Source: Chthoniobacteraceae bacterium (GTDB lineage Bacteria > Verrucomicrobiota > Verrucomicrobiia > Chthoniobacterales > Chthoniobacteraceae). Taken from it: a DNA stretch of 37,463 nt. A program made the translations under genes and the position numbers. Positions 1 through 37,463 of this stretch are shown piece after piece (positions within the stretch are counted from its first letter, which is position 1; each line of letters begins with the position of its first letter). Where the stretch lies: positions 1 through 37,463 of the forward strand of contig CANJNZ010000045.1 of NCBI GenBank assembly GCA_947476045.1. Reading direction: 5' to 3'. A model generated the notes under the pieces. The model was not told the origin of the DNA and ran no database searches. It saw nothing but the letters and a program-made list of their open reading frames with translations.

Positions 1-2
1 CA

Positions 3-131
3 CTCCGGCATCGAATGAGGGACACCCTGCAACGTTACTGGGAGGACGCCAAATCCGTCCTCCAACTCATCGGTCGCGACTGGCTGCTGGTTCAACTAAA
101 CGCTATGCGGAAAACTCGAATGTCTGTTTAA
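3..131 (+). CDS. Possible 3' end of a truncated gene, unknown product
   Basis: One frame is open from the left window edge to a TAA at 129-131 and reads as a plausible, charged and aromatic-rich C-terminus (for example RYWEDAKSVLQLIGRDWLL). Only about 42 codons are visible and I recognise no family. The other two forward frames are either stopped early or give low-complexity sequence. This could equally be chance; the upstream sequence outside the window is needed to decide. Confidence 0.25.
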   Translation, partial: LRHRMRDTLQRYWEDAKSVLQLIGRDWLLVQLNAMRKTRMSV

Positions 132-169
132 TTTGAGCAGATGGTATTATAGCCGACAAGCTCCTCAAA

Positions 170-739
170 ATGGGAGCAGAACAGCGCGAATACACTTTCC
201 GCTGTGGTGACACGATGCGGACTGTTAATGCAGTAGTTTTATCAAAAATAGAGAATAGGGAAGGTCGTGAATTTCAAAGAAAACATCTCCCTTTTCCAAT
301 AGGGGAGAAAGCACTACTTGTATTGCATATGCACACAGTTCGAGCTTTCACAGTTGAGGAATTAGACTCGCTGCCAATAGGAGAGATTAGGAAGCTTAGT
401 CGTGCATTCGGCGATCTTTGGCTTATTGACGACGATTCACTTGAGTGTCAGTTGCACCTTTTGGAACTCTGCAAGTATTCTGACGGCAGCGCGAAACTCA
501 ATGCAAGGTTATCCGAGGTAAGTGAGTTGATCCGTGAAATTTTTGCACTGGAGCCATTTAGAATACGTATGCTAATGGAAGAATACGTTGGTTTCGATTT
601 TGTGTCTCAGGCACCCCTAAGCAAGCTCGACAAAATCTGGCCCAAGGTGGCTGATTTCCTACGAAGATATGGGCAGCCAGAATGCGCCACGAAATCATGG
701 CTCAGCCACGTCAAAAAGACCCGGCATTTGCACCTGTGA
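170..739 (+). CDS. Hypothetical protein, 189 aa
   Basis: A 189-residue soluble-looking protein with no signal peptide, membrane segment or motif I recognise. Its middle part (residues about 60-130) is rich in Leu, Glu and Asp and looks helical. The frame is open back to 137 after a TGA at 134-136; ATG at 170 is the only good start, and no clear ribosome-binding site precedes it. The DNA is visibly more AT-rich, and its codons less GC-ending, than most neighbours, which suggests recent acquisition. It lies directly upstream of a transposase remnant and hairpin cluster, so it may be mobile-element cargo. Function unknown; I am fairly confident that it is a real or recently real gene. Confidence 0.55.
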   Translation: MGAEQREYTFRCGDTMRTVNAVVLSKIENREGREFQRKHLPFPIGEKALLVLHMHTVRAFTVEELDSLPIGEIRKLSRAFGDLWLIDDDSLECQLHLLELCKYSDGSAKLNARLSEVSELIREIFALEPFRIRMLMEEYVGFDFVSQAPLSKLDKIWPKVADFLRRYGQPECATKSWLSHVKKTRHLHL

Positions 740-790
740 GATCAACAAAAAGATGCAGCCAATAGCTGGTGTGTGCCAGCTACTACAGAA

Positions 791-814
791 GGGAACAAGG
801 GCCAGATATTTGCA
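791..814 (+). repeat. Direct repeat, copy 1
   Basis: The sequence GGGAACAAGGGCCAGA followed by TATTTGCA recurs at 1126-1154 as GGGAACAAGGGACAGA, five extra bases, then TATTTGCA. The two copies bracket the transposase remnant's tail, the hairpin cluster and the tandem repeats. Confidence 0.65.
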
Positions 815-884
815 TATCCAAGAAGAATGCGTCGAGTTTTTGAAACGCGGCGGGGTGGAATACGATGAACGGTTTTTGTGGTGA
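804..884 (+). pseudogene. 3' remnant of an IS200/IS605-type (TnpA/REP-associated) transposase
   Basis: The last 26 residues of this frame (ending ECVEFLKRGGVEYDERFLW then TGA) resemble the conserved C-terminus of Y1/IS200-like transposases, which typically end in a segment like FQEE-x-FL-x-(8)-YDERYVW. Nothing upstream in the frame contains the catalytic HUH or Tyr motifs, so this is a fragment and not a gene. The stop codon is followed within 12 bp by perfect hairpins (896-973), as expected beside an IS200 or REP-type element. Family assignment comes from memory of the family C-terminus and would need a profile search. Confidence 0.45.
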
Positions 885-895
885 GCGACATTCTG

Positions 896-913
896 CCGCC
901 CCTGCCGGGGCGG
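896..913. repeat. Perfect hairpin 1 (CCGCCCC / GGGGCGG)
   Basis: A 7-bp perfect GC-only stem with a TGCC loop, 11 bp downstream of the transposase-remnant stop. No T-run follows, so it is not a typical intrinsic terminator. It is the first of three closely spaced perfect hairpins. Confidence 0.7.
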
Positions 914-933
914 TTGCCTTGTGTGTCGGTGAT

Positions 934-953
934 CCGGTGGTTATCACCACCGG
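934..953. repeat. Perfect hairpin 2 (CCGGTGGT / ACCACCGG)
   Basis: An 8-bp perfect stem with a TATC loop, 20 bp after hairpin 1. It has no T-run and does not overlap any credible gene. Confidence 0.7.
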
Positions 954-958
954 CGGGC

Positions 959-973
959 AGTCCCTCCGGGACT
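959..973. repeat. Perfect hairpin 3 (AGTCCC / GGGACT)
   Basis: A 6-bp perfect stem with a TCC loop, five bases after hairpin 2. Together the three hairpins make a compact structured block at 896-973. Confidence 0.65.
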
Positions 974-1025
974 CATTTGGCGTTCGCGTTTTCTCCCGTG
1001 AAGAGCAGCCAAATTTCGGGCAGTC

Positions 1026-1130
1026 GCTGCCCTACAAAGGGGAGACGTTGCCCTTCAAAGGGGAGACGCTGCCCCTCAAAGGGGAGACGCTGCCCCTCAA
1101 AGGGGAGACGCTACCCTATAAGGGGGGGAA
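1026..1130. repeat. Five tandem 21-bp repeats
   Basis: Units start at 1026, 1047, 1068, 1089 and 1110; units 3 and 4 are identical, units 1 and 2 differ from them by one or two bases, and unit 5 is degenerate. The core unit is GCTGCCCCTCAAAGGGGAGA plus C. Each core contains CCCCT-CAA-AGGGG, a 5-bp mini-hairpin. Because 21 is a multiple of three, frames remain open; one frame reads a repeated TLPLKGE and runs into the downstream hydrolase frame. The rest of 885-1242 holds the hairpins and the second direct repeat; I see no gene there. Confidence 0.85.
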
Positions 1131-1154
1131 CAAGGGACAGACAGATTATTTGCA
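1126..1154 (+). repeat. Direct repeat, copy 2
   Basis: Partner of the repeat at 791-814, carrying one substitution and a five-base insertion relative to it. It overlaps the end of the last 21-bp unit. Confidence 0.65.
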
Positions 1155-1242
1155 CAAAACGGTGCTTAGATTCTACGATGCGAGTTGCCGCGCTCGCCGC
1201 TTGCAGGGGAAGGGGAACATCGTCAGCATCCGCGCTCACTTT

Positions 1243-2466
1243 ATGAAACCGTCCGTCCTCATCGCGCTCGCCGCTTCGCTCATTGCAACGACCACCTTTG
1301 CCCAAGCCCCGGCGGCCATGTCGGCGAAGCGGGTGATGCCGTGGGATGGGATGGCGCTGGCGAAGACGCCGGTGATTCACGCCACGGCGGAGCGTCCGGC
1401 GAAGGGGATGCGTTCGTTTTTCTACGAAGGGCTGGAATACAAGGGGAAGCCGACTTGGGTGTTTGCCTACTACGCCGCGCCGGAGGGGAAAGCGCCGGAG
1501 GGTGGCTGGCCTGCGGTGGTGTGCGCGCATGGCGGCGGCGGGACGGCGTTCCCAGCGTGGGTGCGGGAGTGGAACAAGCACGGCTACGCGGCCATCGCGA
1601 TGGATTTGGAGGGGCATCTGCCGGGCGGGAAGTTTTTTGGCGTGGAGGGAAATTTTCCTCCCGACCAGCCGCACGAAAACGCGGGGCCGAAGCGTAATAG
1701 CTGGTTCGGCGACATCGCGCTGCCGGACAAGGAGCAGTGGTTTTACCATGCGGTCGCCGATGTGATCCGCGCCAATTCGCTGCTGCGCTCCTTCCCGGAA
1801 ATCAACCCGAAGAAAATCGGCCTCACGGGGATTTCGTGGGGCGGGACGACGGTGAGCGCCGTCGCGGGTGTGGATTCGCGCTTCGCATTTGTCATCCCCG
1901 TCTATGGCGGCGGCTACATTCACAAGCACGACATGACCCCCGAGCAATACGCTATCTACAACGCGAAGTGGGACCCGTCGGCTCATCTGCCCTACGCAAA
2001 GATGCCGATGCTGTGGGTGAGTTCCTACACCGAGCCGGTCTTCCCCGTGGATCTTTTCGGCAAATCGGCGATGACCACCGCCGGCCCGAGCACGCTGTGC
2101 ATCCGCCCGTGGCTGATTCACGGACACGGCTTCGGCTGGGAGGAAGTGTGGGAGATTTACGCCTTCGCCGACAGCATCGTGAAAGGCGGCCCGGCAGTCC
2201 CGCACTTTGCCACCCCGCAGGTGGACGCAAAGGACGGGCTCGTTCACGCGAAGTTCGTCGGCGAGGTGAAGAACGCGACGCTCTCATTCACCAACGGCGG
2301 CGGCGCATGGAAGGATCGCAAATGGGCAGGCATCCCCTGCACCGTTGGAAAGGATGAAGTCGTCTCCACCAAGCCCGTCCCCGCCGGAGCCACCGCCTAC
2401 GTCATCAACGGAGCCGACAAACGCGACGGCTGCGTGAATTCCCCGGTAGTGGTGCTCAAGCCGTAG
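1243..2466 (+). CDS. Exported alpha/beta hydrolase (acetylxylan-esterase / dienelactone-hydrolase-like)
   Basis: The frame is open much further upstream, but ATG 1243 is the credible start because it opens a signal peptide (MKPSVLIALAASLIATTTFA, cleavage near residue 20) and everything upstream is repeat DNA. That gives 407 aa. The serine-hydrolase core is clear: an oxyanion-type AHGGGG, the nucleophile elbow G-I-S-W-G with Ser198, and a late HGHGFGW with candidate catalytic His293 or His295. A C-terminal beta-rich extension of about 90 residues follows the hydrolase fold. The protein is probably periplasmic and acts on ester bonds in plant or microbial polysaccharides, or on other small esters; substrate is inference. 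It stands alone, with no carbohydrate-active partners nearby. Confidence 0.85.
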   Translation: MKPSVLIALAASLIATTTFAQAPAAMSAKRVMPWDGMALAKTPVIHATAERPAKGMRSFFYEGLEYKGKPTWVFAYYAAPEGKAPEGGWPAVVCAHGGGGTAFPAWVREWNKHGYAAIAMDLEGHLPGGKFFGVEGNFPPDQPHENAGPKRNSWFGDIALPDKEQWFYHAVADVIRANSLLRSFPEINPKKIGLTGISWGGTTVSAVAGVDSRFAFVIPVYGGGYIHKHDMTPEQYAIYNAKWDPSAHLPYAKMPMLWVSSYTEPVFPVDLFGKSAMTTAGPSTLCIRPWLIHGHGFGWEEVWEIYAFADSIVKGGPAVPHFATPQVDAKDGLVHAKFVGEVKNATLSFTNGGGAWKDRKWAGIPCTVGKDEVVSTKPVPAGATAYVINGADKRDGCVNSPVVVLKP

Positions 2467-2494
2467 GCGAATAGGAACGCGCGGGAAGGAGCAT

Positions 2495-2523
2495 TTGACG
2501 TTAATAACGTTCCGCGTTACTAG
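2495..2523 (+). promoter_or_regulatory. Putative higBA promoter with embedded palindromic operator
   Basis: TTGACG at 2495-2500 is a good -35 hexamer; 17 bp downstream lies a weak -10, TACTAG (2518-2523). Between them is a perfect palindrome ACGTTA-A-TAACGT at 2498-2510, well placed to bind the HigA antitoxin or HigBA complex and block RNA polymerase. The predicted transcription start falls almost on the GTG start at 2530, so the mRNA may be leaderless. The palindrome is seen directly; promoter and operator roles are inferred. Confidence 0.5.
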
Positions 2524-2529
2524 TCGGGC

Positions 2530-2811
2530 GTGATTCAAAGTTTTGCCGACGCTGAAACCGAAAAACTTTTTCGGGGGATCGCATCCCGTCGGCTTCCGCA
2601 AAACTTACAGAATGTCATGCACCGCAAGCTCGTCATGATCCATGCAGCCGCAAAACTCGAAGACTTACGCGTTCCACCGGGCAACCGCCTCGAAGCTCTC
2701 AAGGGCAACCGCAAAGGACAACACAGCATCCGAGTGAACCAACAGTGGCGCGTGTGCTTTCGCTGGACACAAAGCGGGCCTGCCGATGTTGAGATTTTGG
2801 ATTACCACTGA
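2530..2811 (+). CDS. higB: HigB-type toxin (RelE/ParE superfamily)
   Basis: A 93-residue protein of standard HigB length whose beginning (MIQSFAD) and end (WRVCFRW...VEILDYH) match the plasmid-maintenance killer family. HigB toxins are ribosome-dependent mRNA interferases of the RelE fold that are held inactive by HigA. The start is GTG at 2530; no Shine-Dalgarno sequence is visible. The antitoxin gene follows after 21 bp on the same strand, the reverse-order (toxin first) arrangement typical of higBA. The upstream palindrome suggests autoregulation. No truncation is seen, so the module is probably functional. Confidence 0.9.
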   Translation: MIQSFADAETEKLFRGIASRRLPQNLQNVMHRKLVMIHAAAKLEDLRVPPGNRLEALKGNRKGQHSIRVNQQWRVCFRWTQSGPADVEILDYH

Positions 2812-2832
2812 ACGCAATCACTCTAAACGAAT

Positions 2833-3135
2833 ATGAAAACAAAACTGCTTCCGCTCGTCAGCCCCGGCGAAATGCTCGTCGAGGAATTTCTCGCGCCGCT
2901 CGGTCTCACCGAATACCGGCTCGCAAAGGACATCGCCGTCCCGCCGCGCCGCATCAATGAAATCGTCCATGGCAAGCGCGCCATCACCACCGATACGGCA
3001 TTCCGCCTTTCGCAATACTTCGGAAACAGTCCGCAGTTCTGGCTCAATCTTCAGGCTGACTATGAACTGCGTCGCATGGAGCGCGAAGGCGCCCTGCCGA
3101 AAATCGAGCGATGCACACTCCTCGCAGCGGCGTGA
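2833..3135 (+). CDS. higA: HigA-type antitoxin, XRE-family regulator
   Basis: A 100-residue HigA with the family hallmarks: the N-terminal segment PGEMLVEEFLAPLGLTEYRL, an HTH at about residues 25-65 containing RINEIVHGKRAITTDTAFRL, and the characteristic FWLNLQ-x-YELR end. It neutralises HigB and, by family knowledge, represses the operon by binding a palindrome such as the one at 2498-2510. Same strand as higB, 21-bp gap, full family length. Confidence 0.93.
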   Translation: MKTKLLPLVSPGEMLVEEFLAPLGLTEYRLAKDIAVPPRRINEIVHGKRAITTDTAFRLSQYFGNSPQFWLNLQADYELRRMEREGALPKIERCTLLAAA

Positions 3136-3202
3136 AAACAGTCACTACCTCCTGCCAGCACGCCCTTGCAAATCCCCCGCATTTCTCCATCCTCGCCGCG
3201 CT

Positions 3203-3718
3203 ATGAAAACTCTCTTCGCACTCATCCTCGCCACGACTACCGTCATCTCCGCACACGCAGAAACCACTGCCGCTGATGCCTTCGCTTCGATCAAAAAGCT
3301 CGCTGGCGAATGGCGCGGGCCTGCCATGCAAAAAGGAATGCCGAAATCACATTCCATCTTCCGCGTCACCGCCGGCGGCAGCGCGGTGGAAGAAACGATT
3401 TTTCCCGGCACGAAGATGGAAATGATCTCCGTCTATCACATGGACAAGGGCGACCTGCTGATGACGCACTACTGCATGCTCGGCAACCAGCCACGCACGA
3501 AGCTCAACACCCGCAAGAGCACCGCGACCGAACTCGTGTTCGATTTCGACGGCGGCACAAACCTGAATCCCCGCCGCGACATGCACATGCACAGCCTCAC
3601 CCTCACGCTCTCCGGCTCCAAAAAATCAGGCGCACAGAAACTGACCTGCGGTGGCACGAGCTGGGAAGGCGGAAAACAGAAAATGGCCTGCGGAAATACG
3701 CTCACGCGGGTGAGGTAG
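3203..3718 (+). CDS. Small exported protein, possible lipocalin/FABP-like beta barrel
   Basis: Starting at ATG 3203 gives 171 aa with a signal peptide MKTLFALILATTTVISAHA cut before Glu20. The open frame extends upstream to 2957 but there it overlaps higA, so it is not the start. The mature protein has LAGEWRG (residues 33-39) followed by alternating beta-like segments, a pattern seen in lipocalin-like and heme-binding-like barrels of the 'LAG-x-W' type. Two cysteines near the C-terminus (LTCGG, MACGN) could form a disulfide. No charged catalytic motif is evident. The exact family and ligand are unknown; the barrel reading is inference. Confidence 0.7.
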   Translation: MKTLFALILATTTVISAHAETTAADAFASIKKLAGEWRGPAMQKGMPKSHSIFRVTAGGSAVEETIFPGTKMEMISVYHMDKGDLLMTHYCMLGNQPRTKLNTRKSTATELVFDFDGGTNLNPRRDMHMHSLTLTLSGSKKSGAQKLTCGGTSWEGGKQKMACGNTLTRVR

Positions 3719-3774
3719 GGGTATTTGGCTGCTCGATTGAGCGCCGATGACAAACTCGTCTCTCTAATCCAGAC

Positions 3775-4341
3775 ATGAAGATGTTGGCATTTGATGCGAC
3801 TGGATTATTCCTGCTCGCGCTTCCAATTATTGCGTTTTGCGTAGTTGTAGGTGTTGTCGCTTTCCCTGTGTTTGTAGCCCTTCAATGTTTTTTTGAAAAA
3901 CGACGGACCAAAAATATCTATTGGGGCATTGCGTTGGGAGTGGTTTCATTTTTCGGAATTATAGTTTGGGCAATGTGCTTCTCGCCGCCACTGAAGCTCC
4001 CCAAAGGTGCATCCGACGTAAAAATCCAAAATGCTTTTCCGTTAGGCTGGGCGATTGACAGCAATCTCCGATTCAAGATCCCGCCTGACGAGTTCCGTTC
4101 TTGGGTGGAGACGCTCTGCCATGAATCCTGGGCAACGATACAAGCAAACTCAGGTGAAACACATCTGGTTGCATTCTCGAATACAAAAACTGCGTGGTCG
4201 CGCGACAACTTTGGAACCACGTCATGGATGAATACGAGCGCAGTGCGAAGTGGTTATGTGCTTACGAGCAAACGAGCATTTTACGGCACAATACTTTACG
4301 ACACTGATAGCGAAGTCGTTTATTACGCTTTCTGGGATTGA
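3775..4341 (+). CDS. Hypothetical membrane protein, 188 aa, two N-terminal TM helices
   Basis: Residues about 8-38 and 47-68 are hydrophobic and form two membrane segments separated by a short basic turn (EKRRTKN). Residues 70-188 form an extra-membrane domain with many Trp, Ser and Thr and no recognised motif. The DNA is more AT-rich than the flanking operon, hinting at different ancestry. It is separated by 56 bp from the preceding gene. Function unknown. Confidence 0.65.
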   Translation: MKMLAFDATGLFLLALPIIAFCVVVGVVAFPVFVALQCFFEKRRTKNIYWGIALGVVSFFGIIVWAMCFSPPLKLPKGASDVKIQNAFPLGWAIDSNLRFKIPPDEFRSWVETLCHESWATIQANSGETHLVAFSNTKTAWSRDNFGTTSWMNTSAVRSGYVLTSKRAFYGTILYDTDSEVVYYAFWD

Positions 4342-4401
4342 AGGATTAATTTGTAGAGTTCGTTTTCTCATCTTTCCATCTCGGCGCTCCCGATTGACGC
4401 C

Positions 4402-4417
4402 GCCTCATCTCTGAGGC
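4402..4417. repeat. Perfect hairpin GCCTCA / TGAGGC
   Basis: A 6-bp perfect stem with a TCTC loop ending 11 bp before the GTG start at 4429. It could terminate or modulate read-through into the grx-deoC operon, but no T-run follows. Role unknown. Confidence 0.4.
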
Positions 4418-4428
4418 AGGCTATCGCG

Positions 4429-4791
4429 GTGAAATCAATCCTCACACTGCTTTTGCTCATCGCCGCCACGCTGCCTGCCAGCGCAGGTGAGAAGGTTGTT
4501 CTTTATGTGACGCTGCTGGAAAATGCGGTTGCCGAGTTGAGCGATGGCGCGAAGTGGCAGATGGACAAAGGCGATTGCTTCCCTGTCGTATCTTACAAGG
4601 AATCGCACACCAAAGTAATCCTCCAACTTGCCAGCGCCACATTCATAGTCCCGGCTGAAAAAACGCGCGTCGTCACAGAACATGAGCTGCCCAAGGCTGT
4701 CGCAAATTACCGCGCTAATTTGAACACTTACATCAATGGCGTTGCCGAGCGTTGGCGCTCCGCAGCGGAGTCCGGAAAGGCACAGGAATGA
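4429..4791 (+). CDS. Small exported protein of unknown function
   Basis: A GTG start at 4429 opens a signal peptide (MKSILTLLLLIAATLPASAG, cleavage about residue 19), giving a 120-aa precursor. The mature part has short beta-like segments and an amphipathic C-terminal helix (NYRANLNTYINGVAERWR). Its end overlaps the glutaredoxin start by ATGA, so the two are translationally coupled and probably first and second in an operon continuing to deoC. No family recognised. Confidence 0.65.
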   Translation: MKSILTLLLLIAATLPASAGEKVVLYVTLLENAVAELSDGAKWQMDKGDCFPVVSYKESHTKVILQLASATFIVPAEKTRVVTEHELPKAVANYRANLNTYINGVAERWRSAAESGKAQE

Positions 4792-5030
4792 AACTCTTCG
4801 TCAAAGTCTGGTGCCCGTGGTGCGTCTCGGCGCGCGAGTGGCTCGACAAGCGCGGCTACCAATACGAACTCGTGGACGTGGAGGAAAACGACGCGGATTA
4901 CGAAGAGATGCGCCGCATTTCCGGCCAGAGCAAAACGCCGACGCTGCTCACGCACGACGGCCTGGTGCTGCCGGATTTCGGCCCGGAAGAACTGGCTGCT
5001 TTCATCAAGGAAAACAACATCGCGCCCTAG
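4788..5030 (+). CDS. Glutaredoxin-family thiol-disulfide oxidoreductase
   Basis: From ATG 4788, which overlaps the previous stop as ATGA, the product is 80 aa, the normal size of a minimal glutaredoxin. The active site is C-P-W-C at residues 9-12 near the N-terminus, followed by the cis-Pro segment KTPTL and a GPEELAAFI C-terminal helix. CPWC replaces the common CPYC but is found in NrdH- and Grx-like proteins. It reduces protein or glutathione mixed disulfides in the cytoplasm. It lies between an exported protein and a membrane protein in a tight operon. Confidence 0.9.
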   Translation: MKLFVKVWCPWCVSAREWLDKRGYQYELVDVEENDADYEEMRRISGQSKTPTLLTHDGLVLPDFGPEELAAFIKENNIAP

Positions 5031-5033
5031 GGA

Positions 5034-5849
5034 ATGTTCGACCTTCTGCTCATCGCCGGCGTTTTTGTGCTCAGCCTTTCGCTGCGCACACTAAACAGCG
5101 TCCTTCTTCGCAAACTGGGCACTTTTGGTTTTCTCGCCACGTCATTTCTCATCGGCTGGCGCTTCACGGAATCCTGGCCGATGGGGATTTTATTCGCGAG
5201 CTTCTGGCTCGTGTGGCCGTGGTATGAACTCATCACGCGCGTGCGCAAAATCAAGATGCCCGCAGAAAAAATACTGCGCCACAAGGCACCGCCACACAGC
5301 GAATTTTTCCCCGCGCTCGCCGACCTGACCGAGGAGATCGAGGGCGAAGGCTACGAGCATCTCGAAGACCTCGGCCGCGATTGGGACGAGACCCAGCAGT
5401 TCTTCCGCATCTTTCACAAAAACGACGAGCGCGCGCAGGCGGTCATCTGCCTCATCGAGCAGGAAAGCTACGCGTTTTACTACATCCGCCTCATCTCCCG
5501 CGCGCAGGACGGGACGGTGTGGACGACGTGGAACTATCCATTTTCGCTCAACCTCAAAGTCGCCCCCGAGTGGCGCATGAATCGCGAGAGCGGCGACAAA
5601 ACTTTCATCCAACTGCTCGACAGCCACCGCGCCTGCCTCGAACGCAACGGAGTCCGCGCGGAAAATCTCCTCGAAACAAATCCGCTCGAACTCGCCGGGC
5701 AGCTTCAGTCCGAACAGCAGGCACAAATCGCGCACAATGTCACCGCAGGCATCCTCGCCAAGGGCAAGGACGGCGAGATCCGCTACACATGGCGCGGGCT
5801 GCTATTTATCTGGCTGCAATTTCTGCGCGACTTCGTAAGACTCCACTAG
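5034..5849 (+). CDS. Hypothetical membrane-anchored protein, 271 aa
   Basis: Residues 1-17 and about 29-65 are hydrophobic, giving two to three N-terminal membrane segments ending in WPWYELITRVRK. The remaining 200 residues form a soluble domain rich in Glu, Arg and aromatic residues (QQFFRIFHKNDERAQ, ESYAFYYIRLISR) with a hydrophobic C-terminal helix (LLFIWLQFLRDFVRL). No family recognised. It begins 3 bp after the glutaredoxin stop and ends 2 bp before deoC, so it is clearly in the same operon. Confidence 0.75.
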   Translation: MFDLLLIAGVFVLSLSLRTLNSVLLRKLGTFGFLATSFLIGWRFTESWPMGILFASFWLVWPWYELITRVRKIKMPAEKILRHKAPPHSEFFPALADLTEEIEGEGYEHLEDLGRDWDETQQFFRIFHKNDERAQAVICLIEQESYAFYYIRLISRAQDGTVWTTWNYPFSLNLKVAPEWRMNRESGDKTFIQLLDSHRACLERNGVRAENLLETNPLELAGQLQSEQQAQIAHNVTAGILAKGKDGEIRYTWRGLLFIWLQFLRDFVRLH

Positions 5850-5851
5850 TC

Positions 5852-6727
5852 ATGCCCACCATTGATCAAGTGATGGCCGAGGAACGCGCATCCGCGTTCA
5901 CCAAACGCAGCATCAAAAACGCGTCGAAACTCAGCGGCTTGAAAATGGTCGTCTCGATGATGGACCTCACCACGCTCGAGGGAAAAGACACGCCCGGCAA
6001 AGTCGCCTACCTCTGCCGCAAAGCCATCCAGCCCGCCGAACCGCGCCTCGGCGTTCCATCGTGCGCCGCAGTCTGTGTGTATCCAAATCTCGTCCGTGCA
6101 GCGCGCGCGTTCGTCGGCGACAGCGGTGTAAAAGTCGCAGCAGTCGCCACCGCATTTCCGAGCGGCGCGATGCCACTGCGCGTGAAGCTCACCGATGTCC
6201 GCATGGCCGTGGATTTCGGCGCGGATGAAATAGACATGGTCATTGATCGCGGCGCATTCCTCGCCGGCGAACATGGGCGCGTGAGCGATGAAATCGCCGC
6301 TGTGAAAGAAGCGTGCGGCCCCGCGCATTTGAAAGTGATTTTGGAAACCGGCGAGCTGCACAGCTACGACAACGTGCGCATCGCCAGCGACCTCGCCATG
6401 CACGCAGGCGCGGATTTCATCAAGACGAGCACCGGCAAAGTCGCACCCGCCGCCACGCTGCCCGTCACGCTCGTCATGCTCGAAGCCATCCGCGATTTCT
6501 TTTTCGCCACAGGCCGCCGCATCGGCATGAAGCCCGCAGGCGGCATCCGCACCGCAAAAGAATCACTCGCCTACCTCGTGATGCTCGCCGAAACGCTCGG
6601 CGACGACTGGATGACGCCCGACCTGTTCCGCTTCGGCGCCAGCACGCTCGCAAACGATGTCGTCATGCAAATCGCAAAACTCGCCGACGGCAGCTATCAG
6701 GGCGCAGACTACTTCTCGCAGCCTTAG
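5852..6727 (+). CDS. deoC: Deoxyribose-phosphate aldolase
   Basis: DeoC interconverts 2-deoxyribose 5-phosphate with acetaldehyde and glyceraldehyde 3-phosphate in deoxynucleoside catabolism. ATG 5852 gives 291 aa, somewhat longer than the E. coli enzyme. The class I aldolase signatures are intact: the acid residue in ADEIDMVID (Asp128), the Schiff-base lysine in FIKTSTGK (Lys191), and the second active-site lysine in GMKPAGGIRT (Lys227). The open frame upstream of 5852 is a shadow of the preceding membrane-protein gene. It is the last gene of the operon and converges on the cytochrome-WD40 gene. A nucleoside-permease-like MFS gene lies far away at 35604. Confidence 0.95.
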   Translation: MPTIDQVMAEERASAFTKRSIKNASKLSGLKMVVSMMDLTTLEGKDTPGKVAYLCRKAIQPAEPRLGVPSCAAVCVYPNLVRAARAFVGDSGVKVAAVATAFPSGAMPLRVKLTDVRMAVDFGADEIDMVIDRGAFLAGEHGRVSDEIAAVKEACGPAHLKVILETGELHSYDNVRIASDLAMHAGADFIKTSTGKVAPAATLPVTLVMLEAIRDFFFATGRRIGMKPAGGIRTAKESLAYLVMLAETLGDDWMTPDLFRFGASTLANDVVMQIAKLADGSYQGADYFSQP

Positions 6728-6736
6728 TCTGAGGCT
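6720..6736. terminator. Weak bidirectional stem-loop between convergent genes
   Basis: AGCCT (6720-6724) can pair with AGGCT (6732-6736) across a 7-nt loop, exactly between the ends of deoC and the minus-strand gene. The stem is only 5 bp and there is no good T-run, so terminator function is uncertain. Confidence 0.25.
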
Positions 6737-9700
6737 TAAAGCTTAGGGGCTACTTCGTGCGGCACAGCGCTCGCTGACTTAGCGCCCTTTTTCGTCGCCT
6801 CGTATTGCACGCGAAGTTTTTCCGCCTCGGCTTTTGCGGCGACGACTTCCTTTGCCAGCACGGCGGCGGCTTTCTCGGCGGCGGCTTTGTTTTTTACCGC
6901 GTCTTTTTCGAGCTGCGGGATGCGCGCCTTGAGTTCGACTGTTTGTTTTTTTGCCTCCTCGATAGATTTCTTTGCCTCGTCGAGGGCCTTTTGTGCGAGT
7001 GAGATTTTGTCGGCAGCGAGCTTCGCGTCGGCCTGAGCTTTCTTCACCGCTTCGAGCAAATCCGGTGAGACGGCCGCTGGTTTGATGGCTGGTTTTCCCT
7101 TAGTAGCAGCGACCGCTTCCTCGGCTTTGGCAACGACTGGCTTTTGCGCCTGCACTGCACCATTGGCTGTGGCGTATTCGGGCGTGCCTTCGGCGAACTT
7201 CGCACGCTCGGCGCGGAGACGCACGAGTTCCGCAGAAGCAGCTTCCAATCTTTTCACCGCCTCGGCTGTTTCGGCTTCGGGCTTATTTGGCGGCGGTGCG
7301 TCCGTCTTTTTATCGGTGACGGCTTTTTCCGCAGAAGCAAGCGCGGCTTTGGCAACATCTGCAGCCTGCTTCGCCGCAACGAGCGCCTGCTCTTTTGTAG
7401 CGATGATTTTCGGCATATTCGCAACGGTCAGTTGAGCAGCAGCAAGCCCCTGCTTCGTCATTTCGACCTGTCGGAATGAGTCCTTCGCAGCGGCCACGGC
7501 CTCTTCGTATTTTGCCTGCTTTTCGGCGGCGTTTTGCTTCGCATTGAAAACCATCTGGTAAATTTGCGCGCGCCTCCACCGCTCCACGCTCGCCTTCGAC
7601 GCAGCAATGCGGGCGTTGGCTGCATCATGTTCAGCCCTGGCTTTGGCGAGCGTCTGCTCTGCCTCTGCCTGCACCGGTGTCGGCTTCGCTTTCGTTTGTA
7701 GTTTCTGAATTTCACCTTCGGCAGTAGCGATGGATTTTGTCGCGGCTTCGATTTGCCTCGGCACATCAGCCTTCAATTTCCTCATCTCCGCCTGTGCCTG
7801 CTGGAGCCGCTGAGAAAGAGCCTCCACGTTTTTTTGTGCGTTTGTGATTGCACTTTTAGCAGCCTCGGATTCCGCAGGTTTTCCATTCGCCCCCCCGCTC
7901 TGATTTGGAGCCGCATGCGCCTGCTCGGCCTTAATGATTTCCGGCTTGAGCGCCTGCACCGCTTCGTTGGCGCGAGCGTATTCGGGGGTTCCTTGTGTAA
8001 TTTTCGCGCGCTCCTCGCGGCGTCTGACGATCTCGGCGGCCAATTCATCGAATTTCTTCTTCGCCTCAGCCTTCGCAGAATCGTCGGCGGGCGCAGTGGA
8101 GGTTTTCTGCTGCACTGAGCCTGTGGTGCGCGCTTTCACGCCGGCATCCTTCGCTTTCTCCAATTCAACCGTGAGATCGTTCACCGCTTTCTCTGCATTT
8201 CCCGATGCTGCCTTCGTCGTTTCGCTTTGTTTCGCCGCCTCTGCTTTTCGCGCCTCAGCAGCGGCGATCTCCGCCATGCGCTTCGACTCTGCAGTTTCTT
8301 TTTCCGTTTTTACCCTGGCCTCCGCTTTTGCGACGGCCTCCTGCAATGAGGGCAGCGCTCCGTTGCTTTCGGCTATCGCTTTTTCCGCAGCGGTAATCTG
8401 CTCGGCGATGACGGGCGGATTCATATCCAGCGCGCCGCTGCGTTTTCCATCGAGCGAGCAAACGCGCACCTCGCCCGTCCAGTCGGTCGCGATCACGCGC
8501 TCGCCATTAAGTGTGCATCGGACGGCGAGATCACTGAACGCCTCAGTCGTCGCGATCTGTTTTCCGGTCGCATCCCAAATCTTCGCCACCTTGTCGCGGC
8601 CGCACGTGGCCAGCCGTCCATCGGGCGAAAACTCCGCCCACAGCGCGCCACCATTGTGCGCGGCCCAGCTTTTCATCTCCGTGCCATCCTTCACATTCCA
8701 CAGCGTCACCTTGCCGTCCTCACTCGCGCTCGCGAGCACGCCGGGCATAAACGCCAACGCCGTCACGCCTGCCTTGTGTCCTGCGAGTGTGTTGAACGGC
8801 TTCGGGTCCGTGCCTGTCTCCCATACTTCAATGCCGCCATTACGGTCACCTGATGCGAGATATTTTCCGTCAGGGCTAAATGCGATCGCCGTCACCCACT
8901 CCGTGTGTTTTTTGATCGTTGCAGTCTGCTTGCCGTCCTTCGTCTGGAAAATTTTCAAGCGCCTGTCCACACCACCGAGCGCTACGAACTGATGGTCCGG
9001 TGAAATATCCGCCGCCAGCACCGCGTCCGTTTCATTGCCCACGGTGCCTGCACGCTCGCCCGTCGTCACATCCCACAACACGACCCTGCCCGACTTCCCG
9101 CCGAGGCCGCCCGCAGCGAGCAGCAGCTTCGCATTGCGCGAAAAGCGCAGCACATTTGGAAACCCTTCGGGAAATGCCAGCACACCCAGCCGCTCGGTCG
9201 TCTCGGTGTTGAAAAGGAACACCTGTCTTTGCCCGCCGACTGCCACGAGCGGCGCCCACGGACTGGCAGCCATCGCGAGAATCACGTTGCCCTGACGCGC
9301 ACGCACAAACGGCTCCATCGGCAAATCGCCCGGCATCGGCGGCGGGCCATCGGGGCGTTTGAGTGACACGATTGCGGCGTCCACTTTGTTCGCCGCGACT
9401 TGCGCCGGTTTGCTGCCGGGATTTTCGAGTGCAAAGCCAGCGATCCAGTTTTTTAGCAACGCAAGCTCGGCCTCGCTCAGTTTGTCGCCCTTCGGCGGCA
9501 TCTTCGGATCCTCGGCCTGCGTGCATACTTTATACATCAGCGATCCGTCGGCATTACCCGGCTTGATCACTGGGCCATTCTCGCTGCCGGCGAGTGCGCC
9601 TGCGTAAGTCGTCAGATCGAGTCCCGCCTTCTTCTTGTCGGGGTTGTGGCAGTTCGTGCAGACATTGCGGAAAATGGGCGCGATGTGTTCGGCATACGTC

Positions 9701-9777
9701 ACCTTGGCCGGTGCCTGTGCGTTTGCTACAAGGCAAACACCGAGCAATGCGGCGAAGATGGGAAGGAGCGATTTCAC
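6736..9777 (-). CDS. Exported c-type cytochrome / WD40 / coiled-coil protein, 1013 aa
   Basis: GTG start at 9777. Signal peptide residues 1-22 (ending ANAQA). A planctomycete-type cytochrome c-like domain follows: heme motif C40-T-N-C43-H44 and candidate axial Met93 in DPKMPPKGDKLSE. Residues about 150-470 form a WD40 propeller with repeated FSPDG...LASG...VWE units. From about 475 to the end is an Ala/Lys/Glu-rich coiled coil with an internal duplication: GTPEYARANEAVQALKP and GTPEYATANGAVQAQKP lie about 267 residues apart. Such proteins are typical of Planctomycetes and Verrucomicrobia and usually lie beside DUF1549/DUF1553 or DUF1501 genes; none is present here. Probably periplasmic or surface-located and redox-linked, but the role is not established. 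Confidence 0.88.
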   Translation of the reverse strand: MKSLLPIFAALLGVCLVANAQAPAKVTYAEHIAPIFRNVCTNCHNPDKKKAGLDLTTYAGALAGSENGPVIKPGNADGSLMYKVCTQAEDPKMPPKGDKLSEAELALLKNWIAGFALENPGSKPAQVAANKVDAAIVSLKRPDGPPPMPGDLPMEPFVRARQGNVILAMAASPWAPLVAVGGQRQVFLFNTETTERLGVLAFPEGFPNVLRFSRNAKLLLAAGGLGGKSGRVVLWDVTTGERAGTVGNETDAVLAADISPDHQFVALGGVDRRLKIFQTKDGKQTATIKKHTEWVTAIAFSPDGKYLASGDRNGGIEVWETGTDPKPFNTLAGHKAGVTALAFMPGVLASASEDGKVTLWNVKDGTEMKSWAAHNGGALWAEFSPDGRLATCGRDKVAKIWDATGKQIATTEAFSDLAVRCTLNGERVIATDWTGEVRVCSLDGKRSGALDMNPPVIAEQITAAEKAIAESNGALPSLQEAVAKAEARVKTEKETAESKRMAEIAAAEARKAEAAKQSETTKAASGNAEKAVNDLTVELEKAKDAGVKARTTGSVQQKTSTAPADDSAKAEAKKKFDELAAEIVRRREERAKITQGTPEYARANEAVQALKPEIIKAEQAHAAPNQSGGANGKPAESEAAKSAITNAQKNVEALSQRLQQAQAEMRKLKADVPRQIEAATKSIATAEGEIQKLQTKAKPTPVQAEAEQTLAKARAEHDAANARIAASKASVERWRRAQIYQMVFNAKQNAAEKQAKYEEAVAAAKDSFRQVEMTKQGLAAAQLTVANMPKIIATKEQALVAAKQAADVAKAALASAEKAVTDKKTDAPPPNKPEAETAEAVKRLEAASAELVRLRAERAKFAEGTPEYATANGAVQAQKPVVAKAEEAVAATKGKPAIKPAAVSPDLLEAVKKAQADAKLAADKISLAQKALDEAKKSIEEAKKQTVELKARIPQLEKDAVKNKAAAEKAAAVLAKEVVAAKAEAEKLRVQYEATKKGAKSASAVPHEVAPKL

Positions 9778-9889
9778 GTTCGTATCATTTGAAAGCGATG
9801 AGGCGAGTTTGAATTAGCGGATTTTTCCAGCACGACCGCAATCACTCATTGCCCTCGCCGCCCGACCTTGAGTTGGCAATAATGCTGAC

Positions 9890-10750
9890 ATGAGTAACGC
9901 ACCGCGCACGGCCTTTGTCCTCGGCGCCGGGCTGGGCACGCGGCTGCGACCGCTGACGGCACGGCGCCCGAAACCGCTTATTCCCGTGGGTGGAAAGCCG
10001 TTGATCTGCCACGCGATGGATCATCTTCTGGCGCTCGGTGTTGAGCGTTTCGTCGTAAACACACACTGGTGCGCTGAGCGGTATGCGGAGTTTTTTCCGA
10101 AAGGGACTTACAAGCACGCGCCCGTGATTTTTGTCCACGAAACGCCAGAAGTGCTGGAGACAGCGGGCGGGATTTGGAACGCACGCGCTCATTTAGGAGA
10201 CGGACCATTCGTTGTTTATAACGGGGACATCCTCAGTGACGTCCCGCTGGAACGTGCGTGGGCGCATCACACGGCCAGCGGAAATGTAGTGACGCTCGTG
10301 CTGCGTTCGCATGGAGGAAATCAAAACGTGGCATACGATGCGGGCCGCGTGCTGGATTTGCGACGCGAGCTGAGGCCGGACATCGTTCCGGGCCATGTGT
10401 TCACGGGGATCTATTTTGTGGAGCCGAGTTTCATCGCTCGGATTCCGGCGGGTGTTAAAATGTCCGTCGTCCCGATTTTTCACACGATGATCCGGGAAGG
10501 TGCGAAGCTCGGCGGCATCGTGCTCGACGAAGGCGACTGGCGCGATCTCGGGACTCGCGAAGAGTATCTCGCCGCGTGCGCTGCCGTCGGCGAACCAACA
10601 AATGCTACTGCACAAATCGGCGAGGGCGCGGTGCTGCGCGATTGCATCATCTGGCCGGGTGGCGAAGTCGCGCCCGGAGCACGGCTGACTCGCTGCATCG
10701 TGACCGACGGTGCACGCGCCGAGGGTGAGAGGCTGGATACGGATTTTTGA
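9890..10750 (+). CDS. NDP-sugar nucleotidyltransferase (GlmU/MurU/RmlA-like)
   Basis: 286 aa. The N-terminal nucleotidyltransferase signature is plain: LGAGLGTRLRPLT at residues 11-23 and RPKPLIPVGGKP at 26-37. YNGDIL carries the metal-binding Asp, and EGDWRDLGTREEYL is typical of sugar-1-phosphate nucleotidyltransferases. The C-terminal 40 residues have isoleucine-patch-like hexapeptide turns (AQIGEGAVLRDCIIWPGGEV), a short left-handed beta helix. It activates a sugar 1-phosphate to an NDP-sugar for cell-wall or surface glycan synthesis. The exact sugar cannot be read from sequence; a MurNAc-1-P uridylyltransferase-like role is possible but no partner kinase is adjacent. No Shine-Dalgarno sequence is visible before the ATG. 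Confidence 0.85.
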   Translation: MSNAPRTAFVLGAGLGTRLRPLTARRPKPLIPVGGKPLICHAMDHLLALGVERFVVNTHWCAERYAEFFPKGTYKHAPVIFVHETPEVLETAGGIWNARAHLGDGPFVVYNGDILSDVPLERAWAHHTASGNVVTLVLRSHGGNQNVAYDAGRVLDLRRELRPDIVPGHVFTGIYFVEPSFIARIPAGVKMSVVPIFHTMIREGAKLGGIVLDEGDWRDLGTREEYLAACAAVGEPTNATAQIGEGAVLRDCIIWPGGEVAPGARLTRCIVTDGARAEGERLDTDF

Positions 10751-10753
10751 GTG

Positions 10754-12121
10754 TCAGCGAATTGCCTTTTTACTCCCGGGAGAAAGAAGGCGGATTTCAA
10801 ATTCGGTAATTTCTTCGTCCGAGCGCAGCAGTCGCAAATCTCCTCCCTGCGCCCGCGCCAGTTCGCGCGCAATACTGAGACCGAGGCCGTGTCCGACACG
10901 CTGTTCGTCGCTCTCACCACACGTGAAGCGATTAAAAATAACCGGCATTTTTTCGCCCGGTATCGGTGTGCCTGTGCTCGCGACAATGATGAAAACACCT
11001 TCCTCATCAGTGCCAGCGCTGACGTTTATCAGCCCGCCGTCGCGATTATATTTCACCGCGTTTTCGAGAAGGTTCAGCAACACTTGCTCGACGCGAGCTT
11101 CATCCGCGATAGCCGAGATTTTTTCCGGCAAATCGTGCTCGATGCGGAGTTTGCGCTGGGCAGCTAGGACTTCGGCGTCTTCGAGACAGCCTTCGATGAG
11201 CATACGAAGATCGGTATCAACCGCCTTCACCGCGAGGCGACCCGCATCGGCTCGCGCGAGGAGAAGCAGTCCCTCGGCCAGCGAAGAGAGCCGTCGCGTC
11301 TGCTGCAGGAGTTCATCCAGCTCGCGGCAATGTTCAGGCGAAAGTCCGGGTTGCTTGAGCAGCGATTCGATGCACGAACGCATGACGGTGATTGGCGTCT
11401 TGAGCTGGTGCGATGCGTCGGATGCGAAGTGAACAGCCTGAGTGTATCCCTTTTCGAGTTGCTCGAAGGTTTTGTTGAGCACCTCGGTGAGTTCGTGAAT
11501 TTCATCCTTCGCATCAGGCACGGGCAGTCGCTGCGTCAAATCCTCGGTGGTGATGCGCCGGGCGGCATCGGTGATTTTTTTGACGGGTCGCAGTGCGCGG
11601 ACTGCCACGAGTAGTCCCCCAGCGAGGCTGAAGAGCAGGATCGCTGGTAGCGAAATGAGGATGGCGTGCGAGACACGGGCGAGTGTCGCATCATCATTCG
11701 CGAGTGATGCGCCGAGGTGGAGCGTGAGCGACTTATGATAGTAGGTGCCGACGCGATAGGGTCGCTCACGGAAAATGAATTCGTGTAGCTCAGGCTGTCC
11801 TCCTCCGAGGCTTGTATTTTTGAGGCTCGATGAGCGGTAGAGCGTCTGTTTGTTCGCGCCGATGATTTCAATCAAATGCGAGTTGGCTGAAGGCGGCATC
11901 AAGTCGTCCGCTATGAAAGTGCGCACTTCCGCTGGGCCGCCGGGACGTTGATCGAGATTCCAGAAAATCTCGCTCGCGACGCGATCCATGCGCTGATCCA
12001 AAATCTCCATCAGTTCGTATTGGAGAAAGTAGCTGATGCCGAAAAGCGCGAGCCCCATCGCGCCGCCGGCCATCAGTGCGGACCAAAGCGCGACTTTGAC
12101 CCGCAGGGGCAGCGCGCTCAT
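10754..12121 (-). CDS. Two-component sensor histidine kinase (QseC/CusS-like)
   Basis: 455 aa. TM1 residues about 9-32, periplasmic sensor about 33-150, TM2 about 152-175, HAMP about 176-228. The HisKA dimerisation domain has phospho-acceptor His238 in DASHQLKTPI, then an HATPase with N-box NLLENAVKYN and a lid ending in GHGLGLSIARELA. The start overlaps the response-regulator stop by ATGA, so the kinase is the second gene of the pair. The periplasmic domain has no motif that reveals the signal. Family resemblance is to kinases sensing metals or envelope stress; that is a guess from the regulator type. Confidence 0.93.
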   Translation of the reverse strand: MSALPLRVKVALWSALMAGGAMGLALFGISYFLQYELMEILDQRMDRVASEIFWNLDQRPGGPAEVRTFIADDLMPPSANSHLIEIIGANKQTLYRSSSLKNTSLGGGQPELHEFIFRERPYRVGTYYHKSLTLHLGASLANDDATLARVSHAILISLPAILLFSLAGGLLVAVRALRPVKKITDAARRITTEDLTQRLPVPDAKDEIHELTEVLNKTFEQLEKGYTQAVHFASDASHQLKTPITVMRSCIESLLKQPGLSPEHCRELDELLQQTRRLSSLAEGLLLLARADAGRLAVKAVDTDLRMLIEGCLEDAEVLAAQRKLRIEHDLPEKISAIADEARVEQVLLNLLENAVKYNRDGGLINVSAGTDEEGVFIIVASTGTPIPGEKMPVIFNRFTCGESDEQRVGHGLGLSIARELARAQGGDLRLLRSDEEITEFEIRLLSPGSKKAIR

Positions 12122-12795
12122 GCCGCCGGCGCTTCGATTTTATAGCCGACGTTGCGCACTGTCTGGATGAGCTTCACGGGGAAATCCTCATCCACCTTGC
12201 GGCGGACGCGCTGGATGTAAACGTCCACGGCGTTCGTCTCGTCATCGAGCGCGCTCTTCCACACGTGCTCGCAAAGCTCCGTGCGCGTGAAGGCGCGACC
12301 CATGTGTCGCATGAGGAAATTGAGCAGTCCGTATTCGCGCAGCGACAGGTAAAGTTTTGTCGTGCCGCGAATGACATCGCGCGTGGTTTCATTCAGCACG
12401 AGATCGCCTACGCGCAGGAGCGGCGAGTTATCCGCGCCTTTGCGCCGGGTGAGGGCGTTCACGCGGGCGATCAATTCCTCCATCGCAAACGGCTTGGGTA
12501 AATAGTCGTCGGCACCGAGATCGAGTCCGCTGATACGGTCGGGCAATTCACCACGTGCTGTGATGATGAGCACCGGTGTGGACAGACTGCGCTGGCGGAT
12601 GGCTCGAAGGATTTCGATGCCGTCGCAACCCGGCAACGCCAGATCGAGAAGGATGATATCAAACGGGCGTGTGGTGGCGGCTTTGAGGCCTTCGTCACCT
12701 TTGTGAAGGGTTTCCACCGTGTGACCCTCGGCAATGAGGGCTTTTGCGATGTAGCGGGCGATTTTTTCTTCGTCTTCGACTAGTAGTATTTTCAT
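12118..12795 (-). CDS. OmpR/PhoB-family response regulator
   Basis: 225 aa with a receiver domain (phosphorylated Asp51 in IILLDLALPG, acidic pocket E7-D8, Thr in ITARGE, Lys in DYLPKPF) and a C-terminal winged helix (SLREYGLLNFLMRHMGRAFT, ETNAVDVYIQRVRRKVD, IQTVRNVGYKIE). It resembles CusR/QseB-type regulators. It is the first gene of a two-gene operon with the kinase and is transcribed away from the exported VWA gene at 12934. The 138-bp divergent spacer could hold shared control sites, but I see no convincing direct repeats. Confidence 0.95.
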   Translation of the reverse strand: MKILLVEDEEKIARYIAKALIAEGHTVETLHKGDEGLKAATTRPFDIILLDLALPGCDGIEILRAIRQRSLSTPVLIITARGELPDRISGLDLGADDYLPKPFAMEELIARVNALTRRKGADNSPLLRVGDLVLNETTRDVIRGTTKLYLSLREYGLLNFLMRHMGRAFTRTELCEHVWKSALDDETNAVDVYIQRVRRKVDEDFPVKLIQTVRNVGYKIEAPAA

Positions 12796-12933
12796 GGGGA
12801 GTGATTGTTATTTTTGGAATAAATGAGCGGTTTTCGGCGATGTGCAATGGCGGCGTTGATTGCTAACGAATTTTTTACAACTCCTGAACGAAGTCCTGAC
12901 AACCCCGGAAATGCGATGCGCTACGTTCGCGGC

Positions 12934-14070
12934 ATGAAAACAACACGCACACTAGCCATCGCCACGCTCGCTCTCTGCGGGCTTTCCTTCACCCACGCTT
13001 CGGACGCCAAGTCCGACCAGCCGGTAGTTCAAATCGCCATCCTGCTCGATAACTCGGGCAGCATGAGCGGGCTGATCGCACAGGCAAAAACGCAGCTCTG
13101 GAATATCGTCAACGAATTCATCTCCGCCAAACAGGACGGCAAAGCGCCGCGCGTGCAGGTCGCGCTTTTTGAATACGGCATGAATAAGCACGGTGAGAAA
13201 GGCTATATTGAACGCCTCTCCCCGCTCACCGACGACCTCGACAAGCTGAGCGAGCAGCTATTTTCCATCTCGTCGAAAGACTCGGGTGGCGAGGAATACT
13301 GCGGCTGGGTCATCCGCGACGCGGTGGAAAAACTCGAATGGGACAATTCGCCGAAGACCTACAAGGCGATCTTCATCGCGGGCAATGAGCCGTTCACGCA
13401 GGGTTCGGTGAAATACACCGTCGCGTGCAAGGCCGCGATCTCGAAGGGGATCATCGTGAACACCATCCACTGCGGCCCCGAGAGCGAGGGCATCAGCGGT
13501 ATGTGGAAGGACGCGGCGGCGATTTCCGACGGACGTTTTCTCATCATCAATCACAACGCCCAAGTCGCCGCGATCCCCGCTCCACAGGACAAGGATATCG
13601 CCGAATTAAATGCCAAACTAAACACGACCTACGTGGCCTACGGCGCAAAAGGCGGAGAAGGCAAAAGCAGGCAGATGGCTCAGGACGCGAATGCCGCAGC
13701 AGCACCGGCGGCAGCCGAGGTCGTGGCTAAACGCGCAGCGAGTAAAGCCTCTTCAAATTACGACAATGGCTCATGGGACATCGTGGATCGCGCAAAGCAA
13801 AAGGACTTCGACATCAGCAAGGTCGCTGATGCGGAACTGCCCGAGGAAATGCGCAAGTTGAGCGCGGAAGAACGCAAAACTTACGTGGAGAAGAAACGCA
13901 CCGAGCGCGAGGATCTCCAAAAGAAACTCAGCACCCTCGCTGTAGAACGCGACAAATTCGTCGCTGAAAAACAAAAGGAGCAGAGCAAAGACCCGACACT
14001 GGCGGGCGCAGTCACCACTGCTGTGCGTGAGCAGGCCGAAAAGAAAGGCGTGAGCTTCGAGAAGAAGTAA
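12934..14070 (+). CDS. Exported VWA-domain protein
   Basis: ATG 12934 gives 378 aa with a signal peptide (MKTTRTLAIATLALCGLSFTHA). The longer open frame from 12823 lacks one, so I prefer this start. A von Willebrand A domain spans about residues 30-240 with an intact MIDAS D39-x-S41-x-S43 (LLDNSGSMSG). The second half contains SSKDSGGEEYCGWVIRDAV and AGNEPFTQGSV. Residues about 290-378 are Lys/Glu-rich coiled coil. VWA domains bind partners through a divalent metal; this one acts in the periplasm or at the surface. It is transcribed divergently from the two-component operon and converges on apbE. Partner and function unknown. Confidence 0.85.
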   Translation: MKTTRTLAIATLALCGLSFTHASDAKSDQPVVQIAILLDNSGSMSGLIAQAKTQLWNIVNEFISAKQDGKAPRVQVALFEYGMNKHGEKGYIERLSPLTDDLDKLSEQLFSISSKDSGGEEYCGWVIRDAVEKLEWDNSPKTYKAIFIAGNEPFTQGSVKYTVACKAAISKGIIVNTIHCGPESEGISGMWKDAAAISDGRFLIINHNAQVAAIPAPQDKDIAELNAKLNTTYVAYGAKGGEGKSRQMAQDANAAAAPAAAEVVAKRAASKASSNYDNGSWDIVDRAKQKDFDISKVADAELPEEMRKLSAEERKTYVEKKRTEREDLQKKLSTLAVERDKFVAEKQKEQSKDPTLAGAVTTAVREQAEKKGVSFEKK

Positions 14071-14074
14071 CCGC

Positions 14075-15085
14075 TTACTTCATCAACCAGTCCGACCAGT
14101 CGGGCGACTCGGTGACTTCCACTTTTTTCGCAGGCTGACGCTGGAAGCGTGCGGCGGCTTTCCACTCGGCGACGAGCTTCAGTCCTTGTTCTGGACCGAT
14201 TACACTGCACGCCGTCGAGATGCCAGCCGTCAGTCCATCGTGCGCAATCACAGTTACAAGATTGTGGTCGGTGAGCGGCTGGCCTGTGCGTGGATCGAGG
14301 ATGTGCGAGTAGCGCTTCCCGCCAATCTCCAGTCGCTGAAACCGATCTCCACTCGTCGAAATCGCTGCATTCGCAATCTCCACGACAGGCGGCATAGGTT
14401 TGGACGTTTCGCCCTCCACGTCGAGCGAACCGACCTTCACGCGCCAGCCTTTTCGGCCCGGCGGTGCGTCGCCCGCAACCGTGTCTCCACCAGCAGCCAC
14501 GAGCGAAACCGGAAATCCCTTCTGCTTCAAAACTCTCACCGCTTCATCGCAAGCGTAGCCCTTTGCGATGGAACCGAGATCCAGCCGCATCTGCGGTGCG
14601 AGCAATTCCACTGTGTGCCCCTTTTCATCAAGCCGCATTTTTTTAAAACCCACGCGCGCTCGCATTTCCTCGATCAATTCCGGCGACGGTAGCTCCTTCT
14701 TCCGCCTCGCCCGCCGCCACACACTCGTGAGCGGCCCGCAAGTCACGTCGAATGCTCCATCCGTCTGCGTAGCGAGTTGCTGCGCACGCGAAAGCACCAT
14801 CCACAATTCCTTGCTCACTTTTACCGCTATTCCGCCGCCCGAGCTTTGCGAAAGTTTCGCCAGTTCGCTGTAGTCTTCGTAGTCGCTGAAGATCGCGTTC
14901 AGTGCTTCGACTCGCGCGAATGCAGCATCCGCCGCCGCACTCGCATCACTTTCCTTTTCAGCAAAGATCGTGATCTGAAATGGAACACCCATCTCCGCTT
15001 TCTCAAACGCAAACTTTTGCAATTCCGTCGCCCTTGCAGCGAGCGCTGCGCAGATGGCGACAAGAAAGCGAATCGTTTTCAGCAT
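14075..15085 (-). CDS. apbE: FAD:protein FMN transferase, ApbE family
   Basis: 336 aa with a signal peptide-like N-terminus (residues 1-19). ApbE covalently attaches FMN from FAD to a Thr of target proteins such as Nqr or Rnf subunits, outside the cytoplasmic membrane. Family motifs are present in order: DLGSIAKGYA (169-178), AAGGD (197-201), SHILDPRTG (260-268) and the metal-binding DGLTAGISTA (283-292). The gene begins 4 bp after the mutS stop, so it is cotranscribed with mutS although there is no known functional link. No flavin-acceptor gene is in the window. Confidence 0.93.
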   Translation of the reverse strand: MLKTIRFLVAICAALAARATELQKFAFEKAEMGVPFQITIFAEKESDASAAADAAFARVEALNAIFSDYEDYSELAKLSQSSGGGIAVKVSKELWMVLSRAQQLATQTDGAFDVTCGPLTSVWRRARRKKELPSPELIEEMRARVGFKKMRLDEKGHTVELLAPQMRLDLGSIAKGYACDEAVRVLKQKGFPVSLVAAGGDTVAGDAPPGRKGWRVKVGSLDVEGETSKPMPPVVEIANAAISTSGDRFQRLEIGGKRYSHILDPRTGQPLTDHNLVTVIAHDGLTAGISTACSVIGPEQGLKLVAEWKAAARFQRQPAKKVEVTESPDWSDWLMK

Positions 15086-15089
15086 CGGC

Positions 15090-17639
15090 TCAAAGCAGAT
15101 TCATCTGCGGCGGCATCGCCTGCATTGCTTTCTCAGCTGCCTTTTTCCCGCGCGGTTTGCCGTGTTTTTTGGGCGCTGGCGCTTCGGCAAGCATAGGCTT
15201 CCCGTCAGCGGTGAGTTCGTGCTGTTCGAGGTTGGAGAGGATTTCTTTTGCGCGGGAAATGACGCGCGCAGGAAGACCGGCGAGGCGGGCGACTTGGATG
15301 CCGTAACTTTTGTCCGCGCCACCGGCTACGATTTTGCGGAGGAAGATGATCGCGTCGTTCCATTCACGGACTGCGATGTGCCAGTTTTTCACGCTGCTGC
15401 GGGTGAGTGCGAGTTCGGTGAGTTCGTGGTAGTGCGTGGCGAAGAGCGTGCGGCACTTGGGCTCGTCGTGCAAAAATTCGGCGACGCTCCATGCGATACT
15501 GAGGCCGTCGAACGTGCTCGTGCCGCGTCCGATTTCATCGAGGATGACAAGCGAGCGGGCGGTGGCGTTGTTGCAGATGTTGGCGGTCTCGTTCATCTCG
15601 ACCATGAAGGTGCTCTGCCCGCGAGAGAGATCATCGTTAGCACCTACGCGGGTAAAGATGCGGTCGGCGATTCCGATTTCCGCCTGCTTCGCTGGCACCC
15701 ATGAACCGATTTGCGCCATGAGGACGAGGAGCGCGACCTGGCGGATGTAGGTGCTTTTTCCGGCCATGTTCGGGCCGGTGATGATGAGGAGGCGGTTCGC
15801 AGTGTCGTCGAGCGCGGTGTCGTTCGGAACGAATTTTTCCTCCACGAGCGATTGATCCAAAACGGGGTGGCGTCCATCGGTGATGCGGATGCGAAGTTCG
15901 TCGCTGAGCTGCGGGCGGCAGTAGCCGAAAAGGCGCGCGGTTTCGGCGAGGCCGGCGAGGACATCGAGCGTGGCGACGGCGGATGCGGTGGCTTGGAGCG
16001 GGACAAGCTCGCGCAGGACTTCGTCTCGGAGCTGGAGGAAGAGTTCGTATTCGAGCGCCTGCGAACGTTCGTCGGCTCCGAGGATTTTGCTTTCGACCTC
16101 CTTCAACTCGGGCGTGATGAAGCGTTCTCCGTTGGCGATGGTTTGCTTGCGATGCCATGTGGGGGGCACGGAGCTGAGATTGGATTTTGTGACTTCGATG
16201 AAATAGCCAAAGACGCTCGTGTAGCGAATTTTCAGCGACTTGATGCCGGTTTCCTCGATGGTTTTTTGCTGAAGCTGGGCGATCCAGTCTTTGCCGGCGC
16301 GGGAGGCGTTGCGGAGTTCGTCGAGCGGGGCGTGGTAGCCCTCGCGGAAGATGCCGCCTTCCTTGGTCATCGCAGGGGGTTCGTCCACGATGGCTTTTGT
16401 CAGAAGCTCGACGATGTGTGGGAGCGTGTGGAGGTCGGCATGGATGCTCGCGGCAAGCTGCGGCGTGGCGAGCGGCGCGGACGATGTGACGAGCGCATCC
16501 GGCGCGCGCAGGAGTGATTCAAGGTCGGTGCGGAGTTGCGGGATTTGTTCGAGCGAAGTGCAGAGGACTTGCAGGTCGCGCGCATTTCCGCCGGTCTGCG
16601 TAAGACGACCGATGGTGCGTTCGAGATCGCGGATGCCTTTCAAAGTTTCGCGCAAATTTCCCAGAATGAACGGCTCGGCGATAAAGCGACCTATGAGCTC
16701 CTGTCGTGCGTGGAGCGCGGCGAGATCGCAGAGCGGGTGGAGAATCCAGTCGCGCAGTTTGCGCGCGCCCATGGGCGTGTGCGTGCGGTCCAGGCAGCCG
16801 AGCAGCGAGGTGTCGCGACCGCCGCCGCGCGCGACGACGAGCTCGAGATTCGCCTGCGTGGCGGCGTCTACGATCATGAACTGCGAATTGCGATATGCGG
16901 CGAGTCGCGTGATGTGGCTGAGCGAGCGACGCAGCTCTTTCAAATAGTTGACGATGGCACCCGCCGCGCATTGTGCCGCCGGCATTTCGGCGCAGCCAAA
17001 GCCATCGAGCGACTGCACTTTGAAATGATCGCGCAACGTGTAGTAGGCATGGTCGGCGAGGAACGTGTAGCCGTCGCGGAGTTGGAGGCCGTGGATTTCG
17101 CGGTAAAGCGCGGCGTGCTCTTCACTCACGATCACCTCGGCGGGCTGCACGCGCGCGATTTCGTCGGCGAGTGCGGAGTCATCAGCAAGCTCGGTGAGGC
17201 GGAAGTCGCCAGTGGTGAGATCCACGAAGGCGAAACCGTGCACGCCTTTCTCGCCGGGATGGATCGCGGCGAGGAAGTTGTTCCGTTTTGCATCGAGCAT
17301 CTGCAAATCGGCGACCGTGCCCGGCGAGACGATGTGGGTGATTTCCCGCTGAACGATCTGCCCCGGCTTCGGCTCGCTCACCTGATCGCAAATGGCTACG
17401 CGCTTGCCAGCCTTGATCAGCCGCCGCATGTAGCCGTCGCAGGCGTGATGCGGGATGCCGCACATCGGCGTGCCGTTGCGTTTGGTGAGAGCAACATTGA
17501 GAATCGCGGAGGCCTCCTTGGCGTCCTCAAAGAACATCTCGTAAAAGTCGCCGAGCCGGAAAAGCAGCAGGGTATCCGGCGGCAAAGTGCGCCGGATGCC
17601 TTGGTATTGCTGCATCATCGGGGTCAGGTGTTCGGACAT
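15090..17639 (-). CDS. mutS: DNA mismatch repair protein MutS
   Basis: I place the start at ATG 17639 because the protein then begins MSEHLTPMMQQY, the standard MutS N-terminus; the open frame extends 29 codons further upstream without conservation. 849 aa, normal family length. The mismatch-binding domain I has the FYEMFFEDA segment with the conserved Phe-x-Glu. The C-terminal ATPase has Walker A GPNMAGKST (622-630, Lys628), STFMVEMNE, the LDEIGRGTSTFDGLSIAW signature and the FATHYHEL switch. It recognises mismatches and recruits MutL; mutL is not in the window. It forms an operon with apbE. Confidence 0.97.
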   Translation of the reverse strand: MSEHLTPMMQQYQGIRRTLPPDTLLLFRLGDFYEMFFEDAKEASAILNVALTKRNGTPMCGIPHHACDGYMRRLIKAGKRVAICDQVSEPKPGQIVQREITHIVSPGTVADLQMLDAKRNNFLAAIHPGEKGVHGFAFVDLTTGDFRLTELADDSALADEIARVQPAEVIVSEEHAALYREIHGLQLRDGYTFLADHAYYTLRDHFKVQSLDGFGCAEMPAAQCAAGAIVNYLKELRRSLSHITRLAAYRNSQFMIVDAATQANLELVVARGGGRDTSLLGCLDRTHTPMGARKLRDWILHPLCDLAALHARQELIGRFIAEPFILGNLRETLKGIRDLERTIGRLTQTGGNARDLQVLCTSLEQIPQLRTDLESLLRAPDALVTSSAPLATPQLAASIHADLHTLPHIVELLTKAIVDEPPAMTKEGGIFREGYHAPLDELRNASRAGKDWIAQLQQKTIEETGIKSLKIRYTSVFGYFIEVTKSNLSSVPPTWHRKQTIANGERFITPELKEVESKILGADERSQALEYELFLQLRDEVLRELVPLQATASAVATLDVLAGLAETARLFGYCRPQLSDELRIRITDGRHPVLDQSLVEEKFVPNDTALDDTANRLLIITGPNMAGKSTYIRQVALLVLMAQIGSWVPAKQAEIGIADRIFTRVGANDDLSRGQSTFMVEMNETANICNNATARSLVILDEIGRGTSTFDGLSIAWSVAEFLHDEPKCRTLFATHYHELTELALTRSSVKNWHIAVREWNDAIIFLRKIVAGGADKSYGIQVARLAGLPARVISRAKEILSNLEQHELTADGKPMLAEAPAPKKHGKPRGKKAAEKAMQAMPPQMNLL

Positions 17640-17786
17640 CAGGAAAAGCAGACTAGCGGCTGGTGATTCGCGGGCAAGCAGAGGCATAAAAAGTCCATCT
17701 TTCCCGCATAATGAAAAGAACGTCACGCAGCCCGGGATTCTCCACTTGCAATGTCATTACCCACCTGTATTGTCCCGCACCTTTCT

Positions 17787-20234
17787 ATGCGCCACTGGCT
17801 TCTCCTCGTCCTCAGTTTCATTTCTCTCACGCTGGTTCAAGCGCAGCAGACGTTTTTGCCATTTCCAACAAACTTTCCGCCCAGTTTTTCTTTTGATGAA
17901 ACATATCGTGATGAGGTGATAAGTGATCCGTTCTCGTCTGGTGATTTTATCACACGACCACGAAGCACATTAACGATCACTGCTGTTGGTTCACTGGATG
18001 GCTTCGATGTGAGCGATCCTGATAATCTGGATATCTTTACCCGCTATGAAATTAGTATAGGAAATTTTTTGATGAGGGGAACACTCGGGGACGACCCAGA
18101 ATACGATCCTCTTTCCACTGATCACAATCGTTCCATTAACATACCAATTACTGGTTTTGATGATAACGGCGATGAGGTGAACGCCGGCTCCTTAAACATC
18201 TCATGGACGTCTGCCCGTGTAACTTTTACAATCACGGTGACAGATGCGCTCCTCTACGGGATTGATATCGATTTATCGTCCATCGTCAGTTCAGATTACT
18301 ACCCGGATGTCAACGCGCCAAACATCGATCGTGATGATCTTTTAGCAAAGTTGGTCTTTGGGCCTTTCGGCATGGATATAAGAACTTGCTACGCGATAGG
18401 CACTGCAACCTCTCAGCCTGATTCACTAGGGCGCGTGCCGGAAAATATCTCAAACGTGCATGTTTTTGGGGCAATCGACAGCACGGTTCCGTCGGTGACC
18501 ATTACCCAACCAGCAGCAAATGCGATCGTGACTACCAACGACGCCACCCCTGATGGAAAATACAACATTCTAGGAACGGCTTCCGACACACGGGTCGTCT
18601 TCGGCCAGACATTCCCGGGGGCACTAGATACCGTAGAGGTCCAAGTTGGCACACTTACGAATCCCGGCGTTTTTGTAACAGCTCAAATCGATGGGTCAGG
18701 AAACTGGATTTTGCCAAATGCACAGATAGAACCTGGGAAAAATCGGATGGTGGTTCGAGCGACTGATATTCACGGAAATTCGGTCACTACCCCAGCACGT
18801 GAGTTCACCTATACAAAACAGGGCAACCTGTCGGTAACTACTTCGGCTACAGGATATAGCGTATCTGAAAACGGTAAAGTCGCAGGCACGGTCAGTGGAG
18901 CATTTTTTGTAACGCCTGGCAAAAAACTCACATCGACTGTCAATCAAGCACCACAGCAAGATTCTCAAAGCGGGGTTACTGCGGGGCAAATCTATACCGT
19001 GAAAGCCAAGCCAGCATCAGGCTCCGTATTCAATGGCTGGGTCGGTAAAATCAAAAATGTGATCGTGCTCAACTCCGTAACCGAGACGCTCAGTTTCGAA
19101 ACAAAGCCGGATTTGGTCCTTACAGCCAACTTCGTTCCCGATCCGTTTATCACCAATATTCGCGGCAGCTATTACGGACTTATCAACGGTGACAGCAGCG
19201 GCGAGCGTGGCTTGTTTAAACTCAACCTCTCGAAGTCAGGCGCTTTCACAGGCACCGTGAAAATTGGCACTCTTTCGCTGCCGCTCAAAGGCAAGATTCT
19301 CGGCAACGGCTTTTGGACAACCACCATCACAAAAAAAGGCGGGGCATCCTACACAATCACGCTGAACCTGACTCTCAGCCTGGCTGGCGACCGTCAGATT
19401 ATCGGCACCATTACATCTGCTGGCATCGATTCTACTTTCGTCGCAGACCTAAATGACTGGCACAAACCCAGAGGAATCGACCCCGGCAAGGTTTCCAATG
19501 CATATGCGGGATTTTATAACGTGCTTTTGCCGCCGGCTGACACCAACACTGACACGGATTTCCCAGCTGGAACCGGTTTTGGCCGCGTAAGTATCGGCAA
19601 ACTCGGCACTGTGAAATTCGTCGGTAAACTCGGAGATGGATCACCCTTTGCCGCCAGCACCAAACTGGCAAAACGTAATTCCGGCCCGGTGGTGTTTCCG
19701 CTGTTTATCCCACTGGATAAAAATAAAGGCAACGTATCCGGATTAGTAACCTACGACAATACACCGACCAGCAGCGACCTGACTGCGACCCTTGACTGGG
19801 CGGAGCCGCTTACAACTAAAGTTGATCCTGAACCTTTCGTTGGCAAAGTCACACTTCACGGCTCGCTTTACACAAAGCCAACTACTGGCGTGCGCGTCAT
19901 GCTTCAAACAACAAACGGTATCGGAAAGCTGTCGTTCTTCGCCCCGGCTTACTCAAAACCAACCACCACGGCGCCCGCAGACCTTTCACTGCTCTTCAAT
20001 GCCGCTACACTTGAAGCCACGAAGCAAAGTGTAGGGCCGCTTGGTGCGGAAATGGTAGCGTTCAAATTTAATCCCAGCACAGGACTGTTCACCGGCAGTT
20101 ACAAAGATCCATTACTCAAAAAAACCATCCCGGTCTTTGGAGCAGTCTCACGCAAGGCAAACAGCGGCGTCGGCGAGGCGGCAGGCGTTTTCATACGCGG
20201 CAATCGCTCGGGAGTCATTCGCTTTGGACCATAA
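17787..20234 (+). CDS. Large exported surface protein with Ig-like and InlB B-repeat-like domains
   Basis: ATG 17787 opens a signal peptide (MRHWLLLVLSFISLTLVQA) and gives 815 aa; an upstream ATG at 17751 adds 12 unlikely residues. Residues about 20-230 are a beta-rich domain rich in Asp and Ser. About 232-341 is a bacterial Ig-like domain (PSVTITQPA through ATDIHGNSVTTPAREFTY). About 348-450 resembles a divergent InlB B-repeat (GQIYTVKAKPASGSVFNGWVG ending VLTANF). About 455-671 contains two related modules beginning GSYYGLING and NAYAGFYNVL, each with a G-rich beta pattern, a kind common in verrucomicrobial surface proteins. The 5' half is visibly less GC-rich than its neighbours. Likely an adhesin or surface-layer component; ligand unknown. 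Confidence 0.8.
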   Translation: MRHWLLLVLSFISLTLVQAQQTFLPFPTNFPPSFSFDETYRDEVISDPFSSGDFITRPRSTLTITAVGSLDGFDVSDPDNLDIFTRYEISIGNFLMRGTLGDDPEYDPLSTDHNRSINIPITGFDDNGDEVNAGSLNISWTSARVTFTITVTDALLYGIDIDLSSIVSSDYYPDVNAPNIDRDDLLAKLVFGPFGMDIRTCYAIGTATSQPDSLGRVPENISNVHVFGAIDSTVPSVTITQPAANAIVTTNDATPDGKYNILGTASDTRVVFGQTFPGALDTVEVQVGTLTNPGVFVTAQIDGSGNWILPNAQIEPGKNRMVVRATDIHGNSVTTPAREFTYTKQGNLSVTTSATGYSVSENGKVAGTVSGAFFVTPGKKLTSTVNQAPQQDSQSGVTAGQIYTVKAKPASGSVFNGWVGKIKNVIVLNSVTETLSFETKPDLVLTANFVPDPFITNIRGSYYGLINGDSSGERGLFKLNLSKSGAFTGTVKIGTLSLPLKGKILGNGFWTTTITKKGGASYTITLNLTLSLAGDRQIIGTITSAGIDSTFVADLNDWHKPRGIDPGKVSNAYAGFYNVLLPPADTNTDTDFPAGTGFGRVSIGKLGTVKFVGKLGDGSPFAASTKLAKRNSGPVVFPLFIPLDKNKGNVSGLVTYDNTPTSSDLTATLDWAEPLTTKVDPEPFVGKVTLHGSLYTKPTTGVRVMLQTTNGIGKLSFFAPAYSKPTTTAPADLSLLFNAATLEATKQSVGPLGAEMVAFKFNPSTGLFTGSYKDPLLKKTIPVFGAVSRKANSGVGEAAGVFIRGNRSGVIRFGP

Positions 20235-20331
20235 TAAACACCGGCAGGCGATTGCCTCACATTTGTTTCATCACGATACTTGACCACTTGAGTTTAAGGG
20301 ATGAGCGTTCCCCCGCTCCAAAAACCAAAAT

Positions 20332-21090
20332 ATGCGTATTAACCGCAAACAAACGCAGGACGGGTTCACTTTGATCGAACTCCTCGTCGTCATCGTGATT
20401 ATCTCCATATTGGCCGCATTCCTGTTCCCTATTTTTGGCAGTTCCAGACAAAGGGCGAAGCAGACTATCTCCATGAACAACCTCAAGCAGTGGGGCGTCG
20501 CGTTCAACCGCTCCCTGGGCGATAATAACGGATACCTGCCGTCTGACGGACAAGGCAGCACCAGCATCAAACTCACAGACACTACCTCGTGGTTCAACCG
20601 CCTCCCTCCTTACATCGACGAAAAGCCACTTTCAGATCCATTCTATGCCACAAATCCACCGATGCCCGGCAACCGGAGCGTGTGGATCAATCCCGCCGTT
20701 CCAAATGATGACGGAATGAAATACGTCAAACCACCGGATAAATTTCTATTCTGCTACGCAATGAATTACTTTCTCTATAGCGGGCAGGAAAAAACACCGG
20801 ATCATACACAACCTCTCAGCCGCATCGAGTCTCCCTCCGCAACCGTTTTCATGGCCGAAAAGAACGACAATTTCGCCAACTGTAATCCGAAGTATATCAA
20901 AGCCTACTTTGGCTCCAATGCACCGGGGGCTGCCGACACGGATAAGAATAACGCGGCCCATTTTCTCTTCTGCGACGGGCACGTCGAACTCATCAAACGT
21001 GCCGTATTCAGCGATCCCGCTGCGATCAATAACATCACCATCGACCCGCATTTTACGTTCGTCCCCTTCTACAAGGCGACTTCTTCCTAG
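20332..21090 (+). CDS. Prepilin-type N-terminal cleavage/methylation protein (H-x9-DG type)
   Basis: 252 aa. The type IV prepilin signature is textbook: basic leader, cleavage between Gly11 and Phe12, then TLIELLVVIVIISILAAFLF with Glu at +5. The C-terminus contains HFLFCDGHVELI, the H-x9-DG-like motif of the large Planctomycetes/Verrucomicrobia pseudopilin family. The leader would be cut by PilD and the protein placed in a pseudopilus or left in the inner membrane. It lies 97 bp downstream of the large surface protein on the same strand with no strong terminator between, so they may be co-expressed. No secretion ATPase or other pilin gene is nearby. Confidence 0.92.
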   Translation: MRINRKQTQDGFTLIELLVVIVIISILAAFLFPIFGSSRQRAKQTISMNNLKQWGVAFNRSLGDNNGYLPSDGQGSTSIKLTDTTSWFNRLPPYIDEKPLSDPFYATNPPMPGNRSVWINPAVPNDDGMKYVKPPDKFLFCYAMNYFLYSGQEKTPDHTQPLSRIESPSATVFMAEKNDNFANCNPKYIKAYFGSNAPGAADTDKNNAAHFLFCDGHVELIKRAVFSDPAAINNITIDPHFTFVPFYKATSS

Positions 21091-21105
21091 CGCGCCAGCC
21101 CTGTT

Positions 21106-21921
21106 TTACTGCGCAAAGAACGGGTTATTTTTCTGCTCCTCGCCCACACTTGTGAGTGGACCGTGGCCGGGGCAGATGACGGTGACGGGCGGTAGAGTCA
21201 GAATTTGCTCGATGTTGTTCTTCACCGCATCCGAGTAGCTCACGCCGCCGCCGCCCATGCTGCCGGCAAAGATGCTGTCGCCGACAATCGCCACAGGCCG
21301 CGCCAGACCGCTCACGACGTAGGTAATTCCACCCGGCGAGTGACCCCAAGTCAGCCGACTTTCCACTGTGAGCCCGCCAAACTGCCAACTCTGACCCGCA
21401 GCAAAAATGTTTGCCCCCGCGACCGGCTCGCGATCCCCCGCCCACACTGCGGCTCCCGTTTTTTCGCGCAAGCGGTCGAGATCGAAAATATGATCGCCGT
21501 GCGTGTGCGTGATGAAAATATGCCGCACAGTCAGCCCGCGCGCCTGCGCCTCAGCGAGAATGCCACTTGCATCCGCACCTGTGTCGAAAACAGCCGCGTC
21601 TTTCGTGGCGGGGTCCCATATGAGATATGCATTCACTGTCATGTCTTCGTAGGGGGTGTTGAATTGCGCCAAGCCGTCGAGCGAGACCGGCACTGGAAAA
21701 TAACGCTTTTCAGCCAGCGCCGTCAGGGCGTTCGCGCTGATCCCCAACACCGGTGCGATCTTCGCCGCAGCAGCACTGCTGAATTCTCCGCCACGCAAAG
21801 ACTGCAATTCCGGCAGGCCGATTCCGGCGCGCTGGGCGAGCGATTGGTCATCGAGATGCAGGCCACGCATGGCCTTGCCGATGATGTCAGTGAACGTGTC
21901 TTCGAGCGGGATAGTAGGCAT
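21106..21921 (-). CDS. HTH-fused metallo-beta-lactamase-fold hydrolase (glyoxalase II-like)
   Basis: 271 aa. Residues about 10-72 look like an XRE-type helix-turn-helix (DDQSLAQRAGIGLPELQSLR, then LGISANAL). Residues about 85-265 are a metallo-beta-lactamase fold with a complete metal set: T-H139-T-H141-G-D143-H144, His194 in WGHSPGG, Asp215 in GDSIF and His253 in CPGHGPLTS. The fold suggests a glyoxalase II-like thioesterase or other hydrolase. The HTH could sense substrate, bind DNA, or just be a structural extension. It converges on the prepilin gene with a 15-bp gap and is divergent from coaX. Confidence 0.85.
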   Translation of the reverse strand: MPTIPLEDTFTDIIGKAMRGLHLDDQSLAQRAGIGLPELQSLRGGEFSSAAAAKIAPVLGISANALTALAEKRYFPVPVSLDGLAQFNTPYEDMTVNAYLIWDPATKDAAVFDTGADASGILAEAQARGLTVRHIFITHTHGDHIFDLDRLREKTGAAVWAGDREPVAGANIFAAGQSWQFGGLTVESRLTWGHSPGGITYVVSGLARPVAIVGDSIFAGSMGGGGVSYSDAVKNNIEQILTLPPVTVICPGHGPLTSVGEEQKNNPFFAQ

Positions 21922-21961
21922 GAGAGCACAGTAAAATGCGACCTAGTCCCCTGTCGAGTTT

Positions 21962-21990
21962 TTGGAAACATCTAAGGGCGCGACTATAAA
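21962..21990 (+). promoter_or_regulatory. Putative sigma-70-type promoter of coaX
   Basis: TTGGAA (21962-21967), a 17-bp spacer, then TATAAA (21985-21990). Spacing is optimal and the -10 is one base from consensus. The predicted start near 21997 leaves a leader of about 57 nt that contains a hairpin. Confidence 0.5.
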
Positions 21991-22004
21991 GTCCATGGAG
22001 TCCA

Positions 22005-22021
22005 TCCACGTATTTCGTGGA
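22005..22021 (+). promoter_or_regulatory. Hairpin in the coaX leader (TCCACG / CGTGGA)
   Basis: A perfect 6-bp stem with a TATTT loop lying in the predicted 5' leader, about 32 bp before the start codon. It has no T-run. It may stabilise or regulate the leader; role unproven. Confidence 0.35.
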
Positions 22022-22053
22022 CAACACCCGTCGCGCTCGCGTGCAATCCCTTC

Positions 22054-22800
22054 ATGCCAGCCTCCGAGTTCCTGCTGATTGATAACAGCAACTCTTTCAC
22101 AAAATTCGCGCTCTCCTCGCGCGAAACAATCGGCCCTGTGCGCAAACTCCGCACCGCCGAACTCGACGCCATCTCCCTACGCCGCATCATGTGCGGTTGG
22201 CGATTTGCGCGCATCGTCATGTGCAGCGTCGTCCCGGAAAAAAGTGCGCTCATTTCGCAATGCCTCGACGGACTCCCGCTCCACACCGTCTCGCATCGCA
22301 GCAAGCTCGGCGTCGGCATCGAATACCCGCGCCCGCGCAGCATCGGCGCAGACCGCCTCGCCAATGCAGCCAGCGCCGCCGCGTTCTACGGCACCCCGTG
22401 CGTCGTCGTAGATTTTGGCACCGCAGTCACCTTCGACATTTTGAGCAGCGCGAAAAAATACATCGGCGGCGTCATCGCGCCCGGACTCGAAGCGATGACC
22501 GACTACCTCCATCAGCGCACCGCGCTCCTGCCAAAAATCACACTGCTCGAACCGCCCGGCCCCATCGGTAAATCCACGCGACACGCCATGCTCGCAGGAG
22601 CCGTCTATGGTTACCGCGGCCTCGTGCGGGAAATCCTCGCCGAAATCCGCAGCAAAATTGCGGCGCGTAAAATGAAAGTCGTCGCCACCGGCGGCTACGC
22701 CTCGCTCATCGCCGCAGGAGTTCGTGAAATTTCCACCGTCCACGAAAACCTCACGCTCGAAGGACTCCGCCTCATCGGCAGCTTGAACTTTCCTTCGTAG
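22054..22800 (+). CDS. coaX: Type III pantothenate kinase
   Basis: CoaX phosphorylates pantothenate in the first step of coenzyme A synthesis and, unlike types I and II, is not feedback-inhibited by CoA. 248 aa, normal length. The ASKHA-fold motifs are present: a phosphate-1 variant IDNSNSFTK with Asp10 (family usually D-x-GNT), GADR (98-101) followed by LANAASAA, and phosphate-2 DFGTAVTFD (120-128), plus IGGVIAPGL. The DNSNS variant of the first loop keeps the key Asp. It ends 6 bp from the convergent recG end. Confidence 0.92.
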   Translation: MPASEFLLIDNSNSFTKFALSSRETIGPVRKLRTAELDAISLRRIMCGWRFARIVMCSVVPEKSALISQCLDGLPLHTVSHRSKLGVGIEYPRPRSIGADRLANAASAAAFYGTPCVVVDFGTAVTFDILSSAKKYIGGVIAPGLEAMTDYLHQRTALLPKITLLEPPGPIGKSTRHAMLAGAVYGYRGLVREILAEIRSKIAARKMKVVATGGYASLIAAGVREISTVHENLTLEGLRLIGSLNFPS

Positions 22801-22806
22801 CGCCGC

Positions 22807-24894
22807 TCACGACACCTGCGCGAGAATCGTGCGGCGCGTCTCATTGAGCAGGACGCGACACCCGGCGTGCTCCGGACGTTCGAGCTTCGGATCGTGCTCG
22901 AAGATCAAATACGCGTGATTGCGCGCGAGCTTCATCAAATCCGCATCGCGGAAAAGATCACCCAGCTTGAGCGGTGGTAGACCACTCTGCGCCGTGCCGA
23001 GCAAATCACCCGCACCGCGCAACCGTAAATCCGCTTCTGCAATTTCAAAACCATCGTTTGTCTTCTCCAGCACGCGCAGTTTCTCCATCGCCTCATCCTC
23101 GTCCGTGCCGGTGATGAGAATGCAGTAGCTCTTGTGCTCGCCGCGCCCGATGCGCCCGCGGAGTTGATGAAGCTGCGCGAGGCCGAATCGTTCTGCGTTT
23201 TCGATGAGCATCACGTTCGCATTCGGCACATCCACGCCCACTTCGATCACCGTCGTGGCGATGAGCGCTTTCGTTTTCCCCGACCGGAAGCGCGTCATGA
23301 TTGCATCCTTCTCCTCCGGCGGCACACGCCCGTGGATCAGCTCACATTTCAACGGCGCGAGCATCTCGCTCCATTTCACAAACTCCGCGGTCGCGGCCTT
23401 CGCCTCCAGCTTTTCGCTTTCCTCGATCAGCGGATAAACGATGTAGCACTGCCGCCCCGAGTCGAGTTGCTCGCGAATGAATTTCGCCGCCTCCGGCAGC
23501 TTTGCCGGCACGCGCACTCCCGTGATGATTTTGCCACGGCCCGCTGGCATTTCATCGAGCGTGGAAACATCGAGGTCGCCGTAAATCGTCATCGTCAAAG
23601 TGCGCGGGATCGGCGTCGCGGTCATCACCAGGACATCCGGCGCGCTTCCCTGCTCACGTAGCCGCGCACGCTGCACGACTCCGAATTTGTGCTGCTCATC
23701 AATCACCGCCAGCCCCAGCCGTGTGAACCCTGCGCCCTCATATAAAAGTGCGTGAGTCCCGACCAAAATGTGCGGCTCGCCCGGCGCGATGTCCGCATGA
23801 GGACTTAGATCAAACAGCGGCATTTCTCCTCCAGCTTCACGGCGTGCTCCCGTGCGAAGCGCGACACGAATGCCGAGCGGATCGAGCAGACGGCGGAAAG
23901 TCAGGTAATGCTGCTCAGCCAAAATCTGCGTGGGCGCCATGAGCGCCGCCTGAAAGCCAGCCTCCACACAAAGCAGCATCGCACTCATCGCCACGAGCGT
24001 TTTGCCGGATCCAACGTCGCCATGAAGCAGCCGGTTCATCGGACGCGGCGAGGCGAGATCGTCTCGGATTTCTGCGATGGAGCGCTGTTGCGCCTTTGTC
24101 AGCGGAAACGGAAGCGAATCATGCAGACGACGCATCCATTCTCCAGTGCCGCAGTGAGGCTCGCCGCGTTCGGATTTCAGCTCTGCGCGTTTCGCGGAAA
24201 CCGCGAGCTGCATGGCGAGAAATTCCTCCAGCACCAGATGCCGTCTCGCTTTCGCCAGCGACTCCATGCTCGACGGAAAGTGCATCTCACGCAGCGCCCA
24301 CGAACGCGAAGTAGCGTCGAGTTTTTGCGGCACGAGTTGCTCGACCGTATCATCCTGAAGCTGCTCTAAAACCTCCCACACCATGCGCCGCAGCACGCGT
24401 GGCGAAATTCCCTCGGTCGCTGCGTGAATGGGAGCAATACGACGCAAATGAATGCTTTCCTCCGTATCGTCCTCGATCACTTCAAACTCCGGGTGCGCGA
24501 TGATCACATTGCTGCCGCTGCGCTTCGGCTTTCCGTAAACAACGAGCCGATGTCCCTGAACGATCATTTTCTCCACCCAGTGCGAATTAAACCACCGGCA
24601 AATGAGCCGCCCGCCGAATGCACTCGCGCCGTCTTCCTCGATGAGCACGTCGAACATTTTCTGCCAGCCACGAATCCTGCGGACGCTCGTCTTTTTCACC
24701 ACGCCGCAAACGCAAACCGGCTGATCGGTCGTGTCGTTGGGGAAGCGATCGAATTGGTTGCGATCCTCGTAGCGACGCGGGAAATGCAAAAGCAACGCCC
24801 TGACCGTGGGCAGACCGAAGCGTTCAAGCAGCCGGGCACGATTCGGCGGCAGGAAATCAAGCTCGGCCAGCGGCGTCTCCAAGGTCACACCCAC
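22807..24894 (-). CDS. recG: ATP-dependent DNA helicase RecG
   Basis: RecG reverses stalled replication forks and migrates branched DNA. 695 aa, the standard length, with a GTG start at 24894. The N-terminal wedge/OB domain covers about residues 1-240 (LLLHFPRRYEDRN is a family hallmark). Helicase motifs are GDVGSGKT with Lys298, DEQHKFGV with the D399-E-Q-H box, TATPIPRTL and the C-terminal IGRGEHKSYC. The C-terminal segment ADLRLRGAGDLLGTAQSG is typical of RecG. Convergent with coaX. Confidence 0.97.
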   Translation of the reverse strand: MGVTLETPLAELDFLPPNRARLLERFGLPTVRALLLHFPRRYEDRNQFDRFPNDTTDQPVCVCGVVKKTSVRRIRGWQKMFDVLIEEDGASAFGGRLICRWFNSHWVEKMIVQGHRLVVYGKPKRSGSNVIIAHPEFEVIEDDTEESIHLRRIAPIHAATEGISPRVLRRMVWEVLEQLQDDTVEQLVPQKLDATSRSWALREMHFPSSMESLAKARRHLVLEEFLAMQLAVSAKRAELKSERGEPHCGTGEWMRRLHDSLPFPLTKAQQRSIAEIRDDLASPRPMNRLLHGDVGSGKTLVAMSAMLLCVEAGFQAALMAPTQILAEQHYLTFRRLLDPLGIRVALRTGARREAGGEMPLFDLSPHADIAPGEPHILVGTHALLYEGAGFTRLGLAVIDEQHKFGVVQRARLREQGSAPDVLVMTATPIPRTLTMTIYGDLDVSTLDEMPAGRGKIITGVRVPAKLPEAAKFIREQLDSGRQCYIVYPLIEESEKLEAKAATAEFVKWSEMLAPLKCELIHGRVPPEEKDAIMTRFRSGKTKALIATTVIEVGVDVPNANVMLIENAERFGLAQLHQLRGRIGRGEHKSYCILITGTDEDEAMEKLRVLEKTNDGFEIAEADLRLRGAGDLLGTAQSGLPPLKLGDLFRDADLMKLARNHAYLIFEHDPKLERPEHAGCRVLLNETRRTILAQVS

Positions 24895-24953
24895 AAGATA
24901 TTGATACGGCGAAACGGCGACAAGCTACGGCTTGTGGAAATATTCAGGTTACA

Positions 24954-24959
24954 GATAAT
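24954..24959 (+). promoter_or_regulatory. Possible -10 element upstream of the CHAP-like gene
   Basis: GATAAT is one base from the -10 consensus; a poor -35 (TTGTGG, 24932-24937) lies 16 bp upstream. It is the best promoter candidate in the 128 bp between recG and the start at 25023. Confidence 0.25.
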
Positions 24960-25022
24960 TATTTGCAGTGTTGGACAAATGTTTTGACGGGAGCACTCAT
25001 AGCTCTAGCGTCTGCATACAAC

Positions 25023-25700
25023 TTGACGGATCTACACACCATCTTCAAACGCATCGCCTTGGTTGTGATGCTGCTCGCCATCGCCACTTCTGCGGCAGAG
25101 GCAAAGACCAAGCCCAAGCAGCCCGTCCGTGCCAAGCAATCGTCACAAGCTAGTCGCGCAAAATCTACAAAGGCTAAATCCACAAGGACAGCGGGCAAGT
25201 CCTCTAGGCGTAAGTCCTCTAGAACTGTGGCGATCGCCCCAAAGACGAATCTAAAGTCGGACAGCGAATCGCTTTATCAAGCAAACGCTGCAAAGAAAAT
25301 TGACCCGGAAAAACTTTCGTTCTTCGGTCCATTGGCATCGAAATTTCGCTACGACAAACGCATGGTTCGTGCTGCCGAACTCGCCGCTGCACGTGCATAC
25401 GGACACAGCCACGGCTCCTGCTGGCGCTACGTGAAAGATGCGCTCCTTAGCGCTGGCCTTGTGGATTCACGTCCGAAAACAGCCTACGCAAAACAAGCGG
25501 GCAGTGAACTCGCCGAGAATTACGGCTTCACAAAAATCCGCGTCTCAGATCCCTACAAAGCACCCTTGGGCAGCGTCCTCGTCTATGGCGGAAGCGGTGC
25601 AGGACACGTGGAGTTTCGCACAAAGACAGGCTTTGTAAGCGATTTCACCTCGCCAAAACCGAGCAAGCGCCCGCTCATCGGCGTTTACATCAAGTCGTAG
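25023..25700 (+). CDS. Exported CHAP-like cysteine peptidase/amidase with basic linker
   Basis: The start is uncertain: a TTG at 25023 gives a good signal peptide (MTDLHTIFKRIALVVMLLAI, cut after SAAEA), 225 aa in all; the frame is open back to a TTG at 24963. After the signal comes a linker of about 45 residues made almost only of Lys, Arg, Ser, Thr and Ala (for example KSTKAKSTRTAGKSSRRKSS), strongly basic. The C-terminal domain has a candidate nucleophile Cys133 in GSCWRYVKDAL and His195 in GAGHVEF, matching the Cys/His layout of CHAP and NlpC-like peptidoglycan hydrolases. A cell-wall role is inferred. Its end overlaps the end of the opposite-strand U32 gene by 11 bp. Confidence 0.6.
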   Translation: MTDLHTIFKRIALVVMLLAIATSAAEAKTKPKQPVRAKQSSQASRAKSTKAKSTRTAGKSSRRKSSRTVAIAPKTNLKSDSESLYQANAAKKIDPEKLSFFGPLASKFRYDKRMVRAAELAAARAYGHSHGSCWRYVKDALLSAGLVDSRPKTAYAKQAGSELAENYGFTKIRVSDPYKAPLGSVLVYGGSGAGHVEFRTKTGFVSDFTSPKPSKRPLIGVYIKS

Positions 25701-28191
25701 CGGAACGTGCCGCAGTCGCGGAGATCGTCTCTTTTTCCAACAGCGTGCCGCGTGTGACGCCAAGCTGGCTTTGCGCTTTCAGTTCGTGCCATAGCGAATC
25801 ACCGTTGCGTTCGCCGCGCAGGAGCGACTGGTAGGAGCGCAGGACGCGCGTAGTTTCCTCCGCATCCTCCTCCAACAACTCCACGCGAAATGCGCGCAAC
25901 CCCGCATCAGCTAGCGTGGCAAAAAAACGCGCACCAGTTTGCGGCACGGCGTTGAAAAGCGTGTTGCGACAGCCCACATCGGCGCGCAGCGGGTGCTCCA
26001 TCCCTACACGGTCACGCAGATGCACACGGTGTTTGTCGCAAGGCCGCCCGCAATCGAGGAACGATGTTCCCTTCGACATGAACGCGGCGAACACGCAGTG
26101 CTCCATGTGAAACATCGGCATGTGCTGATGCAGCGTCAGTTCAAACCACGCGGGCGGCGCGTCGGCGAGAAGGTCAAGCACCTGCTCGATGTTGAGATCG
26201 TAGCTGATCGTGAGTCGCTCGATACCCTTTATGATGAAATGCTGTGCGGTCAGCGGGTTTGCGACATTCAGCGAAAAGTCGCCGACACGCCGCAGCGGGC
26301 TGTCGTAAAAATAATCAATCGCGCCGAGATTGCGAATCAGCACGCCGTCGGGCTCAGCGTTTTCGATCAACTTGAAGAAACCCTGCTCGCCCGCCTTTTG
26401 AATACGCGGAGTGGCCAGAAAAACTGCAGCGCTGCTTTTTCTCACCAGCGCCACGGCATCGCTGTAACGCCGGATGTCCTCGAAATCCACGTAAAGCGTC
26501 TGCACGCCACAGCCGATGGCGGCTTCGATTTGCTCCATCGTGCGACAGAGGACGGTGAGATGAATTTCGGATTGCGAATTGCGGATTGCGGATTTTGACG
26601 AGGCTTCTGTGAAAACATCGCGCCATGTTTTCGATGACTCGGCACGTTTGTGTTCGAGTGCCGTGTCGAGTTGGAAGGCCAGCTCGCGGCGCAGACGGTT
26701 GAGTTCGCCGATGGGGAGAATAACTTCGCCTTCGAGTTCGTTTCGCAGCTCGGAGAGTTCGTAGGGATGCTCGCCGAAGCGTCCGAGATGCTCTCGCAGT
26801 TTGTCCGGCGTGAGCGGGGCCGTGCGGGCGGTTTGCAGCGGGATTGTTGAATGCACGATCACACTCGTCAGCGATGTGGCGACGTGCGCTTCGACTTCGA
26901 GCGGCTCTCCAGCTTTGCCACGAACGATGAGTGTCATTCCAATCCGGTGTCGCGGCTCAATGCGGCCTGCGTAACTTTGCTGAAGGCGTTTGTTCAACGC
27001 AGGATCGTCAGTTTTCCAGACGCGATGGCCGGGGCGGAGTTTAGAAAAATCAATTTTGCCGTGCTCGAAGTAGAATCGCTCGCCGCGCACTTGGTAAATG
27101 CGTCCACCTTGCTCGGAGTTTGTATCGCCGCCGGTATCGAAGACCACGCCGTCACCCGGTTTGAGCGCGATTGCGGGTGAAAACTCAACGTGATCGAGAC
27201 CGACACTCGTGATGCGTCCGGCGAGTGGCCCACGTTTTTTTCCATATCGCGCGGAGACGAGTTTCTGGTGATCCACACCATGCATCCAGCCGGAGAAAAG
27301 CCCGCGCGAAAAAGTCATCTCGAGTTGGTAGCGCTCGTCGTCGCCGACGATTTTCTGACTTCGACCCGACATCGCCGCATCGAGCGCGCGGCGATAGACT
27401 TGGCAGACAGCAGCTACGTATTCAGGCGACTTGAGTCGGCCTTCGATTTTGAAACTGGTCACGCCTCGTTCGAGTAGTACGGGAATTTCGTCCACGGCTG
27501 CGAGATCCTGCGGCGAGAGGAGGTATCGCTTTTCGCCGAGGTCACGCAGCGCCCCGTCCACGATCAATTCGTAGGGCATCCGACATGCCTGTGCGCACTC
27601 GCCGCGATTTGCACTGCGCTGGCCGAGCGATTCACTCGTGAGACACTGACCACTGTAGGCCACGCAAAGCGCACCGTGAACGAACACCTCCAACGGCAAT
27701 GTTGAATCCGCACTTTCATCCTTAAATTTTTCAAGTTCCCTCAGGCTCAACTCACGGGACAGCACAGCCCGCTCGACTCCGAGTTCTTTCGCAAACGCGA
27801 TGCCTTCGGGGGATGTGATCGTCATTTGCGTGCTCGCGTGGATTGGCAGTTCTGGCATGACCGCACGAGCAAGGCGAACAAGCCCGACATCCTGCACGAT
27901 GAGCGAATCCACTCCTGCCCGGCTGCAATCGCGCAGCATCCGCTCTGCGGCGTCGAGTTCACCGGTGAAAACTAGCGTGTTGAAAGCAACGTATGCCTTC
28001 ACTCCGTAGCGATGGCAAAACTTCACAACCTCGCATAATTCATCGTCACGGAAATTATCTGCGCGCAGTCGTGCATTGAATCGCGGCAGTCCGAAATAAA
28101 CCGCATCCGCACCATTGGCGACAGCGGCTCGCAGGCAATCCCAGCCACCGGCAGGCGCAAGCAACTCGGGGTGTTCGTGGTTTTCAGACAT
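25690..28191 (-). CDS. U32-family peptidase-like protein with DUF3656 (RlhA/YhbU type)
   Basis: ATG 28191 is preceded by a GGAAAAG-like ribosome-binding site; a TTG four codons upstream is less likely. 833 aa. The N-terminal U32 domain (about 10-330) starts ELLAPAGGWDCLRAAVANGA and carries the signature FVHGALCVAYSGQC with RGECAQACR, whose cysteines are those linked to an iron-sulfur or metal site in U32 RNA-modifying proteins. A middle DUF3656-like region is followed by a second TIM-barrel-like half (FELTLHQHMPMFHMEHCVFA). E. coli RlhA of this architecture hydroxylates 23S rRNA C2501, so an rRNA-modification role is likely rather than proteolysis. It probably forms an operon with rpoN, 57 bp upstream. 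A heptanucleotide repeat is embedded in frame at 26569-26596. Confidence 0.85.
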   Translation of the reverse strand: MSENHEHPELLAPAGGWDCLRAAVANGADAVYFGLPRFNARLRADNFRDDELCEVVKFCHRYGVKAYVAFNTLVFTGELDAAERMLRDCSRAGVDSLIVQDVGLVRLARAVMPELPIHASTQMTITSPEGIAFAKELGVERAVLSRELSLRELEKFKDESADSTLPLEVFVHGALCVAYSGQCLTSESLGQRSANRGECAQACRMPYELIVDGALRDLGEKRYLLSPQDLAAVDEIPVLLERGVTSFKIEGRLKSPEYVAAVCQVYRRALDAAMSGRSQKIVGDDERYQLEMTFSRGLFSGWMHGVDHQKLVSARYGKKRGPLAGRITSVGLDHVEFSPAIALKPGDGVVFDTGGDTNSEQGGRIYQVRGERFYFEHGKIDFSKLRPGHRVWKTDDPALNKRLQQSYAGRIEPRHRIGMTLIVRGKAGEPLEVEAHVATSLTSVIVHSTIPLQTARTAPLTPDKLREHLGRFGEHPYELSELRNELEGEVILPIGELNRLRRELAFQLDTALEHKRAESSKTWRDVFTEASSKSAIRNSQSEIHLTVLCRTMEQIEAAIGCGVQTLYVDFEDIRRYSDAVALVRKSSAAVFLATPRIQKAGEQGFFKLIENAEPDGVLIRNLGAIDYFYDSPLRRVGDFSLNVANPLTAQHFIIKGIERLTISYDLNIEQVLDLLADAPPAWFELTLHQHMPMFHMEHCVFAAFMSKGTSFLDCGRPCDKHRVHLRDRVGMEHPLRADVGCRNTLFNAVPQTGARFFATLADAGLRAFRVELLEEDAEETTRVLRSYQSLLRGERNGDSLWHELKAQSQLGVTRGTLLEKETISATAARSATT
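26569..26596. repeat. Four tandem heptamers (GGATTGC-type) inside the U32 gene
   Basis: The units GGATTGC, GAATTGC, GGATTGC, GGATTTT run head to tail and encode SKSAIRNSQSEI on the minus strand. This motif resembles a low-complexity dispersed repeat seen in many environmental bacterial genomes. It sits in a linker between the DUF3656 region and the C-terminal half and does not break the frame. Confidence 0.7.
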
Positions 28192-28248
28192 CAGCTTTTC
28201 CAAAAGAATCTCACACCACGAACAATCTGCACAGACACGTAGCCCAGG

Positions 28249-29649
28249 CTAGAAACTCTTCCGCATATTGCTGGGGAGGATATTCAGCTCGTTGCGGTAT
28301 TTGGCGACGGTGCGGCGGGCGATTGGGATGCCTTTTTTCTCCAGCAGTTCGACGATCTCTTTGTCGCTCAGTGGATTTTTCGGATCTTCTTTGGATACGA
28401 GTTCGCTGATGACGCCCTTCACGCTTGTGTTGCTCATGCTTTCGCCGCCTGCGGTCTGATAACCGGGTGTGAAAAAATACTTCATTTCATAAACACCGTG
28501 GGGAGTGCTCATGTATTTGCCGGAGATGGCGCGGCTCACAGTTGTCTCGTGAACGCCTACGATGTCCGCGATTTGCACCATCGTCATCGGCTTGAGGCCG
28601 CTCGGTCCTTTTTCGAGAAACTCCTTTTGCTTGTCCACGATTTGGTGGGCGATGTTGGAGATCGTCTGCTGGCGCTGGTGGATGGATTTGATCAGGAATT
28701 TTCCGTTGCGGATTTTTTCCCGAATGTAATCGCGCACCTCTTCCTTGCTCGCCTGCTGGGCCATGAGGTCCTTGTAGGTGTTGCTGATTCGCAGGTGGGG
28801 AATCTGATCGCCGTTGAGTGAAATCTGCCAAACTCCGCCGACCTTTTCCACGGTCACGTCGGGTAGGACGTAGTTGTTTGGATCGGCGGCGAAAATCTGT
28901 CCTGGCTTCGGGTCGAGTGTGCCGACGAAAATGGATGCACGCTGGACGCACTCGACTGTCGTGCCGCAACGACGAGCGATCTCAGGGAAACGCTTTTTGC
29001 CCAGATCTTCGAGGTGATTTGACACCACTTTCCACTCAAGCGATCCCTCTTTTCCGATGCGCTTGAGCTGAATGAGAAGGCACTCGCGGAGGTCGCGCGA
29101 GCCGACACCGACTGGGTGAAAAGTCTGGATGATTTCGAGGACGCGGTTGATGTCTTCAAGTTCAAGGCCCGTGTTGCCCGCAATTTCCTCGGGTTTGGCG
29201 GAGAGAAAACCGACGTCATCAATGTTGCCGATGACGAGTTCGCCGAGCTGCATGTCTTCCTTGGAAAGATCGGTGTTCCGAAGCTGCTCGTGGAGGTGCT
29301 GCTGGAGCGTCTGCTCCTGCGTCAGCGAATCGAAAAAGAATTGGCGGCGCTCTTCGTCGTCCGCATTGCGGCGGGCATAACTGGAATTTTGCGCCATGTA
29401 ATCGCGCCATTCCTCATCGAGCTTCGAGAGTTTTTCAAATTCCGCGTCGAATTCCTCCGCTTCACGCTGCTTGTCCTCGATTTTCGGATCGGTGTCCTCC
29501 ATTTCGAGGGTGGGATTTCCATCCAATTCTTGTTGGATGAGCGCGCGCAGCTCGAGCATCGGCACCTGCAAAATTTGAAGGCTTTGCTGGAGTTGCGGTG
29601 CCAGAACTTGCTGCTGGCTGAGTGACTGATTTTGAGAAAGTCCGGCCAT
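28249..29649 (-). CDS. rpoN: RNA polymerase sigma-54 factor
   Basis: 466 aa. Region I is the Gln/Leu-rich activator-interacting segment (NQSLSQQQVLAPQLQQSLQI, then LRALIQQELDGNP). An acidic region II follows, then the core-binding domain, the HTH (MVQIADIVGVHETTVSRAIS) and the C-terminal RpoN box ARRTVAKYRN at residues 444-453, which reads the -24 element. It directs transcription from -24/-12 promoters and needs an AAA+ enhancer-binding activator; none is encoded in this window. Probably cotranscribed with the downstream U32 gene. Confidence 0.97.
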   Translation of the reverse strand: MAGLSQNQSLSQQQVLAPQLQQSLQILQVPMLELRALIQQELDGNPTLEMEDTDPKIEDKQREAEEFDAEFEKLSKLDEEWRDYMAQNSSYARRNADDEERRQFFFDSLTQEQTLQQHLHEQLRNTDLSKEDMQLGELVIGNIDDVGFLSAKPEEIAGNTGLELEDINRVLEIIQTFHPVGVGSRDLRECLLIQLKRIGKEGSLEWKVVSNHLEDLGKKRFPEIARRCGTTVECVQRASIFVGTLDPKPGQIFAADPNNYVLPDVTVEKVGGVWQISLNGDQIPHLRISNTYKDLMAQQASKEEVRDYIREKIRNGKFLIKSIHQRQQTISNIAHQIVDKQKEFLEKGPSGLKPMTMVQIADIVGVHETTVSRAISGKYMSTPHGVYEMKYFFTPGYQTAGGESMSNTSVKGVISELVSKEDPKNPLSDKEIVELLEKKGIPIARRTVAKYRNELNILPSNMRKSF

Positions 29650-29761
29650 AGAGTTGTTATCTACCCAATATAGTCGTCACCGGCGCGCATTTAGCAAGGC
29701 AGATGCCACTGGTTTGAAAATTTTCTGCTCCAGCGGGCACCCTTTCCGCTAATCAAACCGC

Positions 29762-30019
29762 ATGAAACAACCCTACAAACTCCTGATCGCGGGACTCTGC
29801 ACCGCTGCTTTTGCGTGCGCAGCGCTCTGCCCGCAGACATTGAAAGCACAGGCCGAGGACGAGCAGCAGCAAATTGCAAAACTCGTCACCGAAATCTCAC
29901 AGCAGCAGACGCAGATAGTTGCCAATCAAAAACTCATTGATGATAAAGTCGCCGTGGTTACCGAGAGTCTTCGTGTAGCCAAAATTTTTGTTTCCCGTGG
30001 AGGCGGAGCATCGAAATGA
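29762..30019 (+). CDS. Tiny exported coiled-coil protein, 85 aa
   Basis: Signal peptide residues 1 to about 30 (MKQPYKLLIAGLCTAAFACA, then LCPQTLKAQA). The mature 55 residues are Gln/Glu/Lys-rich with heptad-like spacing (QQQIAKLVTEISQQQTQIVA) and end in a Gly/Ser/Lys tail (RGGGASK). The stop overlaps the next ATG (ATGA), so the two small genes are coupled. No family recognised. It is divergent from rpoN across 112 bp. Confidence 0.65.
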   Translation: MKQPYKLLIAGLCTAAFACAALCPQTLKAQAEDEQQQIAKLVTEISQQQTQIVANQKLIDDKVAVVTESLRVAKIFVSRGGGASK

Positions 30020-30252
30020 AACGCACAATCACCATTCTGACGCTCGCTTTCGGTCTCGCCGCGACAAGCCTTACGCTGCGCGCACAGACTCCGGCGTCCG
30101 CCGCCCAGCCCGGTAAATCACCACTCGAAGCACTGAAGGCCATTCGCGACGCCAATGCCAAGCTGCTCGACCAACAAACCAAGACACTTCAGCAACTCGA
30201 GGAGATGGAGAAAACCGCACAATCCATCAAAGTCCTTGGGCGACGTTCCTGA
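30016..30252 (+). CDS. Tiny exported coiled-coil protein, 78 aa
   Basis: Signal peptide residues 1-23 (MKRTITILTLAFGLAATSLT, then LRA). The mature 55 residues carry an amphipathic helix with heptads (ALKAIRDANAKLLDQQTKTL, then QQLEEMEKTAQ). Same length class and architecture as its upstream neighbour, with which it overlaps by 4 bp; they could form a hetero-coiled coil in the periplasm, which is inference. It abuts the convergent gene end at 30253 with no gap. Confidence 0.65.
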   Translation: MKRTITILTLAFGLAATSLTLRAQTPASAAQPGKSPLEALKAIRDANAKLLDQQTKTLQQLEEMEKTAQSIKVLGRRS

Positions 30253-30852
30253 TTAAGAACCCGCCGAGGCACGCAGCCAGTCGCTTTCCGTATCCACATC
30301 GCGCAAAATCGGCAGCCTGCGCAAACGAACTCCCGCAGCCACAGCGCGCGAGATTGTATCAGCCAGCGTATGCTCGGTGCTCCAGCGGATGTTTTCAAAA
30401 AGCGCAGGTTCCGCGCGTCGTAGCGAGAGTAGATAATAGCCACCGTCTTCCGTAGGCCCGATGGCCGCATCATCCGCCCCCCATGCTTCCTCAAAAATCG
30501 CGGGTGTGATCTCCACGCAATCGCTCCCAATCACCGCCACATGCTCCCAGCCTGCGGCAAAAGCGGACGCAAACGCCGCCTGCAAACGCATCCCGAGATC
30601 CCCGCGTGCCTGCGGCTCAAAAGTTGAGGACGGCGGGAGTTTTGGCGCAAGCCACGCTTCGATTTCTGCACGCCGCTCCGGTGGGTCAAAATGCACGATC
30701 ACCGGCGTCGTGCGCGGTAATCGTGCACACACCTTCGTGACCAGTTCACGATAAATCTCCGCCGCCCGCTCTGCGCCAGTCGTGGCTGCAATACGCGTCT
30801 TCACGCGCCCTGCCTGGGGCCACTTCACAAAGAGCAAAATCACCCTGCGCAT
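30253..30852 (-). CDS. DUF2064 / TIGR04282-type glycosyltransferase-like protein
   Basis: 199 aa with a GT-A nucleotide-diphospho-sugar fold pattern: N-terminal ILLFVKWPQAGRVKTRIAAT (family hallmark K-x-P-x-x-G-x-VKTR), GSDCVEI as the metal site and GPTEDGGYYLLSL, the strongest family signature. Members are annotated as glycosyltransferase-A-like proteins, some linked to arsenosugar synthesis, but biochemical evidence is scarce. It begins 5 bp after the kinase-like gene on the same strand, so they form an operon. No arsenic genes are nearby. Confidence 0.85.
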   Translation of the reverse strand: MRRVILLFVKWPQAGRVKTRIAATTGAERAAEIYRELVTKVCARLPRTTPVIVHFDPPERRAEIEAWLAPKLPPSSTFEPQARGDLGMRLQAAFASAFAAGWEHVAVIGSDCVEITPAIFEEAWGADDAAIGPTEDGGYYLLSLRRAEPALFENIRWSTEHTLADTISRAVAAGVRLRRLPILRDVDTESDWLRASAGS

Positions 30853-30857
30853 CGAAG

Positions 30858-31739
30858 CTATGCAGCCGCCACTTCGGGCAGGCGCACCCGGATCGTCGCG
30901 CCCACACCCGGCTGACTTTCAGCAAAGATAATTCCGTCCATCCCCTCCACCAGCATACGCGCATTTGCCAGCCCATGTTTGCCGCCGGTATTTTTCGTAA
31001 AGAGCCGCGCCAATTCATCCGCACCAATACCCGGGCCGCTGTCGCCCACACGTATTTCTATATGGCGACCTTCTCGTTGCACAGTCACAGCGATGCGTCC
31101 CCCTCGCGGCGTGAATTTCAGCGCATTGCCCACAATCTCATCCATGACCTGCGCAAGTGCATCCACATCGACGCGGACACGGCCGGGTCCGGAGTGAAAG
31201 GAGAGGGTGATTTGTTTCACCTCCGCGCGCAACTGCATCGCTGCAAGAATGGTTGCGAGTTCATTGGAAAGCTCCACCTCCCGTGCCTCGAACTTTGCCT
31301 GCCCGGATTGAAGCGCTGTGGTGTTGAGAACGTTTTTTACCAAACGCGTCATTCGCTCCACAGTCTGCCGGAGCATCGTAACCGTCTTTTCATCCAGCGC
31401 GCTTGCTCCGAGCGAATCACACGCCAGCCGGATCGTTTGCAAAGGATTGTTCAAGTCATTCGCAAGCATCGCCATGAGATGCTCCCGCTCGCTGTTCAGC
31501 ACCACCAGCCGGGCTTCCAACTCACGTCGCGCGATATCCATGCGCCGCGCCCGATAAATGAAAAAAAACACCACTGCGACGGCCAGCAGTGCAATGGCCC
31601 ACGGAAGCGCGGACCAAGCGAACCGCATGAAATTTCCGCCTCCCGCGACGGGCACGCCGGGCGACGGCTCGGGCTCCTCCGGCACGCCAGCCAGAACAGC
31701 GAGGAAAGTAATGCTAACGGGCAGACTGATGGCAAACAT
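30858..31739 (-). CDS. Histidine-kinase-like protein lacking the phospho-acceptor histidine
   Basis: ATG 31739 gives 293 aa; an earlier in-frame ATG at 31799 would overlap the divergent ftsK region and looks unlikely. Residues 1-19 are a signal or first TM; a short acidic Pro-rich segment follows; TM about 43-62. The dimerisation helix reads MLANDLNNPLQTIRLACDSL, where the family has MLAHDLKNPL: Asn94 (codon AAT) stands in place of the phospho-accepting His. The ATPase half is preserved: N-box DEIVGNALKFT with Asn205, G1 DSGPGIG (233-239) and a shortened G2 region (GGKHGLANA). It may bind ATP and signal without autophosphorylation, or be decaying. Operon with the DUF2064 gene; no response regulator nearby. 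Confidence 0.85.
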   Translation of the reverse strand: MFAISLPVSITFLAVLAGVPEEPEPSPGVPVAGGGNFMRFAWSALPWAIALLAVAVVFFFIYRARRMDIARRELEARLVVLNSEREHLMAMLANDLNNPLQTIRLACDSLGASALDEKTVTMLRQTVERMTRLVKNVLNTTALQSGQAKFEAREVELSNELATILAAMQLRAEVKQITLSFHSGPGRVRVDVDALAQVMDEIVGNALKFTPRGGRIAVTVQREGRHIEIRVGDSGPGIGADELARLFTKNTGGKHGLANARMLVEGMDGIIFAESQPGVGATIRVRLPEVAAA

Positions 31740-31834
31740 GTGCGGAGACAAGCCGGAACATGGGACCCACGACAAGCCTGCACGACTCCCGCATTGCAAA
31801 GACGCGCCGCCCGGCTACGGTCGCCGCACTAAAA

Positions 31835-34426
31835 ATGGCGCAATCCCGTCGCGCAGAACGCACCTCTTCCTCTAAACAGGAAATTCTCGGACTCAGCCTT
31901 CTTGTGCTGGGTATCCTGCTTTTCCTCGCACTCATTTCCTACACACCGCGCGATGTGCCCTCATGGTTTCCGCTCTCCCATGCCGCCTCGACGAGCAAGA
32001 TATCGCAAAATTTCGTCGGCACGCTCGGCGCGATGATGGCGTGCGTGAGCTACTCATTCTTGGGAGCAGCGAGCTACCTGCTGAGCGCATCGCTCATCGC
32101 CTATGGCGCAACCACACTTTTTGGCCGCCCAATGGGATTCGCGCTGCGTCCGATTTGGACGGCAGGGTTCGTATTCAGCGGAGCCTGCCTGCTGCACGTG
32201 CTCGGCTGGTCGCTGATTGATAGCGCGAAAATGAACATCGCCAGCGAAGGCGGAATCATCGGCGAATTCATCGGTGGCAAAATTTTCCACAACATCTTTG
32301 GCCCCGCATCCGTGCTGGTGCTCGGCCTTGTCTACATCGTCTCGCTCATCCTGATGACCGGCCTGCGTCCCATCGCCGTCGCACACCGGCTCATCGCGAT
32401 GCCCGACAAATGGATCAAAGCGCAACGCCAGCGCAAAATCGAGAGCGCCACCGAGGAGCAGCGCATCATTTTGGAACAAAAGAAACTCGAGCGGGAGCAA
32501 CGCCGCCTCGAACGTGACCTGGGCAAGCTCCGCACAAAAAACGACGACCCGGATGACGAGGCGCAGGCAAAACTCCAGCAGCCCGAACTCCTCCCGCTCG
32601 AAGGCGAAAAAGAACCCGAGCGGCCCGCGCCGAAGATCTTCGATTCCGCCGCGCCGCCCCCGCCCGTCGCGAAAAAGGAAAAGGAGAAAAAGAAAATCGA
32701 GCTGCTCGCGACACTGCACAACGAGAACTACAAACTCCCGTCGCTCGATTTGCTCGATGCCATGGACACCGAGGGCCGCGTCGTCGCCAGCCACGACGAA
32801 TTGCTCGGCGTGCAAACGCGCATCATCGAGACACTCTCCGAGTTCGGCATCGCCGTCACAGCGGGCGACATCACGAAAGGCCCGACCATCACGCGCTACG
32901 AAGTCTATCCCGCCAAGGGCGTCCGCGTAGATCGCATCACCACCTGCGAGCGCGACCTCGCACGCGCCACGCGCGCTGAGCGCATCAACATCCTCGCGCC
33001 CATCCCCGGCAAAGACACCGTCGGCATCGAAATCGCCAATTCCAAAAAGCAAAAAGTCGCCCTGCGCGAGCTGCTCGAATGTGAGGACTTCGCAACATCG
33101 AAGGCAAAAATCCCCATCGCACTCGGCAAGGACGTGTATGGCAAGGCGATCATCGCCGACCTCGCCGCGATGCCACACGGCCTCGTCGCCGGCACCACCG
33201 GCTCGGGCAAGAGCGTGTGCATCAACGCCATCATCGCCAGCATCCTCTACCGCTTCACGCCGGAAGACCTGCGGCTCATCATGATCGATCCGAAAGTCGT
33301 CGAGATGCAGATGTATAACACCCTGCCCCACCTCGTCGTTCCCGTCGTCACTGATCCGAAAAAAGTCCTGCTCGCCCTCAAGTGGGCCGTGAACGAAATG
33401 GAAAAGCGCTACGCCATTTTCGCCAAGTGCGGCGTGCGCAACATCGGCAGCTTCAACACCCGCCCGAAGCCCAAAACGCAAAAGGAACTCGACGCGGAAA
33501 AATCCGCGCCCGCCGCTCCTGCAAGACCGAAGCCACTCGACGGAGTGGATCTCAACGCGGAGCCTGATGTCGCTAGCAGCAGCGACATCCTTGGCCGGCC
33601 CTTCGGCGAAATCGCAGAGGAGGACGCCGGCCCAGCCGTGCTTAACGCCACTTCCGAGCTTTACGGCACACCCGACAGCGACCGCGAAACCGTCGGCGAA
33701 GAACTCGATCGCGCCGAGCAGGCCGAACTCGGCATCACCGTCCAGCGCGACGACGGCATAGTCGTCCCGGAGAAAATGCCGTTCATCGTCATCATCGTGG
33801 ACGAGCTTGCCGACCTCATGCAGACCGCGCCCGCCGATGTGGAATTGCTCATCGCGCGCATCACGCAGAAGGCGCGCGCCGCAGGCATCCACATGATCAT
33901 CGCCACGCAGACACCGCGCGCCGACGTCATCACCGGCGTCATCAAAGCGAACGTCCCCTGCCGCATCGCATTTCAAGTCGCCAGCCCGCTCGATAGCCGC
34001 GTCATCCTCGATGAAAACGGCGCTGAGCGACTCCTCGGCATGGGCGACCTGCTCTATCGCCCGCCGGGCACTTCGCGCATGATTCGCGCGCAGGGCGTGC
34101 TCGTCACGGACGAGGAAGTCCACCGCGTCGTCGCGTTCGCAAGCGCGCAGGGCGAGCAGTGCTTTGAAAGCGACATCCACTCCAAACTCGAAAACGTCGG
34201 CGGCGACGATGAGGAGGAAGTGAGCGATGAAGACGAGGTGCTGGTCGCAAAATGCCTCGAAGTCATGCAGCAGGAAGGCAAGGCCAGCACCTCGCTTTTC
34301 CAGCGCCGCCTGAAACTCGGCTACACGAGGGCCGCGCGAATTTTGGACATCCTCGAGGATCGCGGTTACGTCGGCCCAGGCGACGGCGCGAAGCCGCGCG
34401 AAATCCTGCGTTCGGGCGGCGAATAG
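31835..34426 (+). CDS. ftsK: DNA translocase FtsK/SpoIIIE
   Basis: ATG 31835 gives 863 aa; upstream codons to 31760 lie in the divergent spacer and are not conserved-looking. Four TM helices lie in about residues 15-180, then an acidic/basic linker with KKLEREQRRLERDLGK. The motor carries Walker A GTTGSGKS with Lys459 and Walker B IVIIVDELADLM with Asp656-Glu657, and ends in a winged-helix gamma domain (ASTSLFQRRLKLGYTRAARI) that reads KOPS-type DNA sequences. It pumps DNA through the septum and helps resolve chromosome dimers. An acidic, Pro-rich segment of about 105 residues (539-645) sits between Walker A and B, roughly 70 longer than I expect for the family. Followed after 52 bp by the rodZ-like gene. 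Confidence 0.96.
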   Translation: MAQSRRAERTSSSKQEILGLSLLVLGILLFLALISYTPRDVPSWFPLSHAASTSKISQNFVGTLGAMMACVSYSFLGAASYLLSASLIAYGATTLFGRPMGFALRPIWTAGFVFSGACLLHVLGWSLIDSAKMNIASEGGIIGEFIGGKIFHNIFGPASVLVLGLVYIVSLILMTGLRPIAVAHRLIAMPDKWIKAQRQRKIESATEEQRIILEQKKLEREQRRLERDLGKLRTKNDDPDDEAQAKLQQPELLPLEGEKEPERPAPKIFDSAAPPPPVAKKEKEKKKIELLATLHNENYKLPSLDLLDAMDTEGRVVASHDELLGVQTRIIETLSEFGIAVTAGDITKGPTITRYEVYPAKGVRVDRITTCERDLARATRAERINILAPIPGKDTVGIEIANSKKQKVALRELLECEDFATSKAKIPIALGKDVYGKAIIADLAAMPHGLVAGTTGSGKSVCINAIIASILYRFTPEDLRLIMIDPKVVEMQMYNTLPHLVVPVVTDPKKVLLALKWAVNEMEKRYAIFAKCGVRNIGSFNTRPKPKTQKELDAEKSAPAAPARPKPLDGVDLNAEPDVASSSDILGRPFGEIAEEDAGPAVLNATSELYGTPDSDRETVGEELDRAEQAELGITVQRDDGIVVPEKMPFIVIIVDELADLMQTAPADVELLIARITQKARAAGIHMIIATQTPRADVITGVIKANVPCRIAFQVASPLDSRVILDENGAERLLGMGDLLYRPPGTSRMIRAQGVLVTDEEVHRVVAFASAQGEQCFESDIHSKLENVGGDDEEEVSDEDEVLVAKCLEVMQQEGKASTSLFQRRLKLGYTRAARILDILEDRGYVGPGDGAKPREILRSGGE

Positions 34427-34478
34427 CGCAGGTTTGCATTGCGCGCAGCGCGGCAACCGCCAACTTGGTGCACGGAAC

Positions 34479-35444
34479 ATGGATCACGATTTTGGAAAAC
34501 GACTGGCAAAGGCACGCGCTGCACGCGGACTCGGCATTGAGGAAGCCGCGCACGCCACGCGCATCCGGGCATCGCACATTCAGGCGCTGGAGGATGGCAA
34601 CCTCGTAAAATTTCCAAACGCAGCCTACGCGAAAAGTTTTCTGGTCATGTATGCGCGCTTCCTTGGCGTGGACGTGAGCGACGTCGCCTCGCAAATTGAC
34701 ACCGCGACGCAGATGAAGGTCGAGGATTTCCAATACCTCACCAACCGCGCAAGTGGGGAAAAGAAGCTGCAACGCGACGCCACCGATACACGCTACGATT
34801 TCGTCGTCCCGCAAAAAGACGGCGGCTCATGGATGCCGCTCATCGCCATCGCCGCCATCGTCGCTGTCGGCGTGATTGTATTCATCGTTTGGAGCAATTT
34901 CACCCGCATCGCCGACACCGATCCCAAGCCTGGCCCGGCGCCCACAACCAGCGAGGCGAAGGAGGCCGTGCAGCCGCTCAAGGACACGCCGCCACGCAAA
35001 CAAAATCCCGAACCGGAGCCGGAGCCGCCGCGTCCGCGCATCATCGCACTTCCCGCGCCTGCGCCCGGCGAGGATCCCGCGATTCCGCGCGCGAAGCCAA
35101 TTTCGCCGGTGGCGAAAATTGCATCCGGCGACGCTGACGCACTCTCCGAACTCGCATCACCTCCAAAACCCGCGCCCGCCATTGCAACACCGCCGGAGGA
35201 GAACAACACACCGGGCGTCGAGCCGGACGTCATCGTCCTCGAACCCCGCAGGAAAACGTGGGTCGTCATCCGCAACGGCTCCGGCGGCCAGCCGCTCTTC
35301 GAGGATTACCTTTATCCCGGCGCGAAGCCAATGCACCTCCCGGCGGGCCGCTATTTCATCGAGCTGAAAAGCGCGGATGCCGTCGAGATTTCCAAAAACG
35401 GAAAGCGCATCGCCTACAACGCACCAGGCGTGGTCGTTCAGTAG
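34479..35444 (+). CDS. RodZ-like protein (HTH, TM, C-terminal beta domain)
   Basis: Start at ATG 34479, 321 aa. An XRE-like HTH at residues 5-75 (FGKRLAKARAARGLGIEEAA, ASHIQALEDGNLVKFPN, YAKSFLVMYARFLGVD) is the RodZ cytoplasmic hallmark that binds MreB. A single TM follows at about 118-138, then a long Pro/Glu/Lys-rich linker (about 145-245) and a beta-rich C-terminal domain (WVVIRNGSGGQPLFEDYLYP) resembling DUF4115. Family members connect MreB filaments to cell-wall synthesis. It follows ftsK closely on the same strand and is probably cotranscribed. mreB is not in the window. Confidence 0.85.
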   Translation: MDHDFGKRLAKARAARGLGIEEAAHATRIRASHIQALEDGNLVKFPNAAYAKSFLVMYARFLGVDVSDVASQIDTATQMKVEDFQYLTNRASGEKKLQRDATDTRYDFVVPQKDGGSWMPLIAIAAIVAVGVIVFIVWSNFTRIADTDPKPGPAPTTSEAKEAVQPLKDTPPRKQNPEPEPEPPRPRIIALPAPAPGEDPAIPRAKPISPVAKIASGDADALSELASPPKPAPAIATPPEENNTPGVEPDVIVLEPRRKTWVVIRNGSGGQPLFEDYLYPGAKPMHLPAGRYFIELKSADAVEISKNGKRIAYNAPGVVVQ

Positions 35445-35451
35445 CTTCAAT

Positions 35452-35569
35452 GAGCGGCGACATTCCTGTCGCCGTTCACATTTGCGCGAAGCGCACACAT
35501 CTTCGCGCATCACTGCAAATGAGCATGGCGCTTCGCGCAGCGAGGTCGGCGACAGGAATGTCGCCGCTC
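35452..35569. repeat. 118-bp inverted-repeat element with nested alternative hairpins
   Basis: The outer arms are perfect 22-bp inverted repeats: 35452-35473 (GAGCGGCGACATTCCTGTCG plus CC) and 35548-35569. Inside, TGCGCGAAGCGC (35483-35494) pairs with GCGCTTCGCGCA (35528-35539); its first nine bases can instead pair with CTTCGCGCA at 35501-35509. It looks like a REP/MITE-type dispersed repeat. The start of the arm resembles GAGCGACATTCTGCCGCC near 882-900. No transposase is inside. Confidence 0.85.
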
Positions 35570-35575
35570 CTTTTT
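35548..35575 (+). terminator. Likely intrinsic terminator formed by the repeat's 3' arm
   Basis: The 3' arm of the inverted repeat is followed by C and then TTTTT at 35571-35575. It would terminate the ftsK-rodZ-like transcript and insulate the MFS gene. The loop is long, so efficiency is uncertain. Confidence 0.5.
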
Positions 35576-35603
35576 GGTATGATGCCGCAAAGCGCGGCTT
35601 GCC

Positions 35604-36845
35604 ATGAAGCGCGTGCTCGTGCCTCCCTCACGCGTGCATGATCAAAAATGGTGGCGTGAATACACAGAGCTTGCCGTGCTATTTTTCCTCCACGCGATGG
35701 CGATGGGAATTTGGTTCGTCCCGCTCGCCTCGGTGCTGGATATGCACGGTCTGTCACACATCAAATCCTACGCCTATGCCACCGGCGGAATCTCGGCCTT
35801 CATCTCGCCGCTGATTTTCGGCGCGCTCGCCGACCGTCACATCGCCCCGGCGCGGCTGCTCCGCTGGCTCTCACTGGCAACGGCTATCGCGATGGCGCTG
35901 GCAACCACCGCGATCCACTTTCACTGGAGCGCCGCGATCATCCTCGTGCTCATCCAACTCCACGCTCTGTGCGCGACTCCCACGTGGAGCATTTCGACCA
36001 CCATCGTCCTCGCGAAATTGAACAATCCGAAGCGCGAATTTGGCCCCATTCGCGCGATGGCCACGCTCGGCTGGATCGCCGGCTGCCTGCTCGTCTCCGC
36101 ACTCCATGCCGACAGTTCCACGCTCGCAGGCTACGGCGGAGTGTTGGCATGGCTCATCGTGACAGCATTCACTTTCGCACTCCCAAGCGTCGCGCCGCCA
36201 GCGCAGACGGAGCATCTTTCGTGGAAACAACGCCTCGGACTCGACGCGCTTTCGCTGCTGAAACATCGCGACACGTGCGTCGTCTTCATCGCCGCCGCGC
36301 TCTACAACATGCCGCTCTGCGCCTTCTTTCCACAGACGCCACTGCACATGAAATCCCTCGGCCTCCACAGCACGACCGCGTGGATGTCGCTCGGCCAGGT
36401 CACGGAAGTCGTCGCAATGTTCGGCCTCGCCGGACTCCTCGCGCGCTGGCGAATGAAAACCGTCATCCTCGCAGGCATGAGCTTTGGCGTGCTGCGCTTC
36501 GTCCTTTGCGCATTCGACACCAAGGGCTGGCTGCTCGGCGGCGTCGCACTGCACGGCCTGTCGTTCGTCCTCGTCTACATCACCTTCCAGCTCTACCTCG
36601 AACAACGCATAGACCCGCGCTGGCGTGCGCGCGCGCAGGCGCTGCTCACCCTTTTGCTCAGCGGCTTCGGAAATTTATTCGGCTACCTCGGCTGCGGTTG
36701 GTGGTTCAAAGCGACCACACAGGGAGAAATCACACGCTGGCCGCTATTCTGGGGCGGCCTCGCAGTGAGTGTCGCCGTAGTATGGATATTCTTTGCCCTC
36801 GCCTATAAAGGGCGCGGGTCAGCGGAAAAGGACACGACATCCTGA
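35604..36845 (+). CDS. MFS permease, nucleoside:H+ symporter-like
   Basis: 413 aa with about twelve hydrophobic segments from residue 20 (ELAVLFFLHAMAMGIWFVPL) to residue 400. The cytoplasmic loop after TM2 reads FGALADRHIAPARLLRW, the MFS motif A position. The NupG/XapB-type nucleoside permease or LacY-like group fits the overall pattern (KREFGPIRAMATLGWIAGCL is a common feature there). Substrate is therefore only suggested; deoC at 5852 could use deoxynucleosides it imports. No Shine-Dalgarno sequence is visible. It ends 4 bp before hicB-derived sequence on the other strand. Confidence 0.82.
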   Translation: MKRVLVPPSRVHDQKWWREYTELAVLFFLHAMAMGIWFVPLASVLDMHGLSHIKSYAYATGGISAFISPLIFGALADRHIAPARLLRWLSLATAIAMALATTAIHFHWSAAIILVLIQLHALCATPTWSISTTIVLAKLNNPKREFGPIRAMATLGWIAGCLLVSALHADSSTLAGYGGVLAWLIVTAFTFALPSVAPPAQTEHLSWKQRLGLDALSLLKHRDTCVVFIAAALYNMPLCAFFPQTPLHMKSLGLHSTTAWMSLGQVTEVVAMFGLAGLLARWRMKTVILAGMSFGVLRFVLCAFDTKGWLLGGVALHGLSFVLVYITFQLYLEQRIDPRWRARAQALLTLLLSGFGNLFGYLGCGWWFKATTQGEITRWPLFWGGLAVSVAVVWIFFALAYKGRGSAEKDTTS

Positions 36846-36849
36846 GCTT

Positions 36850-36975
36850 GGCGTCGTGCATCTCACGCTCCACTTCCTCGCGAGTCACACCCGTGGCGAC
36901 ACAGCCGGGCAGGTCGGGCGAATACGCGGAAAATCCCGTCGCAGTTTTCTCCATGATGATCAGTTAGCGGCTCAT
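36850..36975 (-). pseudogene. hicB antitoxin remnant with nonsense codon and lost 3' end
   Basis: Starting at ATG 36975 the frame reads M-S-R-stop-LIIMEKTATGFSAYSPDLPGC, then VATGVTREEVEREMHDA, a near-perfect HicB N-terminus (family M-x-RYLVIIEKTETGYSAYVPDLPGCVATG). The TAA at 36964-36966 stands where Tyr (TAT/TAC) is expected, a one-base change. After about residue 42 the HicB similarity stops and the rest of the antitoxin is missing. A re-start at ATG 36954 could make only a fragment. Clearly decayed. Confidence 0.75.
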
Positions 36976-37037
36976 TTCAGTTCCGATTGCTTGAGGATAC
37001 TATTGAGCGTGCCCCGCGCAAGATCGTCATTCGGATT
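36972..37037 (-). pseudogene. hicA toxin 3' remnant
   Basis: The last 21 residues, NPNDDLARGTLNSILKQSEL plus K then TGA, match the conserved HicA C-terminus (H-P-x-x-x-L-x-x-GT-x-x-SILKQAGL). The TGA overlaps the hicB ATG (ATGA), the normal hicAB coupling. Nothing upstream in this frame looks like HicA; the sequence instead merges into the HNH gene in another frame. The dsRNA-binding-fold toxin is therefore lost. Confidence 0.7.
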
Positions 37038-37463
37038 TGCGTTTCAATCCGGCGTTCGTCCACTGAGACCAAGTCTGAGAAACAACTCGCTTAAGCTTTG
37101 TGACTGACAGCGGCGTCTTGTTCTTGTGGATCACGAGATGGCAGTTTGCGCAGACTACACGGACATCTGAAACCGTTGTCTTTCTCCGCTCTCCACGAAA
37201 CATCTGAAGGTGATGAACGATCGCGAGTCCCCGCCCAGCTTCTCCGTAGAATGATTCAAATTCGAATCCACAACAGGCGCACCGTAATCCCCATCTCTGT
37301 TTAGCTGCTGCACGGGTCGGTGTAAAAGTTTTTCTGTAAATTGCTCTGCCTTTGCTGAGCCTGACTCCCCTGCGGGAGCGGCGAAGCGAAGGCGAGCGTA
37401 GCGAGCCGAGCGCAGCAGCTCCCGCAGGGGAGTGGTCGCGTTCGTAGTCTGGCAGAGGGTGGG
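37027..37463 (-). CDS. HNH endonuclease, 5' end beyond the window
   Basis: Open in one frame from the right window edge to TGA 37027-37029, about 144 codons visible. A typical HNH core is present: a Cys pair in RCACCGFEF followed by FYGEAG, the catalytic-type HH in IVHHLQMF, and VCANCHLVIHKNKTP with the second Cys pair and His. The domain cleaves DNA as a nickase or nuclease; homologues occur in phages, restriction systems and as orphans. Its 3' end overlaps the hicA remnant by 11 bp in another frame, so its last codons may be derived from hicA. A 70-bp palindromic element is embedded in frame near its 5' part. No start codon is in the window. Confidence 0.7.
   Translation of the reverse strand, partial: HPLPDYERDHSPAGAAALGSLRSPSLRRSRRGVRLSKGRAIYRKTFTPTRAAAKQRWGLRCACCGFEFESFYGEAGRGLAIVHHLQMFRGERRKTTVSDVRVVCANCHLVIHKNKTPLSVTKLKRVVSQTWSQWTNAGLKRKSE
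37364..37433. repeat. 70-bp palindromic element inside the HNH frame
   Basis: Perfect 16-bp arms, 37364-37379 (ACTCCCCTGCGGGAGC) and 37418-37433 (its reverse complement), flank a 38-nt GCGA/GCGAGC-rich middle. In the HNH frame it encodes an Ala/Leu/Ser/Arg-rich stretch (SPAGAAALGSLRSPSLRRSR) unlike the flanking protein. Confidence 0.75.

Follow-up and report, generated by a model that had tools for sequence, protein, structure and literature searches.

A gene in the window, i.e., the whole 37,463-nucleotide stretch of Chthoniobacteraceae DNA analyzed here, encodes a pseudo-histidine kinase: the protein has the histidine-kinase fold, it has lost the phospho-accepting residue, and this loss is conserved. 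We consider it probable that this is a maintained protein acting via its DHp domain, which would dock a response regulator and hold or dephosphorylate it. Its role in another signalling pathway would thus probably be a regulatory, non-kinase one. Pseudo-histidine kinases are already known, and what is new here is a member of narrow distribution whose ATP site carries a second lesion (Table 1).

Table 1. Positions in the window of the pseudo-kinase gene, its altered segments and its neighbour.
Feature	Positions	Strand	Basis
Pseudo-histidine kinase gene, 293 aa: two hydrophobic segments, short coil, DHp (HisKA), CA (HATPase_c)	30858..31739	-	ORF and translation, Pfam, hydropathy, model
H-box segment, residues 84-109; Asn94 replaces the phospho-accepting His, Asp95 (H+1) and Asn98 (H+4) retained	31413..31490	-	25/26 residues invariant in three species
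Codon 94, AAT (Asn)	31458..31460	-	AAT in window and G007, AAC in G005
Shortened ATP lid between F-box and degenerate G2, residues 238-258, IGADELARLFTKNTGGKHGLA	30966..31028	-	26 versus 37 residues from G1 Asp to G2 end
DUF2064/TIGR04282 glycosyltransferase-like gene, directly downstream of the pseudo-kinase gene	30253..30852	-	PF09837; TIGR04282 171 bits, cut-off 134

Translation of the minus-strand ORF gives a full-length protein with the H-box EREHLMAMLANDLNNPLQTI, in which residue 94 is Asn. Two Pfam domains were detected above their cut-offs, HisKA at residues 85-145 (33.1 bits; cut-off 26.9) and HATPase_c at residues 191-289 (75.7 bits), and no Pfam domain scored above cut-off N-terminal to residue 85. 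Hydropathy analysis revealed hydrophobic segments at about residues 1-19 and 43-62, separated by a loop of about 25 residues. The AlphaFold2 model, built on a shallow alignment (mean pLDDT 74.5; about 90 in the CA core, 66 in the DHp domain and 65-73 in the lid), has the usual DHp hairpin and CA fold. Its best structural matches, DivL, ZraS and HK853, are tied (Z 21.6-22.4), and structures of RetS are also among the matches. Both Pfam domains, the model and the structural matches agree in placing the protein in the HisKA/HATPase_c fold family. No named NCBIfam equivalog came near its cut-off with this protein.

The replacement of the phospho-accepting His by Asn, the core of the original prediction, was borne out by the translation and by profile alignments, in which Asn94 is aligned with Tyr550 of DivL and with the His of ZraS and of 8u4x. 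All 28 other HisKA proteins read in the window genome have His at this position. A single base separates AAT from CAT, as a sequencing or assembly error would require. However, the alignment of orthologues proposed as a check showed Asn in all three of them, including two independently assembled genomes, one of which uses the codon AAC. This indicates that Asn94 is a real variant, neither a sequencing error nor a mutation of a single strain, and error at this base was rejected as having a negligible probability. Moreover, the H-box segment is the most conserved 26-residue stretch of the protein in the three species (versus 62% conserved overall; hypergeometric P 4e-5), and the second most conserved stretch, residues 124-151, lies around DHp helix 2, the dimer-forming part. 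His87, His226 and His255 are all invariant in the orthologues as well; His87 is located one heptad before Asn94, and His255 stands in place of Leu in the G2 box.

Only two orthologues were found, one with 69-70% and the other with 67% identity; they belong to two congeneric species and lie at the same place beside ftsK. The gene is present in 3 of the 10 genomes of the genus, and no orthologue was detected in the other seven, in other genomes of the family or in the rest of the 213 genomes of the order; the set therefore consists of three sequences, and the two sister genomes, both assembled from metagenomes, vary in completeness (76% for G007). No His-bearing orthologue was present among the best 11 candidates scored in each of the 213 genomes. 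At this depth, the search could have overlooked a His-bearing relative of low similarity, but the score of a true orthologue would far exceed those of the candidates. Nor did a His-bearing orthologue turn up in a scan of the genome contigs with DNA patterns, which were built on the Asn-bearing H-box and hence favour Asn. Among the three orthologues, dN/dS is 0.18-0.23 for the whole gene and 0-0.07 in the H-box, which shows purifying selection, and constraint is highest on the DHp domain and on the CA core up to G1.

The claim that the gene is maintained and not dead is supported by three of these results: no orthologue found lacks the Asn, dN/dS stands at about 0.2, and conservation peaks in the H-box. 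A recent loss of function, with the gene on its way out, could explain why, within the order (213 genomes; best 11 candidates each), the gene was found in just three genomes, all of one genus, and the adjacent DUF2064 gene is already broken in two species. In addition, dN/dS exceeds that of the neighbouring genes (mostly 0.02-0.10), which would fit a weaker constraint on the pseudo-kinase gene. However, the reading frame is open in all three species at a dS of 0.55-1.1 (P ~2e-19 against neutral evolution), and the strongest constraint falls exactly on the altered H-box. We therefore regard decay as improbable.

As predicted originally, the N-box (GNALKFTP) and the G1 box (DSGPGIG) are intact, but that prediction omitted the shortened F-box-to-G2 lid and the degenerate G2 box. 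From the G1 Asp to the end of G2, all three orthologues have 26 residues versus 37 in most of the sample kinases and most of the nearest relatives (in one 29-residue case and one 35-residue sister case, L119, the ends were clipped two residues early by the search pattern). Compared with the nearest His-bearing relatives, the lid lacks 11 residues; overall, the shortening is 5-11 residues. The G2 boxes read GGKHGLA, GGTHGLA and GSTHGLA instead of GxGLGLA. Thus, the site has the N and G1 boxes but is not the complete ATP site of an active HisKA kinase. Because the lid is shortened and G2 has no middle Gly in any of the three species, the ATP binding included in the original prediction appears doubtful. 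For comparison, TNP-ATP binding by DivL is >19-fold weaker than that by most prototypical kinases (PMC4211667).

A tree of 40 kinases groups the three orthologues in a single clade (100/100), whose long stem amounts to 1.58 changes per column; its sister group consists of kinases having His and a full lid (94/90). This position indicates that the His and the lid were both lost secondarily, before the three species diverged. The nearest kinases in the tree (L117, L118, L119, L121 and L038) are likewise HisKA kinases, with H-boxes of the AHDL(K/R)NPL type; unlike the pseudo-kinase, to which they are about 33% identical, they have the His, mostly a 37-residue lid and the G2 motif GLGLS. A simple motif scan, which is a weak test, flagged no receiver protein within ~1.5 kb on either side of these five loci.

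According to the mechanism that we favour, the N-terminus would anchor the protein in the membrane, and dimerization would occur through the normal DHp hairpin. Autophosphorylation would not take place, given the Asn at the acceptor position and the reduced ATP lid. Asn is unable to carry a phosphoryl group as His does, and therefore no histidine phosphotransfer is expected. The DHp domain would dock a response regulator phosphorylated by another kinase, and the docked regulator may then be either held, as by DivL, or stripped of its phosphate by the retained Asn98. The DHp hairpin, Asp95, Asn98 and the docking surface are retained and invariant; the latter includes H+8, +11, +12 and +15, the positions setting response-regulator specificity in HK853.

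An H-to-N mutant of NtrB reportedly retains phosphatase activity. HisKA proteins require an acidic residue after the His for kinase activity and Thr or Asn at H+4, the position occupied by Asn98 in all three orthologues, for phosphatase activity; the DHp domain alone of NtrB or EnvZ can act as a phosphatase (PMC3510030). However, DivL, which has lost kinase activity and kept regulator binding, is without phosphatase activity (PMC4211667), and in HK853 the His aids the phosphatase reaction, H260A lowering the activity (PMC5727384). For these two reasons, we consider the phosphatase branch less certain than the docking branch. A more specific proposal is that the H-to-N replacement and the loss of the lid together made a bifunctional kinase into a phosphatase that acts alone and independently of ATP, or into such a sensor of the phosphorylated regulator. 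We put this forward tentatively, as possible though rather doubtful; if true, selection would have fixed, in a small number of species, a natural counterpart of a mutant that is kinase-dead but phosphatase-competent.

Instead of docking a regulator, the pseudo-kinase might form mixed dimers with an active histidine kinase and silence or stimulate that kinase, as RetS does to GacS. Mixed dimers usually require similar DHp cores, and the window genome contains no closely related active kinase: the best paralogue is 29% identical, and no recent parent paralogue was found there. Furthermore, the invariance extends to the surface positions after the H-box, and this would suit regulator docking just as well. 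The strong conservation of the dimer-forming DHp helix 2 region and the RetS structures among the structural matches are in favour of mixed dimers, and RetS-GacS heterodimers have been documented (PMC12189002). We rank response-regulator docking first, whether or not the regulator is dephosphorylated; pairing with another kinase comes second and is in our view unlikely. The proposal that the protein allosterically controls another kinase accordingly keeps some merit, apart from its ATP-binding part. It is very improbable that the protein is still a kinase using another phosphate acceptor. His87 would be the obvious candidate, being conserved in all three species and located two turns up the same helix, but it lies outside the Asp95/Asn98 catalytic frame, and His226 and His255 sit in the CA domain. 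Besides, the short lid and the degenerate G2 box make ATP-driven transfer to any acceptor unlikely.

DivL of Caulobacter, the top structural match (Z 22.4, tied with active kinases), resembles the pseudo-kinase in having a HisKA-type DHp domain with a replaced acceptor His (Asn94 corresponding to Tyr550), a retained CA domain and an impaired ATP site. The two differ in the substituting residue (Asn versus Tyr) and in phylum, and the pseudo-kinase lacks PAS sensor domains before the DHp domain, has an even shorter lid and keeps Asn at the phosphatase position. RetS of Pseudomonas is also a kinase-like protein, one that acts on another kinase. As a hybrid, it carries receiver domains and a periplasmic sensor, neither of which is present in the pseudo-kinase. 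The active kinase ZraS shares the short ATP lid and a similar fold (Z 21.8), but it keeps the His and GTGLGLA, and its lid is 5 residues longer in the alignment. According to a survey statement, substitutions at the His site, Asn included, occur in ~1% of histidine kinases (PMC5361649), and despite this frequency few bacterial pseudo-histidine kinases have been studied. The protein described here is a small one without a separate sensor domain; the acceptor and part of the ATP site are gone, yet the DHp domain is still its most conserved part. It therefore offers a simple case for testing which functions a DHp domain is able to perform in the absence of catalysis.

The gene was originally described as full length in an operon and as possibly controlling a DUF2064 partner. 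It is indeed full length, and the DUF2064 gene begins 5 bp downstream, which makes co-transcription plausible. That gene, for which the TIGR04282 annotation is arsenosugar-biosynthesis glycosyltransferase, is intact in the window, but in G007 it is interrupted by an in-frame TAG, and in G005 it has a ~180-bp deletion together with a frameshift near its start (L009/L087 and L010/L086 compared). As both sister genomes are metagenome assemblies, lesions of a single base are subject to some doubt, which applies far less to the large deletion. The pseudo-kinase gene is intact in both sister species. In G028, which belongs to another genus of the family, the DUF2064 gene adjoins ftsK without a pseudo-kinase gene. 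Because DUF2064 is broken in both sisters and occurs beside ftsK without the kinase gene in G028, a functional partnership seems unlikely, and the predicted control of DUF2064 is disfavoured. No gene for a response regulator or partner kinase adjoins the pseudo-kinase gene.

Synonymous divergence from G005 (L086) varies along this region: dS is 0.19-0.33 for the ftsK, rodZ-like and MFS genes (31750-36750), ~0.73 for the rpoN and U32 peptidase genes and 0.97 for the pseudo-kinase gene. A recombination boundary is likely to lie near the gap between the pseudo-kinase gene and ftsK. The plus strand contains a small ORF of 85 aa at 29762-30019 with a weak FtsL-like match (18 bits, cut-off 50), which is 77% conserved in G005. 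Elsewhere in the window, at 10754-12795 on the minus strand, there is a complete, ordinary two-component system composed of a response regulator and a histidine kinase with the H-box His.
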